Below are positions 1 to 64,000 of a stretch of 64,000 bases of DNA, one piece after another. Positions within the stretch are counted from its first letter, which is position 1, and each line of letters begins with the position of its first letter. Made by a program: the position numbers and the translations under genes. A model generated the notes under the pieces. It worked only from the letters and a program-made list of their open reading frames with translations, was not told the DNA's origin and ran no database searches. Source of the DNA: Natronorubrum halalkaliphilum (GTDB taxonomy: Archaea; Halobacteriota; Halobacteria; Halobacteriales; Natrialbaceae); assembly GCF_009834785.1 (NCBI RefSeq), contig NZ_WUYX01000069.1, positions 1-64,000 of the forward strand, given 5' to 3'.

Positions 1-33
1 GGGTCACTTCGGGGTAGGTACCAGAGGTGACCC
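1..33. repeat. Short inverted repeat at the window edge
   Basis: GGGTCAC at 1-7 is repeated inverted as GTGACCC at 27-33 with a 19-nt loop. It could be a transcript-end hairpin of a gene to the left of the window. Nothing else is recognisable up to position 202. Confidence 0.35.
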
Positions 34-202
34 TGTTTCCACAGGAGTCAGTTACGACTCTAGACGAGTTTGGGACACGACCAATCAATTACGCAACGGG
101 GTCTGAGATACAAATAGAAATAGTGAGCCACTGCCGGTCTCGACCGAGTCGTGTGTCTCTACCGCTATCAGAGTCTTAGAATTATCTCTGTCCCATCTGT
201 TG

Positions 203-331
203 TCAATACTTATTGCCTATCGGTAAGGAGAGCGAGAGCGCCGATCCGACGCCGACCTCCGAATCGACTCGAACCTCGCCGCCGTGGCGCTCGACGATCC
301 GTTTCCACAGCGCTAACCTGATACCCGTTAC
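203..331 (-). pseudogene. C-terminal remnant of a sensor histidine kinase
   Basis: The frame encodes about 42 residues containing RIVERHGGEV, DSEVGVGSALSLSLP and a stop codon. This matches the last segment (G2 box and final strands) of a HATPase_c domain. The intact kinase ending at 2716 has the same words (RIVERHGGEI, SEPGDGTTFSMTLP). The rest of the kinase is missing: upstream on the same strand lies an unrelated membrane-protein gene that overlaps the remnant by a few bases. I infer a deletion or recombination remnant; the preceding T-G-I-R-L has lost the second glycine of the usual G-x-G-I-G-L-A motif. Confidence 0.7.
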
Positions 332-786
332 CGCGTCGAGTACTCGGAGGTCTCGCCCTCGAGAACCTGCTCTTCTGGCGCATCGGCACTCGAAGTAGCC
401 CCGTACTCTCGGAAGCCGAGGAACGTGGTCGTCGCGCAGGCGGTCAGGAACGTCGCCCACGTGATCGCGGTCAGCGAGAGGGCGTGCATGTCGGCGTTGC
501 CGGGGACGGCCGTGCCGACGGTCTCGAGGCCGATCAGGTGGAGGCCGGCGACCGCGAGGAAGCCGACCCAGAGGGCGAAGGAAAGTTCCGCGAGGGTGCG
601 TCGGGAGACACGGCTTGCGTACTGGGCGACGCAGTAAACGGCCGTGATGGCGAGTGCCGTCGCCCCGAGCGTCGGGGCGAGTGCGTCGACGGCACCGGTA
701 GCGGTGCCGGCGACAGCAAAACAGGCGAACGAGACGGCGAGCAGCAGCCAATCGGAGCTAATAGTGGACGGAATCACGTCATGCAC
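328..786 (-). CDS. Haloarchaeal integral membrane protein, unknown function
   Basis: A 152-residue protein with four hydrophobic segments at roughly residues 8-30, 34-55, 62-85 and 95-118 and a short acidic C-terminal tail, so probably a small four-helix inner-membrane protein. I do not recognise a family. The GTG at 786 was chosen because a TATA-like box at 814-821 lies about 30 bp upstream on the same strand, which would place transcription start at or next to the GTG (leaderless). The reading frame stays open further upstream to 930, but that extension has no haloarchaeal codon character. The 3' end overlaps the kinase remnant, suggesting that the remnant was fused against this gene by a rearrangement. 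Confidence 0.65.
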   Translation of the reverse strand: MHDVIPSTISSDWLLLAVSFACFAVAGTATGAVDALAPTLGATALAITAVYCVAQYASRVSRRTLAELSFALWVGFLAVAGLHLIGLETVGTAVPGNADMHALSLTAITWATFLTACATTTFLGFREYGATSSADAPEEQVLEGETSEYSTR

Positions 787-813
787 CGCTTTCGTGGGAC
801 CAGTAGGCCGGTG

Positions 814-821
814 AATATATA
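814..821 (-). promoter_or_regulatory. TATA-like box for the membrane-protein gene
   Basis: An A/T-only octamer in GC-rich surroundings lies about 28-35 bp upstream of the GTG at 786, the spacing expected for an archaeal leaderless transcript. Confidence 0.5.
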
Positions 822-1190
822 GCTGTTGGCTCGGCGTCTGAAATGGCGGTGTGGTGCCGTACGCGGTCACGAACCGACTCGAGAGTGGCGAAATACAGCG
901 AAACGTGGGCGACTGGATTGCGTACCTCACAGCGCCGGGTTTCCCGACGATTTCTGTTGGGCACCGTCCGATCGGTGATCGATGGGCCCGGCAGTCAGCC
1001 TACCAATAGCGGCGACTCGAGAACCGCGACCATGTGTGACAATCTGTTGACTTATTCTCGCCATCTGCACAGCTATTCCTCACGGCCGACACCAAAAACC
1101 GAGAGAAATAGCGATAGTGGCGAAAGGTTAGCATTCCAAACACTACCGACTGGATAAATACCGGAATACAGACAGTAATTGGCTGCCACC
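822..1190. other. Intergenic stretch without a convincing gene
   Basis: Open frames exist on both strands (for example 843-1157 plus and 1000-1398 minus), but their predicted proteins are Arg/Ser-rich or of mixed composition and lack the acidic bias of haloarchaeal proteins. The only clear signal is an A/T-rich box at 1152-1160 in front of the small ORF described next. Confidence 0.5.
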
Positions 1191-1349
1191 ATGGAAGTAG
1201 GGGCGGGAAACAACTGTCAATGGGATACCTTTTTGCTTCTGTGCGATACGGGAGAGCCGGATTGTGACGGACGTTCCGAATCGAAGGGGGTGAGATACCG
1301 ACCCTACCAGTCGGTTTCCTTTCGGGATAGCGACGGTGAACGGAATTAG
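1191..1349 (+). CDS. Possible small protein (52 aa)
   Basis: An ATG-started frame of 52 codons begins MEVGAGNNCQWDTF and contains three cysteines (residues 9, 18 and 25) and several acidic residues. A TATA-like GGATAAATA at 1152-1160 lies about 35 bp upstream, giving a predicted leader of under 10 nt. Against it, codon third positions are only mildly GC-rich and no family is recognised. It may be a genuine small protein or chance. Confidence 0.25.
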   Translation: MEVGAGNNCQWDTFLLLCDTGEPDCDGRSESKGVRYRPYQSVSFRDSDGERN

Positions 1350-1498
1350 CTGAGAATCGATTTTCCGATACCGATATTCCGAGAGCGACGGGATTCACTT
1401 CTCCGTACAGCTATCGGATAACAATGGTCACGACTGTCTGAGTGTTCGGTACCCGCGACGGTCACGACGACGATGACCGACTCGCGAGTGATCAAACG

Positions 1499-2659
1499 AT
1501 GTCAGACGAAACCAATCTCTCACGACGACAGAGCCTGCTCGGAATCGGTGCTGCAGGGGCCGCCATCGGTGGCACAGCACTCAGTGTTAACGCACTCGCT
1601 GGCGAAAACGAGACGAAAAGCGACGATAAACCGACGGACGACGAGCAAAAAGACGACGAGAAAAACGGCGATGATAAACCGACGGACGACGAGCAGAAAC
1701 ACGGTCTCGAGATCGAACTCGTCTGCCATAAGAAAGCGACGGCGGAGTTCCGTGTCCACAACGAGAGTTCGAAAGCCGCCAAGGTGAACTGGAAGGTCGA
1801 TACCGACCGACTCGACCTGGACGGGATCGACGTCGATGATCTCGACGACCTTGACGACCTCGACGATCTTACTGACGCGAACGGAATCGACGATATCGTC
1901 GACGACAACGGGTTCGACGATATCGACGACCTCGACGGCCTCGAGGATCTCATCGGCGACAAGAAAACCCGCGACAAGAAGATCAACGTCGACGATCTAC
2001 GCGGGAAGCTAACGGTTCCGAAAAAGGATTCCGAGACGTTCAACGCCGCGGCCATCTCGAAGGACGCGACGGTCGACATCTACTACAACGGGAAAAAGGT
2101 CGACTCCGCGAACGCCCACAAAGACGCCTGCGAGAAGTCGGCAGGCGACATGATCGATCTCGAGGCGGTCTGTTACCGCACTCGGAAGGTCGACTTCGCC
2201 GATATCGACGACCAGAGCTTCGACGCCGTTACCGATCCCGACGTCTCCGAGGTCAGCGAGGACTTCGATCCCGACGGCGAGATGCTCATCAACGGCGAGG
2301 AGGTCGACGAAGACGACTACGACGACCTCACCGACGACAACGGGTTCGACGACTTCGACGACGTCGACGGCCTCGACGATACCGATGATATCGAGGGGCT
2401 CGAGGGAACCGGAACGGTCCGTGAGGCGAAGTTCCGTGTTCACAACTACGGCAAGAAGCAGGTGAAGGTTGGCTGGACCGTCGACGCCGACAAGCAGGGC
2501 GGCAAACTCGAGGTCGACGACAAAGACGCGGCGGACATCTGGGTAACCGCACCCGAGGGCCGGAAAACGTACGTAACCCTCACTCACGACGATACGGCCG
2601 TCGACACGAAGAAGGCGGATACCGACACTGAGTGCGACGGCAGTCACTGCGACGACTGA
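1499..2659 (+). CDS. Secreted Tat-dependent Asp-rich protein with duplicated domain
   Basis: A 386-residue protein. The ATG at 1499 starts MSDETNLSRRQSLLGIGAAG, a twin-arginine signal (SRRQSLL followed by a small-residue hydrophobic stretch), so export in folded form is expected. The frame extends upstream to a GTG at 1442, which would give an overlong n-region. The mature part starts with Lys/Asp repeats (KPTDDEQK). It then shows two related units: each has a beta-rich segment with a cysteine (IELVCHKKATAEFRVHN and DLEAVCYRTRKVDF, followed by REAKFRVHNYGKKQVKVGWT) and an Asp-rich run around residues 120-160 and 280-310 (repeats such as DDLDDLDDLDD and DDNGFDD). Asp-rich runs could bind calcium, but this is inference; no enzyme motif is visible. 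Confidence 0.75.
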   Translation: MSDETNLSRRQSLLGIGAAGAAIGGTALSVNALAGENETKSDDKPTDDEQKDDEKNGDDKPTDDEQKHGLEIELVCHKKATAEFRVHNESSKAAKVNWKVDTDRLDLDGIDVDDLDDLDDLDDLTDANGIDDIVDDNGFDDIDDLDGLEDLIGDKKTRDKKINVDDLRGKLTVPKKDSETFNAAAISKDATVDIYYNGKKVDSANAHKDACEKSAGDMIDLEAVCYRTRKVDFADIDDQSFDAVTDPDVSEVSEDFDPDGEMLINGEEVDEDDYDDLTDDNGFDDFDDVDGLDDTDDIEGLEGTGTVREAKFRVHNYGKKQVKVGWTVDADKQGGKLEVDDKDAADIWVTAPEGRKTYVTLTHDDTAVDTKKADTDTECDGSHCDD

Positions 2660-2715
2660 TCCGCGAGACGTTCGAAACACGCCTTCGCGCCACTGCCACG
2701 CGGTCTATCGGTCTT

Positions 2716-5700
2716 CTATTCCTCGACTGCCGGTAACGTCATCGAAAACGTCGTCCCGTCGCCGGGCTCGGACTCGACCCAGATCTCGCCGCCGTGGCGT
2801 TCGACGATCCGCTGGCAGAGCGCCAGTCCGATCCCGGTCCCGTCGTGTTCCTCGTGGCTGTGCAGTCGCTGGAAGATTTCGAAGACCTGGTCGGCGTCGT
2901 CCGGATCGATTCCGATTCCCTCGTCGCTGACCGAGACGATCCACTCTTGTCCGTTGCGTTCAGCCGAGACCGAGACGCGAGGCGACCCGTCGCTGTATTC
3001 GATCCCGTTCGAGAGCAGGTTCTGGAACACCTGCCGGAGCTGGCTCCGGTCACCGCGGACTGCGGGCAGCGACGGGGCCGTGATCTCGGCCTCGCGCTCC
3101 TCGATCTGCAGTTTGAGATCCGCGCGAACGTCTTCGAGCACGTCCTCGAGTTCGACCGGTTCGAACGGTTCGCCCTGCGTCTCGACCCGCGAGTACTCGA
3201 GCAGGCCGTCGATCATCTCGCGCATGCGGTCCGCGCCGTCGACGGCGTAGTCGATGAACTCCTCGCCGTCTTCGTCTAGCTCGTCGGCGTACCGTCGCTC
3301 GATCAGCTGGAGGTAACTCGTCACCATCCGCAGCGGCTCCTGGAGGTCGTGGGAGGCCGCGTAGGCGAACTGCTCTAAGCGCTCGTTGGACGCCTCGAGT
3401 TTCCGTTCGTACTCCTTTCGCTCGGTGATGTCCTGTACGACGAGCATGCCCATCTGTACCCCCTCGTCGGTACGCACGGGAAGGGTGTGTGCCAGCAACT
3501 CGAGTCCGCGGTTGGTTATCTCGAAGGAGCGTTCCTCGCCCTCGAGTGCGGCCTGAAAGTGCGGTTCGATCTCGGAGAGCAGGGCATCGGAGTACCGGTC
3601 GTAGATCGAATCGCCGATCGCGTCCGAGCGGTCGATTCCGAGTTTGCCGAGGAGTTGGCCCCCAGCGGCCGTATACCGCAGCTCGTCGTCGTAGAGCGCG
3701 ACGACGCCGTTCGGGAAGTTCTCCGCGAGGGTGCGGTATCGCTGTTCGCTCTCCTCGAGTTTGCGCTGTCGGTCCCGCCGCTCGGTGATGTCGCGGACGA
3801 CGCCGACGCGTTCGCGCCCGCCGCCGACCGTCGCGAGCCCCGCCACCGTCGCCTCGATCGGCACGCGACCGCTGGACTTCGTCCTGATTTCGGTTTCGAT
3901 CGTCGAAACGTCGCTCTCTTCCGTCGCAACCGTCTGAGCGAGGTTTCTGATCGTTTTGTCGGCGATGATCGAGGCGTGTTCGCCGATGAGCTCTTCGCGG
4001 TCGTAGCCGGTCAGTTCCGCGTAGGCCTCGTTGACGGTCGTAAACCGTTCGTCCTCGTCGAGGACGTAGATCCCGTCTTCGATGGTTTCGACGACCGTCT
4101 CGTAGGTCGTCAGCTCCCGTTCTCGGGCTTTCTGGTCGGTGATATCGCGGAAGTAGATCGAGAGCCCCGTTTCGGACGGATAGACCTGTACCTGTGCCCA
4201 GATTCCGAGCGGTTCCGAGTGGCGTTCGAACGAGACCGGCTCCTGGGTCCGCAACGCCTCGTGAAACCGGTCGTCGAGATCCGAGTCGACGGCTTCGGGA
4301 AACAGCTCCCAGAGCACGTTCCCGAGGAGTTCCTCCCGCGAGCGACCCAGTAGCTCCTTGGCGGTTTCGTTGACGTGCGTAAAGCGGAACTCCTCGTCGA
4401 GCGCGTAGAACCCGTCCGAGACGCGACCGAGGATCTCGCTCAGCTCGGTCTCGAGTTCGCTCTTGCGACGCTCGAGGCGACGTTCGTGTGCTTTGCGCTC
4501 CGTGATGTCCTCGCCGACGGAGATGACTCGCTCCAGCGCGCCGTCGGCCCCGAAGACCGGCGCGGCGTTGACCGAGAACCACTTGCGTTCGTCGCTCGGT
4601 CCGTCGAGGACGAGTTCCCGATCGAACACCGGTTCGGCGGTCTCGCGGACGCGCGTCGTCGGAGAGCGGTCGGACGGGATCGAGTCGCCGTCGGCGTCGA
4701 CCACGTCCCAGCCGTCGATCGCGGCCGCCTTGTCGATCGGAACTCCGTCGGTCACGCCGAGAGTCTCCCGCGTGCGTTGATTCGACAGCAGCGTCTCGCC
4801 GGTCACGTCTTCGACCGAGATCGCGACAGGTGCGGTCTGCAGGAGTTTCTCGGTCTGAGCGCGCTCGCGCTTGAGGACGCGCTCGTGGCGGATCCGGTCG
4901 AAGATCACCTCGAGACTCGAGGCGACGACCTTCGCGAGCGACAGATCACCGTCGTCGAACGCGGTTCGTTCCTGCGAGCCGATGAGGACGACGCCGTGGT
5001 CGCCGATCGGGAGACAGATCTCGCTCCGGATGGGTGTCTCCGGGTTGTAGCGGTCCGGATCGGTCGTGACGTCGTCGTAGATCACCGGCTCTCCGGAATC
5101 GAAGACGCGCCAGGCGATCCCCTCGTCTTCGGCGAACGTCGGGAGATCGTCGAACAGGGTTTCGGCCGGGTCGGACCAGCCCGCCGGCTGGAGGGTCTGC
5201 GTGTCCGTGTCGTGGAGGTAGATCCCGTTGATCTCGAGGTCGAGAATCTCTCGGATGTGGTGACTGGCCGCGTCGGCGACCGCCGCACGCGAATCTTCCC
5301 CGAGCCACTCGCGAACGGCTTCGTTCAGCTGACGGAGCTGGGCGGCACGGTCGTGTTGTTCGGTGACGTCGTAGTACAGTTCGACTCGCCCGCCGGCGTA
5401 CGGGCCGGACTCGATCGGTTTGCTCCGGTGTTCGAGCCACCGTTCGTCGCGCCCGTCGCCGGCGGTGACGTGACACTCGAACCGCTCGACGTAGCTGTTG
5501 TCGCGGTAGGTGGCGGTAACGGTGTCGGCGAATCGCTCGGGATCGGCGAACCGTTCCCGAATCGTCTCGTCGATCAGTTGCTGTTTGTCGCGGCCGAGGA
5601 CGTCCGATCGGTCGAGTTCGAAGTACCGCTCGGTCGCCTCGTTGATCCACGCCACGTCGAACTCGTCGTCGAGGATGAAGACGCCGACGTCGGCTTCGTC

Positions 5701-6195
5701 GAGCACGGAGGTGGCGGCTTCGAAGGTTGACGCCGTCGAGGGTGCGGGGTTCGACCTCGCCGCCGCGTCAGGTTCGGCTCGACCGCGGTCTCGAACGACG
5801 CCGATCACGCCACGAAACCGGCCGTCGGTTCGGACGGCTTGCAGCCGAAGCGTACCGGGAACCGCCGCCCCGTCGGCGGTCTGGACCGATACCTCGAGCG
5901 CCGCGTCATCGCTATCGCCCCGATCTGTACGTCGTTTTGCGTACAGGTCCTGCTCGAGTCGCGTCGCATCGGATTCCGAGACGAGCGCGGAGACGTGTTC
6001 GCCGATAATCTCGTCGCGGGTGTACCCGGTCGTCTCGAGAAGTGCGTCGTCGATCGCAACGAACCGGTCGTCGGTATCGAGTTGAAAGACCCCGTCTTCG
6101 ATCGCGTCGACGAGCGCCTGAGAACACTGGAGCGCTGTCCGGTCGTCACCGGCCGTCCAGAATCTCGCGTCCGACGACTCTGTCCGTTCGCTCAT
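2716..6195 (-). CDS. Multi-PAS/GAF sensor histidine kinase (soluble)
   Basis: A 1159-residue kinase with no membrane segment, so it senses a cytoplasmic signal such as redox state, light or a small ligand. Approximate order: PAS 18-130, PAS 158-275, GAF 292-432, PAS 445-560, PAS 580-690, PAS 695-805, PAS 810-925, HisKA with the phospho-acceptor His near 948 (ASHDLQEPLR), then HATPase_c with N box NLLSNGIEY, G1 DEGIGI and G2 GTGIGLAL. Several PAS units end in the typical DITERK linker. The ATG at 6195 (MSERTESSDA) is preferred over one nine codons upstream. No response regulator is adjacent, as is common for haloarchaeal orphan kinases. The C-terminus resembles the remnant at 203-331. Confidence 0.9.
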   Translation of the reverse strand: MSERTESSDARFWTAGDDRTALQCSQALVDAIEDGVFQLDTDDRFVAIDDALLETTGYTRDEIIGEHVSALVSESDATRLEQDLYAKRRTDRGDSDDAALEVSVQTADGAAVPGTLRLQAVRTDGRFRGVIGVVRDRGRAEPDAAARSNPAPSTASTFEAATSVLDEADVGVFILDDEFDVAWINEATERYFELDRSDVLGRDKQQLIDETIRERFADPERFADTVTATYRDNSYVERFECHVTAGDGRDERWLEHRSKPIESGPYAGGRVELYYDVTEQHDRAAQLRQLNEAVREWLGEDSRAAVADAASHHIREILDLEINGIYLHDTDTQTLQPAGWSDPAETLFDDLPTFAEDEGIAWRVFDSGEPVIYDDVTTDPDRYNPETPIRSEICLPIGDHGVVLIGSQERTAFDDGDLSLAKVVASSLEVIFDRIRHERVLKRERAQTEKLLQTAPVAISVEDVTGETLLSNQRTRETLGVTDGVPIDKAAAIDGWDVVDADGDSIPSDRSPTTRVRETAEPVFDRELVLDGPSDERKWFSVNAAPVFGADGALERVISVGEDITERKAHERRLERRKSELETELSEILGRVSDGFYALDEEFRFTHVNETAKELLGRSREELLGNVLWELFPEAVDSDLDDRFHEALRTQEPVSFERHSEPLGIWAQVQVYPSETGLSIYFRDITDQKARERELTTYETVVETIEDGIYVLDEDERFTTVNEAYAELTGYDREELIGEHASIIADKTIRNLAQTVATEESDVSTIETEIRTKSSGRVPIEATVAGLATVGGGRERVGVVRDITERRDRQRKLEESEQRYRTLAENFPNGVVALYDDELRYTAAGGQLLGKLGIDRSDAIGDSIYDRYSDALLSEIEPHFQAALEGEERSFEITNRGLELLAHTLPVRTDEGVQMGMLVVQDITERKEYERKLEASNERLEQFAYAASHDLQEPLRMVTSYLQLIERRYADELDEDGEEFIDYAVDGADRMREMIDGLLEYSRVETQGEPFEPVELEDVLEDVRADLKLQIEEREAEITAPSLPAVRGDRSQLRQVFQNLLSNGIEYSDGSPRVSVSAERNGQEWIVSVSDEGIGIDPDDADQVFEIFQRLHSHEEHDGTGIGLALCQRIVERHGGEIWVESEPGDGTTFSMTLPAVEE

Positions 6196-6338
6196 TGGAC
6201 ACACAACGGCGCTCGGACGCATAAGTCCAGCGTAGCTGCACCGAACATGTTCCTGTAGCCGACCGGGACTGCGCGCGATGGTTTCGGTGGCTCGGTCGGC
6301 CGAGCACGGTCAGTTCTCCTCCAACCTCGAGACGAGTG

Positions 6339-7154
6339 CTACCGTCGGCCGGTTCGCTTCCCCTCGCGGCCGCTGCCGGGCTGGGGGTCCAGATGCGAGT
6401 CCGGCATGAGGTCATCGAAGGGCTGATCGTCGAGCCACTCGAGCAGGGCGACCAACTGGTCGGTCGCGGCCGCGAACAGTTCCGCGCCGATTTCGGGGGT
6501 CGCGTCCGTCTGATCGCCGAAGACGCCGTTTTTGCTGTTCTCGATACAGTCGTAGAAGGTGGTCGCGCCGTGGACGCGCTCGGCGTCGTAATCGAAGACC
6601 GCGCCGCCGTCGCGGGCCGACTCGAGGCGGTCCTCGCGGACGAGGTTCTCGGCGATGTGCATGATCATTGCGGTCTCCTTGGGGCCGCCGTGGGGGCCGG
6701 GGGTCTCGAAGACGTCGTCGATCAGTTCGGGGATCGATTCGTCCCACATCCACTCGATGGCGTAGGCGGTGCCGTCGTCGTGGAGGCGGCTGCCGACCTC
6801 GCGGAGATGGGCCACGTTGCCGCCGTGGGCGTTGACGTAGACGATGCGGTCGATACCGTGATAGGTGAGGTTTCGCGAGAGGTTTTCGACGTAGTCCCGG
6901 AACACCGGCGGCTCGACCCACATGGTGCCGTGGAACTGTCGGTGGTGGGAGCTGACGCCGATCGGAATCGGTGGCGTACAGAGGTAGTCCGTCCGGTCTG
7001 TCGCCTCGCGGGCCAGGGCCTCGGCGATCATGTGATCGGTCCCCTCCGGGAGGTGTGGTCCGTGCTGTTCGGTCGACCCGAGCGGGACGACGGCGAGCGA
7101 TTCGTTCGCGTGATACTCGCCGAGTTCCGGCCAGGTCTGATGTGCGAGGTACAT
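6339..7154 (-). CDS. Creatininase-family amidohydrolase (possibly ArfB-like)
   Basis: A 271-residue protein with the family metal-binding signatures [15 protein letters not shown] near residue 26 and NAHGGN near 108, plus a downstream HGG...E motif. The family has Zn/Fe/Mn-dependent enzymes that open cyclic amides or remove formyl groups. In archaea one member (ArfB) deformylates a pyrimidine intermediate of riboflavin and F420 synthesis, but haloarchaea carry several paralogues and I cannot tell them apart. The gene diverges from nikR with about 150 bp between the starts, so metal-linked control is possible but unproven. Confidence 0.75.
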
Positions 7155-7270
7155 ATGCTGTCCTCACGACGAACCGGGAAAACAGTGTGCGCTATTCGAG
7201 CGTCGTTTCCGCCTTCGGCCGCGGACTCGCCGTGTCACGCGCGACCGACGCCCGGCGAACTCGAGTCGAT

Positions 7271-7291
7271 GATAAGGCTTAATAGATTATC
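7271..7291 (+). promoter_or_regulatory. nikR promoter with GATAA-N11-TTATC dyad
   Basis: CTTAATAGA, centred about 27 bp before the ATG at 7308, fits a TATA box for a leaderless transcript. It sits inside an inverted repeat, GATAA (7271-7275) and TTATC (7287-7291). A repressor bound here would block TBP, consistent with autoregulation by NikR; this is inference. Confidence 0.4.
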
Positions 7292-7307
7292 CGCACCGAG
7301 TTATTAT

Positions 7308-7736
7308 ATGGCAGTCGTAAGCGTCTCGATGCCGGACGAACTCCTCGAGCGACTCGACCAGTTCGCGGACGAACACGGCTACACCGGCCGCAGCGAAGTC
7401 GTCCGGGAAGCCTCCCGAAACCTGCTCGGCGAGTTCGAGGACACCCGTCTCGAGGACCGAGAACTGATGGGGATCGTTACCATTCTCTTCGACTACGAGA
7501 CGACCAGCGTCGAAGAGCGGATGATGCACCTTCGCCACGAACACGAGGACCTCGTCGCCTCGAACTTCCACAGTCACGTCGGCGATCACTACTGTATGGA
7601 ACTGTTCGTCCTGGAGGGCGAACTCGAGGATATCTCGACGTTCGTCGGCAAGATCCGAGCGACCAAGGACGCGCTGACCGTCGACTACTCGGTGATCCCG
7701 GTCGACAGTTTCGATCCGATCGCGCAGGACAACTGA
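7308..7736 (+). CDS. nikR: NikR-like nickel-responsive ribbon-helix-helix regulator
   Basis: A 142-residue protein. The N-terminus ([20 protein letters not shown]...RSEVVREA) is a CopG/MetJ ribbon-helix-helix DNA-binding domain. The C-terminal ACT-like domain keeps the metal-site pattern: an upstream His in LRHEHEDL, then H-S-H and a Cys in [11 protein letters not shown], matching the His/His-x-His/Cys square-planar nickel site of the family. NikR tetramers repress nickel uptake genes when nickel is bound. Start at the ATG 7308, supported by the TATA spacing. No nickel transporter lies in the window. Confidence 0.85.
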
Positions 7737-7973
7737 GCTGAGGCGCTCGTACGGACTGTTGTCCGTCATCGCCGATGCAACCGCGATTCGGGCGGGTTAC
7801 GTCGACACATCGGTACAGCGGTAGATCGGTACATCGGCACAGCAGCCGTATCACACGAACCACTCGTACTGCCGTGACCGACTGCGAACACGGACCGTCG
7901 CCCACCGGATCGTTTCGTCCGCAGCACGTCAGTGAACAGTATTGTTTTACTGTGGCCCGCCGAAGAGACAGCT

Positions 7974-8351
7974 ATGACCTACCGGAAGGTGAACTACGAG
8001 GAGGTCGATCAGGTCTCGAGTGCGATGCACTTCCTGAGCGATCCGCTCGAGACCGAGCGCGTGGGCGTGACGGTGGCTCGCTGCGATCCCGGCTGGAACA
8101 GCCAGCCACACGATCACACGGAGAACGACCACGAAGAGGTCTACGTGCTGATCGAGGGGAAAGCGACGGTGATCGTCGACGACGATCCGATCGAGATGGA
8201 GACCGGCGACGCGCTCTGGATCCCGCCGGAGTCGACGCGCCAGATCCGAAACGGCGACGAGGAGAGCGCGTTCGTCCTGGTCAGCGCCCCGAGTATCGAC
8301 GACGACGAAGACGAGGACGGGGAGTGGCTGCTCTCGGGCTTTGCCGGCTGA
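7974..8351 (+). CDS. Cupin-domain protein
   Basis: A 125-residue single-domain cupin. Motif 1 is visible as PHDHTENDHEEVYVLIEG (His, His, Glu metal ligands) and motif 2 around GDALWIPPESTRQIRN, although the usual motif-2 His is replaced. The C-terminus is acidic. Small cupins bind metal or a small ligand and may be enzymes or sensors; nothing here narrows the substrate. The ATG at 7974 was chosen because the region before it (ATTGTTTTAC near 7941-7950) is A/T-rich at promoter distance and the upstream extension looks non-coding. It stands alone after nikR. Confidence 0.8.
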   Translation: MTYRKVNYEEVDQVSSAMHFLSDPLETERVGVTVARCDPGWNSQPHDHTENDHEEVYVLIEGKATVIVDDDPIEMETGDALWIPPESTRQIRNGDEESAFVLVSAPSIDDDEDEDGEWLLSGFAG

Positions 8352-8533
8352 AACGCGTGTTCGGAACGGACCTCTCCGCGCGGTATTCCTACTCCCACGG
8401 TCAGCGTCAGCGTCACCGTCGCTGTGTCCGCGACCAGTTACGGACCGAGCGACTCGAGCACGCCGGCCACCGGCCAGCGAAAAACGCCGGGACGAGGGCG
8501 ATTTGTTCCCGCGCCGTCAACGCCGCCGGGTGA

Positions 8534-9004
8534 GTCACCATCTACTCCAAACACCACGCGGCGATCTCGTTCATCGTCGCCAGCGGCCTCGGCTACGCGC
8601 TGTCGCCGATCACCGTCTTCGGCTACGCCGTCCCCGTCCCTCTCGTCGTCGCGTACGGCACCGCAGTCGGCGTTCTCATCGATCTCGACCACTTCCTCAT
8701 CGCCCGGTACAAGACCGGCAGTTGGGGCGCCGTCCGATTCTGTCTCGCACACCCCGCCGCGGCCGTCGCCGACCAGCGCCGGATCTTCGAGCCGGGCGAC
8801 GTCGGCGTCCTCTCGCGGCTGTTGAGCCACCTGCTTCTCATCGGCATCGCGGTTCCGCTACTCGCTCTCTCGAGTGCGTCGCTCGCGGTCGTGACCGGCG
8901 TCGTGCTCTACGTCCATCTCGTCAGTGACGTCGCCTGGGATATCTCGCGACTGGACCAGTACGCGCATCTGTCCACGGACGAACTGCTCCGCGAGTTTCG
9001 GTAA
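8534..9004 (+). pseudogene. Haloarchaeal multi-pass membrane protein lacking a start codon
   Basis: The frame from 8534 encodes about 156 residues resembling a haloarchaeal membrane-protein family that contains the words GVLIDLDHFLIAR and LSRLLSHLLLIG, with hydrophobic segments, a central cytoplasmic stretch and a D-x-D-H motif. A TGA at 8531 sits directly before the first homologous codons, and there is no ATG, GTG or TTG in frame until 8819, far inside the domain. A GTG lies one base out of frame at 8530-8532, so a one-base insertion after the original start would explain it. Alternatives are a sequencing error or a rare ATC start at 8540. Confidence 0.55.
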
Positions 9005-9140
9005 CGTCCGTTTCGATGGGCGGAACGGTATCGGAACACGGGGTCTGATCCCGGAGTCGAACCGGAGTGCTGCGAGTCTGTTCTCAGGGCTTGCACAGTT
9101 GCCCCGCCCCTATTTCCACCACCTTGTCGTACGAGCGGAC

Positions 9141-10292
9141 ATGGAACTGCTCGACGACAGCATCGTCCCGGAGCACGCACACGACGTCAAGGCGGAAGCG
9201 CGAGAGTTCGCCGCCGAACACATCGAACCCAACGCACAGGAGTACTTCCAGAAAGGCACGTATCCGGAGGATATCCTCGAGGCCGGTCAGGAAGCGAACC
9301 TCGTGGCACAGGACATTCCGGAGGAATGGGGCGGACGAGGGTTGGACCTCCCGCAACTGCTCGCGATTACGGAGGAGTTCTACCGAGCCGATGCGGGGAT
9401 CGCACTGACGCTCCAGTTGGCGAGTTTCGGCTGCGAAATAACCTACGAGTACGGCTCCGACGAGCAGTGTGAAGAGTACATTCGACCGGTCGCGGAGGGG
9501 GACATGCGGTCGGGGCTCGCCGTATCCGAACCGGAGACGGGCAGCGACCTCGCCGGGATGCAGACCACGGCCGAGAAAGACGGCGACGAGTACGTCATCA
9601 ACGGCGAGAAGTACTGGATCGGCAACGGCGTCGAGGCTGACTGGGTGACCCTCTACGCGCGGACGGGCGACGACGAGGACAACCGGTACGGCAACCACTC
9701 GATGTTCATCGTCCCGACCGATACCGACGGCTACGAGGCCGAGCACATCCCCGAGAAGATGGCGATGCGCGCCTCGAAGCAGGCTCACATCGAGTTCGAC
9801 GACTGCCGGATTCCCGAGGAGAACCTGATCGGAACCGAGGGAGCCGGCTTCTGGATGCTCGCCGAGTTCTTCAACCACGGTCGCGTCGTCGTCGCGGGTC
9901 ACGGCCTCGGCATCGCAGCGGCCGCTATCGAGGAAGCCTGGGAGTTCACCCACGACCGCGAGGAGTTCGGCCGAACGATCAGCGACTTCCAGGCGGTACA
10001 ACACGGCCTCGCGGACATGCTCCTCGAGTTCGAGAGCGCGCGGACGATGGCCTGGCGCGCCTGTGACAAGGTCCAGAACGGAGAGAACGCCGGCTACTGG
10101 GCCGCGATGGCGAAGACGAAGGCCACCGAGACGGCCGTCGACGTCTCCGAACAAGGGATGCAGTTCCACGGCGGGCGATCGATTCTGGACGAACGACGGA
10201 TCGCTCGCGTCTACCGCGACGCGCGGATTCCCGTCATCTACGAGGGCGCAAACGAGATCCAACGGAACCTGATCTACGGACAGGCACCGTAG
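9141..10292 (+). CDS. Acyl-CoA dehydrogenase
   Basis: A 383-residue FAD enzyme of the acyl-CoA dehydrogenase family, catalysing the first oxidation of acyl-CoA thioesters and passing electrons to electron-transfer flavoprotein. All-alpha N-terminal, beta middle and alpha C-terminal domains are present. Signatures are LAVSEPETGSDLAG (FAD/substrate loop), REEFGRTISDFQAVQH and VIYEGANEIQRN, where the Glu of YEGA sits at the usual catalytic-base position. Length is normal. The ATG at 9141 gives the standard N-terminus; the frame is open upstream but overlaps the preceding gene. Its substrate chain length cannot be read from sequence. Confidence 0.9.
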   Translation: MELLDDSIVPEHAHDVKAEAREFAAEHIEPNAQEYFQKGTYPEDILEAGQEANLVAQDIPEEWGGRGLDLPQLLAITEEFYRADAGIALTLQLASFGCEITYEYGSDEQCEEYIRPVAEGDMRSGLAVSEPETGSDLAGMQTTAEKDGDEYVINGEKYWIGNGVEADWVTLYARTGDDEDNRYGNHSMFIVPTDTDGYEAEHIPEKMAMRASKQAHIEFDDCRIPEENLIGTEGAGFWMLAEFFNHGRVVVAGHGLGIAAAAIEEAWEFTHDREEFGRTISDFQAVQHGLADMLLEFESARTMAWRACDKVQNGENAGYWAAMAKTKATETAVDVSEQGMQFHGGRSILDERRIARVYRDARIPVIYEGANEIQRNLIYGQAP

Positions 10293-10482
10293 TCGACTCG
10301 AACCCACCGACTTCGATCTTTTCGCCGATCGAGCTGCGCGAGACCGTGTTCTCGACAGGGTACGGCTCGCCGTCGGCTCGTGTCGAAAGAACAAACCGGT
10401 TTGGAAGCAATCGTTCGTATACCACCGATTCCGTCGTGACCGCAAGTAGCGCAACCGCTATCGGTGAACGGCGATCGGTAAC

Positions 10483-10503
10483 ATCTGAGATCTGAGATCT
10501 GAA
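10483..10503 (+). repeat. Three tandem 7-mers abutting a start codon
   Basis: ATCTGAG, ATCTGAG and ATCTGAA lie head to tail directly before the ATG at 10504. They could be a slippage-prone leader that changes spacing between promoter and start, or a protein-binding array. Copy-number variation would not alter the protein. Confidence 0.5.
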
Positions 10504-12552
10504 ATGAGCCGTCCACGCGTCCTCTGTGTGAGCAACGACCGGTCGACGCGAGCGTCCGTGACGCTCTCGCTAACCGACGCCCCGGTCGACGTCGTCGTCG
10601 CCCAATCCGCGTCGGAGGGCCTCGAGCGACTCGAGCGACAGTCGATCGACGCCGTCCTCATCGACGCGAGCACGATCGCGAACGTGCCGACGCTCGTCGA
10701 CGCCGTCGAATCGGCGTCGCCGGAGACCCCGATGTTCGTCCACTGGGGCGATAGCGCCGCCACCGCCGCCAGCGATAGCAGCAACGGCCCCGTCGCCGTG
10801 CTCAGCGAAGTCGTCGCCCGCATCGACGACACTGACCGATCGGATCGACTGGCCGACGCGATCACGGCGCGGATCGACGCCGACTCGAGCGACGACGTCG
10901 ATTCGGAGGAGGCGTTCGACGATACCGGTTTCCTCACCGCCGAGACGGCCGGGTCGTCGGCCGACAGAACCCGCGACGCGACCGGTCTTTCCGACGATTT
11001 CGCGGCAATCGTCGCCGCCGTCAGACGGCGGCTGGTCGACGTCACGTCTCCCATTGCGGTCGAACGAGTGCTTCGAGAGGAGTTCACGGCGAGCGATCGA
11101 TTCGCGTTCGCCTGGGTCGGCGAGTACGACCGCGGCGAGCGGGAGGTCGTCCCGTGGCTGACCGACCCCGACGATATGGAGTGGCCGATGCAACGCACGT
11201 TTAGCATCGGCGAGGGCGACCAGCCGCTGCTCGAGCGCGCGATGCGGAGCCGGAAACTCCAGACGCTCCGGGACGTCGCCGACAACCGCGACGCCGTTCC
11301 GTTCGGCGATCACGTCTGCGATCGGGACGTTCACGCCGTCGCGGCTGCCCCGTTGGCTTCCAAAGACGAACTCTACGGCGTGTTCGTCGTCTACGCGACC
11401 GAACCGATCACCGACGCCGAACGGACGGCGATCCGCTCGGCCGCCGCAGTCGGCTCACACGTCCTCGAGACGATCGCCATCCGCGGCCGACTTGAGCAAC
11501 GCGAGCGTGCGCTCCACCGATACGAACGGCTCGTCGAGACCGCGGGCGACGGCATGTACGTCCTCGACGAGCAGGGCCACTTCATGACAGTCAACGACGC
11601 GCTCACCGAGATGACCGGCTACAGCCGCGAAGGCTTGCTCGGCGAACACGTCTCGATCGTCTTCGATCGAGCGGATACCGACGCCGGCGAGGAGACGATT
11701 CGAGCGTTGCTCGAGGACGACGCGAGCACGGATACGGTCGAACTCCGCCTCGAGACAAAAGCGGGTGACACAATCCCCTGCGAAGCGCAGATCGCCGTCC
11801 TCGTCCCCGACGAGGAGTTTCTCGGCTCGGTCGCGGTCATCCGTGACATCACGGAGCGAAAACGAGACGAGCGGCGACTCCGCGAACAGAACGAACGACT
11901 CGACGCGTTCGCACGGATCGTCAGCCACGACCTGCGAAACCCGCTGGGAGTCGCACAGGGGTATCTCGATCTGCTCGAGGAGACCGAATCGCTCGAGCAC
12001 GCCGAGAACGTCCGCGACGGTCTCGATCGGATGGAGACGATCATCGAGGACGTGCTGGCGATCGCTCGCGACGGCGACTGGGTGACCGATACGGAGCCGG
12101 TCGACCTCGAGTCGGTCGCCGTCGACGCCTGGGAGCACGTCTCGACGGAGGACGCGACGCTCTCGGTCGCGGAGACGACGACGATCGAGGCCGATCGGTC
12201 GCGGCTCTTGCGGTTGTTCGAGAACCTGTTTCGGAACTCGATCGAACACGGTGGCACCGACGTCAGTGTCCGAATCGGGCTGCTCGAGTCGGACGGTTTT
12301 TACCTCGAAGACGACGGGGCGGGGATCCCCGAAGCGCGACGCGAGAAGTTGTTCGATCCGTCGGTTTCGTCCTCCGAAAGTGGGTTAGGGATCGGTCTCT
12401 GGGTGGTCAAAGAAGTCGCTACCGGACACGGCTGGACGGTTACCGCGACCGAGGGCAAGAGTGAAAGTGGGCGCGAGGGCGAGGGAGGGGGCGAGCGTGA
12501 GGACGGCGGAGCCCGGTTCGAGTTTGCGTTCGACTCGAGCGACCGAGACTGA
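10504..12552 (+). CDS. Sensor histidine kinase with degenerate receiver, GAF and PAS domains
   Basis: A 682-residue soluble kinase. Residues 1-130 resemble a response-regulator receiver (VLCVSND, AVLIDAS) but lack the lysine motif, so they are probably not phosphorylated. A GAF domain follows (about 165-320), then a PAS domain (335-455, ending in RDITERKRDE), HisKA with the acceptor His near 475 (IVSHDLRNPLG) and HATPase_c with NLFRNSIEHG, DDGAGIP and SGLGIGLWVVKEV. The catalytic domain has a Gly/Glu-rich insertion (SESGREGEGGGERED) before the last strand. It converges on a HalX response regulator with 4 bp between the two stop codons, so the pair may be cognate although oppositely transcribed. 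Confidence 0.9.
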   Translation: MSRPRVLCVSNDRSTRASVTLSLTDAPVDVVVAQSASEGLERLERQSIDAVLIDASTIANVPTLVDAVESASPETPMFVHWGDSAATAASDSSNGPVAVLSEVVARIDDTDRSDRLADAITARIDADSSDDVDSEEAFDDTGFLTAETAGSSADRTRDATGLSDDFAAIVAAVRRRLVDVTSPIAVERVLREEFTASDRFAFAWVGEYDRGEREVVPWLTDPDDMEWPMQRTFSIGEGDQPLLERAMRSRKLQTLRDVADNRDAVPFGDHVCDRDVHAVAAAPLASKDELYGVFVVYATEPITDAERTAIRSAAAVGSHVLETIAIRGRLEQRERALHRYERLVETAGDGMYVLDEQGHFMTVNDALTEMTGYSREGLLGEHVSIVFDRADTDAGEETIRALLEDDASTDTVELRLETKAGDTIPCEAQIAVLVPDEEFLGSVAVIRDITERKRDERRLREQNERLDAFARIVSHDLRNPLGVAQGYLDLLEETESLEHAENVRDGLDRMETIIEDVLAIARDGDWVTDTEPVDLESVAVDAWEHVSTEDATLSVAETTTIEADRSRLLRLFENLFRNSIEHGGTDVSVRIGLLESDGFYLEDDGAGIPEARREKLFDPSVSSSESGLGIGLWVVKEVATGHGWTVTATEGKSESGREGEGGGEREDGGARFEFAFDSSDRD

Positions 12553-12556
12553 GCCT

Positions 12557-13129
12557 CTAGTTCTCGGACTGAAGATCCTGGAACGCCCCGACGAAGTCGT
12601 CGTGAGAGGTCATTCCGGAGACCGTCTCGTCGACGCGTTCCTCGAGTTCCGCGACGCGTTCACAAAGTTCCTGATACTCCTCGTGCTCGGCGAGTTCGCG
12701 GTCTGCCTTTTCCGATTCCAGGAGCGCCTTCTTCGAGACGAGCGCGTAGTACTCCTGAATGTCCGACTCGTACTCCGACCGACCGGCGACGTTGTCGACG
12801 ATCGTGACCAGGTCCTCCTTCGAGACCGGCTTGACGAGGTAGTCGTCGAAGCCCATCTCGATGATGTCGAAGTCGGGATCGACCGCGGTCACCATAACGA
12901 CCCGCGAGTCGTAGCCTGCCTCCCTGATCTCCGCCAGGACCTCGTCGCCGGAGAGACCCGGCATTCGCCGGTCCAACAGGATCACTTCGACGGAGTCCGC
13001 CATCTTCTCGAGGGCCTCCTCACCGTCGTAGGCCGTGTCGACGGTCCACTCGCTCTGGAGCCACGCTGCGAACAGATCCGCAAGTCGTGCCTCGTCGTCG
13101 ACGACGAGTACCTCGAGTTCGTCACTCAC
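12557..13129 (-). CDS. HalX-type response regulator
   Basis: A 190-residue protein. The receiver domain (1-115) has the acidic pair D11-D12, phospho-acceptor D53 (LLDRRMPG), switch Thr 81 (VMVTAVD) and K100 (DYLVKP). The C-terminal part (about 125-185) has the helical, charged HalX pattern (EYYALVSKKALLESEKADRE and a coiled-coil ELCERVAELEERV). HalX is a haloarchaeal output module of unknown action with no classic DNA-binding fold. Likely partner: the kinase converging on it. The upstream region is A/T-rich at 13210-13232, where TAGTATACTA forms a 10-bp palindrome and could hold the promoter, giving a leader of about 60 nt. Confidence 0.88.
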   Translation of the reverse strand: MSDELEVLVVDDEARLADLFAAWLQSEWTVDTAYDGEEALEKMADSVEVILLDRRMPGLSGDEVLAEIREAGYDSRVVMVTAVDPDFDIIEMGFDDYLVKPVSKEDLVTIVDNVAGRSEYESDIQEYYALVSKKALLESEKADRELAEHEEYQELCERVAELEERVDETVSGMTSHDDFVGAFQDLQSEN

Positions 13130-13449
13130 TGGTTGCCCCCTCTGTTCTCATCATCCATTGCAGCCACGACTCACCAATGGTATCTCTGCGTGATAAATCT
13201 CGCGCCCAGCTGTTAGTATACTATAATGTTTGAAACTCAAATACGGATCCTTCTCTCGGTAGTTATTTGTTACCGGTTGGACAACGTGTTCAAAACTGTC
13301 TCTATCGGATGCGGTCGTTCGGAGCCGTGCGCAAAACGAGCGGGTCGGACGGAATCGATTGCGGTCCACCGTCGGTCGACGGACGACTTACCGCCCGTCG
13401 GACCCCGTCTCCATCCGACGGAGTCGAGACGCGAGTCGGTCGGCGCTCG
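13130..13449. other. Intergenic region with HalX promoter
   Basis: No coding frame stands out. The notable part is an A/T-rich block at 13210-13232 containing the palindrome TAGTATACTA (13214-13223) and TATAAT, best read as the promoter or operator of the response-regulator gene. The remainder up to the stop of the next minus-strand gene is featureless. Confidence 0.45.
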
Positions 13450-15423
13450 TTACTCCCCTTGGAAGTCCGGCTCGCCGTCGCCCATGAAGGCCGTGATGCC
13501 CTCCATGAGGTCGTCGGTTGCCATCAGGTGACCGAACGCCGACGCTTCGTACTCGAGTCCGGCGTCCGTATCGTCACGGCCCGCGAGCATCGCGCGCTTG
13601 GTGAACTTCTGGGCGATCGGCGGTCCGCCCGCGAGGTCGGTCGCCAGTTCGAGGGCCTGATCCTCGAGTTCGTCGTTTTCGACGACGTCGTTGACGAAGC
13701 CGTAGTCGGCCATCGTCTCGGCCTCGTAACGCTCGGCGGTGAAGATGACTTCCTTTGCGCGCCCTTCGCCGATGATGTGTTTGAGCCGCTGGGTGCCGCC
13801 CCAACCGGGGAGCAGCCCGAGGTTGAGTTCGGGCTGGCCGAACTCGGAGCGCTCGCTCGCGACGCGCATGTCGGCACAGGTTGCAAGCTCCATCCCGCCG
13901 CCGAGACAGAAGCCGTCGATACCGGCGACGACGGGCAGGTCACAGGCCTCGAGCTTGCCGAAGGTAGACTGGCCCTGTTTCGAGAGTTCCTGTGCCTGAA
14001 TCGGGTCCGCACCGCCCGCGGCCATGCTCTGGACGTCCGCGCCGGCGGAGAAGGCCTTCTCACCCTCGCCGGTGATGAGGATCGATCGAACCTCGTCGTC
14101 GTCCTCGAGGAGGTCGATCGCCTCGGATAGCTCCTCGAGCAGTTCGCCGCTGATCGTGTTCATGCGGTGGGGTCGATCGAGGACGACGTGGCCGACCATG
14201 TCGCCGGGGTACTCGACGCGGATCGCGTCGAAATCGGCACCGACCTCGTCGTCTCCCGCGTCGTAGAAGCCGCCTTCTCCGGCGCGCTCTTCGAGGTAGT
14301 CAGCGGGGGCGTAGCGTTCGTGGCCCGTCTTCTCGTAGGCCTCCTCGAGGGTCTCGAGTGCGTTCTCGATGCCGAACTCGTCGACCATCTTGACGGGGCC
14401 GTCGGGGAAGCCGGCACCGAGTTTCGTCGCTTCGTCGATGGATTCCGGCGGGGCGACGTCGTTGCCGATCAGCTTTGCGGCCTCGTTGGCCATCGTGGCG
14501 GTCAGTCGCGCCTCGACCAGTTCGGACTGCTGGTCGGTCGGAATCTCGGCGCCGGGGCCGTCCTCGTAGTCGTAGAAGCCCTTGCCGGTCTTCTTCCCGA
14601 GTTCCTCGTTCTCGACCTTTTCTTCGAACAGCGGACTCGGCTCGTAGGCCTCGCCCAGCACCTCGTTCATGTAGTCGAGCACGTGATAGCCGACGTCGAT
14701 GCCGGTCAGGTCGGCGAGTTCGAAGCTCCCCATCGGCAGCCCCATCCCGTACTTCGTCGTCGAGTCGACCTCCTCGAGCGTGGCCTCGTCCTCGCTGACG
14801 AGCCAGCAGGCCTCGTTCATCAGGGGGACGAGAATGCGGTTCACGATGAAGCCGGGAGAGTCCTTGTGAACGCGCACGGGGGACTTGTCGATATCGTCGG
14901 CCAACTCCTCGATGACGTCGAGGGTCTCGTCGTCGGTTTCGGCACCCGAAATCACTTCGACGAGCTGCATCCGCACCGGCGGGTTGAAAAAGTGCATCCC
15001 GCAGAACTGTCCGGGACGCTCGGTGAACTCCGAGAGGTCCGTGATCGACAGGCTCGAGGTGTTCGTCGCGAAGACGGTTCGGTCGGGGGCGACCGCCTCG
15101 AGTTCGGTATAGACGTCCTCTTTGATCTCCATCTTCTCCGGCACGGCCTCGATGACGACGTCGGCGTCGCCGCAGGCCTCCTCCATGTCGACCAGGGGCG
15201 TCACTCGCTCGAGAGCGGCCTCGGCTTCCTCCTCGGAGAGCTGATCGTTCTCGGCGAGCTTGTTGAGCGACCACTCGATCTGTTCGTACCCGTTCTGGAC
15301 GAACTCGTCGTTGATGTCGCGCATGTTTACGTCGTAGCCGGCCATCGCGACGACCTCCGCGATGCCGTGGCCCATATTCCCTGCACCGAGAACTGCGACG
15401 GTGTTGATATCTTCCAGCTCCAT
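13450..15423 (-). CDS. Bifunctional 3-hydroxyacyl-CoA dehydrogenase / enoyl-CoA hydratase
   Basis: A 657-residue fusion that carries out the hydration and second oxidation steps of fatty-acid beta-oxidation. Residues 1-290 form an NAD-binding dehydrogenase (VAVLGAGNMGHGIAEV; CGMHFFNPPVRMQLVEV with the catalytic His; SPGFIVNRI); about 295-385 are the C-terminal dehydrogenase domain (GKKTGKGFYDY). Residues 395-657 are a crotonase domain with oxyanion-hole residues (KAFSAGADVQ) and both catalytic glutamates (GGGMELATCAD and FGQPELNLGLLPG). This order, dehydrogenase first, is the archaeal arrangement and the reverse of bacterial FadB. ATG 15423 is preferred over an upstream start at 15453. It diverges from an acyl-CoA dehydrogenase across a shared palindrome. 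Confidence 0.92.
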   Translation of the reverse strand: MELEDINTVAVLGAGNMGHGIAEVVAMAGYDVNMRDINDEFVQNGYEQIEWSLNKLAENDQLSEEEAEAALERVTPLVDMEEACGDADVVIEAVPEKMEIKEDVYTELEAVAPDRTVFATNTSSLSITDLSEFTERPGQFCGMHFFNPPVRMQLVEVISGAETDDETLDVIEELADDIDKSPVRVHKDSPGFIVNRILVPLMNEACWLVSEDEATLEEVDSTTKYGMGLPMGSFELADLTGIDVGYHVLDYMNEVLGEAYEPSPLFEEKVENEELGKKTGKGFYDYEDGPGAEIPTDQQSELVEARLTATMANEAAKLIGNDVAPPESIDEATKLGAGFPDGPVKMVDEFGIENALETLEEAYEKTGHERYAPADYLEERAGEGGFYDAGDDEVGADFDAIRVEYPGDMVGHVVLDRPHRMNTISGELLEELSEAIDLLEDDDEVRSILITGEGEKAFSAGADVQSMAAGGADPIQAQELSKQGQSTFGKLEACDLPVVAGIDGFCLGGGMELATCADMRVASERSEFGQPELNLGLLPGWGGTQRLKHIIGEGRAKEVIFTAERYEAETMADYGFVNDVVENDELEDQALELATDLAGGPPIAQKFTKRAMLAGRDDTDAGLEYEASAFGHLMATDDLMEGITAFMGDGEPDFQGE

Positions 15424-15465
15424 GGTCACACTTGCAATCGGCACGGGTTTCAACGTTTCCCTATT

Positions 15466-15495
15466 CAGTAAAGAAAACTATAGTTCTGTTTACTG
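15466..15495. promoter_or_regulatory. 30-bp near-perfect palindrome between divergent beta-oxidation genes
   Basis: The left half CAGTAAAGAAAACTA and the right half TAGTTCTGTTTACTG match as inverted repeats at 13 of 15 positions, centred on AACTATAGTT. It lies directly upstream of the TATA-like TTTATC (15510-15516) of the acyl-CoA dehydrogenase and overlaps the probable promoter of the dehydrogenase/hydratase. Position and symmetry suggest a dimeric regulator binding site that controls both genes, probably in response to fatty acids or acyl-CoA. Confidence 0.7.
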
Positions 15496-15538
15496 TCGGT
15501 TACAAAGTTCTTTATCGCTGGGATAGGAACTGATTACC

Positions 15539-16690
15539 ATGGAATTCGGTCTCTCCGAAGAGCAAGAACAGATCCGCGAAGAGGTCAAACGGTTCGCCGA
15601 GAACGAAATCGCCCCCGAAGCGGAGGAGTACGACGTCGAAGAGAAGTTCCCCCACGAGATCGTCGACAAGGCCTCCGAGATGGGTCTGGTCGGTCCGTCG
15701 ATTCCGATCGAGTACGGCGGCGCGGGCTACTCGACGCTTGATACCGTGATCATCGCGGAGGAGCTATTCTCCTACGATCCGGGCATCGCGCTCTCGATCA
15801 TGGCCTGTTCGTTCGGGACCGAAGCCATCCAGGAGTTCGGAACCGAAGCGCAAAAAGAGCGCTTCCTTGAGCCCGTCGCGATGGGCGAGAAGATTTCCGG
15901 TGCGGCCATTTCGGAGCCCGACACCGGCTCGGACGTCTCCTCCGTTTCCACGCGCGCCGAGAAGGACGGCGACGAGTGGGTCATCAACGGCAACAAGATG
16001 TGGATCACCAACGGCACCGTCGGGGACTTCTTCGTCATGCTCTGTAAGACCAACCCCGACGCCGAGGGTCGCTACAACGGCTTCAGCCAGATCGTCGTCG
16101 AGTCCGACCGCGACGGCTTCGACGCGGACAAGATCACGGGCAAGATGGGCATTCGAGCGTCGGACACCGCCGAACTCATCCTCGACGACGTCCGCGTTCC
16201 CGAAGAGAACCTCATCGGGACCCGCGACGCCGCGTTCATGCAGCAGATGCAGTTCTTCGACGCCACCCGAACCGGCGTCGCCGCACAGGGCGTCGGCATC
16301 GCGAAGGGTGCGCTCCGCGAAGCCCTGGAGTACTCCCAGGACCGCGAGCAGTTCGGCCAGCCGATCAGCGATTTCCAGGCAATTCAGCACAAACTCGCCG
16401 ATATCGCCACGGAGACCGAGGCCGCACGCAACCTGACCTACAAGGCCGCCTGGAAGGTCGACCAGGGCGAAGACATCACGAAACTCGCCTCGATGGCCAA
16501 GGAGTACGCCTCCCGTGTCGCCGTCGACGCCGCCAACGAGGCCGTCCAGATCCACGGCGGATCGGGTTACGTCAACGACTTCCCCGTCGAGCGCTTCTAC
16601 CGCGACTCGAAGATCACCCAGATCTACGAGGGCACAACGGAGATCCAGAAGAACGTTATCGCGCGCGAACTGCTCGGCAAAGGATTCTAA
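15539..16690 (+). CDS. Acyl-CoA dehydrogenase
   Basis: A 383-residue FAD-dependent acyl-CoA dehydrogenase. Visible motifs are AAISEPDTGSDVSS, KMWITNGTVGDFFVM, REQFGQPISDFQAIQHKLAD and QIYEGTTEIQKNVIAREL, with the catalytic Glu in YEGT. Closest in style to short/medium-chain or butyryl-CoA dehydrogenases. The ATG at 15539 is supported by TTTATC centred about 27 bp upstream, indicating a leaderless mRNA. Its partner enzyme (hydratase plus hydroxyacyl-CoA dehydrogenase) diverges from the same palindrome, so the two supply three successive beta-oxidation steps. A hairpin follows the stop. Confidence 0.93.
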   Translation: MEFGLSEEQEQIREEVKRFAENEIAPEAEEYDVEEKFPHEIVDKASEMGLVGPSIPIEYGGAGYSTLDTVIIAEELFSYDPGIALSIMACSFGTEAIQEFGTEAQKERFLEPVAMGEKISGAAISEPDTGSDVSSVSTRAEKDGDEWVINGNKMWITNGTVGDFFVMLCKTNPDAEGRYNGFSQIVVESDRDGFDADKITGKMGIRASDTAELILDDVRVPEENLIGTRDAAFMQQMQFFDATRTGVAAQGVGIAKGALREALEYSQDREQFGQPISDFQAIQHKLADIATETEAARNLTYKAAWKVDQGEDITKLASMAKEYASRVAVDAANEAVQIHGGSGYVNDFPVERFYRDSKITQIYEGTTEIQKNVIARELLGKGF

Positions 16691-16696
16691 CCAACC

Positions 16697-16739
16697 TTTT
16701 GCTCTGCGTGGGGTCGCTTCGCGACCCCACTCGGCAAAA
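16697..16739 (+). terminator. Strong hairpin after the acyl-CoA dehydrogenase
   Basis: A 10-bp perfect stem, GTGGGGTCGC with GCGACCCCAC and a 3-nt loop (16708-16730), is enclosed by TTTTGC (16697-16702) and GCAAAA (16734-16739). It begins 6 bp after the stop codon and is well placed to end or protect the transcript. Two further hairpins follow: AGCCGCG/CGCGGCT near 16772-16789 and GCGTCGC/GCGACGC near 16814-16831. Confidence 0.55.
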
Positions 16740-16931
16740 CGTTGATGAAAAGCACTCCTCCTTCCTCTCCAGCCGCGTGAACGCGGCTTCCGAGTCAGTC
16801 GTCGGCCCGCTCGCGTCGCATTCGCGACGCTCGCGGCGAGTATCGGTGTGATCGCCTGCCCTCCCCCGAGTCGCGGACGCAGCGAGTTTCGCCGCGCCCG
16901 CTCCCGGCCATTCTCGCTGATCGATCTCGAG

Positions 16932-17462
16932 TCAGCCGTCACGATCCGAGTCGGTATCTGTCCCGTTACTGTCTGAGTCAGTCTCGGTTCCGTCGCTGTC
17001 TGAGTCAGTATCTGTCCCGTCGCTGTCGGAATCAGTATCCGTTCCGTCGCTATCGAAGTCGGTATCTCCGTCGTCGCTACTGCGGTCGACATCGTCGGTG
17101 CCAGCTGTCCGGTTCAGTTCCGATATCGAGTCTCGGCGCGCACTCGAGTCATCGGTGCTCGATCCGCTCGTCGCAGACTCGACGGTCGGGTCGGGTCGCG
17201 CTGAGCGTTGACTCTCGAGGGGCTGGTCACCATCCTCGCGGGATACCGGGCCGCCCGTTCGCACATACAGGACGACGGGGGGCACGACGTAACAGGCGAT
17301 GGCAACCGCTGCGAACCACGGATCGACGAACACGAGCAGACCGAAAATCGCCAGCGCGGCCGTTGCCGCCGTATGGATCGCCGTGTTCGTATACCGACGA
17401 TAGTACGACCAGAGGCCACGGAGCCACGCGCTGGCGGCCAGGATCACCGTGGACGATGCCAT
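16932..17462 (-). CDS. Small membrane protein with acidic DTDSDSDG repeat tail
   Basis: A 176-residue protein. The N-terminal 70 residues contain two hydrophobic segments (AIHTAATAALAIFGLLVFVD and FAAVAIACYVVPPVVLYV); the remainder is hydrophilic and ends in about four copies of a ten-residue Asp/Ser/Thr/Gly repeat. The repeat is also seen at DNA level as a 30-bp tandem array at about 16952-17068. The ATG at 17462 is chosen over an upstream in-frame start at 17525 because the upstream part overlaps the divergent gene and is basic. No function is recognised; the tail may extend outside the membrane. Confidence 0.65.
   Translation of the reverse strand: MASSTVILAASAWLRGLWSYYRRYTNTAIHTAATAALAIFGLLVFVDPWFAAVAIACYVVPPVVLYVRTGGPVSREDGDQPLESQRSARPDPTVESATSGSSTDDSSARRDSISELNRTAGTDDVDRSSDDGDTDFDSDGTDTDSDSDGTDTDSDSDGTETDSDSNGTDTDSDRDG
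16952..17068. repeat. 30-bp tandem repeat inside a coding region
   Basis: About four imperfect copies of a 30-bp unit encode the D-T-D-S-D-S-D-G-T type repeats of the membrane protein. Variation is mostly at synonymous positions, so the protein repeat is probably maintained by selection. It is not a CRISPR, since there are no unique spacers. Confidence 0.7.
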
Positions 17463-17524
17463 CGAGCGACCGTACACCGTCCATCGAGAAACCCCTTTGG
17501 CGCGCGAGCCCCTCCGTACGAACA

Positions 17525-18277
17525 ATGAGAGAATTCGTCTTCGCCCTCGAGTACGAGTCCGGAACCAATCCGGTTGCGGACGTCCTCGCGGAGCACCCCG
17601 AGGCGTCGATCCGTTCGCTGTCGTGTCACGTCACGAGCGACAGCCTCTGGCGGGTCGACCACGCCGAAGGGCCGGCCGAAGCGCTGGAGGCCCTCGAGGA
17701 CGCCTACAAAACGTCCGAGTTCTTCGCGGACTGTTTGGTCAAAGACGACTGCGGCGCGGACTGCGAGGTACAGGTGCTCGACCGATCGAACGGGACGCTG
17801 GTGGTCTACACCTACTGGGACCGGACAGACGCCTGTACGTCGGTCCCGCACGTCGCACTCGAGTACCTCGGCGAGGGGCTGCTGTTCGAGACCTACCGCG
17901 AGGGGCGGCGGTACCGCTGGCGGATCGTGCTTGGAAGCGACGCACCGATTCACGAGTTCTTCGACGGATTGGGTGACGAGGTCGGCGAGTGTACGGGCAT
18001 GGAGATGCTCCGGCTGACGGAACTCGATCCGGAACACGGTGACGTTTCCACCGAGCGCGACACCGAACTCCCGCGCGAGCAACGGGACGCGTTGCGTGCG
18101 GCCGTTGACCACGGCTACTACGAGACGCCCCGCCGGATCGAACTCTCCGAACTCGCGGAGCGACTCGAGGTTCCCCGATCGACGCTCTCCTACCGAATTC
18201 GCCGGGCCGAGGCCACCCTCGCGACGGCCTTCGTCGACGCCGACGACTCGCTCGAGACGCTGGCCGCGGGACTCTAG
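17525..18277 (+). CDS. Bacterio-opsin-activator-type HTH regulator, probable metal sensor
   Basis: A 250-residue protein. The C-terminal 55 residues hold an HTH_10 domain (RRIELSELAERLEVPRSTLSYRIRRAEATL), a haloarchaeal DNA-binding module. The N-terminal 180 residues are an input domain with a cysteine cluster (SLSCHVTSD; FADCLVKDDCGADCEVQV; TDACTS; GECTG), suitable for binding a soft metal. It lies 100 bp upstream of a heavy-metal ATPase in the same direction, which strongly suggests that it activates or represses the exporter. The ATG at 17525 fits the family N-terminus (MREFVFALEYE). Confidence 0.8.
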   Translation: MREFVFALEYESGTNPVADVLAEHPEASIRSLSCHVTSDSLWRVDHAEGPAEALEALEDAYKTSEFFADCLVKDDCGADCEVQVLDRSNGTLVVYTYWDRTDACTSVPHVALEYLGEGLLFETYREGRRYRWRIVLGSDAPIHEFFDGLGDEVGECTGMEMLRLTELDPEHGDVSTERDTELPREQRDALRAAVDHGYYETPRRIELSELAERLEVPRSTLSYRIRRAEATLATAFVDADDSLETLAAGL

Positions 18278-18325
18278 GTCGATTCGAACAACGACGGACC
18301 GCGATCGGCGCGATTCGACCCGCCG

Positions 18326-18341
18326 TTTGGCGCACGCCAAA
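18326..18341. promoter_or_regulatory. Palindrome at the heavy-metal ATPase promoter
   Basis: TTTGGCG (18326-18332) and CGCCAAA (18335-18341) form a 7-bp inverted repeat with a 2-bp spacer. The right arm runs into an A/T-rich CAAATAA that can serve as a TATA box about 37 bp upstream of the ATG at 18378. It is a good candidate operator, most simply for the adjacent HTH regulator. Confidence 0.6.
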
Positions 18342-18377
18342 TAACCGGTAAGGTTTCGCCCAGACTAGGGAAGACCG

Positions 18378-20936
<2,559 letters not shown>

Positions 20937-20953
20937 CGACGGACGGCGCGGTA

Positions 20954-21328
20954 CTATGAGAGGTGGGCGGTGACGTCCGTCGACGAGACCATCCCGACGT
21001 AATCGTCGTCGACGACCGGGAGGTGCTTGATACCGTACGTGGTCATCATCGCGGCGACTTCCTCCATGTAGAGGTCCGGCGAGACGGTTTCGACGTCGGT
21101 CGTCATCACGTCCGAAACCGACAGACTCGAGACGTCCCGTCCTTCGGCGACGGCCTCGAGGACGTCCGTACTGCTGATGATCGCCCGCGGCGTGGTCGGG
21201 ACGACCAGCGCATTGATGTTTTGCTCTCGCATCCGCTGTGCGGCCTCCATTACCGTCGCGTCCTTCGAAATCGTCTCCAGTGGCGTCGACATCACGTCGC
21301 TGACGGTCCGTTTGGTATCGTTACTCAC
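20954..21328 (-). CDS. Stand-alone CBS-pair protein
   Basis: A 124-residue protein made of two CBS domains: SDVMSTPLETISKDATVMEAAQRM...GIISSTDV-like and SDVMTTDVETVSPDLYMEEVAAMM...VGMVSSTDV. CBS pairs bind adenosine nucleotides such as AMP, ATP or SAM and regulate partner proteins; free-standing ones act in trans. Start: a GTG at 21328 giving VSNDTKRTVSDVM. The longer frame upstream is Arg/Cys-rich and overlaps the next gene's end region, so I reject it. Convergent with the metal ATPase with 17 bp between stops. Confidence 0.82.
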   Translation of the reverse strand: MSNDTKRTVSDVMSTPLETISKDATVMEAAQRMREQNINALVVPTTPRAIISSTDVLEAVAEGRDVSSLSVSDVMTTDVETVSPDLYMEEVAAMMTTYGIKHLPVVDDDYVGMVSSTDVTAHLS

Positions 21329-21393
21329 AGTTACATTCGTACAACGACGGGGTCTGCCAAGGAACTTTCCCAGGTGTCGGCCCCACCTGCAGG

Positions 21394-21924
21394 CTATCGC
21401 GCACCGAGAGCACGTCGAATCGCACCGACTCCCGGTCGTCCGTCGACCCACCACAGCACGATACCGGCGACGAGAATTACGGCCTCGAGCCACAGCGTCG
21501 TCACTTCGACTCCGGTGACAGTTCCGAGGGGTTTGACGCCCGTGTAGGCTGGCATGTCAGTGATCGGCCAGAGAAGAAAGCCGAGTTCGTCGAAATCGCC
21601 CGAGATGAGGTGCCACGGAACGTCCGTCGCGATGTGTGAAAGGTAGCCGATGGCGAAGGCGACGCCGAGGATGGGGCGATCGCGTCGGCTTGCGACGAGC
21701 CAGACGAACAGTACCAAGGGAATTGCAAACAGCAGCGAGTGACCGATCGTTCGCCCGACCGGCACGACACCGGCCGCGTGAAGCGGCTTGTCGATGAGAT
21801 CCGCGAGTCCGGCCGCGAAGACGGCGACGAGTGCGGGTACGTCGGCCGGTTGCCGGCCCAGACTCCACCGCGTGTACGCCGCATAACAGAGGTAGCCGAC
21901 CGCGAGGTGGACGACCGGTTGCAT
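21394..21924 (-). CDS. YdjM/LexA-regulated-type membrane-bound metal-dependent hydrolase
   Basis: A 176-residue polytopic membrane protein with several hydrophobic segments and family histidines and aspartates (HLAVGYL at the N-terminus, LADLIDKPLHA, GRTIGHSLLF, GYLSHIATDVPWH). These fit the DUF457/YdjM family of predicted metal-dependent hydrolases of the inner membrane, phospholipase-like but with no firm role. Upstream of the CBS gene on the same strand, with 65 bp between; divergent from the flavoprotein gene. Confidence 0.78.
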   Translation of the reverse strand: MQPVVHLAVGYLCYAAYTRWSLGRQPADVPALVAVFAAGLADLIDKPLHAAGVVPVGRTIGHSLLFAIPLVLFVWLVASRRDRPILGVAFAIGYLSHIATDVPWHLISGDFDELGFLLWPITDMPAYTGVKPLGTVTGVEVTTLWLEAVILVAGIVLWWVDGRPGVGAIRRALGAR

Positions 21925-22047
21925 CTGTCAAAACGGTACGTGACCCAGCATGCTAAATGCCCCGGATGAGCATGCGTTCCCGGCGTTGACGGTCGATTGC
22001 ATGGTTTGGAGTCGGGCCTATACTCGATCGTCCCTTCGGTACCAGTG

Positions 22048-23910
22048 ATGACAAAACACTCGCCGACCGATGACGGTGGATCGACGATCGAGGGGGCCGG
22101 CATCGACGGTCGGATCCACGTCCAGACCGACGGCGAACGCCGCGGCAGCGACCGCCAGGTCGAATACGAAACGGTCACGACACCCGTCCTCGTTATCGGC
22201 GCCGGTGCGGCGGGAGCGCGCGTCGCCATCGCACTCGCCGAATCGAACCTCGAGCCGCTGGTCATCGGCAAGCGTGATCACGGCGACGCCCACACGACGT
22301 GGGCCGCGGGCGGGATCAACGCCGCGCTCGGCTCGCTCGACGAGGACGACGACTGGACGATCCACGCGGCGGACACGCTGAACGAAGGCCACCACCTGAA
22401 CGACCCCGAGGCCGTCGAACTGACCGCGAAACGGATGCCGGATCGCATCCGCGAACTCGACGACTGGGGGATGGCGTTCGACCGCACCGATGACGGCAAA
22501 ATCAACCAGCGCTACTTCGGCGCGCAGTCGTACCGCCGAACCTGTTTCGTCGGTGATCGAACCGGCGAGGCGATGCTCGAGACGCTGATCGACCGGGCAC
22601 GGGAACTCGAGATTCCCTACCGCGACAACGTGATGATCACCCGGCTGCTCTCGGACGGCACCCGCGTCGACGGCGCGGTCGGATTCGATATGGAGACCGG
22701 CGAGGGACTGCTGTTCCGGACGAACCACGTCGTCCTTGCGGCCGGCGGGTTCTCGGCGCTGTACCACCGCCACTCCTCGCGGGACGACGAGAACAACGGC
22801 GACGGACAGGCGCTTGCTCTCGAGGCCGGTGCGCAACTGACGGCCCTCGAGTTCGTTCAGTTTCACCCAACGGGGATGGTCGGCGAACGATATGGCGATG
22901 AGTGGGACGGCCGACTCGTCACCGAGGCCGTTCGGGGCGAGGGTGGTCGCCTGTTCAACGCCGAGGGCGAACGGTTCATGGAACGCTACTCGCCGGACCA
23001 GATGGAACTCGACGCGCGCGACGTCGTCGCGCGAGCGATCGCACGGGAGGTTCGGGAGGGCCGCGGGACCGACAACGGCGGCATCTACCTCGACATCTCT
23101 CACCGCGACCCCAGCTACGTTCAGGAGCGGCTGCCGTCGATGGTCGAGCGATTCGCCGACCTCGGGGTGGATATCACGAGTGAACCGATGGAAGTCGCCC
23201 CGACGGCCCACTACACGATAGGTGGCGTCGATATCGACTTCCGAACCGGCGAGACGGGCGTCGACGGGCTGTACGCCGTCGGGGAGACGGTCGCCGGCGT
23301 CCACGGCGCGAACCGCCTCGGCGGAAACTCGCTGGCGGAGACCGTCGCCGTCGGCAAAGTCGTCGGCGATCACGTCGCGAACGCGGTGACCAGCAGGGAT
23401 CGCGTACCCACCGTCACCGATGCCCAGCGCGCGCTCGCCGAGCGGGAGTTTCGGGCACTCGCGGATCTCGCCGACTCCGACGGTACGGTTCCCCCGAAAA
23501 CGTTGCTCGAGGACCTGGGAGACCTGTTGTGGGACACCGCAGGCATCCTTCGGGACGCCGAGTCACTTCGCGAGGGGCTGGACGGTGTCGCCGAAATTCG
23601 GGCACGAACGGCCGATATTCACGTTGACGGCGACCGAACGTCTCGCTCGTTCGAGTACGCCGTCGACCTCTCGTTCAGCCTCACCGTCGCCGAAGCGATG
23701 CTCCGGACTGCCCTCGAGCGAACCGAATCTCGAGGGGCACACTATCGAACCGACTACCCCGAGACGGATAGCGACTGGCGGGTCACGCTCGTCCTCTCGG
23801 CCGACGAACGCGGGCTCACGATCACGCGTCGTGGCGTCGCCGACCCGTCGGAACCGGTACGGGAATCACTCGAGGAGGGCCACGAACTCGACTACCACCA
23901 CCTCGAGTAA
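22048..23910 (+). CDS. Free-standing fumarate reductase/succinate dehydrogenase-type flavoprotein
   Basis: A 620-residue FAD protein of the SdhA/FrdA/NadB family. Motifs are VLVIGAGAAGARVAI (dinucleotide-binding), AHTTWAAGGINAAL, FVQFHPTGM, TEAVRGEGGRLFN (active Arg), TAHYTIGGVDI (His) and HGANRLGGNSLAE. A His precedes the AAGG element, at the place used for covalent FAD in SdhA; aspartate oxidase normally lacks it. There is an N-terminal extension of about 45 hydrophilic residues. No iron-sulfur or anchor subunit is beside it, and a full sdhCDBA operon lies elsewhere in the window. The ATG at 22048 has an A/T box at about 22017-22023. It might be a soluble fumarate reductase or NadB-like oxidase. 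Confidence 0.8.
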   Translation: MTKHSPTDDGGSTIEGAGIDGRIHVQTDGERRGSDRQVEYETVTTPVLVIGAGAAGARVAIALAESNLEPLVIGKRDHGDAHTTWAAGGINAALGSLDEDDDWTIHAADTLNEGHHLNDPEAVELTAKRMPDRIRELDDWGMAFDRTDDGKINQRYFGAQSYRRTCFVGDRTGEAMLETLIDRARELEIPYRDNVMITRLLSDGTRVDGAVGFDMETGEGLLFRTNHVVLAAGGFSALYHRHSSRDDENNGDGQALALEAGAQLTALEFVQFHPTGMVGERYGDEWDGRLVTEAVRGEGGRLFNAEGERFMERYSPDQMELDARDVVARAIAREVREGRGTDNGGIYLDISHRDPSYVQERLPSMVERFADLGVDITSEPMEVAPTAHYTIGGVDIDFRTGETGVDGLYAVGETVAGVHGANRLGGNSLAETVAVGKVVGDHVANAVTSRDRVPTVTDAQRALAEREFRALADLADSDGTVPPKTLLEDLGDLLWDTAGILRDAESLREGLDGVAEIRARTADIHVDGDRTSRSFEYAVDLSFSLTVAEAMLRTALERTESRGAHYRTDYPETDSDWRVTLVLSADERGLTITRRGVADPSEPVRESLEEGHELDYHHLE

Positions 23911-23990
23911 CGACGCGGCCGATCCGTTCGAGTCGGAGCCGCCACCGAGATGCCTTTGCCCGTCGGCCACCTTCGTTCGGGTCCAAGAGG

Positions 23991-24584
23991 ATGTTAGCAG
24001 ACGCCGAACCCATGCTCCGGCAGGACCCCGTCATGGCGGAGCTCATCGAGCGACACGATCCGTACGTCGAACCGAACTGGGACGAGTTCGAACGACTCTG
24101 TATCTCCATCATCAACCAGCAGCTCTCGACGGCGAGTGCGGCCGCCGTCCGCGAACGGGTCTTCGAACTGTTCCGCGACGACGTGACGCCCGAAGCCGTC
24201 CTCGAGGCCGAAGACGAGGCGCTGCGCTCGGCTGGACTCTCCCGGCAAAAGGTCGAGTACGTGCGAAACGCAGCGCGGGCGTTCCAAGAACAGGACTTCA
24301 CCCGGGAGGGGCTGTCCGACCACTCGAACGATGAGGTGATCGATCTGCTCACCGAAATCAAGGGAATCGGCGACTGGACGGCCCGCATGTACCTCCTGTT
24401 CGTCCTCGAGCGACCGGATATCCTTCCGCTGGGTGATCTCGCCGTCCGTCGCGGCATCGAACAGCTGTACGGGAACGGCGACGAAGAGCTGACGCGAGCG
24501 GAGATGCGTGAGATTGCCGACGCGTGGCGACCGTACCGAAGCGTCGCGACGCGATACATCTGGGCCGAGTACGAGTCCGAGTAG
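23991..24584 (+). CDS. DNA-3-methyladenine glycosylase II (AlkA family)
   Basis: A 197-residue HhH-GPD base-excision glycosylase. It shows NQQLSTASAAAVRERVFELF near the N-terminus, the helix-hairpin-helix EIKGIGDWTARMYLLF, and the catalytic Asp in ILPLGDLAVRRGI. It would remove alkylated purines from DNA. There is no Fe-S cluster cysteine motif, so it is the AlkA rather than the MutY/Nth branch. Start at the ATG 23991; the ATG seven codons later (24012) is an alternative. Single gene, 80 bp after the flavoprotein. Confidence 0.88.
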   Translation: MLADAEPMLRQDPVMAELIERHDPYVEPNWDEFERLCISIINQQLSTASAAAVRERVFELFRDDVTPEAVLEAEDEALRSAGLSRQKVEYVRNAARAFQEQDFTREGLSDHSNDEVIDLLTEIKGIGDWTARMYLLFVLERPDILPLGDLAVRRGIEQLYGNGDEELTRAEMREIADAWRPYRSVATRYIWAEYESE

Positions 24585-24854
24585 CGAATTTCGGCGCGAA
24601 GGCGTCGCCGTCGCCGACTCCGTCGAACGAACAAACGCGCGTTTCTCGTCGGTGAACGGTCTGAAACGGTCGGGGTTCCCGTCGGCCGACTGCAGTAATC
24701 CGTTGCTGTTACTGGCTCACACACCGGGGGTCGGGCGACAAGACGAGATTACGCACCCGCCTGTGCAGGCCGATTGCGGGGGTTCGAGAAACGAGATACT
24801 GATCCGGTGAGACGGCCCTGCCGACTCAAGTGTCGTTCGGCCGCAGACGCGACT

Positions 24855-26246
24855 ATGGGAGACGAAACAGCCAGCGGCGACCCGGAGCGACGAATGACGA
24901 CCGATCCCGAACGGATCAGAGAGTGGGCCGAAACCCGCGATGCCGTCCCCGTTTCGATCCACGGCGGCGAGGGCCACGGCGGCGGTCCCGGCCACTCGTT
25001 CGTTCGACAGGGCGATATCGGGGAGGGTCACGAGGAGTACACCTGGGACGAGTTCACTACCACGTTCGAGAACGAGGATCTGGTGTTCGTCTACCGCGAT
25101 GACGAACCGACCGGCGAGGAACTGGGTCACTTCGAACTCGTCGAGCGCGAGACGGCGTTCGATCGAGCCGATCTCGGCCGGACCGAACTCGAGGACAAGC
25201 TCCGGCAGGGGGAGACGGTAACGACCGAAATCGTCGAGACGCAGGTCATCGAACGAGAAATCGTCGAGCGGGACACCATCGAGAGCGAAGTCGTCGACAC
25301 CGAACTCACCGAACGACACGTCGTCGGCTCGGAACTGTTGAACCGGGAGATCGTCGACACCGAGTTCGTCACCGCCGACGTCATCGAGGTCACGACCGAC
25401 GAGACTCGCCTCGACACCGTCGAAGAGATCGAACGGTACACGATCGAGAGCCGCGTGGTCGACGTCGACCTGGAACACGACGAGGAGATCGAACGCGGCG
25501 AAATCGAGACCGATGTGGAACTCGAGAGCGTCCAGCGGTCGATCCTCGAAAGCGACGTCATCCGCTCTAGCGTCTCGCCGGACGAGGTCATCGAACGGGA
25601 GGTTATCGAGAGCCAGCGCGGCGAGGGCGACACCGTCCGTAGCGAGCTCCTCGAGCGTCGTACGGTCGAAGAACAGATCGACGAGCGGACGCGAATGCGC
25701 TTTACGCTCGAGGAGACCGAACTGATCGAATCGGAGGTGATCGGAAGCGACATCATCGAGGGCGAGATCATCGACGTCGCGGAATACGGCGAAATCGAGA
25801 CGGCCGGTGTGGGAACGGAAACCGAAGTCACGGCGGGAGAGTCCGGAGTGACTGAGACGGACGCCGGCGCGTCGGGGATGGGTGAGGCCGATCCGGAGAC
25901 TGGGACCGGGCCCGGCACGGGAACCGGAACCGAAGCCGAAACTGACACTCCGGCCATCGACGCGGGACCGGTCGAACTCTCGAGTCACGATCGGGGGAAA
26001 GACGTCGTCGACGAGACGGGCCAACAGATCGGTATCGTCGCGGAAGTCGACGGTCAGACCGCCTACGTGGACCCCGAGCCGGGCCTGGCGGATCGACTCA
26101 AAGCGCGATTGAACTGGGGGAGCCGCGGCGACGACGAGTATCCGGTCGAGGCGTCGAAGATCAACGAGATCACCAACGACACGGTAATCATCCAGCACAG
26201 CGGGGACGAGACCGCCACCGGCGATCACGGTCACGATATCGACTAA
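24855..26246 (+). CDS. Acidic protein with five-residue repeats and C-terminal PRC-barrel-like domain
   Basis: A 463-residue protein. The N-terminal 120 residues are globular with a Gly/His-rich patch (HGGEGHGGGPGHSF). Residues about 121-185 have strict five-residue periodicity: EIVET, QVIER, EIVER, DTIES, EVVDT, ELTER, HVVGS, ELLNR, EIVDT and so on, with aliphatics at positions 2 and 3 and charges at 1, 4 and 5. The pattern recurs around 263-310 (ELLER, RTVEE, QIDER; TELIE, SEVIG, SDIIE, GEIID). Such regularity suggests a solenoid related to pentapeptide-repeat beta-helices, though the Ala-Asp/Asn-Leu signature is absent. A Thr/Gly/Glu linker leads to a C-terminal 75-residue PRC-barrel-like fold (GKDVVDETGQQIGIVAEVDG). 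Function unknown; no signal peptide. Confidence 0.75.
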   Translation: MGDETASGDPERRMTTDPERIREWAETRDAVPVSIHGGEGHGGGPGHSFVRQGDIGEGHEEYTWDEFTTTFENEDLVFVYRDDEPTGEELGHFELVERETAFDRADLGRTELEDKLRQGETVTTEIVETQVIEREIVERDTIESEVVDTELTERHVVGSELLNREIVDTEFVTADVIEVTTDETRLDTVEEIERYTIESRVVDVDLEHDEEIERGEIETDVELESVQRSILESDVIRSSVSPDEVIEREVIESQRGEGDTVRSELLERRTVEEQIDERTRMRFTLEETELIESEVIGSDIIEGEIIDVAEYGEIETAGVGTETEVTAGESGVTETDAGASGMGEADPETGTGPGTGTGTEAETDTPAIDAGPVELSSHDRGKDVVDETGQQIGIVAEVDGQTAYVDPEPGLADRLKARLNWGSRGDDEYPVEASKINEITNDTVIIQHSGDETATGDHGHDID

Positions 26247-26327
26247 TCACGACTCCGACGACGAGCGGGCCGAAACGAGCGAAAAATCGCGCGGAAAACC
26301 GGAACGGGGTCGACGGGACTCGAGTCG

Positions 26328-28553
<2,226 letters not shown>

Positions 28554-28713
28554 CTAACCCGGTGAGGAACTCTTCGGTCATAGAAAAACAATCTTCGACA
28601 GACGTAAACTTTTGTCAGCGATGGTGTCGCTGGTTCCCGTCACTGAAGGAGCGTTCAGCAACGTCAACTGGATTCGGTTCTCGAGAAAGAGGGATCCTCG
28701 AGTGATGAACCGA

Positions 28714-30057
28714 TTACTCCTCTTCTTCGGGCGTATCGGGAACGTCCTGGTCGACCCGACGGCTCACGTCGACCTGATAGTTCCCGAGGATGTCCCGCCC
28801 GAGGAGGACGGGGTAGTCCATGTGGCTCCGGTCTTCGACGCTTGCGGTGACGGTATGCTGGTTCCCGCCGACGCCGACGACTACGTCGACGACGGGGCGA
28901 CTCTTGGCGGTCTTACTGCTGCCGGACCGAATACGCGTGATGGATTTGATGGGGCCCGCGCCGATATCAGCCGCGAGGCTCGTATCGATGCTCGTTCGCG
29001 TCGCTCCGGTGTCCGATTTGGCCAGTACGGTCTTCGAGCCGCTGGTCCCCGATAGCACCACCTCTTCGGTGTAGCCGATCACGGCGTGTTCCGCCTCCTG
29101 TGAGGTCGCCTCTATCGGCTGGGCCGTCGGCCGCGAATCGTCGAGAACGCTTGCGAGTTCTCGAACGCGGTCGTCGTCGACCTCGCCGCCCGCGCGTTCG
29201 ATGGCGAGTTTGGCGATGTACGGAGCCGGGCTGATCTGTGTCGCCTGATAGAGGCCCTTGAACCCCGCCGTCGGGTTCACCTCGAGGACGAACCAGCCTT
29301 CGTCACCTTCGACGAGATCGACCCCGGCGTAATCGAGATCGACGGCGCTGGACGCTCGACGAGCCATGTCGCGGGCTTCGTCGGGGAGGTCATCGGTCGC
29401 GTCCTCGACGGAGCCGCCGAGTGCGACGTTGGTCCGCCAGTCGTTGTCGGGAGCGTACCGGTACATCGCGCCGACGATTTCGCCGTTGACGACGTAGACG
29501 CGGGCGTCGAAGTGACGGTTGTCGTCGCGGTCGATGAGTTCCTGCAAAAAGGCGTACCGGTTGCCGACCTTCGCGTTGATCGGATCGTCGGGTCCGACCT
29601 TCCAGGTGCCGCCGCCGTGGGTACCGATCGCCGTTTTGTACACCGCCTCCTCACCGTAGCGGTCTCGAGCGGCGTTCAATCGATCGCCGCTGAGTGCGAG
29701 CGTGACGTCCGGCGTTCGGACGTCGTTCGACGCGAGGGCGGTCGCCGTCGAGAGCTTGTGGATCGCCGTCATCACCGATGTGGGCTTGTTGAGCATCGGG
29801 ACCAGCTGGGAGAACGTGTTCGCTAGCCCGAGTTCCTCGGCGGGCTGTTCGGTGTTCGACAGCAGCATTCGGTTCGCGATCACGTCGACGTCGGGTTCGA
29901 GCACGACGCTCCCGTCGGTGACGCTGACTGAGGTGTTCTCGGTTCGGAGCCACTCGGTATCGTGGCCGAGCGCCTCGACGGCGTTGAGAATCGCTTTCGT
30001 TTCTTTGCTCGTATGAAGACTCAATACCCCGACGGTGACGGGATCGGAAACAGCCAT
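28714..30057 (-). CDS. RimK-type ATP-grasp ligase fused to a RimK-associated aspartyl-protease-like domain
   Basis: A 447-residue protein. Residues about 8-300 form an ATP-grasp amidoligase of the RimK/LysX type (NKPTSVMTAIHKLSTA, AVYKTAIGTHGGGTWKV, FVLEVNPTAGFKGL with the metal-binding Glu and Asn). Residues about 325-435 match the RimK-associated protease family with a pepsin/retropepsin-like motif (VLAKSDTGATRTSID and YPVLLGRDILG). RimK-type ligases add glutamate or other amino acids to a protein or small acceptor; the protease domain may trim or process the product. The ATG at 30057 is supported by AGTATACTTT at about 30085-30094. Nearby flippase, GNAT and AstE-like genes are suggestive of a shared pathway. 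Confidence 0.85.
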   Translation of the reverse strand: MAVSDPVTVGVLSLHTSKETKAILNAVEALGHDTEWLRTENTSVSVTDGSVVLEPDVDVIANRMLLSNTEQPAEELGLANTFSQLVPMLNKPTSVMTAIHKLSTATALASNDVRTPDVTLALSGDRLNAARDRYGEEAVYKTAIGTHGGGTWKVGPDDPINAKVGNRYAFLQELIDRDDNRHFDARVYVVNGEIVGAMYRYAPDNDWRTNVALGGSVEDATDDLPDEARDMARRASSAVDLDYAGVDLVEGDEGWFVLEVNPTAGFKGLYQATQISPAPYIAKLAIERAGGEVDDDRVRELASVLDDSRPTAQPIEATSQEAEHAVIGYTEEVVLSGTSGSKTVLAKSDTGATRTSIDTSLAADIGAGPIKSITRIRSGSSKTAKSRPVVDVVVGVGGNQHTVTASVEDRSHMDYPVLLGRDILGNYQVDVSRRVDQDVPDTPEEEE

Positions 30058-30171
30058 ACGCGAGTACACGCTAACCCGGGGGAAAAGTATACTGTTCGCA
30101 ACCGCGCGTATGCGCTCGATTTCGGGATAATTTCCTCGATCGACCCGACGATGTCGGGCGTGGACACTCGA

Positions 30172-31638
30172 TCAGGAGATCACCGCCCGAACCTCTCGCG
30201 GATCGACCATCCCGCTCGCGACGACGAGAACGGCCCAGGTGATCGCCCCGAGCGCGATCGCTCCGAAGAGCATCACCAGGTTCGAGACCATCGGTGTCAC
30301 GAGCAACACGGCAAGCGCCATGATTCCGGTGATCGCACAGATGAGCGCCATCGAGCGAGCGAGCTGTCCCAGCCGCAAGTCGAGCTCTAAGTGGACGATG
30401 TAGAGATTTACCGCCACGTAGACGGAGTGGGTCGCGACCGTCGCGATCGCGGCGCCGACGACGCCGATCGTCGGAATGAGGACGAGGTTCAGCCCGAAGT
30501 TGGCCGCGGCCGTCCCGCCTTTGGCGATCGCCCGGTGACGGGCCCGGCCGAGGTAGTCCAGACTGTCGCTGGTCAGGTTCGTAATCGCCTGCAGGACGAT
30601 GAAGATCGTCAGAACCTGCAGGACCGGCACGGCCCCGCCGTAGTCGGGGAACAGCATCGAGATAAACGGATCCGCGACGATTGCGAGGCCGACGGCGGCC
30701 GGAATATACAACAACATCGTGTTCGTCAGCGCCGTCTCGTAGATTCGACGCGCCTGCTCGAGTTGGTCCGCGGCCTTCTGTTCGCCGAAGTTCGGCGAGA
30801 TGGTAAAGCCGAGGGATTCGGCCGGTGCGAGCACGAAGTCCGTGATCTGCTTGCCCAGCGTGTAGAACGCGACCGCCGTCGGCGTGAGGAAGATACCGAC
30901 GAGAACGGTGTCGATCTGTTTGTCCACCACGTTCGCGCTGCGCGTCGCGGTCAGGGGGACGCTGTACTCCAGGAGCCGTTTGGACAGTCCGTCCTCGTAC
31001 GTATCTGCGGCGTCGTAGGGGCGATAGTACTTGTAATAGAGCAGTCCCACTCCGAGGAGGGCCGCGATCGTGTAGCCGACGACGTACCCGAAGAAGGCAC
31101 CGAGCGCGCCCAGCCCGAGGAGGGCGAACCCGACGGCGAACACGAGGCGTGCGAACCCGCTGACGGCCTGGACGATGGCGCTGTACTGGAGGTTGTTGAA
31201 GCCCTGAAAGGCGACCTGCGTGAAGGTGCCGAACGAGAAGACGGTGATGTAGATCACGCCGGCCGCCAGAAACGGCGCGGCTGCCGGCTCGCCTAACAGC
31301 GCCGCAAGCTGTTCGTGAAACAGCAAGAGGACGTAGCCGACCAGCGCGAGTAGCGCGATTTTGAACGTGATCGTTGTCCTGATCAGATGCGGGATCTGTC
31401 CGGGATCCGTTTCGTTGTACTCCGAGAAATATCTCGCCGCGGACTTACCGATCCCGAGATCCGCGACCAACTGAATCATAGCCAGGATCCCGATCACCCA
31501 GTACAGCGTCCCGTAGCCGTCGGTATCGAGCAGATACCGCGCCAGAAGGAACATTAACAGCGCGCTCGAGAGCATATAGACCGCTCGAGCGACCAGCGTT
31601 GCTTTGAATCCGTTGACGATGTGCTCCTGTCTACTCAT
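30172..31638 (-). CDS. Wzx-like polysaccharide/oligosaccharide flippase
   Basis: A 488-residue polytopic membrane protein of the MOP superfamily, with about 12-14 hydrophobic segments. Family traits include ARAVYMLSSALLMFLLARYLL at the N-terminus, LGIGKSAARYFSEY, and FYTLGKQITDFVLAPAESLGFTISP in the middle. Such proteins flip lipid-linked glycans or exopolysaccharide units across the membrane; in haloarchaea AglR-type members act in N-glycosylation. No glycosyltransferases are adjacent, so the cargo is open. ATG 31638 (MSRQEHIVNGFK) is chosen over a longer upstream start because the extension is not membrane-compatible. On the same strand as the ligase, with about 115 bp between. Confidence 0.85.
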   Translation of the reverse strand: MSRQEHIVNGFKATLVARAVYMLSSALLMFLLARYLLDTDGYGTLYWVIGILAMIQLVADLGIGKSAARYFSEYNETDPGQIPHLIRTTITFKIALLALVGYVLLLFHEQLAALLGEPAAAPFLAAGVIYITVFSFGTFTQVAFQGFNNLQYSAIVQAVSGFARLVFAVGFALLGLGALGAFFGYVVGYTIAALLGVGLLYYKYYRPYDAADTYEDGLSKRLLEYSVPLTATRSANVVDKQIDTVLVGIFLTPTAVAFYTLGKQITDFVLAPAESLGFTISPNFGEQKAADQLEQARRIYETALTNTMLLYIPAAVGLAIVADPFISMLFPDYGGAVPVLQVLTIFIVLQAITNLTSDSLDYLGRARHRAIAKGGTAAANFGLNLVLIPTIGVVGAAIATVATHSVYVAVNLYIVHLELDLRLGQLARSMALICAITGIMALAVLLVTPMVSNLVMLFGAIALGAITWAVLVVASGMVDPREVRAVIS

Positions 31639-31840
31639 TCGAAATATCCGTGACGCCGTTAGTGGCTCGTCCGATCGACCGCTCGAAGCGGGGTCGCTCC
31701 AGTCAGGTCGTGGACTGAGTAGCCAATTGTAATGCGGGGACAACAGGAGACACGTCCCGTTACCGGCACTGAAACGGAGGCGTACACTGATGTCTCTGCG
31801 GAATATTCGAGTCTGCTAACGCCGACGTTGATCGTTCGAC

Positions 31841-31867
31841 CGGCCCGTACTGGCTGGGTACGGGCCG
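31841..31867. terminator. 10-bp stem hairpin between two minus-strand genes
   Basis: CGGCCCGTAC (31841-31850) pairs perfectly with GTACGGGCCG (31858-31867) across a 7-nt loop. It lies about 125 bp downstream of the GNAT gene and upstream of the flippase gene on the minus strand, so it may end the GNAT transcript. The region 31744-31991 has no gene. Confidence 0.45.
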
Positions 31868-31991
31868 TGTAGGGTCGCCGTTACCACCAAATGGCCCGAG
31901 AATGGTTGACACGATAGCGATCTACGTCTCGATCTATCGAGCGTGTCCGACGATACCTATTCAGCGTCGGTCCGATGCGGTGGCGAGAGCG

Positions 31992-32741
31992 TCAGAGGTA
32001 CGACGCGTCCCATCGCGTCGCCTTCCGCCGATTGCCACAGACGTTACACTCGATGCGGCCCATCGTGTCCATCGTGTTATCCAGGGAGTCGCAGTTCCCG
32101 CAGAACCAGGCGTACAGTTCCTCCTTCGCGTCGGACTCGTACGCGCCGTAGAACGGGGACTTCTCGCCGCGGGCCGCCTCGCCGTAGCTTACGTACACCG
32201 TCTCGCCGTCGACCTCGAGTTCGTCGACGGCACCCCAGCCCTCGTCGCCGATCTCGCTTTCGGCGTAGACGTTCTCCGTGAACGTTTCGTCGCCGATCTC
32301 GACCTCGCGCTGACCGGCCTGTTCGAAGCCGTGGTCCCGGTAGAACTCGTTGCCGCCCTCGTTGTCCTCGAGGACGAGACACTGGATGTGGTCCGCGCCT
32401 TCCTCGAGCAGTTTCTCGCGGGTTCGGACGAGCAGTCGAACGCCCGTGCCGCCCTCGCGGTGGTCGGGATCGATGTGTAGCCACAGAATTCGGCCGGTTC
32501 CGTAGCGCTGGCCGATCAGGTCGTTCTGGGAGAAGCCGACGACCTCACCGTCTCGCTCGACGACCAGCACGAGCGAGTGGTCGCCGTCTAGCTCGTCGCG
32601 AAACGAGTCTCCGTACCACTGCTCGATCGCGTCGTCGATCGTTTCCTCCTCGAGGAACTCCGTATACGTCGAGTTGAGCGAGCGCTCGGCGATCGATCGG
32701 ATGGCATCGATGTCGTCGTCAGTCGCTTCACGAATCTCCAT
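31992..32741 (-). CDS. GNAT N-acetyltransferase with C-terminal zinc ribbon
   Basis: A 249-residue protein. The N-terminal 150 residues are a GNAT fold (MEIREATDDDIDAIRSIAER at the start; LWLHIDPDHREGGTGVRLLV with the acetyl-CoA loop; FYRDHGFEQAGQREV near the end). The C-terminal 45 residues contain a C-x2-C...C-x2-C zinc ribbon (WFCGNCDS...IECNVCGNRR). The ribbon may dock a protein or nucleic acid substrate. The ATG at 32741 is preferred; another in frame at 32756 adds five residues. It is followed by a strong hairpin and lies back to back with the AstE-like gene, with a long inverted repeat between them. Confidence 0.82.
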   Translation of the reverse strand: MEIREATDDDIDAIRSIAERSLNSTYTEFLEEETIDDAIEQWYGDSFRDELDGDHSLVLVVERDGEVVGFSQNDLIGQRYGTGRILWLHIDPDHREGGTGVRLLVRTREKLLEEGADHIQCLVLEDNEGGNEFYRDHGFEQAGQREVEIGDETFTENVYAESEIGDEGWGAVDELEVDGETVYVSYGEAARGEKSPFYGAYESDAKEELYAWFCGNCDSLDNTMDTMGRIECNVCGNRRKATRWDASYL

Positions 32742-32817
32742 GACCGAGGCTACCATGGCCTTGTACAAAACGTATGCCCCGGGAGACGTTTGTAGCGAAA
32801 GTTTGGGAGAAAGCGAA

Positions 32818-32867
32818 TATAGTAGCCACTGGAAGTCGGTGTGTGAACAGTTCCAGTGGCTACTATA
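32818..32867. repeat. Perfect 17-bp inverted repeat (50-bp element)
   Basis: TATAGTAGCCACTGGAA at 32818-32834 is followed, after a 16-nt centre, by its exact reverse complement TTCCAGTGGCTACTATA at 32851-32867. It lies in the divergent intergenic region between the GNAT and AstE-like genes. Possibilities include a mobile repeat unit (MITE or REP-like), a structured RNA element, or a regulatory site. It begins and ends with A/T-rich steps that could act as TATA boxes in both directions. Confidence 0.85.
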
Positions 32868-32963
32868 GCGGCTCGACGGATCTCGGAGTCGTGACAGCGA
32901 TAGCAGTCGGCGTTCGCCGGCGGACAAGCGAAGATTCACATTGCTGCCGGCGGAGACTCTGAT

Positions 32964-34052
32964 ATGAGCGACGTGGACGAGCCACCGGACGGACCCGATT
33001 CCGGCTCCGATTCCGATTCCGCGGCCGACGCGTTTACGTACAACGGTGGCCGGGTCGATCCCGGCGAATCGGCCAATATTCGGTACGGCATCAGCGAGAC
33101 GTATCTCGGTGACCCCGTCAGGATTCCGGTAACCGTCGTCAACGGCGAACAGCCCGGTCCGACGGTCTGTCTCTCGGCTGCGGCACACGGCGACGAACTC
33201 AACGGTATCGAGGTCGTCCGCGAGGTCGCCCACGACTGGGATCACTCGGAACTCCACGGGACGCTCGTCTGTCTCCCCGTGATGAACGTTCCCGGGTTTC
33301 TGGCCCAGGAACGATACCTGCCGATCTACGATCGGGATCTGAACCGGTCGTTCCCCGGCCGCGAGGGATCGACGAGCGCCCGGCGGATGGCCTACCGGAT
33401 CTTCACGAACTTCATCGAACCCTGCGATCTCGGTATCGACTTCCACACGTCCACGCGCGGACGGACGAACATGCTCCACGTCCGAGCGAACATGGAGAAT
33501 CAACGGGTCTCCCGGCTCGCGAAAGCGTTCAGTTCGAACGTCATCATCGCCGGCGAAGGACCGGCGGGAACGCTCCGATACGAGGCGACGCAAGCCGGCA
33601 TCCCGACGATCACGGTCGAGATGGGGGAGGCACATCGGTTCCAGCGGCGCTTGATCGATCGGGCGCTGACCGGCGTCGCGAGCGTCCTCGCCGAGTTCGG
33701 TCTCCACCCCGATTCGTCGGTCCACTGGCCCGGTTGGCGAACCGTCATCGATGACGATAACGAAAAGACGTGGATCCGCGCGGACGCCGGCGGTATCGTC
33801 GACATGAAACACGGCCGAAGCGAACTCGTCAGAGAAGGAGAGGTGATCTGTACGATCACCAACCCGTTCAAGGAGGAAGACGATATCGTCACCGTCGAAG
33901 CGCCGTTTACCGGGCTGATCGTCGGCGTCCTCGAGAACCCGGTCGTCTACCCCGGAAATCCGCTGTGTCACCTCGTCGGGCTCTCCCCGGACACGCGGAC
34001 CGCCCTGGAACGCGAGCGGACGACCGAAAGCTCGCGGTCGGAGCTGCGGTAG
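32964..34052 (+). CDS. Succinylglutamate desuccinylase/aspartoacylase-family metallohydrolase
   Basis: A 362-residue M14-type hydrolase. Zinc ligands are visible as AAHGDELNG (His-x2-Glu) and [10 protein letters not shown] (second His), with substrate-binding Asn-Arg in [11 protein letters not shown] and the catalytic Glu in [10 protein letters not shown]. The C-terminal 80 residues form the barrel-like domain common in this family ([28 protein letters not shown]). Members hydrolyse N-acyl amino acids or modified Glu/Asp chains. The N-terminal 25 residues are acidic low-complexity. Start at ATG 32964. Located close to a RimK-type ligase and a GNAT enzyme, which supports a role in amino-acyl or peptide modification. 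Confidence 0.85.
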
Positions 34053-34221
34053 CGGACGCGCGCGGAGCCGTCGAAAGCGTTCGCTATCGCACCACTACGA
34101 CCGGTTCCGTCCGAACAACGCGACCTCGAGTCCCGAACCGATTCGGCCTGCTTGCCGAACCGAATTCGTTTCAGCTGTCAGGTACTGGGGAGAAGAGGCA
34201 ACAGGCGAGATAAAAGTAACT

Positions 34222-34229
34222 TCTATACC
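34222..34229 (+). promoter_or_regulatory. sdh operon TATA box
   Basis: TCTATACC lies 28 bp before the ATG at 34250. A second A/T-rich candidate, ATAAAAGTAA, lies at 34210-34219. The first predicts a transcript starting at the ATG of a three-codon ORF immediately before sdhC. Confidence 0.45.
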
Positions 34230-34249
34230 CCCACGGTCTAACCGTCCAC

Positions 34250-34261
34250 ATGAGCGTATGA
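34250..34261 (+). CDS. Three-codon leader ORF (M-S-V-stop) overlapping sdhC
   Basis: ATG-AGC-GTA-TGA: its stop overlaps the sdhC ATG as ATGA at 34258-34261. With the TATA box at 34222-34229 the mRNA would begin at this ATG, so ribosomes could load as on a leaderless message and re-initiate on sdhC. This is inference; sdhC could also be translated directly from a transcript starting elsewhere. Confidence 0.3.
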
Positions 34262-34653
34262 GTCAGTCTTACAATCGCGGTCTCATCGAGGACTTCGGTC
34301 GCTGGAAGGAGTTCTCGGCCGGCATGTGGGCGTGGATCTTCCACAAGTTCACCGGGTGGATGCTGATCGGCTACCTGTTCACCCACATCGCCGTGTTGAG
34401 TAGTGCATTGACCGGTCCGGAGGCGTATACGAACACCATTCAGGGCCTCGAGAGCCTCTTTATCGTCCGGGTCCTCGAGGTCGGCCTGCTCGCAGTGGCA
34501 GTGTTCCACATCCTGAACGGGCTTCGACTGCTGATGGTTGACCTCGGCGTCGGACTCGACGCCCAGGACAAGAGCTTCTACGCCTCGCTGGTGCTGACGG
34601 CGATTATCACCATCGCGAGCGTGCCGACCTTCATGGACGGGGTGACCCTCTGA
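34258..34653 (+). CDS. sdhC: Succinate dehydrogenase cytochrome b subunit
   Basis: A 131-residue membrane anchor with three hydrophobic helices. The first contains [21 protein letters not shown], where the histidines are candidate haem and quinone-site residues. First gene of an sdhCDBA operon encoding respiratory complex II. Its stop overlaps the start of sdhD (ATGATGG region at 34651-34655), indicating translational coupling. The N-terminus [19 protein letters not shown] is typical of haloarchaeal SdhC. Confidence 0.93.
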
Positions 34654-35015
34654 TGGCGGAGCGATACTCTTCGTTCGCCCCCGGCGGCACCGCGTGGCTG
34701 CTTCAGCGGATCACGGCGGCGTTCTTAGTTATCGTACTCGCGTTCCACTTCTTCCTCTTGCACTTCGTCAACCACGCTGCAGACGTCACGTTCGCGGGCA
34801 CCCAGGCGCGGATGGAGAACGTCGGCTACTTTCTGACGATGGTCCTGTTCCTGATCGCCGGAACGTTCCACGGCGTCAACGGCGTCTACAACGCGCTGGT
34901 CAACCAGGGACTGAAGGGAACGCAGAAGAAAGTCGTTCTCGCAGTGCTTGTCATCGCGAGCGTCGCACTCATCGCGCAGGGAATCTACGTTGCAATCGCT
35001 ATGGCGGGATGGTAA
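34653..35015 (+). CDS. sdhD: Succinate dehydrogenase membrane anchor subunit
   Basis: A 120-residue protein with three membrane helices: WLLQRITAAFLVIVLAFHFFLLHFVNH, VGYFLTMVLFLIAGTFHGVNGVY and VVLAVLVIASVALIAQGIYVAIAM. Histidines in the first two are plausible haem ligands. It starts on the last base of the sdhC stop region and is followed after one base by sdhB. Together with SdhC it anchors the catalytic SdhAB to the cytoplasmic membrane and passes electrons to menaquinone. Confidence 0.92.
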   Translation: MAERYSSFAPGGTAWLLQRITAAFLVIVLAFHFFLLHFVNHAADVTFAGTQARMENVGYFLTMVLFLIAGTFHGVNGVYNALVNQGLKGTQKKVVLAVLVIASVALIAQGIYVAIAMAGW

Positions 35016-35016
35016 T

Positions 35017-35898
35017 ATGAGCACGCAACAACAAGAACCAGAACAACCCGAGAGTCAAGAAGCACCGGAAGACCCCGAAATGCGGGGGGCCGAGTCGCCG
35101 GTCGACGAACGAGAGAAAGCGGGCGGTGACATCGACCAGACGACGGCCGATCGATCCGAACTCGAGGGGGAAACGATCCTCATCAAGGTGTTCCGCTACG
35201 ATCCCGAAGTCGCGGACAAACAGGAACCGCGTTTCGATGAATTCCACGTCCCCTTCGAGAAGGGGATGACCGTCCTCGATGCGGTCATGTACGCGCGGGA
35301 CAACTACGACTCGTCGCTGACCTTCCGACACTCCTGTCGACAGGCCGTCTGTGGCTCCGACGCATTCTTTGTCAACGGCAAACAGCGTCTGGGCTGTAAA
35401 ACGCAGATGGCCGACCTCGAGCATCCGGTTCGTATCGAACCGCTGCCCCATCAGGAGGTCGTCAAGGACCTGGTCGTCGATATGGATCACTTCTACGATC
35501 AGATGCACACCGTCGAGCCGTACTTCCAGAGCGAAGACACGCCCGACGCGAGCGACCTCGAAGAACAGCGCCAGTCGCGAGAGAACCGCGAGAAGGTGAA
35601 GATGTCCACGCGCTGTATCTGGTGTGGTGCGTGTATGTCCTCGTGTAACATCGCAGCGGGCGACAACGAGTATCTCGGGCCGGCGGCGATCAACAAGGCC
35701 TACCGCTTCGCGATGGACGACCGCGAGGACGCCGATATCAAAGAGCACCGACTCCGCATTCTCGAGCAGGAACACGGCGTCTGGCGATGCCAGACCCAGT
35801 TCTCCTGTACCGAAGTGTGTCCGAAAGATATCCCGCTAACCGAGCACATTCAGGAGCTCAAGCGGGAAGCGGTCAAAAAGAACCTGAAGTTCTGGTAA
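35017..35898 (+). CDS. sdhB: Succinate dehydrogenase iron-sulfur subunit
   Basis: A 293-residue electron-transfer subunit. The [2Fe-2S] motif is SCRQAVCGSD...RLGC, with the Asp that usually replaces a cysteine in SdhB; the [4Fe-4S]/[3Fe-4S] motifs are CIWCGACMSSC and CQTQFSCTEVCPKDI. An N-terminal acidic extension of about 50 residues (rich in Glu, Gln and Pro) precedes the ferredoxin fold and is typical of halophiles. The ATG at 35017 follows the sdhD stop by one base; the start farther upstream would overlap sdhD in another frame. Confidence 0.95.
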   Translation: MSTQQQEPEQPESQEAPEDPEMRGAESPVDEREKAGGDIDQTTADRSELEGETILIKVFRYDPEVADKQEPRFDEFHVPFEKGMTVLDAVMYARDNYDSSLTFRHSCRQAVCGSDAFFVNGKQRLGCKTQMADLEHPVRIEPLPHQEVVKDLVVDMDHFYDQMHTVEPYFQSEDTPDASDLEEQRQSRENREKVKMSTRCIWCGACMSSCNIAAGDNEYLGPAAINKAYRFAMDDREDADIKEHRLRILEQEHGVWRCQTQFSCTEVCPKDIPLTEHIQELKREAVKKNLKFW

Positions 35899-35899
35899 T

Positions 35900-37738
35900 A
35901 TGTACGAACACGACGTAATCGTGGTCGGCGCCGGCGGCGCTGGCCTCCGAGCCGCGGTCGCAGCGGACGAGGCGGGTGCGGATGTCGCACTCGTCTCGAA
36001 ACTCCACCCGGTTCGCAGCCACACGGGTGCGGCGGAGGGTGGCATCAACGCCGCCCTCCGCGAGGGTGACGACTGGGAACTCCACGCCTACGACACGATG
36101 AAGGGGTCGGACTACCTGGGCGACGCCCCGGCGGTCGAGACCCTCACGCAGGATGCTCCCGAAGACACCATCACCTTAGAGCACTGGGGGATGCCCTTCT
36201 CGCGCGAGGAGGACGGCCGCGTCTCGCAGCGACCGTTCGGCGGCCTCTCGTTCCCGCGAACGACCTACGCGGGTGCGGAGACGGGACACCACCTGCTGCA
36301 CGTGATGTACGAGCAAGTCGTCAAACGCGGCATTCAGGTCTACGACGAGTGGTACGTCATGGACCTCGCGACGACCGACGAAGACGACCCCAACGACCGC
36401 GAGTGCCACGGCATCGTCGCCTACGACGTCCAGTCGGGCAACGTCGAAGGGTTCAAGGCGAACGACGGTGTCGTCCTCGCGACCGGTGGCCCCGGTCAGG
36501 CCTTCGACCACACCACGAATGCCGTCTCCTGTACCGGCGACGGCCACGCGATGGCCTACCGCGCGGGCGCACCGCTGGAAGACATGGAGTTCATCCAGTT
36601 CCACCCGACGTCGCTGCCGTCGACGGGGGTCCTCATTTCGGAGGGTGTCCGCGGCGAAGGCGGAATCCTCTACAACAACGAGGGCGAGCGGTTCATGTTC
36701 GAACATGGCTACGCGAACAACGACGGCGAACTCGCCTCCCGAGACGTCGTCGCGCGCGCTGAGCTAACCGAAGTCCAGGAGGGCCGCGGCGTCAACGACG
36801 AGTACGTCCACCTCGACATGCGCCACCTCGGCGAGGAGCGCATTCTGGACCGCCTCGAGAACATTCTCCACCTGGCCGAGGACTTCGAGGGCGTCGACGG
36901 CCTCGTCGAGCCGATGCCGGTCAAGCCCGGCCAACACTACGCGATGGGTGGTATCGAGGTCGACGAGAACGGCCAGACGTGTATCAACGGTCTCTACGCG
37001 GCCGGCGAGTGTGCCTGCGTCTCCGTCCACGGCGGGAACCGGCTCGGCGGTAACGCCCTGCCCGAACTGATCGTCTTCGGCAAGCGGGCCGGCTACCACG
37101 CGGCCGGCAAGGATCTGGGCGACCCCGAGATCAAGACCGGCTACGGAGACGACGTCGAGGACGAAACCGAGACCGAGCTTCCGGTCCAGCCCGGCACCGC
37201 TGGCCTCGATTCATCCGGCGGCGTCGCCGCCGATGGGGGAGTCACGGCCGACGCCGAGGGCATCCTCGAGCGAAAGGTCGAGAACGCCCGCGAGCACGTC
37301 GATTATCTGATGGAGAAAGACGACGGCGTCCAGCACGCCGAAATCCGCCAGAAGCTCCAGAACGCGATGACCGACTACGTCAACGTCTTCCGTACCGAGG
37401 AGGGCGTCAAGAAGGCGCTGCGACTCATCCGCGAGTGCCGCGAGGAGTACCAGGACGTCTACGTCGACGATCCGTCACGGACGTTCAACACCGACCTCCA
37501 GCAGACCATCGAGACGCGAAACCTGATCGACGTCGCCGAAACGATCGCCCTCGGCGCGCTCGTACGCAACGAATTCCGCGGCGCCCACTGGCGCCAGGAG
37601 AACCAGATCCGCGACGACGAGAACTGGCTCAAACACACGCTCATCTCCTGGGAGGACGGCGAACCCAAGATTTTCTACCGCCCGGTGATCCTCGAGGGGC
37701 AGGATAAGACCTACGAGCCGAAAGAGCGCAGCTACTAG
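35900..37738 (+). CDS. sdhA: Succinate dehydrogenase flavoprotein subunit
   Basis: A 612-residue FAD subunit that oxidises succinate to fumarate in the TCA cycle. Motifs are VIVVGAGGAGLRAAV, SHTGAAEGGINAAL with the His for covalent FAD, FIQFHPTSLP, SEGVRGEGGILYN with the active Arg, QHYAMGGIEVDE and HGGNRLGGNALPE. A Gly/Ala/Asp-rich insertion (about residues 430-455) separates the capping and C-terminal helical domains. It starts one base after sdhB. The operon ends here; T-tracts follow the stop. Confidence 0.96.
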   Translation: MYEHDVIVVGAGGAGLRAAVAADEAGADVALVSKLHPVRSHTGAAEGGINAALREGDDWELHAYDTMKGSDYLGDAPAVETLTQDAPEDTITLEHWGMPFSREEDGRVSQRPFGGLSFPRTTYAGAETGHHLLHVMYEQVVKRGIQVYDEWYVMDLATTDEDDPNDRECHGIVAYDVQSGNVEGFKANDGVVLATGGPGQAFDHTTNAVSCTGDGHAMAYRAGAPLEDMEFIQFHPTSLPSTGVLISEGVRGEGGILYNNEGERFMFEHGYANNDGELASRDVVARAELTEVQEGRGVNDEYVHLDMRHLGEERILDRLENILHLAEDFEGVDGLVEPMPVKPGQHYAMGGIEVDENGQTCINGLYAAGECACVSVHGGNRLGGNALPELIVFGKRAGYHAAGKDLGDPEIKTGYGDDVEDETETELPVQPGTAGLDSSGGVAADGGVTADAEGILERKVENAREHVDYLMEKDDGVQHAEIRQKLQNAMTDYVNVFRTEEGVKKALRLIRECREEYQDVYVDDPSRTFNTDLQQTIETRNLIDVAETIALGALVRNEFRGAHWRQENQIRDDENWLKHTLISWEDGEPKIFYRPVILEGQDKTYEPKERSY

Positions 37739-37749
37739 CGGTCGCGTCG

Positions 37750-37815
37750 TTCGTTTTCCGTTCGGGTTTGGTGGTGGGACTGGCCGTTTGCCGTTTGCTG
37801 TTTGTCGTTTTCGCC
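37750..37815 (+). terminator. T-rich run after sdhA
   Basis: Several T-tracts (GTTCGTTTTCC, GGGTTTGG, CGTTTGCCGTTTGCTGTTTGTCGTTTTC) follow the sdhA stop by 12-75 bp. Oligo-T stretches end transcription in haloarchaea. The GYCGTTT unit is repeated about four times. No gene is visible from here to 38004. Confidence 0.5.
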
Positions 37816-38004
37816 CATCGTCTGTCGTCTGTCCTTCGATTCCGCATCGAAACGCTAATCGCGCCACGTTCTCGTCGTTCCACGGAGTATCGAGCGGCAT
37901 CGATGTTGATGCCGAGAGCAGAATACGGCACGCGAGTCACCGTCGAGCAGAACGTGACCCGCCATCACCTGATTCGACGATCGACGTCAGGACGACTCCC
38001 TCGC

Positions 38005-38199
38005 TCAGAGGCCGATCGAATCGAGGAGGTCGATGCTGATATTCGCCGCTTGTACGAGCTTGTACCCCAGGTATATGCCGACGATTCCCATGAGTCCCGG
38101 AAGCTCCGGCGGGGCCGGAATGGGGACATCGAAGAGTGCGAAGAACGCACCGGTGAGCGTGCCGGTCAGCAATCCGAGCGCGATGAGCTGATAGTTCAT
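38005..38199 (-). CDS. XapX-domain membrane protein
   Basis: A 64-residue protein with two hydrophobic segments (LIALGLLTGTLTGAFFALFDV and GLMGIVGIYLGYKLV) joined by PIPAPPELPG. This Pro-rich turn and the G-x-x-G-I-x-G-x-Y-L-G pattern define the small XapX family, found in bacteria and archaea and of unknown function. The ATG at 38199 gives the standard N-terminus; the longer frame to 38241 is unlikely. Confidence 0.8.
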   Translation of the reverse strand: MNYQLIALGLLTGTLTGAFFALFDVPIPAPPELPGLMGIVGIYLGYKLVQAANISIDLLDSIGL

Positions 38200-38350
38200 A
38201 CTAATGAGCGGGGCGGTGACGACAAAAACACACTGTCTCACGGCCGTTCCGATCGAGACAGGTTCCGATTATCCGGACTCGAGTGCGTCGAAAAACCGCC
38301 AGCAGTCGCCGGCCTCGAGTCACGAAATTCGACAGTTGGCGATACACAGT

Positions 38351-38358
38351 TTTAATAT
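38351..38358 (+). promoter_or_regulatory. TATA box of the winged-helix gene
   Basis: TTTAATAT centred about 28 bp before the ATG at 38382, indicating a leaderless transcript. Confidence 0.6.
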
Positions 38359-38381
38359 CGTCGAACTACCGAGCCACGTGT

Positions 38382-38606
38382 ATGAGCCAGAACGCGCAGC
38401 CACGTTCGACGGTATCGGTTCCGGCCGATGTCGAGTCCGCACAGGCGAAGCTCGTCTACCTCTATCTATCCGTGTATCCCGATGCGACACCGGCGGACAT
38501 CTGTGGGTCACTCGAGATGACCAAGGGAGCCGTCCTCTCGATTACCGGTACGCTTCGGGAACGAGGCCATATCGAACGGACGGATTCCGGGTTCGAACTG
38601 GCCTAA
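38382..38606 (+). CDS. Small winged-helix DNA-binding protein
   Basis: A 74-residue protein: a short polar N-terminus, then helix (SAQAKLVYLYLSVYP), helix-turn-helix (TPADICGSLEMTKGAVLSITGTLRE) and wing (RGHIERTDSGFEL). It resembles MarR/TrmB-like minimal wHTH proteins common in haloarchaea. With no effector domain it likely acts as a dimeric repressor or activator. Start ATG 38382 is set by the TATA spacing; longer in-frame starts upstream are rejected. Targets unknown. Confidence 0.78.
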   Translation: MSQNAQPRSTVSVPADVESAQAKLVYLYLSVYPDATPADICGSLEMTKGAVLSITGTLRERGHIERTDSGFELA

Positions 38607-38742
38607 CTGGCCACTGGCCAACGGTGATACCGATCGGGACTGGATAACGAATCACGGATTGCGGGAGACTCACGACCGGGCAACGGCAGAAACCTGAAAC
38701 GTGCTTTCGGCATCGCTTCGTGACCGCACGCGGCGCAACCGT

Positions 38743-39558
38743 CTACAGTTCGATTCGCTCGACTAGCTGCTCGCGGTTTTCGTTCGTGTTAACGGCCACG
38801 ATTCGAATCTGGTCCTCGAGTCCGGAGTCTTCGAGTTTCGCCTTCAGCAGGTTGTCGACCTGGTAGACGCCGGCGGCGTTGGTCATGGCGATTTCGACCA
38901 TCACGGGGCTCTGATCGCCTTTCTGGAGCGAGACGCGATTGATCGCCTGACTCGAGAGGGTGTTGATGCCGCGGCCGCCGTGCTCGTAGGGGATCCGTGA
39001 CCGACCGCGTTCCATGTCGAGGGCGTCGGCGACGCGAATGATTCCAGCTTCGGTCGTCAGTGGCATTTCGGCCGTATGGTGACAGAGAATCGCGTGCAGG
39101 ACTTCGCCTTTCATGCGGACCGTCTCGGCGAGGTCGTAGAACTCGGGGAGGATCCGATCGAGGATGTCCGCAGCGAGCGGGATCGAGTAGTAGACGTGTT
39201 CGTCCCGGTGGACGACGTGGCCGACGTCGTGCAGCGTCGCCGCGAGCACGATGATGACGCCTTCGTCTTCCTCGGCCAGGCCTTGCTGGCGCGCGCCGTT
39301 GAAATCCACGTTGCCGGCCTTGAGCAAGTCGTACAGACAGAGTGCTCGGTTGCGGACGATTTCGATGTGTTTCGACCCGTGATCGTTGTACTGCATTCGG
39401 TCGACGGCGTTGACGTTCTGGGCCTCGAGATAGGTCTGAATCTCTTCGTCTTCGGTGATGAACTCGAGGACGCGGTTCAGTTTCTCGTCGGGAAAATGAT
39501 GGTCCGCAGCAGGGGAGTACACACGATGTTCGGCGTCGTCATCGATAGAATCGGTCAT
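38743..39558 (-). CDS. HD-domain phosphohydrolase
   Basis: A 271-residue metal-dependent hydrolase. The HD signature is assembled from NDHGSKHIEIVRN (first His), ATLHDVGHVVHRDEH (His-Asp) and later ILCHHTAEM plus VADALDME. The C-terminal third (about 190-271) is a separate beta-alpha domain. HD enzymes act on phosphomonoesters or nucleotides, and some degrade cyclic dinucleotides; no substrate is indicated here. On the minus strand an A/T box TTTTTTAGT at about 39580-39588 lies 27 bp before the ATG, indicating a leaderless message. Confidence 0.85.
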   Translation of the reverse strand: MTDSIDDDAEHRVYSPAADHHFPDEKLNRVLEFITEDEEIQTYLEAQNVNAVDRMQYNDHGSKHIEIVRNRALCLYDLLKAGNVDFNGARQQGLAEEDEGVIIVLAATLHDVGHVVHRDEHVYYSIPLAADILDRILPEFYDLAETVRMKGEVLHAILCHHTAEMPLTTEAGIIRVADALDMERGRSRIPYEHGGRGINTLSSQAINRVSLQKGDQSPVMVEIAMTNAAGVYQVDNLLKAKLEDSGLEDQIRIVAVNTNENREQLVERIEL

Positions 39559-39646
39559 ACGAAATCTTCGCCTGCTGACTAAAAAAGCCCTGCGACGACG
39601 GCTGCCGGGCTATCGCTCGGAGTGGATCGAGTCCTGCTGGCTCGTT

Positions 39647-40126
39647 TCAGGCCGCGTCTTCGGCGGCGGCCTCGACCTCGTCGTAGTCGGGTTCGACGCC
39701 GGGGTCGTCGCTGACCCAGGCGTAGGTGATTTCGCCGTCGCCGTCGATGACGAAGACCGAGCGCTTGGCGACGCCGTAGACGCCGAGGTCGGCGAAGTCC
39801 ATCTCGATACCGTAGTCGTCGATGATCTCTCCGTTGTAGTCGCTGATGAGGCCGAACTCGAGCTCGTTCTGGTCGCGGAACTCGTTCAGCGTGAACGGGG
39901 AGTCCCGGCTGACGCCGTAGACGGTGGCGTCGAGGTCGTTGAACGACGCGAGTCGGTCCTGGAACGCGCACATTTCGGTCGTACAGACGCTGGTGAACGC
40001 GCCCGGGAAAAAGGCGAGAACGATCGGTGCGTCGTCCTCAAGGCGCTCTGAAAGCGTGAACTCCTCGATATCGCCGTTTGCAAGCGGTGCGGTGAAATCG
40101 GCTGCAGTGTCTCCGGTTTCGGGCAT
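39647..40126 (-). CDS. Peroxiredoxin (AhpC/TSA family, Bcp/AhpE-like)
   Basis: A 159-residue thiol peroxidase. The catalytic motif is FFPGAFTSVCTTEMC, with the conserved Pro, Thr and peroxidatic Cys; a second Cys five residues later could be a resolving partner or structural. The thioredoxin-like fold ends in KRSVFVIDGDGEITYAWVSDDPG, and an acidic Glu/Ala tail follows. It reduces hydrogen peroxide and alkyl hydroperoxides in the cytoplasm. Transcribed away from tatA, with a 328-bp intergenic region. Confidence 0.92.
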   Translation of the reverse strand: MPETGDTAADFTAPLANGDIEEFTLSERLEDDAPIVLAFFPGAFTSVCTTEMCAFQDRLASFNDLDATVYGVSRDSPFTLNEFRDQNELEFGLISDYNGEIIDDYGIEMDFADLGVYGVAKRSVFVIDGDGEITYAWVSDDPGVEPDYDEVEAAAEDAA

Positions 40127-40454
40127 CAGTGGGTGTTATCGGTAACTCGGAAAGACAGTTTCGTTCGCGGAACCGAGGGTGGACCGTGCTGGGTCCCGTT
40201 CGCATCGTCCGATACGTACGGAGGTGCCCGGTATCGGTCAGAATAACTGTAATACCGCTCCACCAGGTGGTTTCTCCAACGTTTGTGTATTGCTGTTCGA
40301 TTTTCACCCGCCGTTTTTGGAAAATCACTATATACGTTGTCGAACGATGTTGTAATTAGGCCGCTAGTCCGGCTCAAACGGACTTTCGCTGAAACTTGCT
40401 ATACTTAGTGGTCCAAAAAGGTTATAATTGCCAGCGGATAAGCCACGTATAGAG
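40127..40454. other. Divergent intergenic region, promoters of peroxiredoxin and tatA
   Basis: No gene. From about 40300 the sequence becomes A/T-rich for a haloarchaeon, with several TATA-like stretches (CACTATATACG near 40328, GCTATACTTAG near 40398 and TTATAATT at 40422). The last is the best tatA promoter; the others may be additional start sites. Confidence 0.5.
40422..40429 (+). promoter_or_regulatory. tatA TATA box
   Basis: TTATAATT lies about 29 bp before the ATG at 40455, predicting transcription start within a few bases of the start codon. Confidence 0.6.
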
Positions 40455-40757
40455 ATGGTAGCCGAAATCGCACCGCTGTTCATCCCCGGCGCACCCGGGG
40501 GTCCGGAACTACTGATCATCCTTTTCATCGCCATTCTGCTGTTCGGGGCCAACAAGATCCCGAAGCTGGCACGGTCCACCGGTGAGGCCATGGGCGAATT
40601 CCAGAAGGGGCGTGAAAAGGTCGAAACGGAACTCGACGAAATGCGCGAGTCAGGGTTTGAAGACGTTGACGAGGACGAAGACGACGAGTTCGTCGACACG
40701 GAGCCCGTCACCGAAGAAACTGAAACCGACACGGAAACTGAAACGGAAACCAACTAA
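40455..40757 (+). CDS. tatA: Sec-independent (Tat) translocase subunit TatA
   Basis: A 100-residue protein with the TatA layout: a short N-terminal hydrophobic helix (PELLIILFIAILLFG), the hinge ANKIPKLARS and an amphipathic helix (TGEAMGEFQKGREKVETELDEM), followed by an acidic Thr/Glu tail. The Phe-Gly before the hinge is the family hallmark. TatA oligomers form the pathway for folded proteins with twin-arginine signals, the main export route in haloarchaea; the protein at 1499-2659 is such a substrate. tatC is not in the window. The ATG at 40455 fits the TATA spacing. Confidence 0.93.
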   Translation: MVAEIAPLFIPGAPGGPELLIILFIAILLFGANKIPKLARSTGEAMGEFQKGREKVETELDEMRESGFEDVDEDEDDEFVDTEPVTEETETDTETETETN

Positions 40758-40771
40758 GCGTTTTTCTCGAG

Positions 40772-40844
40772 GGACGTGTGGCCTAGCGGAGAGGGCAGAA
40801 GGTTCCTAACCTTCTGAGCGCGGGTTCAAATCCCGTCACGTCCG
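40772..40844 (+). tRNA. tRNA-Arg (anticodon CCU)
   Basis: The cloverleaf can be drawn by eye: acceptor GGACGTG with CACGTCC, D-arm GCC...GGC, anticodon stem GAAGG/CCTTC with loop TTCCTAA giving anticodon CCT, T-arm around GGTTCAAATCC, and discriminator G. No intron; CCA is not encoded. It starts 14 bp after the tatA stop, so it may be processed from a shared transcript. Its 3' end is duplicated about 108 bp downstream. Confidence 0.93.
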
Positions 40845-41182
40845 TCCGCGACGAACGAACGTGAGGAGCGGACGGCCCCGGGATTTGAATGAGAGAAGAC
40901 GCGCGCAGCGAAGTGAGCACGTCTTCGCGTGGTTCAAATCCCGTCATGTCGGCCACCAGTCATAATCGTGAGTGTACACTGGAAAACATCACATCCAGCT
41001 TTCGCTCACTCAAGCAGAGAGCGTCGCTTTCGGCGAGCAACTGCGGATTGCACGAGGGGAGAACTCCCCTCGAGCACGCTTATTGCGAACCAAAAACGGG
41101 CCACACTGTTTGCTGTACCGATGTACCGGTGCAATCGCAGGACGGTCGCGATTGTCCCGGCAATGACGTACAGTAGACAGTA
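40845..41182. other. tRNA-adjacent region with integration-site remnant
   Basis: GGTTCAAATCCCGTCAYGTC occurs in the tRNA at 40823-40842 and again at 40931-40950 with one difference, as expected for an att site formed by tRNA-targeting integration. The inverted copy CGGGATTTGAA lies at 40879-40889, and GAAGACG/CGTCTTC (40895-40901 and 40920-40926) pair inside it, so 40879-40943 can fold as one long hairpin. No integrase gene is recognisable, and frames up to 41182 look non-coding. Confidence 0.6.
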
Positions 41183-42463
41183 TCAGTGGGTGTCAGTACT
41201 CCCGCCACTCCGCCCGTTCGGATCCCCGAATCGGGTCAGGGGCTCGAGTTCTTCGCGAGCGACATCCTCGAAGGCGTCGCGGGCGATGACGCGCCGGTGA
41301 ACTTCGTCGGCTCCGTCGACGATGCGGAACTGCCGGACGGACTCGTAGAAGTCGGCCAGCGGGAGATCTTTGCCGATGCCGTTTGCGCCACAGCACTGAA
41401 CGGCGAGATCGATCGCGTCCTGAGTGACGTTCGCGGTGAACACCTTGCACATCGAGACGGGGATGCGGGCCTCGTCGCCGGCATCGATCCGATCCGCCGC
41501 GTCGCGGATGGCGGTGCGCGCGACGTGGAGTCTGGTTTCGGCGTCGGCGATGCGGTAGCGCAGCGACTGTTTCTCCGAGAGCGTCGAGCCAAAGCCCTCG
41601 CGCTCGCTGGTGTAGGCTTTTGCGATCTCGAGGGCGCGTTGGGCCATCCCGGAAAAGCGCATACAGTGGGTGAGTCGGGCCGGACCGAGCCGTTCCTGTG
41701 CGTGGGTAAAGCCCCGATTCAGCTCACCCAGCAGGTGTTCCTCGGGGACCCGGACGTTCTCGTAGCGGATTTCGGCGTGGGACGCACCGCGGGGGCCACC
41801 GCCCATGTGGGGTACGTCGCGGACGATCTCGACGCCGTCGGCGTCCGTGGGGACGATAAAGAGCGAACAGCCCTCGTAGGGGTGGGCGTCCGGATCGGTG
41901 CGCGCGAGGACGAACAACACGTCCGCTTCGACGCCCTGCGTCGTCCACCACTTGTGGCCGTTGATAACCCACTCGTCACCGTCTCGAGACGCCGTGGTTC
42001 CCTCGGCAGCGTCTTTTTCCGCGGTGGTCCGGATCATCTTCGGATCCGAACCGGCCCCCTGCATCGGTTCGGTCATCGAGAACCCCGATTTGAGCTCGCC
42101 CTTTACGAGCGGCTCGAGGTAGGTCTCCTTCTGAATCTCGTCACCCGCAAGCTCCAGCAGGTGCATGTTCCCCTCGTCGGGGGCGTCGACGCGCATCGCG
42201 ACGGGACCGAGCAGGCTCCGGCCGGCCTCCTCGAAGACCGGGAGTGCGTCTCGAAAGCTCATCCCCATCCCGCCGTAGGCTTCAGAAATCTGGGGCGCGT
42301 AGACGTCGTACTCGCGAGCCGACTGGCGAAGATCCGCGACGGTGCCGCTCGAGACGGTCATGCCGCCGGATCGCTCTCGCTCGATCGGGAGGACGACCTC
42401 GTCCATCAGCGCTCGAGCGCGTTCGGCGAGTTCCTGCGCCTGGTCGGAGTCAGCGTACTGCAT
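41183..42463 (-). CDS. Acyl-CoA dehydrogenase (ACAD10/11-like branch)
   Basis: A 426-residue FAD enzyme. It has SMTEPMQGAGSDPKMIRTTAEKD (FAD/substrate loop) with a short insertion typical of this branch, GHKWWTTQGVEADVLFVLART, and near the C-terminus VDGADEVHRRVIAR, where Asp-Glu-Val-His replaces the usual Tyr-Glu-Gly-Thr segment; in this branch an Asp is thought to serve as the base. The ATG at 42463 (MQYADSDQAQ) is set by domain start; the frame extends upstream but is Cys/Arg-rich and non-family. It follows the SDR gene on the same strand, with 190 A/T-richer bases between. Confidence 0.88.
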   Translation of the reverse strand: MQYADSDQAQELAERARALMDEVVLPIERERSGGMTVSSGTVADLRQSAREYDVYAPQISEAYGGMGMSFRDALPVFEEAGRSLLGPVAMRVDAPDEGNMHLLELAGDEIQKETYLEPLVKGELKSGFSMTEPMQGAGSDPKMIRTTAEKDAAEGTTASRDGDEWVINGHKWWTTQGVEADVLFVLARTDPDAHPYEGCSLFIVPTDADGVEIVRDVPHMGGGPRGASHAEIRYENVRVPEEHLLGELNRGFTHAQERLGPARLTHCMRFSGMAQRALEIAKAYTSEREGFGSTLSEKQSLRYRIADAETRLHVARTAIRDAADRIDAGDEARIPVSMCKVFTANVTQDAIDLAVQCCGANGIGKDLPLADFYESVRQFRIVDGADEVHRRVIARDAFEDVAREELEPLTRFGDPNGRSGGSTDTH

Positions 42464-42652
42464 ACGATCACTTGGACGGTCACTCGTTAGGGAGGGTCGC
42501 TCGCTCCTGCTCGGATGGAATTTGAGTAATGTATTTATAATCGTATCTTGACCCTCGGGTTTCAGTTTACAGATGCAGCATTTAGTCCTAATAACAGAAC
42601 CGATGGTAATTCCACTATTCAAAAACCGCCATCGTTTGGGGGTTCCGAACAG

Positions 42653-43420
42653 TTACCGCGACGTCCACCCGCCGTCGACCGCCAGACAGGCTCCGGTCAT
42701 GTAGCTCGCGGCGTCGCTGGCGAGAAAGACGACCGGTCCAGCGATCTCTTCGGGGTCGGCGAACCGGTCCAGCGGCGTGCGGTCGATGATCGATTGCCGG
42801 AGCCGTTCGTTCGCCTCGAGGTCTTCGGTCAGTTCCGTCGAGACGTAGCCGGGGGCGACGGCGTTGACTCTGACCTCGGGTGCCCAGTCGAGTGATAGGC
42901 TCTTCGTGAGGCCGACCAGCCCGTGCTTCGAAGCGACGTAGGGATGCTGTCGGGGGAGGCCGACGAGTCCGCCGACGCTTGCGACGTTGATCACGGAACC
43001 GCCGTCGCTCTCGTGGAGGTGGTCCGCCGCCGCGCGAGTCACCTCGTAGGCCCCGTTCAGGTTGACGTCGAGAACGCGATCGAGACTCTCTTCGGAGACG
43101 TCTTCGGGCCGGCCTAGCGCATCGTCGGGGTTGAAGCCGGCGTTGTTGACGACGATGTCGACGCCGCCGAACGCCTCGTCGGCTCGCTCGATTACGTCGC
43201 CCACTGCGTCGGAGTCGGTTACGTCCGCGGAAACGGCGAGTGCGTCGCGGCCGTCGTCCTCGATCGCGTCAGCGACGGCCTCGATTTCGTCGGTCGAACG
43301 CGCCGACGGCACGACCGCAGCGCCGGCGTTTGCGAGTTCCACCGCGATCGCGCGCCCGATACCGCGGCCGCCGCCCGTTACCACTGCAACCCGTCCGTGG
43401 AGATCGAATTGGTCACTCAT
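42653..43420 (-). CDS. Short-chain dehydrogenase/reductase (FabG-like)
   Basis: A 255-residue classical SDR: TGGGRGIG cofactor loop, NNAGFN, catalytic Ser in VINVASVGG, and Y-x3-K in HPYVASKHG. The residues after the second strand (PSARSTDE) lack the acidic residue that favours NAD, so NADP is likely. It may be a 3-oxoacyl reductase or 3-hydroxyacyl-CoA dehydrogenase acting with the neighbouring acyl-CoA dehydrogenase. Its ATG overlaps the stop of the acyl-CoA synthetase remnant, showing that the two were once an operon. Confidence 0.9.
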   Translation of the reverse strand: MSDQFDLHGRVAVVTGGGRGIGRAIAVELANAGAAVVPSARSTDEIEAVADAIEDDGRDALAVSADVTDSDAVGDVIERADEAFGGVDIVVNNAGFNPDDALGRPEDVSEESLDRVLDVNLNGAYEVTRAAADHLHESDGGSVINVASVGGLVGLPRQHPYVASKHGLVGLTKSLSLDWAPEVRVNAVAPGYVSTELTEDLEANERLRQSIIDRTPLDRFADPEEIAGPVVFLASDAASYMTGACLAVDGGWTSR

Positions 43421-43572
43421 CGCCTAATGCTACGTCGATCCGGTTGCGTAATGCTTTTTTGTCGAACGTCCCGGTCGCCGTCTTGGGTATCGCGTCGACC
43501 GTTCTGATCTCGTCGGGAAGCTACCAATTGGGCTGGTTGAGTTCCGCCTCGAGATGTCGCCAGTCTCGCCGC
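43413..43572 (-). pseudogene. C-terminal remnant of an acyl-CoA synthetase
   Basis: Read on the minus strand, the last 35 codons give LPDEIRTVDAIPKTATG followed by TFDKKALRNRI, the C-terminal signature of AMP-forming acyl-CoA ligases; the usual catalytic Gly-Lys is Gly-Thr here. Directly before it is W-stop-L-P-D, where a tryptophan codon (TGG) expected in the family's W-W-L-P-D is TAG. About 14 further codons (DWRHLEAELNQPN) remain related, and then the similarity ends. The 5' part of the gene is gone; a tnpB element lies about 220 bp upstream. The stop overlaps the SDR start. Confidence 0.75.
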
Positions 43573-43794
43573 TTTGTCTGACCATTCTGTCTCGCTGCTC
43601 CGTCCGGCCGCTTTGTCTGGTTGTCCGTCTCGCCACGATAGCCACAGAACGCGGCCGTCCAAACGATCGAGGAGAAAGCGAGGTGACGATCCGGCGCGGA
43701 TATTCCGCCGGTAGTCGCTCGAGTCCTCCCGTACGGACCCCTGATCGATCGACGGAACGTTCGAATTCGATACAGTATTATGGGATGAGCAGGC
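43573..43794. other. Degraded DNA between synthetase remnant and insertion element
   Basis: No intact gene. The motif CAGACAAAGCGGC (minus strand) occurs twice within about 50 bp (near 43571 and 43608), suggesting duplication and decay of the former synthetase gene. Otherwise featureless. Confidence 0.4.
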
Positions 43795-43909
43795 GCAAAA
43801 CCTCGCCGTTTACGGCGGGGATACGCGCCGTCACTGGATGACGCCTTCCACCAATGACTGCACGGCTGGATATTCCAGGTTCAACCACTATCTTTAATAC
43901 TGATTAATT

Positions 43910-43923
43910 CATAAGTACTTATG
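43910..43923. promoter_or_regulatory. Perfect 14-bp palindrome and leader ORF before tnpB
   Basis: CATAAGTACTTATG reads the same on both strands. A TATA-like TTTAATA at 43893-43899 would place transcription start near 43921, at an ATG opening the six-codon ORF M-N-I-V-R-C whose TGA (43939-43941) overlaps the start of tnpB. The palindrome may bind a repressor or be a subterminal structure of the element. Confidence 0.45.
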
Positions 43924-43934
43924 AACATAGTACG

Positions 43935-45203
43935 ATGCTGAAGACAACCCGCACCTATCGAGCGAAAATCGTCAACCACACCCAAGTGAGTGACGACCTC
44001 GATGACTGCGGACACTCTGCATCGAAACTGTGGAACGTCGCCCGCTACCACACCCAAAAAGAATGGAATGAAACCGGAGAGATACCGTCTGAAGCCGGCC
44101 TCAAGCGTGAACTAAAAGACCACGAACGCTACAGTGACCTACATTCTCAGTCAAGTCAGCGAGTTCTAGAAGAGCTTGCTGAGGCGTTCAACGGCTGGTT
44201 CAAAAAACGCAAGAACGGCGATACAGACGCGAATCCACCCGGCTACCGAAAGCGAGGCGACAACCACCCACGCTCCACCGTGATATGGAAGCAGATGGGT
44301 ATCAAGCACGATTCCAAACACAATCAACTCCGCCTATCCAAAGGCTTCAACCTGAAGAACCACCGCTCGGACTTCATCCTTGCAGAGTACGAGACGAGAC
44401 CGGACGTGACCGTGGAGAACATCCAACAAGTACGCGCCGTGTGGAACGGCGACCGCTGGGAACTCCACCTCGTCTGCAAAGTCGAAATTCCCGTCGAGGA
44501 CGCACCCGGTGACAACACGGCGGGTATCGACCTCGGAATCAAGAACTACCTCGCCATCGCCTACGATGATGGAGACGCCGAGTTGTATCCGGGGAACGTG
44601 CTGAAGCAAGACAAGCACTACTTCACGCGAGACGAGTACAACACTGAAGGTGAAAACGGGCCGTCGAAGCGTGCGCTCCGCGCTCGACAGAAACTCTCTC
44701 GTCGGAAAAACCACTTCCTGCACGCCCTCGCCAAGCACATCGTCGAGAGGTGCATCGACCACGAGGTCGGTCGCATCGCCATCGGTGACTTGAGCAAGAT
44801 TCGTGAGGAGGAGAACGGTGACGCTCGAAACTGGGGCAAGCGTGGCAACAAGAAACTCCACGGCTGGGAGTTTGACCGCTTCACCACGTTGCTCGAATAC
44901 AAGGCCGAAGAACACGGCATACTCGTAGACCGAAAGAGCGAGCGGGACACGAGTAAGACGTGTTCGTGCTGTGGCCGGAAGCGTGATGCGAATCGCGTGG
45001 AGCGCGGCTTGTACGTCTGTGCATCGTGCGGAGCGACGATGAACGCAGACGTGAACGGTGCGGTGAACATTCGCAGAAAGATAACTCAGAATCCCCCAAC
45101 TGGGGATATGAGTAACGGTCGTTTGGCACGGCCAGTAGCCTACCTGTTCAATCAAACCTCGGGGCGTTTCGCACCGAGCGAACAGGCGGGTTGCGAACCT
45201 TAA
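43935..45203 (+). CDS. tnpB: TnpB, RNA-guided nuclease of an IS605-type element
   Basis: A 422-residue protein. It has an N-terminal wedge/REC-like part with TYRAKIVNHTQ and SASKLWNVARYHTQK, then a split RuvC domain: motif I TAGIDLGIKNYLAIAY (Asp), motif II region VGRIAIGDLSKIRE and motif III ATMNADVNGAVNIRRK (Asp), with a zinc finger CSCCGRKRDANR...YVCASCG between II and III. The Glu normally found in motif II is not obvious: the aligned word is G-D-L, which I recall as common in haloarchaeal relatives. TnpB uses an RNA from the element's right end to cut matching DNA and preserve the element. Full length, no frameshift. Confidence 0.92.
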   Translation: MLKTTRTYRAKIVNHTQVSDDLDDCGHSASKLWNVARYHTQKEWNETGEIPSEAGLKRELKDHERYSDLHSQSSQRVLEELAEAFNGWFKKRKNGDTDANPPGYRKRGDNHPRSTVIWKQMGIKHDSKHNQLRLSKGFNLKNHRSDFILAEYETRPDVTVENIQQVRAVWNGDRWELHLVCKVEIPVEDAPGDNTAGIDLGIKNYLAIAYDDGDAELYPGNVLKQDKHYFTRDEYNTEGENGPSKRALRARQKLSRRKNHFLHALAKHIVERCIDHEVGRIAIGDLSKIREEENGDARNWGKRGNKKLHGWEFDRFTTLLEYKAEEHGILVDRKSERDTSKTCSCCGRKRDANRVERGLYVCASCGATMNADVNGAVNIRRKITQNPPTGDMSNGRLARPVAYLFNQTSGRFAPSEQAGCEP

Positions 45204-45254
45204 TATCCCAACGCTCGGGAATCCTCGCCCTTCAGGACGGGGAGGATGTCAAAC
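45105..45254 (+). ncRNA. Putative omega (guide) RNA of the tnpB element
   Basis: In IS605-type elements the guide RNA covers the 3' end of tnpB and the right end, with the guide copied from flanking DNA just past the element. Here the right end contains a stem (CTCGCCC-TTCA-GGACGGG) and conserved-looking flanks. The 5' limit is only a guess. The guide would be read from about 45255 onward. Confidence 0.4.
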
Positions 45255-45419
45255 GTGGTGTTAGGAGTTGAGTAGAAGACCGCAATGAGTGTGACAGTAG
45301 TCTGATGAGTTATCTGACTCGCTGCCGACAGATGTGGGTTCCGTGCGTACGCACCACTGTACGCGGGATTATCAGAAGTGGTAATATACGGATGAATTTT
45401 TTGAAGGGGGAGGGTTTGG

Positions 45420-48400
45420 GTGAAGTCAATGGCTATTGATGAGGGCGATCAGTCGGACGCCGGGGAATTTTCTGAGGGGGCGGCATCCGACCCAGCGTCG
45501 GAGGACGACCGATCTCGCGAGTCGACTTCTGATTCGGACTCGAGCGGTGGTGTTCGCGTCGGCGACTACACGTGGGAAGACTTCATGGAGGAGTACGGGT
45601 ACGGTGACGAGATTTCGGTGCTGTACCCCGACGAGCCCGCGGGTGCGAACGCAGACGACCAGCTGGGACTCGACACCGACGAAACGCCCGAGCGAACGAT
45701 ACCGAGCGGGACGGACTGGGAGCGAGTCGAGTTCGATCCGACGGCGTATCTCGACTATCATCCCGACGACCTTCGATCGTCGGTGATGGCGACCGCCGGC
45801 GAGAACGCCGAGACGCTCTGGGACGCCTTCCTCGAGTACGCCGATCCGGAGACGACGCCGGTCACCAAAGACGTCTGGACCTGGGAGCACTACAAGTGGG
45901 AGTATTACTACGAAGACGACGGCTCCCGACCGCGCGACGGCGACGGCGAGATCGTTCGCCACGACGAAGAAGAAGCGCTCGGGTTCGACCCCGATACGAT
46001 AGAGCAGCGCCTGTTCGCGGGCGACGAAGCCGCGATGGAACTGGACGAACTCGTCGAGGAACGAACCGTCAACATTCAGGACGACATCGAGGAAGACGAG
46101 TTCTTCTCGACGGCGGACGGAACCACGACCGTCTCCAACCGCTACGACCTCGAGAAGGCGGTGCCGTTCGAGAAGAAGACTCACTTTCAGGAAGTCGAGC
46201 GCTACTGGGTGAACAAACCCTACGCCTACGTCGTCATCTTCCACTCCGAGAAGGAAAACGAGAAGAAGTACTACATGGTCGAGCCGTACCTGAACGAGAT
46301 CGAACTGGAACTCCAGGAGTTCCTCTCGGGGAAACTCAGGACGGCGATCAAGTATTCGGAGGACGGAATCAAAGAGAAAGCCAGCGAGGACGGCCGCCGA
46401 ACGGTCATCGAAGAGGAAACGCGACGCCTGCTGAAGCGGTACGACCTCTTCGAGAAGACCTCGGGGAGCACCAAACAGGGTCTGCTCGAGGCGCTGAAAT
46501 CGGTCCTCGACGATGAGGACGAAGAGGAGGAGGAGCCGGGCCCGAGCCCGCTCGAAGGGATCGAGGTTCGACCGGAGCCGGCGATTCTCGCGGACGATCC
46601 GGACACGCTAAACGAGTACCAGGTCGAGAAACTCCTCTATCTGCTCAAACGGAACTTCATCGGCTACGAGCGCATCGACGGCATCAAACACGATATCAAC
46701 GTCGAGGACATCTCCGTCGACGGCTACAACTCGCCGGTCTTCGTCTATCACTCGGAGTACGAGCAGATCATTTCGAACATTTACCACGGCGAGGACGAAC
46801 TCGACGACTTCGTCGTGAAACTCGCCCAGCGGTCGGGCAAGGGGATCAGCAAGCGGCTCCCGCAGGTCGACGCGACGCTACCCGACGGCTCACGCGCCCA
46901 GCTGACGCTGGGACAGGAAGTCTCCGATCACGGGACCAACTACACCATTCGACAGTTCAAGGACGTTCCGTTTACCCCGATCGACCTCATCAACTGGAAC
47001 ACCTTTAGTCTGGACGAGATGGCCTTTCTCTGGCTCTGTATCGAGAACCACAAGAGCCTGATCTTCGCCGGCGGTACCGCGTCCGGGAAGACGACCTCGC
47101 TGAACGCGGTCTCGCTGTTCATTCCGAGCAACGCGAAAATCGTCTCGATCGAGGACACTCGCGAGGTCGAACTCCCTCAGCGAAACTGGATCGCAAGCGT
47201 CACGCGCCCGTCGTTCTCCGACGACGAGCAGGGTGACGTCGATGAGTTCGACCTGCTCGAGGCCGCGCTCCGTCAGCGACCCGACTACATCGTGATGGGT
47301 GAGATCCGCGGCGAGGAAGGCCGGACCCTGTTCCAGGTTATGTCGACGGGTCACACCACCTACACGACGTTCCACGCCGACTCCGTCGACGAGGTTCTCA
47401 AGCGGTTCACGACGGATCCGATCAACGTCTCGAAGACGATGTTTACCGCACTCGACCTCGTCTCCATCCAGACCCAGACGCGGGTCCAGGGGCGGAAGGT
47501 CCGCCGGAACAAATCGCTCACGGAGATCAACCACTACGAGGCCGAACACGACGAGATCAACGTCCAGGACGTCTACCAGTGGCAGGCCGAAACCGACGAG
47601 TACCTCAAGATGGGGGACTCGAACACCTTAGAAGAGATCCAGTTCGACCGCGGCTGGAACAAGGAGAAACTCGAGGAGGAACTGTTCAAACGCGAGGTCA
47701 TCCTCGCGTACCTCATCAAAAAGGGGCTGAACACGTACGCGGAGGTCGCGGCAACCGTCCAGGCGTTTATCAACGACCCCGATACGATCCTCACGCTCAT
47801 CGCGAACGGGCAACTCGAGGACAGTCTCGAAGACCTCCGGGAGATGGAGAGCGTCTTGATCGACGTTGACCAGGAGAAAGAGGAACTCGTCCCCCGTCCG
47901 GACGCAACCAGCGAAACCTCCAACCTCTCGATGGATATCCTCGAGCGGGCCGAGGAGTCGCTGTTCGAGGAGTACCGCGGGAAGGTACCCAGCGGTCTCG
48001 CCAGCGCACTCGGCGAGTCAGACGAGGAAGAGACGATCGACGTGGATCAGGCAACCGCCGAGAAGTTCGACTTTGCCGGCGACGTCGACAACTCGGTCGA
48101 CGAAGAGGAGTGGGAACTCGGCACCGATTCGACCGGGTTCGCTGCGAATTCCGCCGCCGAAAGCGACGAACCCGCGTGGCTCAGCGAGGACACCGGCTTC
48201 GATATCAGCGGCGAAGCCGAAGCCGAGACCGACGAGACGACGGCCGACGCGGCCACTGGCGGCGCGTCCGCGTCCGGCCAGGATGGCGGCGATACGGTGA
48301 GTGCGTTCGATCGAGACGGGACAAACGCAGTCGAGACGACTTCCGAAGACCCAGCAGCCGAGACGAGTACGGAGACCGAATCCATACCGCCGGCATCGAC

Positions 48401-49829
48401 GGCAAACACCGCGAACGACACCACGGTATTCCCGTCCGATGACGCCGAGGACGGAGACCTGGGCGGACTGTTCGACGATATGGACGAGACGATCGAGCAA
48501 GTCGACAACACTTGGGACGAAGCCCCGACCTCCGCGGAATCCGGATCGGACACGGCCGGAACAAGTTCCGGTATCGACTCGATGTTCCCGGACGGAAAGC
48601 TCGAGCCGATCTTCGACCCCGAATCACCCGACGACGGCGCAGGCGACTTCAGCGACGAACTCGAGGATACCGGCGAGAACGAGCGGTCGCCGCCTTCCTC
48701 GGATGAGACGGAATTGCAGTCGTCGGCTTCGGACGGAGAACAGCCGTCGTCCCCGTCCGATGAGGGGGCCGCTGCCGACGAAACGGCGGGCTCGAGTGCC
48801 GAGGCGATGTCGTCGCCGGCGTCGGAGAGCGAGACGGAGACGCCGGACGACGCCGTTGAGTCGGACGCACAGACTGAACCAGCGACGGCCGAGACGGATA
48901 CGGGTTCGGCGTTGGATCCGGAGCCGGAGACAGAGACAGATCCGGAGACGGAGCCAACCCCGGTCGCCGAAAGTGAGTCGACGGACGACGAACCTGCCGG
49001 CGTGTCCGCGGAGAGCGTCGGCGGCGATGATGCGGCCGCAGAGAGCGACGTTCCTGATGAAGTCGCCGAAGCCGATGGCGAGGCGAACGCCAGTCCGATG
49101 GATGATAGTGCCGGCGAGGACACGCCTATCGAATCCGATGACGATGGTGGGCCACCACCGGAGAACAGCGAGCGAGCACCGGACGCCGGCGAGCCATCGG
49201 TCGACTCACCGCCATCTGACGCGGATGAGACACCGAACGACCAACTAACGTCCGGCACCGATGGCAGCGTCGACGAACAGCCGTCTGGTGATGGCGACGG
49301 TCGATCGGTGGCTTCCCCGGACGAATTGTCGCCCGACGATAACGACGAGCCGGCCACCGATGATAACCGGGCCGAACCAGCCACGGATCGCAGCGCCGCT
49401 GAACCGGAGACAGCAACCGAGTCAAACCCCGACGATACGATCGATGATGACGTCGCGTCGATCTTCGGTTCGGACACCGAGTCGATCTTCAGCGACGACG
49501 CTGACGCTGACGCTGACGTTGATGCTGATGCTGATGAGGATACCAATGACGATGAAACCGGCAACGTCGGCTCGCTGTTTGATGACAGCACTCAGTCCGG
49601 GACAGGTGATTCGATCTTCAGCGACGACGGTGACGATGCGATGACTGACGACGGCTCGCTGTTCGAGGACGATACTCGATCCGACGCTGACGATTCGATA
49701 TTCAAGCAACGGAACGACGACGTCCAGGACGGGAGCGAAGACGACGCGAAAACCGAACGCGACGCTGACGGCGACGGTACCGACGGAAACACGCTGTTCG
49801 ACGACAGTGATGAGGAACCCGACGAATGA
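45420..49829 (+). CDS. Type IV pilus assembly ATPase (PilB3/FlaI-like) with giant acidic tail
   Basis: A 1469-residue protein. An N-terminal acidic region (1-100) is followed by a pilus-specific domain and the secretion ATPase core at about 350-800: Walker A AGGTASGKTTS near 550, Asp box IVSIEDTREVELP, Walker B IVMGEIRGEEGR, and His box STGHTTYTTFHAD. It powers pilus or pseudopilus assembly at the membrane. From about residue 825 to the end (some 640 residues) the sequence is a disordered Asp/Glu/Ser/Thr tail with repeated SIF/SLF-acidic words, far longer than in usual family members. Start: GTG 45420 after a G-rich AAGGGGGAGGG; the ATG at 45429 is an alternative. First gene of the pilus operon, overlapping the next by ATGA. 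Confidence 0.88.
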   Translation: MKSMAIDEGDQSDAGEFSEGAASDPASEDDRSRESTSDSDSSGGVRVGDYTWEDFMEEYGYGDEISVLYPDEPAGANADDQLGLDTDETPERTIPSGTDWERVEFDPTAYLDYHPDDLRSSVMATAGENAETLWDAFLEYADPETTPVTKDVWTWEHYKWEYYYEDDGSRPRDGDGEIVRHDEEEALGFDPDTIEQRLFAGDEAAMELDELVEERTVNIQDDIEEDEFFSTADGTTTVSNRYDLEKAVPFEKKTHFQEVERYWVNKPYAYVVIFHSEKENEKKYYMVEPYLNEIELELQEFLSGKLRTAIKYSEDGIKEKASEDGRRTVIEEETRRLLKRYDLFEKTSGSTKQGLLEALKSVLDDEDEEEEEPGPSPLEGIEVRPEPAILADDPDTLNEYQVEKLLYLLKRNFIGYERIDGIKHDINVEDISVDGYNSPVFVYHSEYEQIISNIYHGEDELDDFVVKLAQRSGKGISKRLPQVDATLPDGSRAQLTLGQEVSDHGTNYTIRQFKDVPFTPIDLINWNTFSLDEMAFLWLCIENHKSLIFAGGTASGKTTSLNAVSLFIPSNAKIVSIEDTREVELPQRNWIASVTRPSFSDDEQGDVDEFDLLEAALRQRPDYIVMGEIRGEEGRTLFQVMSTGHTTYTTFHADSVDEVLKRFTTDPINVSKTMFTALDLVSIQTQTRVQGRKVRRNKSLTEINHYEAEHDEINVQDVYQWQAETDEYLKMGDSNTLEEIQFDRGWNKEKLEEELFKREVILAYLIKKGLNTYAEVAATVQAFINDPDTILTLIANGQLEDSLEDLREMESVLIDVDQEKEELVPRPDATSETSNLSMDILERAEESLFEEYRGKVPSGLASALGESDEEETIDVDQATAEKFDFAGDVDNSVDEEEWELGTDSTGFAANSAAESDEPAWLSEDTGFDISGEAEAETDETTADAATGGASASGQDGGDTVSAFDRDGTNAVETTSEDPAAETSTETESIPPASTANTANDTTVFPSDDAEDGDLGGLFDDMDETIEQVDNTWDEAPTSAESGSDTAGTSSGIDSMFPDGKLEPIFDPESPDDGAGDFSDELEDTGENERSPPSSDETELQSSASDGEQPSSPSDEGAAADETAGSSAEAMSSPASESETETPDDAVESDAQTEPATAETDTGSALDPEPETETDPETEPTPVAESESTDDEPAGVSAESVGGDDAAAESDVPDEVAEADGEANASPMDDSAGEDTPIESDDDGGPPPENSERAPDAGEPSVDSPPSDADETPNDQLTSGTDGSVDEQPSGDGDGRSVASPDELSPDDNDEPATDDNRAEPATDRSAAEPETATESNPDDTIDDDVASIFGSDTESIFSDDADADADVDADADEDTNDDETGNVGSLFDDSTQSGTGDSIFSDDGDDAMTDDGSLFEDDTRSDADDSIFKQRNDDVQDGSEDDAKTERDADGDGTDGNTLFDDSDEEPDE

Positions 49830-51892
49830 GCCTCAAAACCGACAACAGTGGTGATTCCGGTGGAGTTTCGGGTAGCTCTGACGTTCTGGGAAATGCGTTC
49901 TATCCGCTCTACACTCGGCTGTTCAGCGACGACAGCGAGTTCGTCAGCGACGTCGAGACGAAACTCGCCCAGGCCCGAATGACCGACACGGTCGAGCTCT
50001 ACCTCTCCAGAGCGCTCGGTATCGGCTTCATCAGCGGGCTCGCGCTGTGGCTGATCGGTCTCCTTCTCGGATACGGCCTCTTTGCTACCGGCCTCATAGA
50101 GGTCGAAGCGCTGCTCGGGATCCCACTTAGCAACGAGACGGTTATCTACGTCCTCGAGACGCTCCGCGTACCGGCGCTAGTGACCGCCACCGGACTCGTA
50201 TTCGGGACGATCGGATTCGCACTCGGCTTCGGTTCCCTCGTCGCGATCCCGTACTCGCGCGCCTCCACCCGCAAGCGCGAGATCAATATGCTCCTTACCG
50301 ACTCCGTCTCGTTCATGTACGCGCTGTCGGTCGGGGGCCTGAACCAACTCGAGATCATCGAGGCGATGGCCCAGGCCGACGACACCTACGGCGAGGTCGC
50401 GATGGAGTTCCAGAGCATCGTTAAGGAGACGGAGTACTTCGACGTCGACTACCGGACCGCGATCCGCAAGCAGGCACTCGAGACGCCGAGCGACGAACTC
50501 TCGCAGTTCCTGACCGACATGCTCTCGATCATCAACAGCGGCGGCGACATGGAGAGCTTCCTTGAGGACAAGAAAGAAAAGCACATGCGAACCGCCAAAC
50601 AGGAACAGGAACTGACCCTCGAGACCCTCGAGCTATTCGGGGAGATGTACATGACGCTGTCGCTGTTCCCGCTGCTCCTGATCATCATTATGGTCGTCAT
50701 GCAGATGATCCCGCAGGCGGAGGTGACGAACGATATGCTCTACCTGACCGTCTACGGCCTGATTCCGCTCACGGGGATCGGGTTCCTCGTGCTGGTTTCG
50801 ACGGTCAAACACGACGAACCCGGTGACGGCTACCTCTCGATGGGCGACAACGATCGACGCGTCGAAACCGCACAGGATCAGGGACTGCTCAACCTCGGCC
50901 TCGTCGAGCAGTTCACGGGCGAACACGGCGTCTTCGACCGCATCAAAAACCGCGAAGGGACCTACGAGACGATGGAAGTGTTGCGGAAGCCACACATCTT
51001 CTTCCGCGATAACCCGCTGTACACGCTCGCGTTGACGGTGCCGGCATCGCTCGTCGTCATTGCCACGGCGATGATGAACGGCGCGGCACCGCTCTCGTGG
51101 AGCCAGATGCTCGATAACGCTATCTGGGGGACGTTCATCTACATCTACGTCCCGCTGTATCTCATCGCGATTCCGCTCGCGATCTTTCGCGAATGGAACG
51201 TTCGCCATCGAAACGCCGTCGTCAGTCAGCTCTCCGAAGATCTTCGGAAGCTCTCGAGTTCGAACGATACGGGGTTGACCCTCCTCGAGTCGCTCAAATC
51301 GGTTTCCGACACCACGAGCGGGAAATTAGCTCGCGAGTTCGAGATGATGCACACGAAGGTCAACTACGGAACGAGCCTGAAACAGGCGCTGATCGAGTTT
51401 AACAACAAGTATCACATCCCTCGCCTCGCCAGGACGACGCGGCTGATTACGGAAGCCCAAGAGGCGTCGAACCAGATTTCGGACGTGCTTCGGACGGCCG
51501 CCCGGGCGAGCGAGAATCACGACGATATCGAGCGGGAGCGAAAGTCCCGAACCCGGATGCAGGTCGTGATCATCATCATGACGTTCATGACGGTACTCGC
51601 CGTTATCGCGATCCTCAAAACCCAGTTCATCGACACGATGGCCGGTCTCGAGGCCGGAAGCGCCGATACCGAGGCGGGCGGTGGCGGTGGTGGTCAACTC
51701 GCGGATGCCGATCTGAGCGACAACATCAACGTCGATATGCTCTCGGTGTTGTTCTTCCACGCCGTGACGATGCAGGCGATCATCTCCGGGATCATCTGCG
51801 GGTATATCCGCGACGCGGACGTGCTCAGCGGCCTGAAGTTCTCCGTGATACTGTCGACGGTCGCCCTCGTCGGCTGGATACTGGTGGCATAA
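49826..51892 (+). CDS. Type IV pilus membrane platform protein (PilC3/FlaJ-like, tandem T2SSF)
   Basis: A 688-residue polytopic membrane protein with two T2SSF-type domains. The first (about 130-280) has MLLTDSVSFMYALSVGGLNQLEIIEAMAQ, and the second (about 455-590) has QLSEDLRKLSSSNDTGLTLLESLKSVSD. Hydrophobic helices cluster at about 60-90, 110-140, 270-315, 395-455, 570-590 and near the C-terminus. It forms the inner-membrane base on which the ATPase turns to extrude pilin subunits. A Gly-rich loop (EAGGGGGGQL) lies before the last helices. Starts inside the ATPase stop (ATGA), so tightly coupled. Confidence 0.88.
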   Translation: MSLKTDNSGDSGGVSGSSDVLGNAFYPLYTRLFSDDSEFVSDVETKLAQARMTDTVELYLSRALGIGFISGLALWLIGLLLGYGLFATGLIEVEALLGIPLSNETVIYVLETLRVPALVTATGLVFGTIGFALGFGSLVAIPYSRASTRKREINMLLTDSVSFMYALSVGGLNQLEIIEAMAQADDTYGEVAMEFQSIVKETEYFDVDYRTAIRKQALETPSDELSQFLTDMLSIINSGGDMESFLEDKKEKHMRTAKQEQELTLETLELFGEMYMTLSLFPLLLIIIMVVMQMIPQAEVTNDMLYLTVYGLIPLTGIGFLVLVSTVKHDEPGDGYLSMGDNDRRVETAQDQGLLNLGLVEQFTGEHGVFDRIKNREGTYETMEVLRKPHIFFRDNPLYTLALTVPASLVVIATAMMNGAAPLSWSQMLDNAIWGTFIYIYVPLYLIAIPLAIFREWNVRHRNAVVSQLSEDLRKLSSSNDTGLTLLESLKSVSDTTSGKLAREFEMMHTKVNYGTSLKQALIEFNNKYHIPRLARTTRLITEAQEASNQISDVLRTAARASENHDDIERERKSRTRMQVVIIIMTFMTVLAVIAILKTQFIDTMAGLEAGSADTEAGGGGGGQLADADLSDNINVDMLSVLFFHAVTMQAIISGIICGYIRDADVLSGLKFSVILSTVALVGWILVA

Positions 51893-51893
51893 G

Positions 51894-52457
51894 ATGACTC
51901 GAGAACGAACCAAGCACAGTCGTGGCCGGCGGCGGGAGCACCGCCCGCACACGGTCTCGGTATCCCTGCGTGATCGCGGTCAGACCACGCAGGACTTCGC
52001 CGTCGGGATCGGGGTGTTCATCCTGGCGGTCGCCTTCGTCTTCTCGTTCCTGCCGACGATTCTGACGCCGTTCGACTCGACGGTTAGTGGCGGAGAGACG
52101 GCGCAAGCAGATCGGATTGCGGATCGGCTGGTGCATAATTTGTCGGCGGAGGATAGTCCGAGTCCGAACGAAATCGACGGGGAGCGATTCCGGAAAGATT
52201 TCGCCAGTGATGACGACAACCTGACTGAGTCGCTCGGACTCCGGGCAAGCGACAGTCCCGATATCAGGTACGATCGAATCAATGTCACTATCGAGCATCT
52301 CAACGGGACGTCCGTGACTGACGAAGCGGAATGGAGCGCTGGCGACCGATACGACGGCCAATCGGCGGCCAGCTCCGCGCGGATCGTCGCTGTCGATCAC
52401 GAGGAGTTCCCGAAAAATGATCAACCAGCCTACCGGCTCGTCGTGAGGGTCTGGTAA
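51894..52457 (+). CDS. Pilin-like protein (DUF7287-type)
   Basis: A 187-residue protein. A basic N-terminus ends in RDRGQTTQDFAVGIGVFILA, a prepilin-peptidase-like site: Arg-Gly then Gln, acidic residue at +5, and a hydrophobic helix of about 22 residues. The remainder is a soluble acidic domain with potential N-glycosylation sequons. It matches a haloarchaeal family I remember as DUF7287 (number from memory). It starts one base after the platform gene's stop. Probably a minor pilin or pseudopilin of the same machine. Confidence 0.75.
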   Translation: MTRERTKHSRGRRREHRPHTVSVSLRDRGQTTQDFAVGIGVFILAVAFVFSFLPTILTPFDSTVSGGETAQADRIADRLVHNLSAEDSPSPNEIDGERFRKDFASDDDNLTESLGLRASDSPDIRYDRINVTIEHLNGTSVTDEAEWSAGDRYDGQSAASSARIVAVDHEEFPKNDQPAYRLVVRVW

Positions 52458-52459
52458 CC

Positions 52460-53101
52460 ATGTTCCGAGATAACTCCTCACGCGATACTGACCGGGGGCA
52501 AGCGTACACGCTCGAGGGGTTCATCAGCGCGATGATCGTCTTGATGGCGTTGCTGTTTGCCATGCAGTCGGTCGTCATCACGCCGACGACCGGTGGACTT
52601 GCCGATCGAACGGTCCAGTCGCAGATACAGCAGGAGGCACAGGATGCGCTGGTGGTTGCCGCAATGGACGATGAAGGCGACCTTTCAGAGATGATTCGGT
52701 ACTGGGATGAAGACGAAGACGAGTTCTACAATGCGACCGAGTCATCAACGGCCCCTGGAAGCTACAACGCGACGAACAACACGGAACTCTACAACGAGTT
52801 TGCACTCGGGGAGATCCTCTCGGATCGGTTCACCGAACGGGGACTGAGTTACAACGTCGAACTCGTCTATCAGAATGAGAGCGGCGAGTTCGATAGCGAG
52901 AACAGTACGTATCTCGTCTACCAAGGCGAGTCTGAGGCAGTGGTGGCGAGTTATACGGTTACGTTGTTCGAGACTGATGATCTTAAGGCACCGGCGAGTT
53001 CCGAGACTGTCGATGGCGCTGATAGCTACCCGGTTCCTCGAGCTACTGATAGCTCCAGTGCAGTCTACAACGTCGTGGAGGTGCGCATCGCAGTATGGTA
53101 A
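52460..53101 (+). CDS. Pilin-like protein (DUF7288-type)
   Basis: A 213-residue protein. The N-terminus DTDRGQAYTLEGFISAMIVL contains Arg-Gly/Gln and a Glu at +6, followed by one hydrophobic helix (MIVLMALLFAMQSVVI). The extracellular part has many Asn-x-Ser/Thr sequons (YNATES, YNATNN, ENST), suggesting N-glycosylation. It resembles the haloarchaeal family I recall as DUF7288. It starts two bases after the preceding stop and overlaps the next gene by seven bases. Confidence 0.75.
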   Translation: MFRDNSSRDTDRGQAYTLEGFISAMIVLMALLFAMQSVVITPTTGGLADRTVQSQIQQEAQDALVVAAMDDEGDLSEMIRYWDEDEDEFYNATESSTAPGSYNATNNTELYNEFALGEILSDRFTERGLSYNVELVYQNESGEFDSENSTYLVYQGESEAVVASYTVTLFETDDLKAPASSETVDGADSYPVPRATDSSSAVYNVVEVRIAVW

Positions 53102-53559
53102 CTGATAGTATCCGAGACCGACGGCAGCAGGATCGTTCGAACGAAAAAGATCGACCCGACAGAGGACAGATCATCCTCATCGGTGCCATTACACTCGCGT
53201 TCATCATTCTCGGTGTTGTCGTCGTCTTCAACGGCGTCCTCTACACCGAGACCCTGTCGTCGGCCGATACGGGCCAGAGTGCGAGCACTGCTGAGACGAC
53301 TGAACTCGAGATCGAACAGGGAATTGGTTGCCTGATTGCCAGCGACGAAGTAGATGAGAGCGAGTTGAACGACGAAATACGTGATTTCAACAAAGTCTAT
53401 CAGAACGCAACAGCCCATTCGAGGCCAGCGGCAGTGAATATCGGCAATATCGAGGAAAACAATGATGGGGATGGGCGCAACGTCACGATAACCTACGATT
53501 CTAACGATCTCAGTTACACACAAACCCGGACGATCAAAGAGGGAGATTGCCCATCATGA
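53095..53559 (+). CDS. Pilin-like protein (DUF7261-type)
   Basis: A 154-residue protein. The charged N-terminus ends in RPDRGQIILIGAITLAFIIL, with Arg-Gly/Gln and a long aliphatic helix; there is no Glu at +5. The soluble domain has two cysteines (IGCLIAS and GDCPS) that may form a disulfide outside the cell, and Asn-x-Thr sequons. It resembles the haloarchaeal family I recall as DUF7261. It overlaps both neighbours, indicating translational coupling. Confidence 0.72.
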   Translation: MVTDSIRDRRQQDRSNEKDRPDRGQIILIGAITLAFIILGVVVVFNGVLYTETLSSADTGQSASTAETTELEIEQGIGCLIASDEVDESELNDEIRDFNKVYQNATAHSRPAAVNIGNIEENNDGDGRNVTITYDSNDLSYTQTRTIKEGDCPS

Positions 53560-54056
53560 TCCGATCAGACCACACCACGGACCGCGGGGTGTCGATCGCG
53601 CTCACGCACGTCCTGACGATCGGGATCACCACGATTCTCATCGCCATGCTGTTGGTGAGCGGGAGCACAATGCTTGACTCCCAGACGGAACGGTCCGCAC
53701 AGACGTCGCTCGAGACCGTCGGCGAACGGCTGGCCGGCGACATCGATAACGTCGACCGGATCGCAGCGGCGGAAGACGATACGGTGACGCTGACCGCAGA
53801 TCATCCTCGATCGGTTGCGAACTCGGGGTACACCGTCGAGTTACTGGAGGAAGACGACTGCGATCAAGGGCCGTTGCTCGATGGACAGACCGACTGCGTG
53901 AGGTTATCGGCCCACGATGTGGATGTGACGGTTTACGTGCCGGTCACACTCGATGCAGACGTTGCCGATGACGAAAATTCGGTGACGGGTGGCTCGGTCG
54001 AGATCAGCTACGACAGCGAGGACGGGGAGATCCAGCTCACGGAGGCAAACCGATGA
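53556..54056 (+). CDS. Pilin-like protein (DUF7266-type)
   Basis: A 166-residue protein. DHTTDRGVSIALTHVLTIGI gives a short basic leader, Arg-Gly/Val and a hydrophobic helix (LTIGITTILIAMLLVSG). The extracellular part is beta-rich and acidic, with two cysteines (DDCDQG and TDCVRL) that may pair. The ATG at 53556 overlaps the previous stop (ATGA); an upstream TTG at 53547 is unlikely. It resembles the haloarchaeal family I recall as DUF7266. Confidence 0.72.
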   Translation: MIRSDHTTDRGVSIALTHVLTIGITTILIAMLLVSGSTMLDSQTERSAQTSLETVGERLAGDIDNVDRIAAAEDDTVTLTADHPRSVANSGYTVELLEEDDCDQGPLLDGQTDCVRLSAHDVDVTVYVPVTLDADVADDENSVTGGSVEISYDSEDGEIQLTEANR

Positions 54057-54856
54057 TCAACCGACGAACCGAACCGGCGACGGAGTCGTGGACTGACGAC
54101 CGGGGCGTTACCGAAGTACTCGCGTTTATTCTCGTCTTCGCGACGATCTTCGGCTCAATCGGGCTACTGTATATGACCGGATTTCAGGCCATGTCCGACT
54201 ATCAGGAGGTCGAACAACAGGTTAACGCCGAACGGGCGATGGACGCTCTCGCGGATAACTTCAACGACGTCATTCGATACGACGGCGTCAACCAGCGCTA
54301 CGGTGAACTCGCGCTGCGGGAGGGGACGGTGACGACTGGTGATAGCGGAACAAAGCTAGACATAATAATTGAAGATATAGACGGTGATGTAATTGAAATT
54401 GGCGATAACGACCGATTTGCTCATTATAGTGACGACGCCACGGTGGATCTAGGCGAGTTCTCCTACACCTCGGACGGCAGTACGATCGCCTACGAAGGTG
54501 GTGGACTCGTTCGAAGCGATGACTCCGGTGAGTGGAGTACCGTTTCCAAACAGCCACAACTGAACTGTGGCGATAACGCTGCGACGATTTCGCTCGTTGC
54601 CGTCTCCTCGGAGAGTCGGTCGCTACAGAGCAGTGAGGGACTCGGCGTCACGATGTCTGTCGAAAACCGTACGACCAAGGTCTACAACGACGTCGAGGAC
54701 GTTACGATCGAGATCGACGAGTCCGAGACGGAGTACGACGCTGCTTGGAAATCGACGCTCGAGAACTGGGGCGGCAGTGAAACCCTTGAGGAAACGTGTG
54801 AACTTGGCGGCGGCCAACTCGTCGTCACCTTCGTCGAAGTCGACATCGACTACTAA
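54053..54856 (+). CDS. Pilin-like protein (DUF7289-type)
   Basis: A 267-residue protein, the largest of the five. WTDDRGVTEVLAFILVFATI shows Arg-Gly/Val, a Glu at +3, and a hydrophobic helix (LAFILVFATIFGSIGLLYM). The extracellular domain is beta-rich with two cysteines (LNCGDN and EETCELGG). A segment of about 80 bp (54353-54435) is A/T-rich with rare ATA/ATT codons, unlike the rest. It overlaps the previous gene by ATGA and is the last gene of the pilus operon; convergent with the next gene with 24 bp between. Confidence 0.72.
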   Translation: MINRRTEPATESWTDDRGVTEVLAFILVFATIFGSIGLLYMTGFQAMSDYQEVEQQVNAERAMDALADNFNDVIRYDGVNQRYGELALREGTVTTGDSGTKLDIIIEDIDGDVIEIGDNDRFAHYSDDATVDLGEFSYTSDGSTIAYEGGGLVRSDDSGEWSTVSKQPQLNCGDNAATISLVAVSSESRSLQSSEGLGVTMSVENRTTKVYNDVEDVTIEIDESETEYDAAWKSTLENWGGSETLEETCELGGGQLVVTFVEVDIDY

Positions 54857-54880
54857 CGACGCTCACTGCCCACGAAACGC

Positions 54881-56251
54881 CTATTCTGCGTCCCAGTCGC
54901 CGGTCAACATCGCTCGTAGTCCGGCCCGGGACACCAACGCTTCGACACGCGCTGCCAGCACCTCCGTCTCGCCGCCGGTCTCGAGATACAACCCGTTCGA
55001 GAGCTGCTGTGGGTCGGCCATCGGGCTGCCGTCGGCGTGTGTCGGCGAGTCGTTCAGGACGGCTCGAACGCCATCGTCATCGTCATCGACGTCGTCGGGG
55101 CTCCAGGGGACGGTCACACCCGAAAGCCCGCGATCGAAGAGGTACTCCGCGGTTCCGACGAGCGCTCGAGCCGAACTCGAGTGACCGATCGCGCCGATCG
55201 AGCCGCGATCGTTGAAGAATCTGACGACGTATTCGTCGCCGTCTGCGTCGTGATCGTTGGGTTGGTCGGTACCGGCATCGGTACCGATATCGACATCGGC
55301 ATCAGCCGGGACGGATCCCGCGCTGACGTCATCCTCGCTGTCGGGTTCGTTTTCGTCGATTACATCGGTATCACCACTTTCACCGCTTTCATCGGTTGCA
55401 CTCGAGTCCGTCTCGGTCGAGGTCGCGGTAGTGTCTTCGTCGGGGTCCGGTGTCTGCACGTCCCGCTGTGTACGGTTCTCGGCCGCCGAGTCCGACTGGT
55501 AGCTGACCGATCGAGTGCCGGTGGCCTCCGAGTCCGAATCCGAGGCCACGCTCGTGGGTTCGGAAAACTCGACGGCAACGTCCGAACTGGACGTCGTCTC
55601 GAGTTCGGCGGCCGGTTGCCCACGACCGTCGTCGGCGAACGTCGCGACGAGTCGCTCGATAAATCGGTCAGCGGCGGACTCGAACTCCGTTTCGTAGGTC
55701 GATCCCTGCTCGGTCACGCTCGTAAGCTCCGCGACGATTGCGTCGACGAGTGTCGATCGTTCGGTGGCGAGTTGACGGGCGACGAACTCGCGAGAGTGGC
55801 GCTCGAGACGACGGCCAACCGTTTCGCGCGAGTAGTGGGCGATGGTCGATTCGTGTTCCGAGAGCGATGACAGCTGGCAGGCGAGGCGTTCGGCGTCGGT
55901 CGTCCCGGCGAGGAGGAGGTAGTCGCGGCCGTTGGTATAGATCGCGCGGTCGATCCCCGTCCACGCCATCGTCTCGAGAAGCTCAACGGCGCGGGATTTG
56001 TCCAGTGACTCACTGAAGGGCTCGACGGCGACGAACAGGGCGGGGACGCCATCGACCGAACAGACGTACTCGAGTTGCGTGTCGTCGACTGTCGTCTGGG
56101 TCACACACGAGTCGGCGTGGACGTCCCAACCGAGCGTCTCGAGGAAGGGATCGACGAGCCAGGCGCGTGTCTCCCGACTCGAGGTCGGGGGCGCGGAGTC
56201 GACGAGCGCCCGAGAGCGGCGGACGAAGGCGTGGAGGTCGAGTGCACTCAT
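54881..56251 (-). CDS. Protein with degenerate HsdR-N-like domain and acidic linker
   Basis: A 456-residue protein. Residues about 15-130 resemble the N-terminal nuclease domain of type I restriction subunits (RETRAWLVDPFLETLGWDVH, then LEYVCSVDGVPALFVAVEPF), but the Glu-x-Lys of the PD-(D/E)xK site is Val-x-Pro, so it is probably inactive and may only bind. Residues about 200-330 are an Asp/Glu/Ser/Thr linker. The C-terminal 115 residues form another domain (EYVVRFFNDRGSIGAIG; GLYLETGGETEVLAARVE). A TATA-like TACATACC at about 56274-56283 precedes the ATG. It sits between the pilus and chemotaxis operons; role unknown. Confidence 0.7.
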   Translation of the reverse strand: MSALDLHAFVRRSRALVDSAPPTSSRETRAWLVDPFLETLGWDVHADSCVTQTTVDDTQLEYVCSVDGVPALFVAVEPFSESLDKSRAVELLETMAWTGIDRAIYTNGRDYLLLAGTTDAERLACQLSSLSEHESTIAHYSRETVGRRLERHSREFVARQLATERSTLVDAIVAELTSVTEQGSTYETEFESAADRFIERLVATFADDGRGQPAAELETTSSSDVAVEFSEPTSVASDSDSEATGTRSVSYQSDSAAENRTQRDVQTPDPDEDTTATSTETDSSATDESGESGDTDVIDENEPDSEDDVSAGSVPADADVDIGTDAGTDQPNDHDADGDEYVVRFFNDRGSIGAIGHSSSARALVGTAEYLFDRGLSGVTVPWSPDDVDDDDDGVRAVLNDSPTHADGSPMADPQQLSNGLYLETGGETEVLAARVEALVSRAGLRAMLTGDWDAE

Positions 56252-56368
56252 CGTAGGACAGTATTCGAAGCAGTGGTATGTAAGCTCCCGTGTGCGTTGC
56301 AGCAGGCGGGAGACCGACCAGCACGGATTACGTTCCGCGTTCGATGTCGACGTCGACGTCGACGCCGA

Positions 56369-57199
56369 TCAGTTCTGTGCGATCCCGTTCGCTTCCAGTT
56401 GCTCCCGATGATAGATGCGGAGTCGAGCGTCGTGGACGGCGAACGCCGATTTGAGGTTCGGTGGGATCGTCTCGGCTTTCCCGATGACGAGATAGCCGTC
56501 CCGGTGGAGCGACTGTGCGATCGTCTGGAGCATCGACCGTTTGTACTCGTTGTCGATGTAGATGAACAGGTTTCGGCAGATGACGAGATCGAACCCGGAC
56601 TTGGGGTCGTCGTTAATCAGATCGTGCCGTTCGAAGCTGACCGGGGTTTTCACGTCGTCTGCGATCCGGTAGATTCGATCGTCTCGGTCGACGTACGTGC
56701 TGTAGTCGTCGAGAAATTCGAGTTGATCGTCGAAATCGACGGTTCGTGATTCCTCGTAAACTCCTCGACGGGCCGTCTCGAGTGCCGGTTCGCTGATATC
56801 GGTGCCGAGAATTTCGAGGGCGGAGGCGTCGATATCGGGGTCGTCGTGGGCGAGCATCGACACCGAGTACGGCTCGCGGCCGTCCGCACACGCGGCGCTC
56901 CAGACGCGGACGGTCTCGTCGGCTGCGGTGAGACGCTGCAGGACCTCCCGGATTCCCTCCCAGACGTCCGGATTGCGGAAGAAGCCGGTCACGTTGATGC
57001 TCAGCGCCTCGAGGAGCGCCTGTTGTTCGTCCGCGTCCTCTCGGAGCAACTCGAAGTAGTCAGCGTACGTCTCGTTCTGAGTCCGGCGCATCCGCGAGGA
57101 GACGCGGCGATCGAGGTAGCTGTCGTTGTAGTGACTCGTCGCGAACGCCAGTTCCGCCTCGACGAACGCGAGGAGGTCGTCGAAGCTGTCGTCGGTCAT
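56369..57199 (-). CDS. cheR: Chemotaxis protein methyltransferase
   Basis: A 276-residue SAM-dependent enzyme that methylates glutamates of chemoreceptors. The N-terminal helical domain includes YLDRRVSSRMRRTQNETYADYFELL; the SAM-binding loop VRVWSAACADGREPYSVSML; catalytic-domain words LGTDISEPALETARRGVY, DLVICRNLFIYID and DGYLVIGKAE are all present. Length is typical. Last gene of the che operon, overlapping cheD by four bases (ATGA). A GTCGAC repeat follows near its 3' end. Confidence 0.95.
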   Translation of the reverse strand: MTDDSFDDLLAFVEAELAFATSHYNDSYLDRRVSSRMRRTQNETYADYFELLREDADEQQALLEALSINVTGFFRNPDVWEGIREVLQRLTAADETVRVWSAACADGREPYSVSMLAHDDPDIDASALEILGTDISEPALETARRGVYEESRTVDFDDQLEFLDDYSTYVDRDDRIYRIADDVKTPVSFERHDLINDDPKSGFDLVICRNLFIYIDNEYKRSMLQTIAQSLHRDGYLVIGKAETIPPNLKSAFAVHDARLRIYHREQLEANGIAQN

Positions 57200-57717
57200 A
57201 GCTCCGTGACTCCGTTTTCGGCGCTTTCGTCGGCCGTTTTGACGACGAGCGTTCCCGATCCGGGCGTGAACTCGACGGTTCGGCCGTACTCGCCGCCGAC
57301 GTCTTCGGCTTCGAGTGGAACGCCGAGTTTCTCGAGTTCCGCTTTCGCTGCGGCGATATTCCGCTGGCCGACGCCGTCACCGAAGCTCTCGAACTTGAAC
57401 ATGTCGCTGCCGCCGGCGATTTTGGCTTCGACGGTGGTGTAGTTGGCACCCTGTTCGACCATCCGTCGAAGCAGCGCTCGGATGGCGGTGTCGGCGTACT
57501 TGCCGGGTTTCCGGTCGCTGTTTTCGGCGGCGTCGCCGTCCGGCAGCATGATGTGTGCGAGACCGCCGATATCGCTGTCGGGATCGTACAGTGCAATCGC
57601 GAGACAAGAGCCCAGCCCGTAGGACTTGAGTGTGTCGTCGCCTTCGCTGACGGCCAGTTCGGAGATGCCGACCTGGACCGGCGTCGGCGCGCCCGGTTCA
57701 GTTCCGTAGGTTTTCAT
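57196..57717 (-). CDS. cheD: Chemoreceptor glutamine deamidase CheD
   Basis: A 173-residue enzyme. The catalytic Cys is in SYGLGSCLAIALYD and the His in GGLAHIMLP, with the Lys-Phe region (EAKIAGGSDMFKF) and GQRNIAAAKAELEKLGVPL in the family order. It deamidates receptor glutamines and binds CheC. It overlaps cheR downstream and the double cheC upstream by four bases each, so the three are translated together. Confidence 0.95.
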   Translation of the reverse strand: MKTYGTEPGAPTPVQVGISELAVSEGDDTLKSYGLGSCLAIALYDPDSDIGGLAHIMLPDGDAAENSDRKPGKYADTAIRALLRRMVEQGANYTTVEAKIAGGSDMFKFESFGDGVGQRNIAAAKAELEKLGVPLEAEDVGGEYGRTVEFTPGSGTLVVKTADESAENGVTEL

Positions 57718-58973
57718 GTAGTATCGACTTCCTGAAATTCGGCTGTCGTCGGGGTGTCCTCGATCCGATCGACGTCGAGGTTGTTCAGCGCACGCTCGAG
57801 ATCGTCTTCGTCCGGAATCGCGTACACCTCGCAGTCGAACTCCCGCCCGTCGGCCATGACGAGGGTATCGAAGACGAACGCAAAGTCCTGATTTTCCCCG
57901 AGTTGGATGATGACGGGGTCGACGGCTGCGGCACCCATGTCGTGGATGAACTCCGGCGTCGAGTGATCGATCGTCGTGTCGAGGACGTTCGCCCAGCCGT
58001 CGAGGAAGCCACTCGCCATGATGTTCCCGAGTTCCTTGATCGCGCTCGTTCCCATCTCGCCGAAGCCGTCCTCGTCCTCGTCGATCTCCATGGGGACCAT
58101 CGCGTCGACGATCTCGTGGGCCGACTCCTCGTCGAACAGGAAGAGGAGGTAGCCACTCGGCATCCCGTCGAACTCGAAGGCGACGCCGACGAGCGTCTCG
58201 TCCGCGAGCTGTTCCGGAATCGCCTCGAGTGAGACGAAGTTCAACCGCCGAATCTCGACGCTGGTATCGATACCCGTCAGCGTCGTCGCCGTTTTGGCGA
58301 CTTCCTCGGCGCCGCGTTCGGCCATCCGATCGAAGCCGTCGAGCTTGTCGTACTCGATGCCGCCGCTGGTCCGCAGGTGACCAAGCAGTCTCGACATGGA
58401 CTCCCGTTTCGGGAAGAGATAGTGGCTGAATCCGACCTCGGTGCCGACGGTCTCGATTTGACTCTGAAAGAGCAAGGCGAGGTCGTCCTCGTCGGGTGCC
58501 TCGTCGATGTCGCCGAAGAAGAGTTCGGCCGATTGGCCCTCGACGAACTCCGGTGTCGAGACGTCGATCGCGGCCTCCAGTACGTCGGCCCAGCCGTCGA
58601 TAAACCCGCTGTTCATAATGTGGCCGACCTCGGTCGCGGCGCTCTGTGTCATCTCGTCGAACGTGTCGATATCGGCACCGGCACCGGACTCGGACTCCGC
58701 GAGCAACGTTTCGACGATCCGGAGCGCGTTCTCGCGGTCGAAAACGATCATCGAATAGCCTTCGATGGCGCCGGTCAGATTGACGCGAATGCCGACCTTC
58801 TCCGTCGAATCCTCGAAGTCGCGACGAATTTCACGGCCGCGCATGAAGTTGAGCTTCGTGACGCCGACTTGCGTCTCGACGCCGGTCATATGCGTTAATC
58901 GACCGGCGGCGAGTCCGGCCCCTTCTCGGGCCATCTGATAGAACGTCCCGAGTGCGTTGACGTCGAGTTTCAT
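57714..58973 (-). CDS. cheC: Double CheC-domain protein
   Basis: A 419-residue fusion of two CheC-like halves. The second half has the phosphatase motif S-A-I-K-E-L-G-N (Ser, Glu, Asn) followed by IMASGFLDGWANVLD. In the first half the matching word is S-A-A-T-E-V-G-H, with His replacing the Asn, so that site may be dead. CheC dephosphorylates CheY-P and forms a complex with CheD. Two-domain CheC proteins are seen in haloarchaea. Both ends overlap neighbours by four bases. Confidence 0.9.
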   Translation of the reverse strand: MKLDVNALGTFYQMAREGAGLAAGRLTHMTGVETQVGVTKLNFMRGREIRRDFEDSTEKVGIRVNLTGAIEGYSMIVFDRENALRIVETLLAESESGAGADIDTFDEMTQSAATEVGHIMNSGFIDGWADVLEAAIDVSTPEFVEGQSAELFFGDIDEAPDEDDLALLFQSQIETVGTEVGFSHYLFPKRESMSRLLGHLRTSGGIEYDKLDGFDRMAERGAEEVAKTATTLTGIDTSVEIRRLNFVSLEAIPEQLADETLVGVAFEFDGMPSGYLLFLFDEESAHEIVDAMVPMEIDEDEDGFGEMGTSAIKELGNIMASGFLDGWANVLDTTIDHSTPEFIHDMGAAAVDPVIIQLGENQDFAFVFDTLVMADGREFDCEVYAIPDEDDLERALNNLDVDRIEDTPTTAEFQEVDTT

Positions 58974-59575
58974 GCAGTCTGGACTTCGATATCGTTGACC
59001 ATTTCGACGAACTCCTCGAGATCGGGGAACGCGTAAATCTCGGCCTCGATCTGGTAACTCGGGACGGTCAGGTCCGAGTCGAAGAACAGCGCGAGGTCGT
59101 CGCCGCCGAGTCCGGCCGTCCGGGTGACGATGTCACCCGTCGGCGCGTAGACGAGCTGTGGGGCCGCGATGTCGATTGCGCGTCCGAGCACGTCGGCCCA
59201 GCCGTCGATGAAGCCACTGGCCATCATGTTCCCCATCTCTTCGACGGCGCTTCGGGCCATCTTGCCCGAGACGTCGGACATGTCGTCGACGACGTCGCGA
59301 AGCATGATCGCCGTAATCTTCTTCGCGCTCGCTTCGGGGAAGAGGATGAGAATGTGACCGTGTGGCGGATCGAGGAGCCGAACGCGAACGCCGACGCGCT
59401 TGCCGCTGTCGAGCTGGGACTCGATATCGTCGACGTCGACGAAGTTCGTCTTCGTCACCTCCATCTGTGCGTTCTCGCCGGTTAGTTTGCTCATGTTGTC
59501 GGCGACGCCGTTCGTCCCGACCTTCGCCATTTCGTTGATAAAGCTCAGCTTTCGAATGTCGACCATTAGCGTCAT
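58970..59575 (-). CDS. Single CheC-domain protein
   Basis: A 201-residue CheC homologue with S-A-V-E-E-M-G-N and MMASGFIDGWADVLG, which keeps Ser/Glu/Asn. The ATG at 59575 is preceded by GGAGG (59581-59585) with a 5-nt spacer, a clear ribosome-binding site in a genome of mostly leaderless starts and a good reason to prefer it over the ATG at 59566. It lies 34 bp after cheA. It gives this operon three CheC units in all. Confidence 0.9.
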   Translation of the reverse strand: MTLMVDIRKLSFINEMAKVGTNGVADNMSKLTGENAQMEVTKTNFVDVDDIESQLDSGKRVGVRVRLLDPPHGHILILFPEASAKKITAIMLRDVVDDMSDVSGKMARSAVEEMGNMMASGFIDGWADVLGRAIDIAAPQLVYAPTGDIVTRTAGLGGDDLALFFDSDLTVPSYQIEAEIYAFPDLEEFVEMVNDIEVQTA

Positions 59576-59609
59576 GGGTTCCTCCGTGGGTGTGGGTATT
59601 CGTTCATTG

Positions 59610-62600
59610 TCATAGTGTCGTTACGTCAAGGATGTTGACTACCTCGCCGCGTCCCCGTACTGTCGCACCGCTGAGTCCCGGAATGTCGCTCATAAAGCCC
59701 TCGAAGGGTTTGACGACGACTTCCTGCTGGCCGTGGACGTAGTCACAGCGGAGCGCGATCGGCCGGACCTCGTTTCGGATCCGGACGACCATGCCGTTGC
59801 CGTTCTCGCCGGCTCGTGGCGTCTCCAGTGCGTCGTCGAGCGGGATGACCGAGTAGTCGCCGTCGCTGCCGGGGAGGACGGGACGACCGTCCGTCGTCGT
59901 CACCCTGTCTGCAGGCCCGATATCTTCGACGGCCTTCGTCGGAATGCCGAACTCCTCGCCGCCGCTTTCGACGAAGAGGATATCGTCGATCGCAACCGAC
60001 ACGGGGAGCGTCATCGTCACGCTCGTCCCCTCGCCGACTTCGCTGTCGATCGACACCGTCCCCTCGAGATCCTCGATCGTTCGTTTGACGACGTCCATGC
60101 CGACGCCGCGACCGCTGACGTCGGTCACCTCGTCGGCCGTCGAAAGTCCGGAGTGGAAGATGAGGTCGTAAACCTCGTCATCCGACAGTTCGGCGGCTTC
60201 GGATTCCACGAGAATGTCGGCCTCGACGGCTTCGTCTCGGAGTCGATCGGGATCGAGTCCGGCGCCATCGTCTTCGACGGTGATCGTCACGCGATCACGC
60301 GATCGAGTCGCGTGAACTTCGACGGTTCCCTCGGGGGGTTTCTCCGCCCGTTCGCGCTCCTCGGGTGGTTCGATGCCGTGATCGACGGCGTTTCGAACCA
60401 GGTGGATCAGCGGGTCGCCGATCCGGTCCAGAATACTCCGGTCGAGTTCGACGTCCTCGCCGGTCATCTCGAAGGAGACGGTCTTCTCCTGCTCGCGAGC
60501 GATGTCGCGGACAACGCGAGGAAGCCGGTTCGTTACCGTCTGTAGCGGGACGAGGCGGACGTCCATCACCGTCTCCTGTAGCTCCGTCGTTAGATCTTCG
60601 AGGTCATCGATTTCGTTCTCGAGTGCGGTCGGCTCTTCGCCTTCGGTCACGGCGTGGCGGAGCCGAACGCGGCTCGTGACGAGCCCCTCGACGAGCGTCA
60701 GCAGGGAGTCGATCTGATCGACGTCGACTCTGACGGACTGAATTTCGCCGGTCTGTTGATCGGTGTCCGGCTGCTCGGTCGTTTCCGGGACCGTGATATC
60801 CGGAATTTCGAACGTCGGTTCGTCGATCCGCCGGATAACGTCCTCGGCGGAGTCGGTGTCGCCGTCCGTGTCGCTCGGCTCGTCGCCGAACGATTCAGTG
60901 GTCGTGTCCGCACTCGAGGAACTCGACGAGCTAGCGTCGAAACTCCCGTCGCTGCCGAAATCGTCGCTACCGAAGTCATCACCGAAATCGTCTGCAAACG
61001 AGTCGTCGAAATCGCCGCCGAAGACCTCGTCGAACTCGTCGTCGCCGAACGTTCCCGAGCCGTCGGAGCCGTCGGCACTGTCAGCGAATGCGTCGTCCGG
61101 CTCCTCGAACATCGTGTCGTCCGAGTTGTCGAACACCGAGTCGTCCGGCTCTCCGAACGACGAGTTATCCGCGTCGTCGAACGCGACGCCGTCTCCGTCG
61201 ACGGATGCGGGTGCGCCTTCATCCGCAGTGTCGTCCGGCTCCTCGAAGGCCGTCTCGAAGCCGTCGTCGAAGGCGCGTTCGTCGCTCGACTCGCTCGAGT
61301 CGACGCTCCCAGTGCTATCATCGGCGTCGTCCGCGTCGGCTGTAACGGGGTCATCGATCGACTCGGGTTGGTCGTCCGAATCGGTTTCTGCAGCGGTGTC
61401 GTCGGCCTCGAGTCCATCGTCGCTACCCTCCTTTTCTATTGTCCCGTCTTCGACTTCGTCACCGCTCTCCAGTGGCTCATCTTTAACGCCAATTGCGTCG
61501 TCTTCGCCGCCTTCGACTTCAGCTACAGGATCGTCATCCTCTACCCCGTCAGCTCCAGCCGCATCGCCACTGGCGTCAACTGCAACCGGATCGCTGTCGT
61601 CGGCTGGCGACGGCGAACCGTCGGACTCGCCCGATTCGACTCCCGTAGCGTCGGTTGGATCTGCCGTCTCGAGCGTGTCGTCCGCGCGAACCTCGTCTTC
61701 GACCTTGTCCGCGAGGGCGTCGACATCTGCCGCTGCCGCGGAGAGTTCGTCGACAAACGAGCCGTCGTCCGTCGCCGATTGCGTTTCGGCGGTGGAGTCG
61801 TACTCGCCCGTCGACTGCTCGCCGGTCGCGTCCGTATCGACTTCGGCGGTTGCGTCCGTCTCGGAGTCGGAGACGGCCGCTGGCTCCGGTTCAGTCCCGT
61901 TCGAAGCGTCCGACGCCGTTGCCGACGTATCAGCTGTCGGTTCGTCGACGTCGTCCGCCGTGACGAGAATATCGTCGACGTCCTCGTCGGACGGCTCTGC
62001 GCCATCGAACAGCGACTCGTCCGAATCGACCAGAATGTCATCGACGTCGGCGTCGGATGGTTCCGGGTCCTCGAGGAACGAGTCGTCGTCAACATCGACG
62101 TCGTCACCGATGAGTTCGTCCATGTCGACCTCGTCGTCGCTGTCGAATTCGTCGAACTCGAGGTCCTCGAGTTCGTCCTGGAGTTCGTCGAAGCCGACCA
62201 TCTCGACTTCGTTTTTGAGCTCGTTGAAGACGGCGTCGGCGTCGTCGACGTCGACGTTGTCGTCTGCAGACGCTCCGGCTTCGGTTTCGGTTCCGGTTCC
62301 GGTTTCAGTTTCGTGTTCGGACCCGGTAGTCGCCGACCCAGTGTCCGCATCCGTCGGCGTCTCGCCCGTCTCGCCGTCGGCCGCCGCCGGTTCGGCCGTC
62401 ACCGCGTCCGGATCCAGCTCTTCGTCTTCGAACAGGTCGTCGAACGACCCGGCGTCGCCCATTTCGTCGAACGCGTCGAGGTCGTCGTCGTCGACCTCTT
62501 CGACCATCTCGTCTAAGTTGTCGAACTCGTCGAACTCGTCGAGGAGTTCGTCGACCTCGAGATCGCTCGCCTCGTCCGGCGAGAGGTCGTCACCGGCGTC

Positions 62601-63380
62601 CGCGAGCAGTTCGTCGACTGCGTCCGTCCCGGTCGTGTCCGTTTCTGCGGCGACCGCTTCGAACCGCTCGGAGACGTTGAGAAGTTCGAAGTCGGTCACT
62701 TCCTCGACCGGCTCGAGGCCGGACGTGATCGCGGCTTTTCCGACTGCGGTCCCGAAGACGGCGTCGATCCGGCCGCCGTACTCGCCGGCTTCGATGTCGC
62801 TTCGGGGCGGCTCGGTACCGATCAGATCGAACGCGTCCACCAGGGCGTTTACGACGAGCGCTCCGTTGGTAACGCCGTCGTCCTCGGGCTCCGCGATCGC
62901 GATTCGGGCGAAATAGGCCTCGTGGTTGTCGTCCGGCGGATCGAACCGCCGGATAACGTCGTCGATCTCGTCGGTCGACGGCGTTTCGAGCGGCAACGCC
63001 CAGACTTCGCTTTCGAGTTGAGCACGAAGCGCGTCGATCTTCGCCGACGGATCGGTTTCGATTTCGCCGGTGGCTGCAACCTCGTCGAACATCACCTCGA
63101 GTTCGTCGACGGCGTCGAAGATGACGTCCATCAGTTCGGGGGTCACGTCGAGCGTGTCGGTTCGGACGCCGTCGAGGACGTCCTCGATCGCGTGTGCGAG
63201 ATCGCTCGCTGACTCGAACCCCATCGCGCCACAGTTGCTCTTGAGCGTGTGTGCGACGCGGAAGATACTCTCCATCGCTTCGTTGTCCGCAGGATCACGC
63301 TCGAGGGTGAGCAACGCGTTGTTCAGCTCCGTAATTCGTTCTTCGTTCTCCTGAACGAAGTCGGTCACATAGTCAGTCAT
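59610..63380 (-). CDS. cheA: Chemotaxis histidine kinase CheA with extended acidic linker
   Basis: A 1256-residue kinase. The P1 Hpt domain is at 1-110 with the phospho-accepting His 44 (RVAHTLKSNCGAMGF). A P2-like domain (about 145-235) follows. Then comes an acidic, Asp/Glu/Ser/Phe-rich linker of roughly 600 residues. From about 880 to the end: P3 dimerisation (RVDVDQIDSLLTLVEGLV), P4 ATPase (HLVRNAVDHGIE, DDGAGLD, GRGVGMDVVKRTIEDL) and P5 CheW-like (VESGGEEFGIPTKAVEDI). Typical haloarchaeal CheA is about half this length. The ATG at 63380 overlaps the cheB stop by eight bases. Confidence 0.93.
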   Translation of the reverse strand: MTDYVTDFVQENEERITELNNALLTLERDPADNEAMESIFRVAHTLKSNCGAMGFESASDLAHAIEDVLDGVRTDTLDVTPELMDVIFDAVDELEVMFDEVAATGEIETDPSAKIDALRAQLESEVWALPLETPSTDEIDDVIRRFDPPDDNHEAYFARIAIAEPEDDGVTNGALVVNALVDAFDLIGTEPPRSDIEAGEYGGRIDAVFGTAVGKAAITSGLEPVEEVTDFELLNVSERFEAVAAETDTTGTDAVDELLADAGDDLSPDEASDLEVDELLDEFDEFDNLDEMVEEVDDDDLDAFDEMGDAGSFDDLFEDEELDPDAVTAEPAAADGETGETPTDADTGSATTGSEHETETGTGTETEAGASADDNVDVDDADAVFNELKNEVEMVGFDELQDELEDLEFDEFDSDDEVDMDELIGDDVDVDDDSFLEDPEPSDADVDDILVDSDESLFDGAEPSDEDVDDILVTADDVDEPTADTSATASDASNGTEPEPAAVSDSETDATAEVDTDATGEQSTGEYDSTAETQSATDDGSFVDELSAAAADVDALADKVEDEVRADDTLETADPTDATGVESGESDGSPSPADDSDPVAVDASGDAAGADGVEDDDPVAEVEGGEDDAIGVKDEPLESGDEVEDGTIEKEGSDDGLEADDTAAETDSDDQPESIDDPVTADADDADDSTGSVDSSESSDERAFDDGFETAFEEPDDTADEGAPASVDGDGVAFDDADNSSFGEPDDSVFDNSDDTMFEEPDDAFADSADGSDGSGTFGDDEFDEVFGGDFDDSFADDFGDDFGSDDFGSDGSFDASSSSSSSADTTTESFGDEPSDTDGDTDSAEDVIRRIDEPTFEIPDITVPETTEQPDTDQQTGEIQSVRVDVDQIDSLLTLVEGLVTSRVRLRHAVTEGEEPTALENEIDDLEDLTTELQETVMDVRLVPLQTVTNRLPRVVRDIAREQEKTVSFEMTGEDVELDRSILDRIGDPLIHLVRNAVDHGIEPPEERERAEKPPEGTVEVHATRSRDRVTITVEDDGAGLDPDRLRDEAVEADILVESEAAELSDDEVYDLIFHSGLSTADEVTDVSGRGVGMDVVKRTIEDLEGTVSIDSEVGEGTSVTMTLPVSVAIDDILFVESGGEEFGIPTKAVEDIGPADRVTTTDGRPVLPGSDGDYSVIPLDDALETPRAGENGNGMVVRIRNEVRPIALRCDYVHGQQEVVVKPFEGFMSDIPGLSGATVRGRGEVVNILDVTTL

Positions 63381-64000
63381 CGTTCTCACCGTCCGTGTTG
63401 AACGCGTCGACGATCGTGTCCGCGAGCTCGCCCGCGGGCGTGATATCGTCGACACAACCCGTTTGAATCGCTTGACAGGGGATACCAAAGACCGGGCTCG
63501 TGGCTTCGTCCTGTGCGACCGTGTGGCCCCCGGCCGTTTTGATCGCCTCGATCCCCGCCGCACCGTCGCGACCCATACCGGTCAGGACGACGCCACAGAG
63601 CGGGTCGGAAACCCGTTCGGCGGCCGTCCGCATCGTCACGTCGATCGCTGGCCGAACGCCGTGGATTCGATCGCCGTCGTCGAGGCCGACCGTGAGGTGG
63701 CCGCCGACGTTACCCGTCACCTCGAGGTGAGCGCCGCCGGGGGCGACCAATATCTCGCCCGAACGGACGGTATCGCCGTCAGCCGCTTCGCTGACGTCGT
63801 ATCGGCTCCGCCGGTCGAGGCGTTCTGCAAACCGCCCGGTAAAGCTGCTCGGCATGTGCTGAACGACGAGCCCTTTCGCGTCGAACTCGAGCGGGAGTCG
63901 GTCGAACACCTGTTCGACGATTTTTGGCCCGCCGGTCGACGCGCCGAGGACGATCGTCGGGTCGGCTGCATACTCGCCCTCGAGTTCGATCGCGGCTCGA
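63373..64000 (-). CDS. cheB: Protein-glutamate methylesterase CheB (partial, runs off window)
   Basis: The C-terminal part of CheB: the linker end (ELEGEYAADPTIV), the nucleophile motif LGASTGGPKIVEQVF, then LVVQHMPSSFTGRFAERLD with His and GVVLTGMGRDGAAGIEAIK with the catalytic Asp. The frame is open to the window edge, so the receiver domain and start lie beyond 64000. It demethylates chemoreceptors, opposing CheR. First visible gene of the operon cheB-cheA-cheC-cheC-cheD-cheR. Confidence 0.93.
   Translation of the reverse strand, partial: RAAIELEGEYAADPTIVLGASTGGPKIVEQVFDRLPLEFDAKGLVVQHMPSSFTGRFAERLDRRSRYDVSEAADGDTVRSGEILVAPGGAHLEVTGNVGGHLTVGLDDGDRIHGVRPAIDVTMRTAAERVSDPLCGVVLTGMGRDGAAGIEAIKTAGGHTVAQDEATSPVFGIPCQAIQTGCVDDITPAGELADTIVDAFNTDGENDD

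Follow-up and report, generated by a model that had tools for sequence, protein, structure and literature searches.

The gene at 24855-26246 on the forward strand of the 64-kb stretch of DNA analyzed here (the window) encodes a 463-residue protein of a real, conserved and widespread haloarchaeal family that has no Pfam or NCBIfam name and that bears a very regular, non-canonical five-residue pattern. The reading that we prefer, at a probability of about 40%, is that this protein is not an enzyme but a stress-linked adaptor or chaperone helper, the repeat of which forms a beta-rich, solenoid-like rod. A preliminary description of the DNA had delimited the repeat protein to 25215-25790; the repeat does lie there, but the full gene is the longer span given above, in which residue n starts at window position 24855 + 3(n-1). 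This start codon was chosen because homologues begin MADD..RRMTTDPERIREWAE, and the homologue starts agree with that of the 463-residue frame. The parts of the protein, all on the forward strand, follow in the order N-domain (residues 13-112), repeat region (residues 119-312), acidic linker and C-domain (residues 374-447). The whole protein has a pI of 4.1, with Asp and Glu making up 28% of its residues, and no membrane segment was detected in the 463 residues, where the top hydrophobic 19-residue stretch reaches only 0.83. It is most likely a cytosolic, acidic, three-domain haloarchaeal protein. On the opposite strand, an antisense open reading frame of 505 residues (24717-26234) mirrors the repeat. 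Antisense frames are a frequent by-product of high-GC codon use, and this one, which nothing supports as a gene, most likely arises as an artefact of the high-GC coding sequence on the sense strand.

The strict five-residue period, with at least 11 units and two blocks, was borne out by spectral analysis. Eleven pentads stand in a row at residues 125-179 (window 25227-25391), namely EIVET QVIER EIVER DTIES EVVDT ELTER HVVGS ELLNR EIVDT EFVTA DVIEV. For residues 119-312, the Fourier spectrum of hydrophobic residues has its maximum at 4.95-5.0 and a power of 24.1 at a period of 5.0, a value that none of 5000 shuffles attained (shuffle maximum 9.0). Block 1 (25209-25370, residues 119-172), which has a hydrophobic pair every five residues, gave a power of 21.2 at this period and residues 246-312 gave 12.2, each reached by 0 of 5000 shuffles. 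In the middle of the repeat (25383-25586, residues 177-244) the period is clear at the family level only: residues 179-245 of the single sequence show a weak period-5 power of 3.4, equaled or exceeded in 148 of 5000 shuffles, and the mean over 136 homologues is 7.9 for the middle third, with 0 of 2000 permutations as high. As the family mean thus contains period 5 in every third of the repeat region, the middle included, the array is taken to span residues 119-308. Among 106 unique three-domain homologues, 104 have their peak between 4.8 and 5.2. When all open reading frames of at least 150 residues in the six frames of the 64 kb were scanned, a power above 9 was found in 21 of 8910 sixty-residue windows, and all 21 lie inside this frame. 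At the DNA level, TRF detected a single imperfect 15-bp repeat of 2.3 copies; since a DNA repeat is nearly absent, the periodicity is judged to be old and to reside at the protein level. The unit had been described as x-aliphatic-aliphatic-acidic-x, which holds for block 1 with the exceptions of T141 and T152, but not for block 2 (25587-25778, residues 245-308), where there is mostly one conserved hydrophobic residue per pentad.

Similar repeats do occur in other haloarchaea, a point raised in the preliminary description: residues 1-322 as query gave matches in 79 of 125 genomes of Natrialbaceae and in 119 of 391 genomes of Halobacteria, and among the genomes searched the family was found in Halobacteria only. 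After de-duplication, and in a set that includes loci picked to show variants, there were 129 proteins with N-domain, repeat and PRC domain, three with N-domain and PRC domain but no repeat, two with repeat and PRC domain but no N-domain, and 13 consisting of the N-domain alone. In the two proteins without N-domain (L192 and L193), block 1 is followed by a large acidic insertion. The N-domain and the repeat were not covered by any Pfam or NCBIfam model, either in the 463-residue protein or in 35 members of the family, and isolated matches to NCBIfam profiles (beta-lactamase OXA-732, RsiV and similar) were judged to be due to chance. Relatives were absent from viral contigs, the PDB sequence search gave no credible match, and no paper describing this family was found in the open-licence literature.

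The composition and the periodicity of the repeat argue for a beta-rich domain, because the repeat is rich in Val, Ile and Thr, has 3-4% Ala, lacks a helical period and shows a parity effect in block 2. Val and Ile together outnumber Leu and Met, with a (V+I)/(L+M) ratio of 4.8 for block 1 and 2.2 for block 2. The possibility that the repeat is instead a coiled coil, a single long helix or a disordered acidic region draws on its Asp and Glu content of 32% and on the AlphaFold2 model of the repeat alone (ten close homologues, mean pLDDT 44), which has a helix at residues 242-293 with a pLDDT of about 50-63 over most of its length. The model of the whole protein, likewise obtained with ten close homologues, has a mean pLDDT of 45, with values of 25-44 in the repeat, mostly 54-81 in the N-domain and 34-72 in the PRC domain, and shows two 24-residue strands of very low confidence at residues 176-199 and 261-284. 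The two models thus disagree, a strand at 261-284 in one standing against the helix at 242-293 in the other. Most of the repeat is below 50 in both, as a disordered region might be; because of this low confidence and mutual contradiction, neither model was used for the repeat. Gaussian coevolution analysis (106 and 136 sequences, Neff 75) yielded no reliable long-range contacts, the signal being local only, with lags 1-2 above lags 3-4. Against a helical or disordered repeat, none of the blocks shows power at periods of 3.5-3.67 residues (p about 0.82-0.92), beta-branched residues dominate, and the hydrophobic columns are kept over diverse genera in blocks with few indels. We therefore consider this alternative quite improbable, including the coiled coil that the preliminary description had set against its solenoid.

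The family profile further points to an inner structure of the blocks. In block 1, the best-conserved positions are mostly 122, 126, 132, 136, 142, 146, 152, 156, 162, 166 and 172, while the core hydrophobic residues of block 2, mostly six and four residues apart, are 245, 251, 255, 261, 265, 271, 275, 281, 285, 291, 295, 301 and 305. The same 4/6 alternation, noticed post hoc on looking at the profile, is thus present at the best-conserved hydrophobic positions of both blocks, and within each block the better-conserved hydrophobic residues mostly hold one parity, with additional power at period 2 in block 2. Within block 1, lags of 10, 20 and 40 give slightly greater profile similarity than lags of 5, 15 and 25. 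The power of the hydrophobic profile at period 10 does not reach significance (p 0.36-0.99). The 4/6 alternation suggests that the true unit may be ten residues long and composed of two unequal pentads. A new beta fold of such ten-residue units, confined to haloarchaea and serving as a rigid rod between a stress-type N-domain and the PRC domain and working alongside the stress systems of DnaK/DnaJ or KatG, is a tentative reading that we hold to be possible, though rather unlikely.

Solenoids often differ in coil number. In this family, unlike such variation, the length of the repeat domain is nearly constant: only five indel events were found at residues 251-305 among 137 sequences, and the most frequent deletion in the middle of the repeat is one of four residues (214-217). 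Many homologues have about 8 to 146 extra residues at one insertion site (25359-25385, residues 169-177), and the lengths of these insertions show no bias to multiples of five. The interpretation in the preliminary description is supported in part; its quadrilateral solenoid is one of several candidate readings, and the 4/6 alternation and the near-fixed core length fit a strict quadrilateral coil poorly. Near-fixed block lengths, a single hypervariable loop and same-parity positions would also be expected of a compact beta-sheet domain of long hairpins or a sandwich rather than a solenoid, in which hydrophobic residues of one parity lie on one face and adjacent ones on the other. The two 24-residue strands of the whole-protein model agree with this arrangement, but both are of very low confidence and absent from the repeat-only model, and we regard a compact sheet as unlikely.

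A related question is whether the protein is a divergent pentapeptide-repeat protein, that is, a right-handed quadrilateral beta-helix of four units per coil with Thr/Ser-Glu-Ile/Val in place of Ala-Asp/Asn-Leu/Phe. The period is the same, and (T/S/R)(E/D/Q)(I/V/L)(V/I)(E/D) maps in register to positions i-2 to i+2. The consensus published for pentapeptide repeats is (A/C/S/V/T/L/I)(D/N/S/K/E/I/R)(L/F)(S/T/R/E/Q/K/V/D)(G/D/E/N/R/Q/K) (PMC8145042). Fits to it per five residues are at shuffle level in 137 homologues (0.025 vs. 0.025 shuffled), compared with 0.44 in a canonical protein; if Ile or Val is allowed at position i, matches rise to 0.22 vs. 0.15 in shuffled sequences. The preliminary description had reported the Ala-(Asp/Asn)-Leu signature as missing, and this holds: the 137 repeat regions examined have a median of 0 cores of this type per five residues, compared with 0.61 in a canonical pentapeptide-repeat protein. 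The Pfam pentapeptide model gave no match for the 463-residue protein at E up to 10, and none of the 35 members had a PF00805-type match at E up to 1. When the repeat alone was searched against 295 genomes of the phylum, nothing convincing was found outside the class except canonical pentapeptide-repeat proteins, which align by register. These sole sizeable non-haloarchaeal matches are two proteins with E values of 1e-5 and 7e-5 and 22-24% identity over about 190 residues, but register alone can align any two period-5 sequences. Another match of the phylum-wide search (G511, to residues 94-203 of the repeat query) proved unrelated, being a membrane protein that bears a charged tail. A divergent pentapeptide repeat is further disfavored by R164, an Arg nearly invariant among the 35 diverse members, which would occupy an inward i-2 position, and by the core hydrophobic residues of block 2, which are spaced mostly 4/6 and not 5/5. 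On balance, we find this alternative improbable.

Seven Glu residues of the repeat, E125, E133, E138, E143, E193, E198 and E272, are conserved in at least 90% of the 35 diverse members, and the conserved acidic positions are kept as Glu and not as a mixture of Asp and Glu. Such regularly spaced, near-invariant Glu residues could serve as ligands of Ca, Mg or other cations in a cytosol rich in salt, which would make the domain an ion-binding repeat. Acidity is, however, generally usual in haloarchaea, and such a role appears very doubtful.

Under the preferred reading, the beta-rich repeat would fold into a rigid, solenoid-like rod or stack, distinct from the canonical pentapeptide-repeat beta-helix, and would keep the N-domain and the PRC barrel at a set distance. 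The two end domains, each found separately elsewhere, would bind partners. The N-domain (24891-25190) has no Pfam family and was modeled as alpha/beta. It had been called Gly/His-rich; this does not describe the domain, since the Gly/His stretch (residues 36-46) forms a loop within it and is poorly conserved. The same domain occurs by itself, as a small protein, in haloarchaea and in bacteria, Rhizobium among them. This small protein, common to rhizobia and haloarchaea and without a Pfam family, is widespread in bacteria and is encoded on many plasmids of Rhizobium, Sinorhizobium and Rhodococcus. Two further loci (L129 and L132) encode two N-domains in tandem, with neither repeat nor PRC domain.

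The repeat is followed by an acidic Gly/Thr/Glu linker (25800-25973, residues 316-373) of variable length that contains no Lys or Arg, and by the C-domain (25974-26195). The earlier assignment of the latter as PRC-barrel-like was supported by fold comparison against the PDB, which in effect covered the PRC part alone (residues 376-457 of the model): the best-Z matches are PRC barrels (reaction-centre H, RimM and CdpB1/B2), with a modest Z of up to 4.3 for a model of pLDDT 34-72 in this part. The Pfam PRC score of the 463-residue protein is 15.3 bits, below the gathering score of 21.2, and among the 35 members sub-threshold PRC matches at E up to 1 were obtained for 10, the lowest E being 2e-4. 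With moderate confidence, then, the C-domain is predicted to have a PRC-barrel fold despite its sub-threshold profile score, and on the strength of the fold match the protein is filed as PRC-barrel-containing. The source genome holds the N-domain and the repeat in one copy and the PRC domain in 12, 11 besides this one. The 12 PRC-like copies (G000 contigs C38, C44, C48, C39, C60, C45, C35 and C46) lie in open reading frames of differing lengths and constitute an expanded, poorly described haloarchaeal PRC set.

The proposed link to stress comes from the gene neighborhood. A gene for an HhH-GPD (AlkA-like) DNA glycosylase (23991-24584, forward) adjoins the gene in nearly all main-clade Natrialbaceae loci examined, the catalase-peroxidase gene katG (26328-28517, reverse) is the convergent neighbor in most of them, and in many a gene for an FAD-binding fumarate reductase/aspartate oxidase-like flavoprotein (21997-23910, forward) lies upstream. 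The next conserved neighbor encodes a RimK-like ATP-grasp/Zn-protease protein (28714-30069, reverse). The glycosylase-gene-katG order is conserved in the main clade of Natrialbaceae; the glycosylase gene is flipped in several genomes, with the adjacency kept. In three genomes of one genus (G029, G032 and G033; loci L052, L053 and L054), each with one HSP70 match, a divergent member is located between dnaK and dnaJ. In another genus (L127, L128 and L142), the glycosylase/RimK locus carries an N-domain-PRC protein without repeat, and the long member is found elsewhere, in one case (L064) beside a heavy-metal P-type ATPase gene. Outside Natrialbaceae, the neighbors are mostly different and diverse. 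One genome (G016) has the remnant of a broken gene between the glycosylase gene and katG (L067, C1:3126800-3128982) and an intact divergent copy on a 562-kb replicon (L051, identical with match L095, a plasmid of Halosolutus gelatinilyticus). Because katG, the glycosylase gene and dnaK/dnaJ are among the neighbors, the protein may have a role in oxidative, DNA or protein damage, or in proteotoxic stress; such neighbors can also be hitchhiking synteny.

With katG, a DNA glycosylase gene or dnaK/dnaJ next to it, the gene offers a direct genetic handle in a culturable archaeon. If the repeat is a solenoid, Glu, Ile, Val and Thr can build a five-residue coil at molar salt concentrations; otherwise, the domain may represent a new repeat fold.

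With the pentapeptide-repeat proteins (PF00805), the family shares the period, a hydrophobic core position, the lack of a helical period and more than eight contiguous units; at least eight such units is the criterion, and block 1 has 11. It differs from them in that neither A(D/N)LXX nor its 2019 extension describes the repeat, in having no Pfam match, in the replacement of Leu/Phe by Ile/Val and in the 4/6 alternation. As both the consensus and the Pfam models failed, we do not place it among the pentapeptide-repeat proteins. YsnF-type stress proteins (DUF2382 with a PRC barrel) have a charged region rich in beta-branched residues joined to a PRC barrel, and the present protein resembles them in this respect, which we take as a lead only; DUF2382 (PF09557) was absent from the Pfam results of the 35 members. 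The known PRC-barrel proteins (PF05239), such as RimM, the reaction-centre H subunit and CdpB1/B2, have the same C-terminal fold, which in this family is joined to a repeat and an N-domain. The N-domain itself finds its counterpart in WP_011427509.1 of Rhizobium etli p42b (L094:7983-8246), annotated as hypothetical, with an HMM match of 5e-19 and the shared motifs TTDhxxIRxWaexR..P and then WdeFf.xF...LafxYxdx; the bacterial protein of about 90 residues stands alone, whereas the haloarchaeal domain is fused to the repeat and the PRC barrel.
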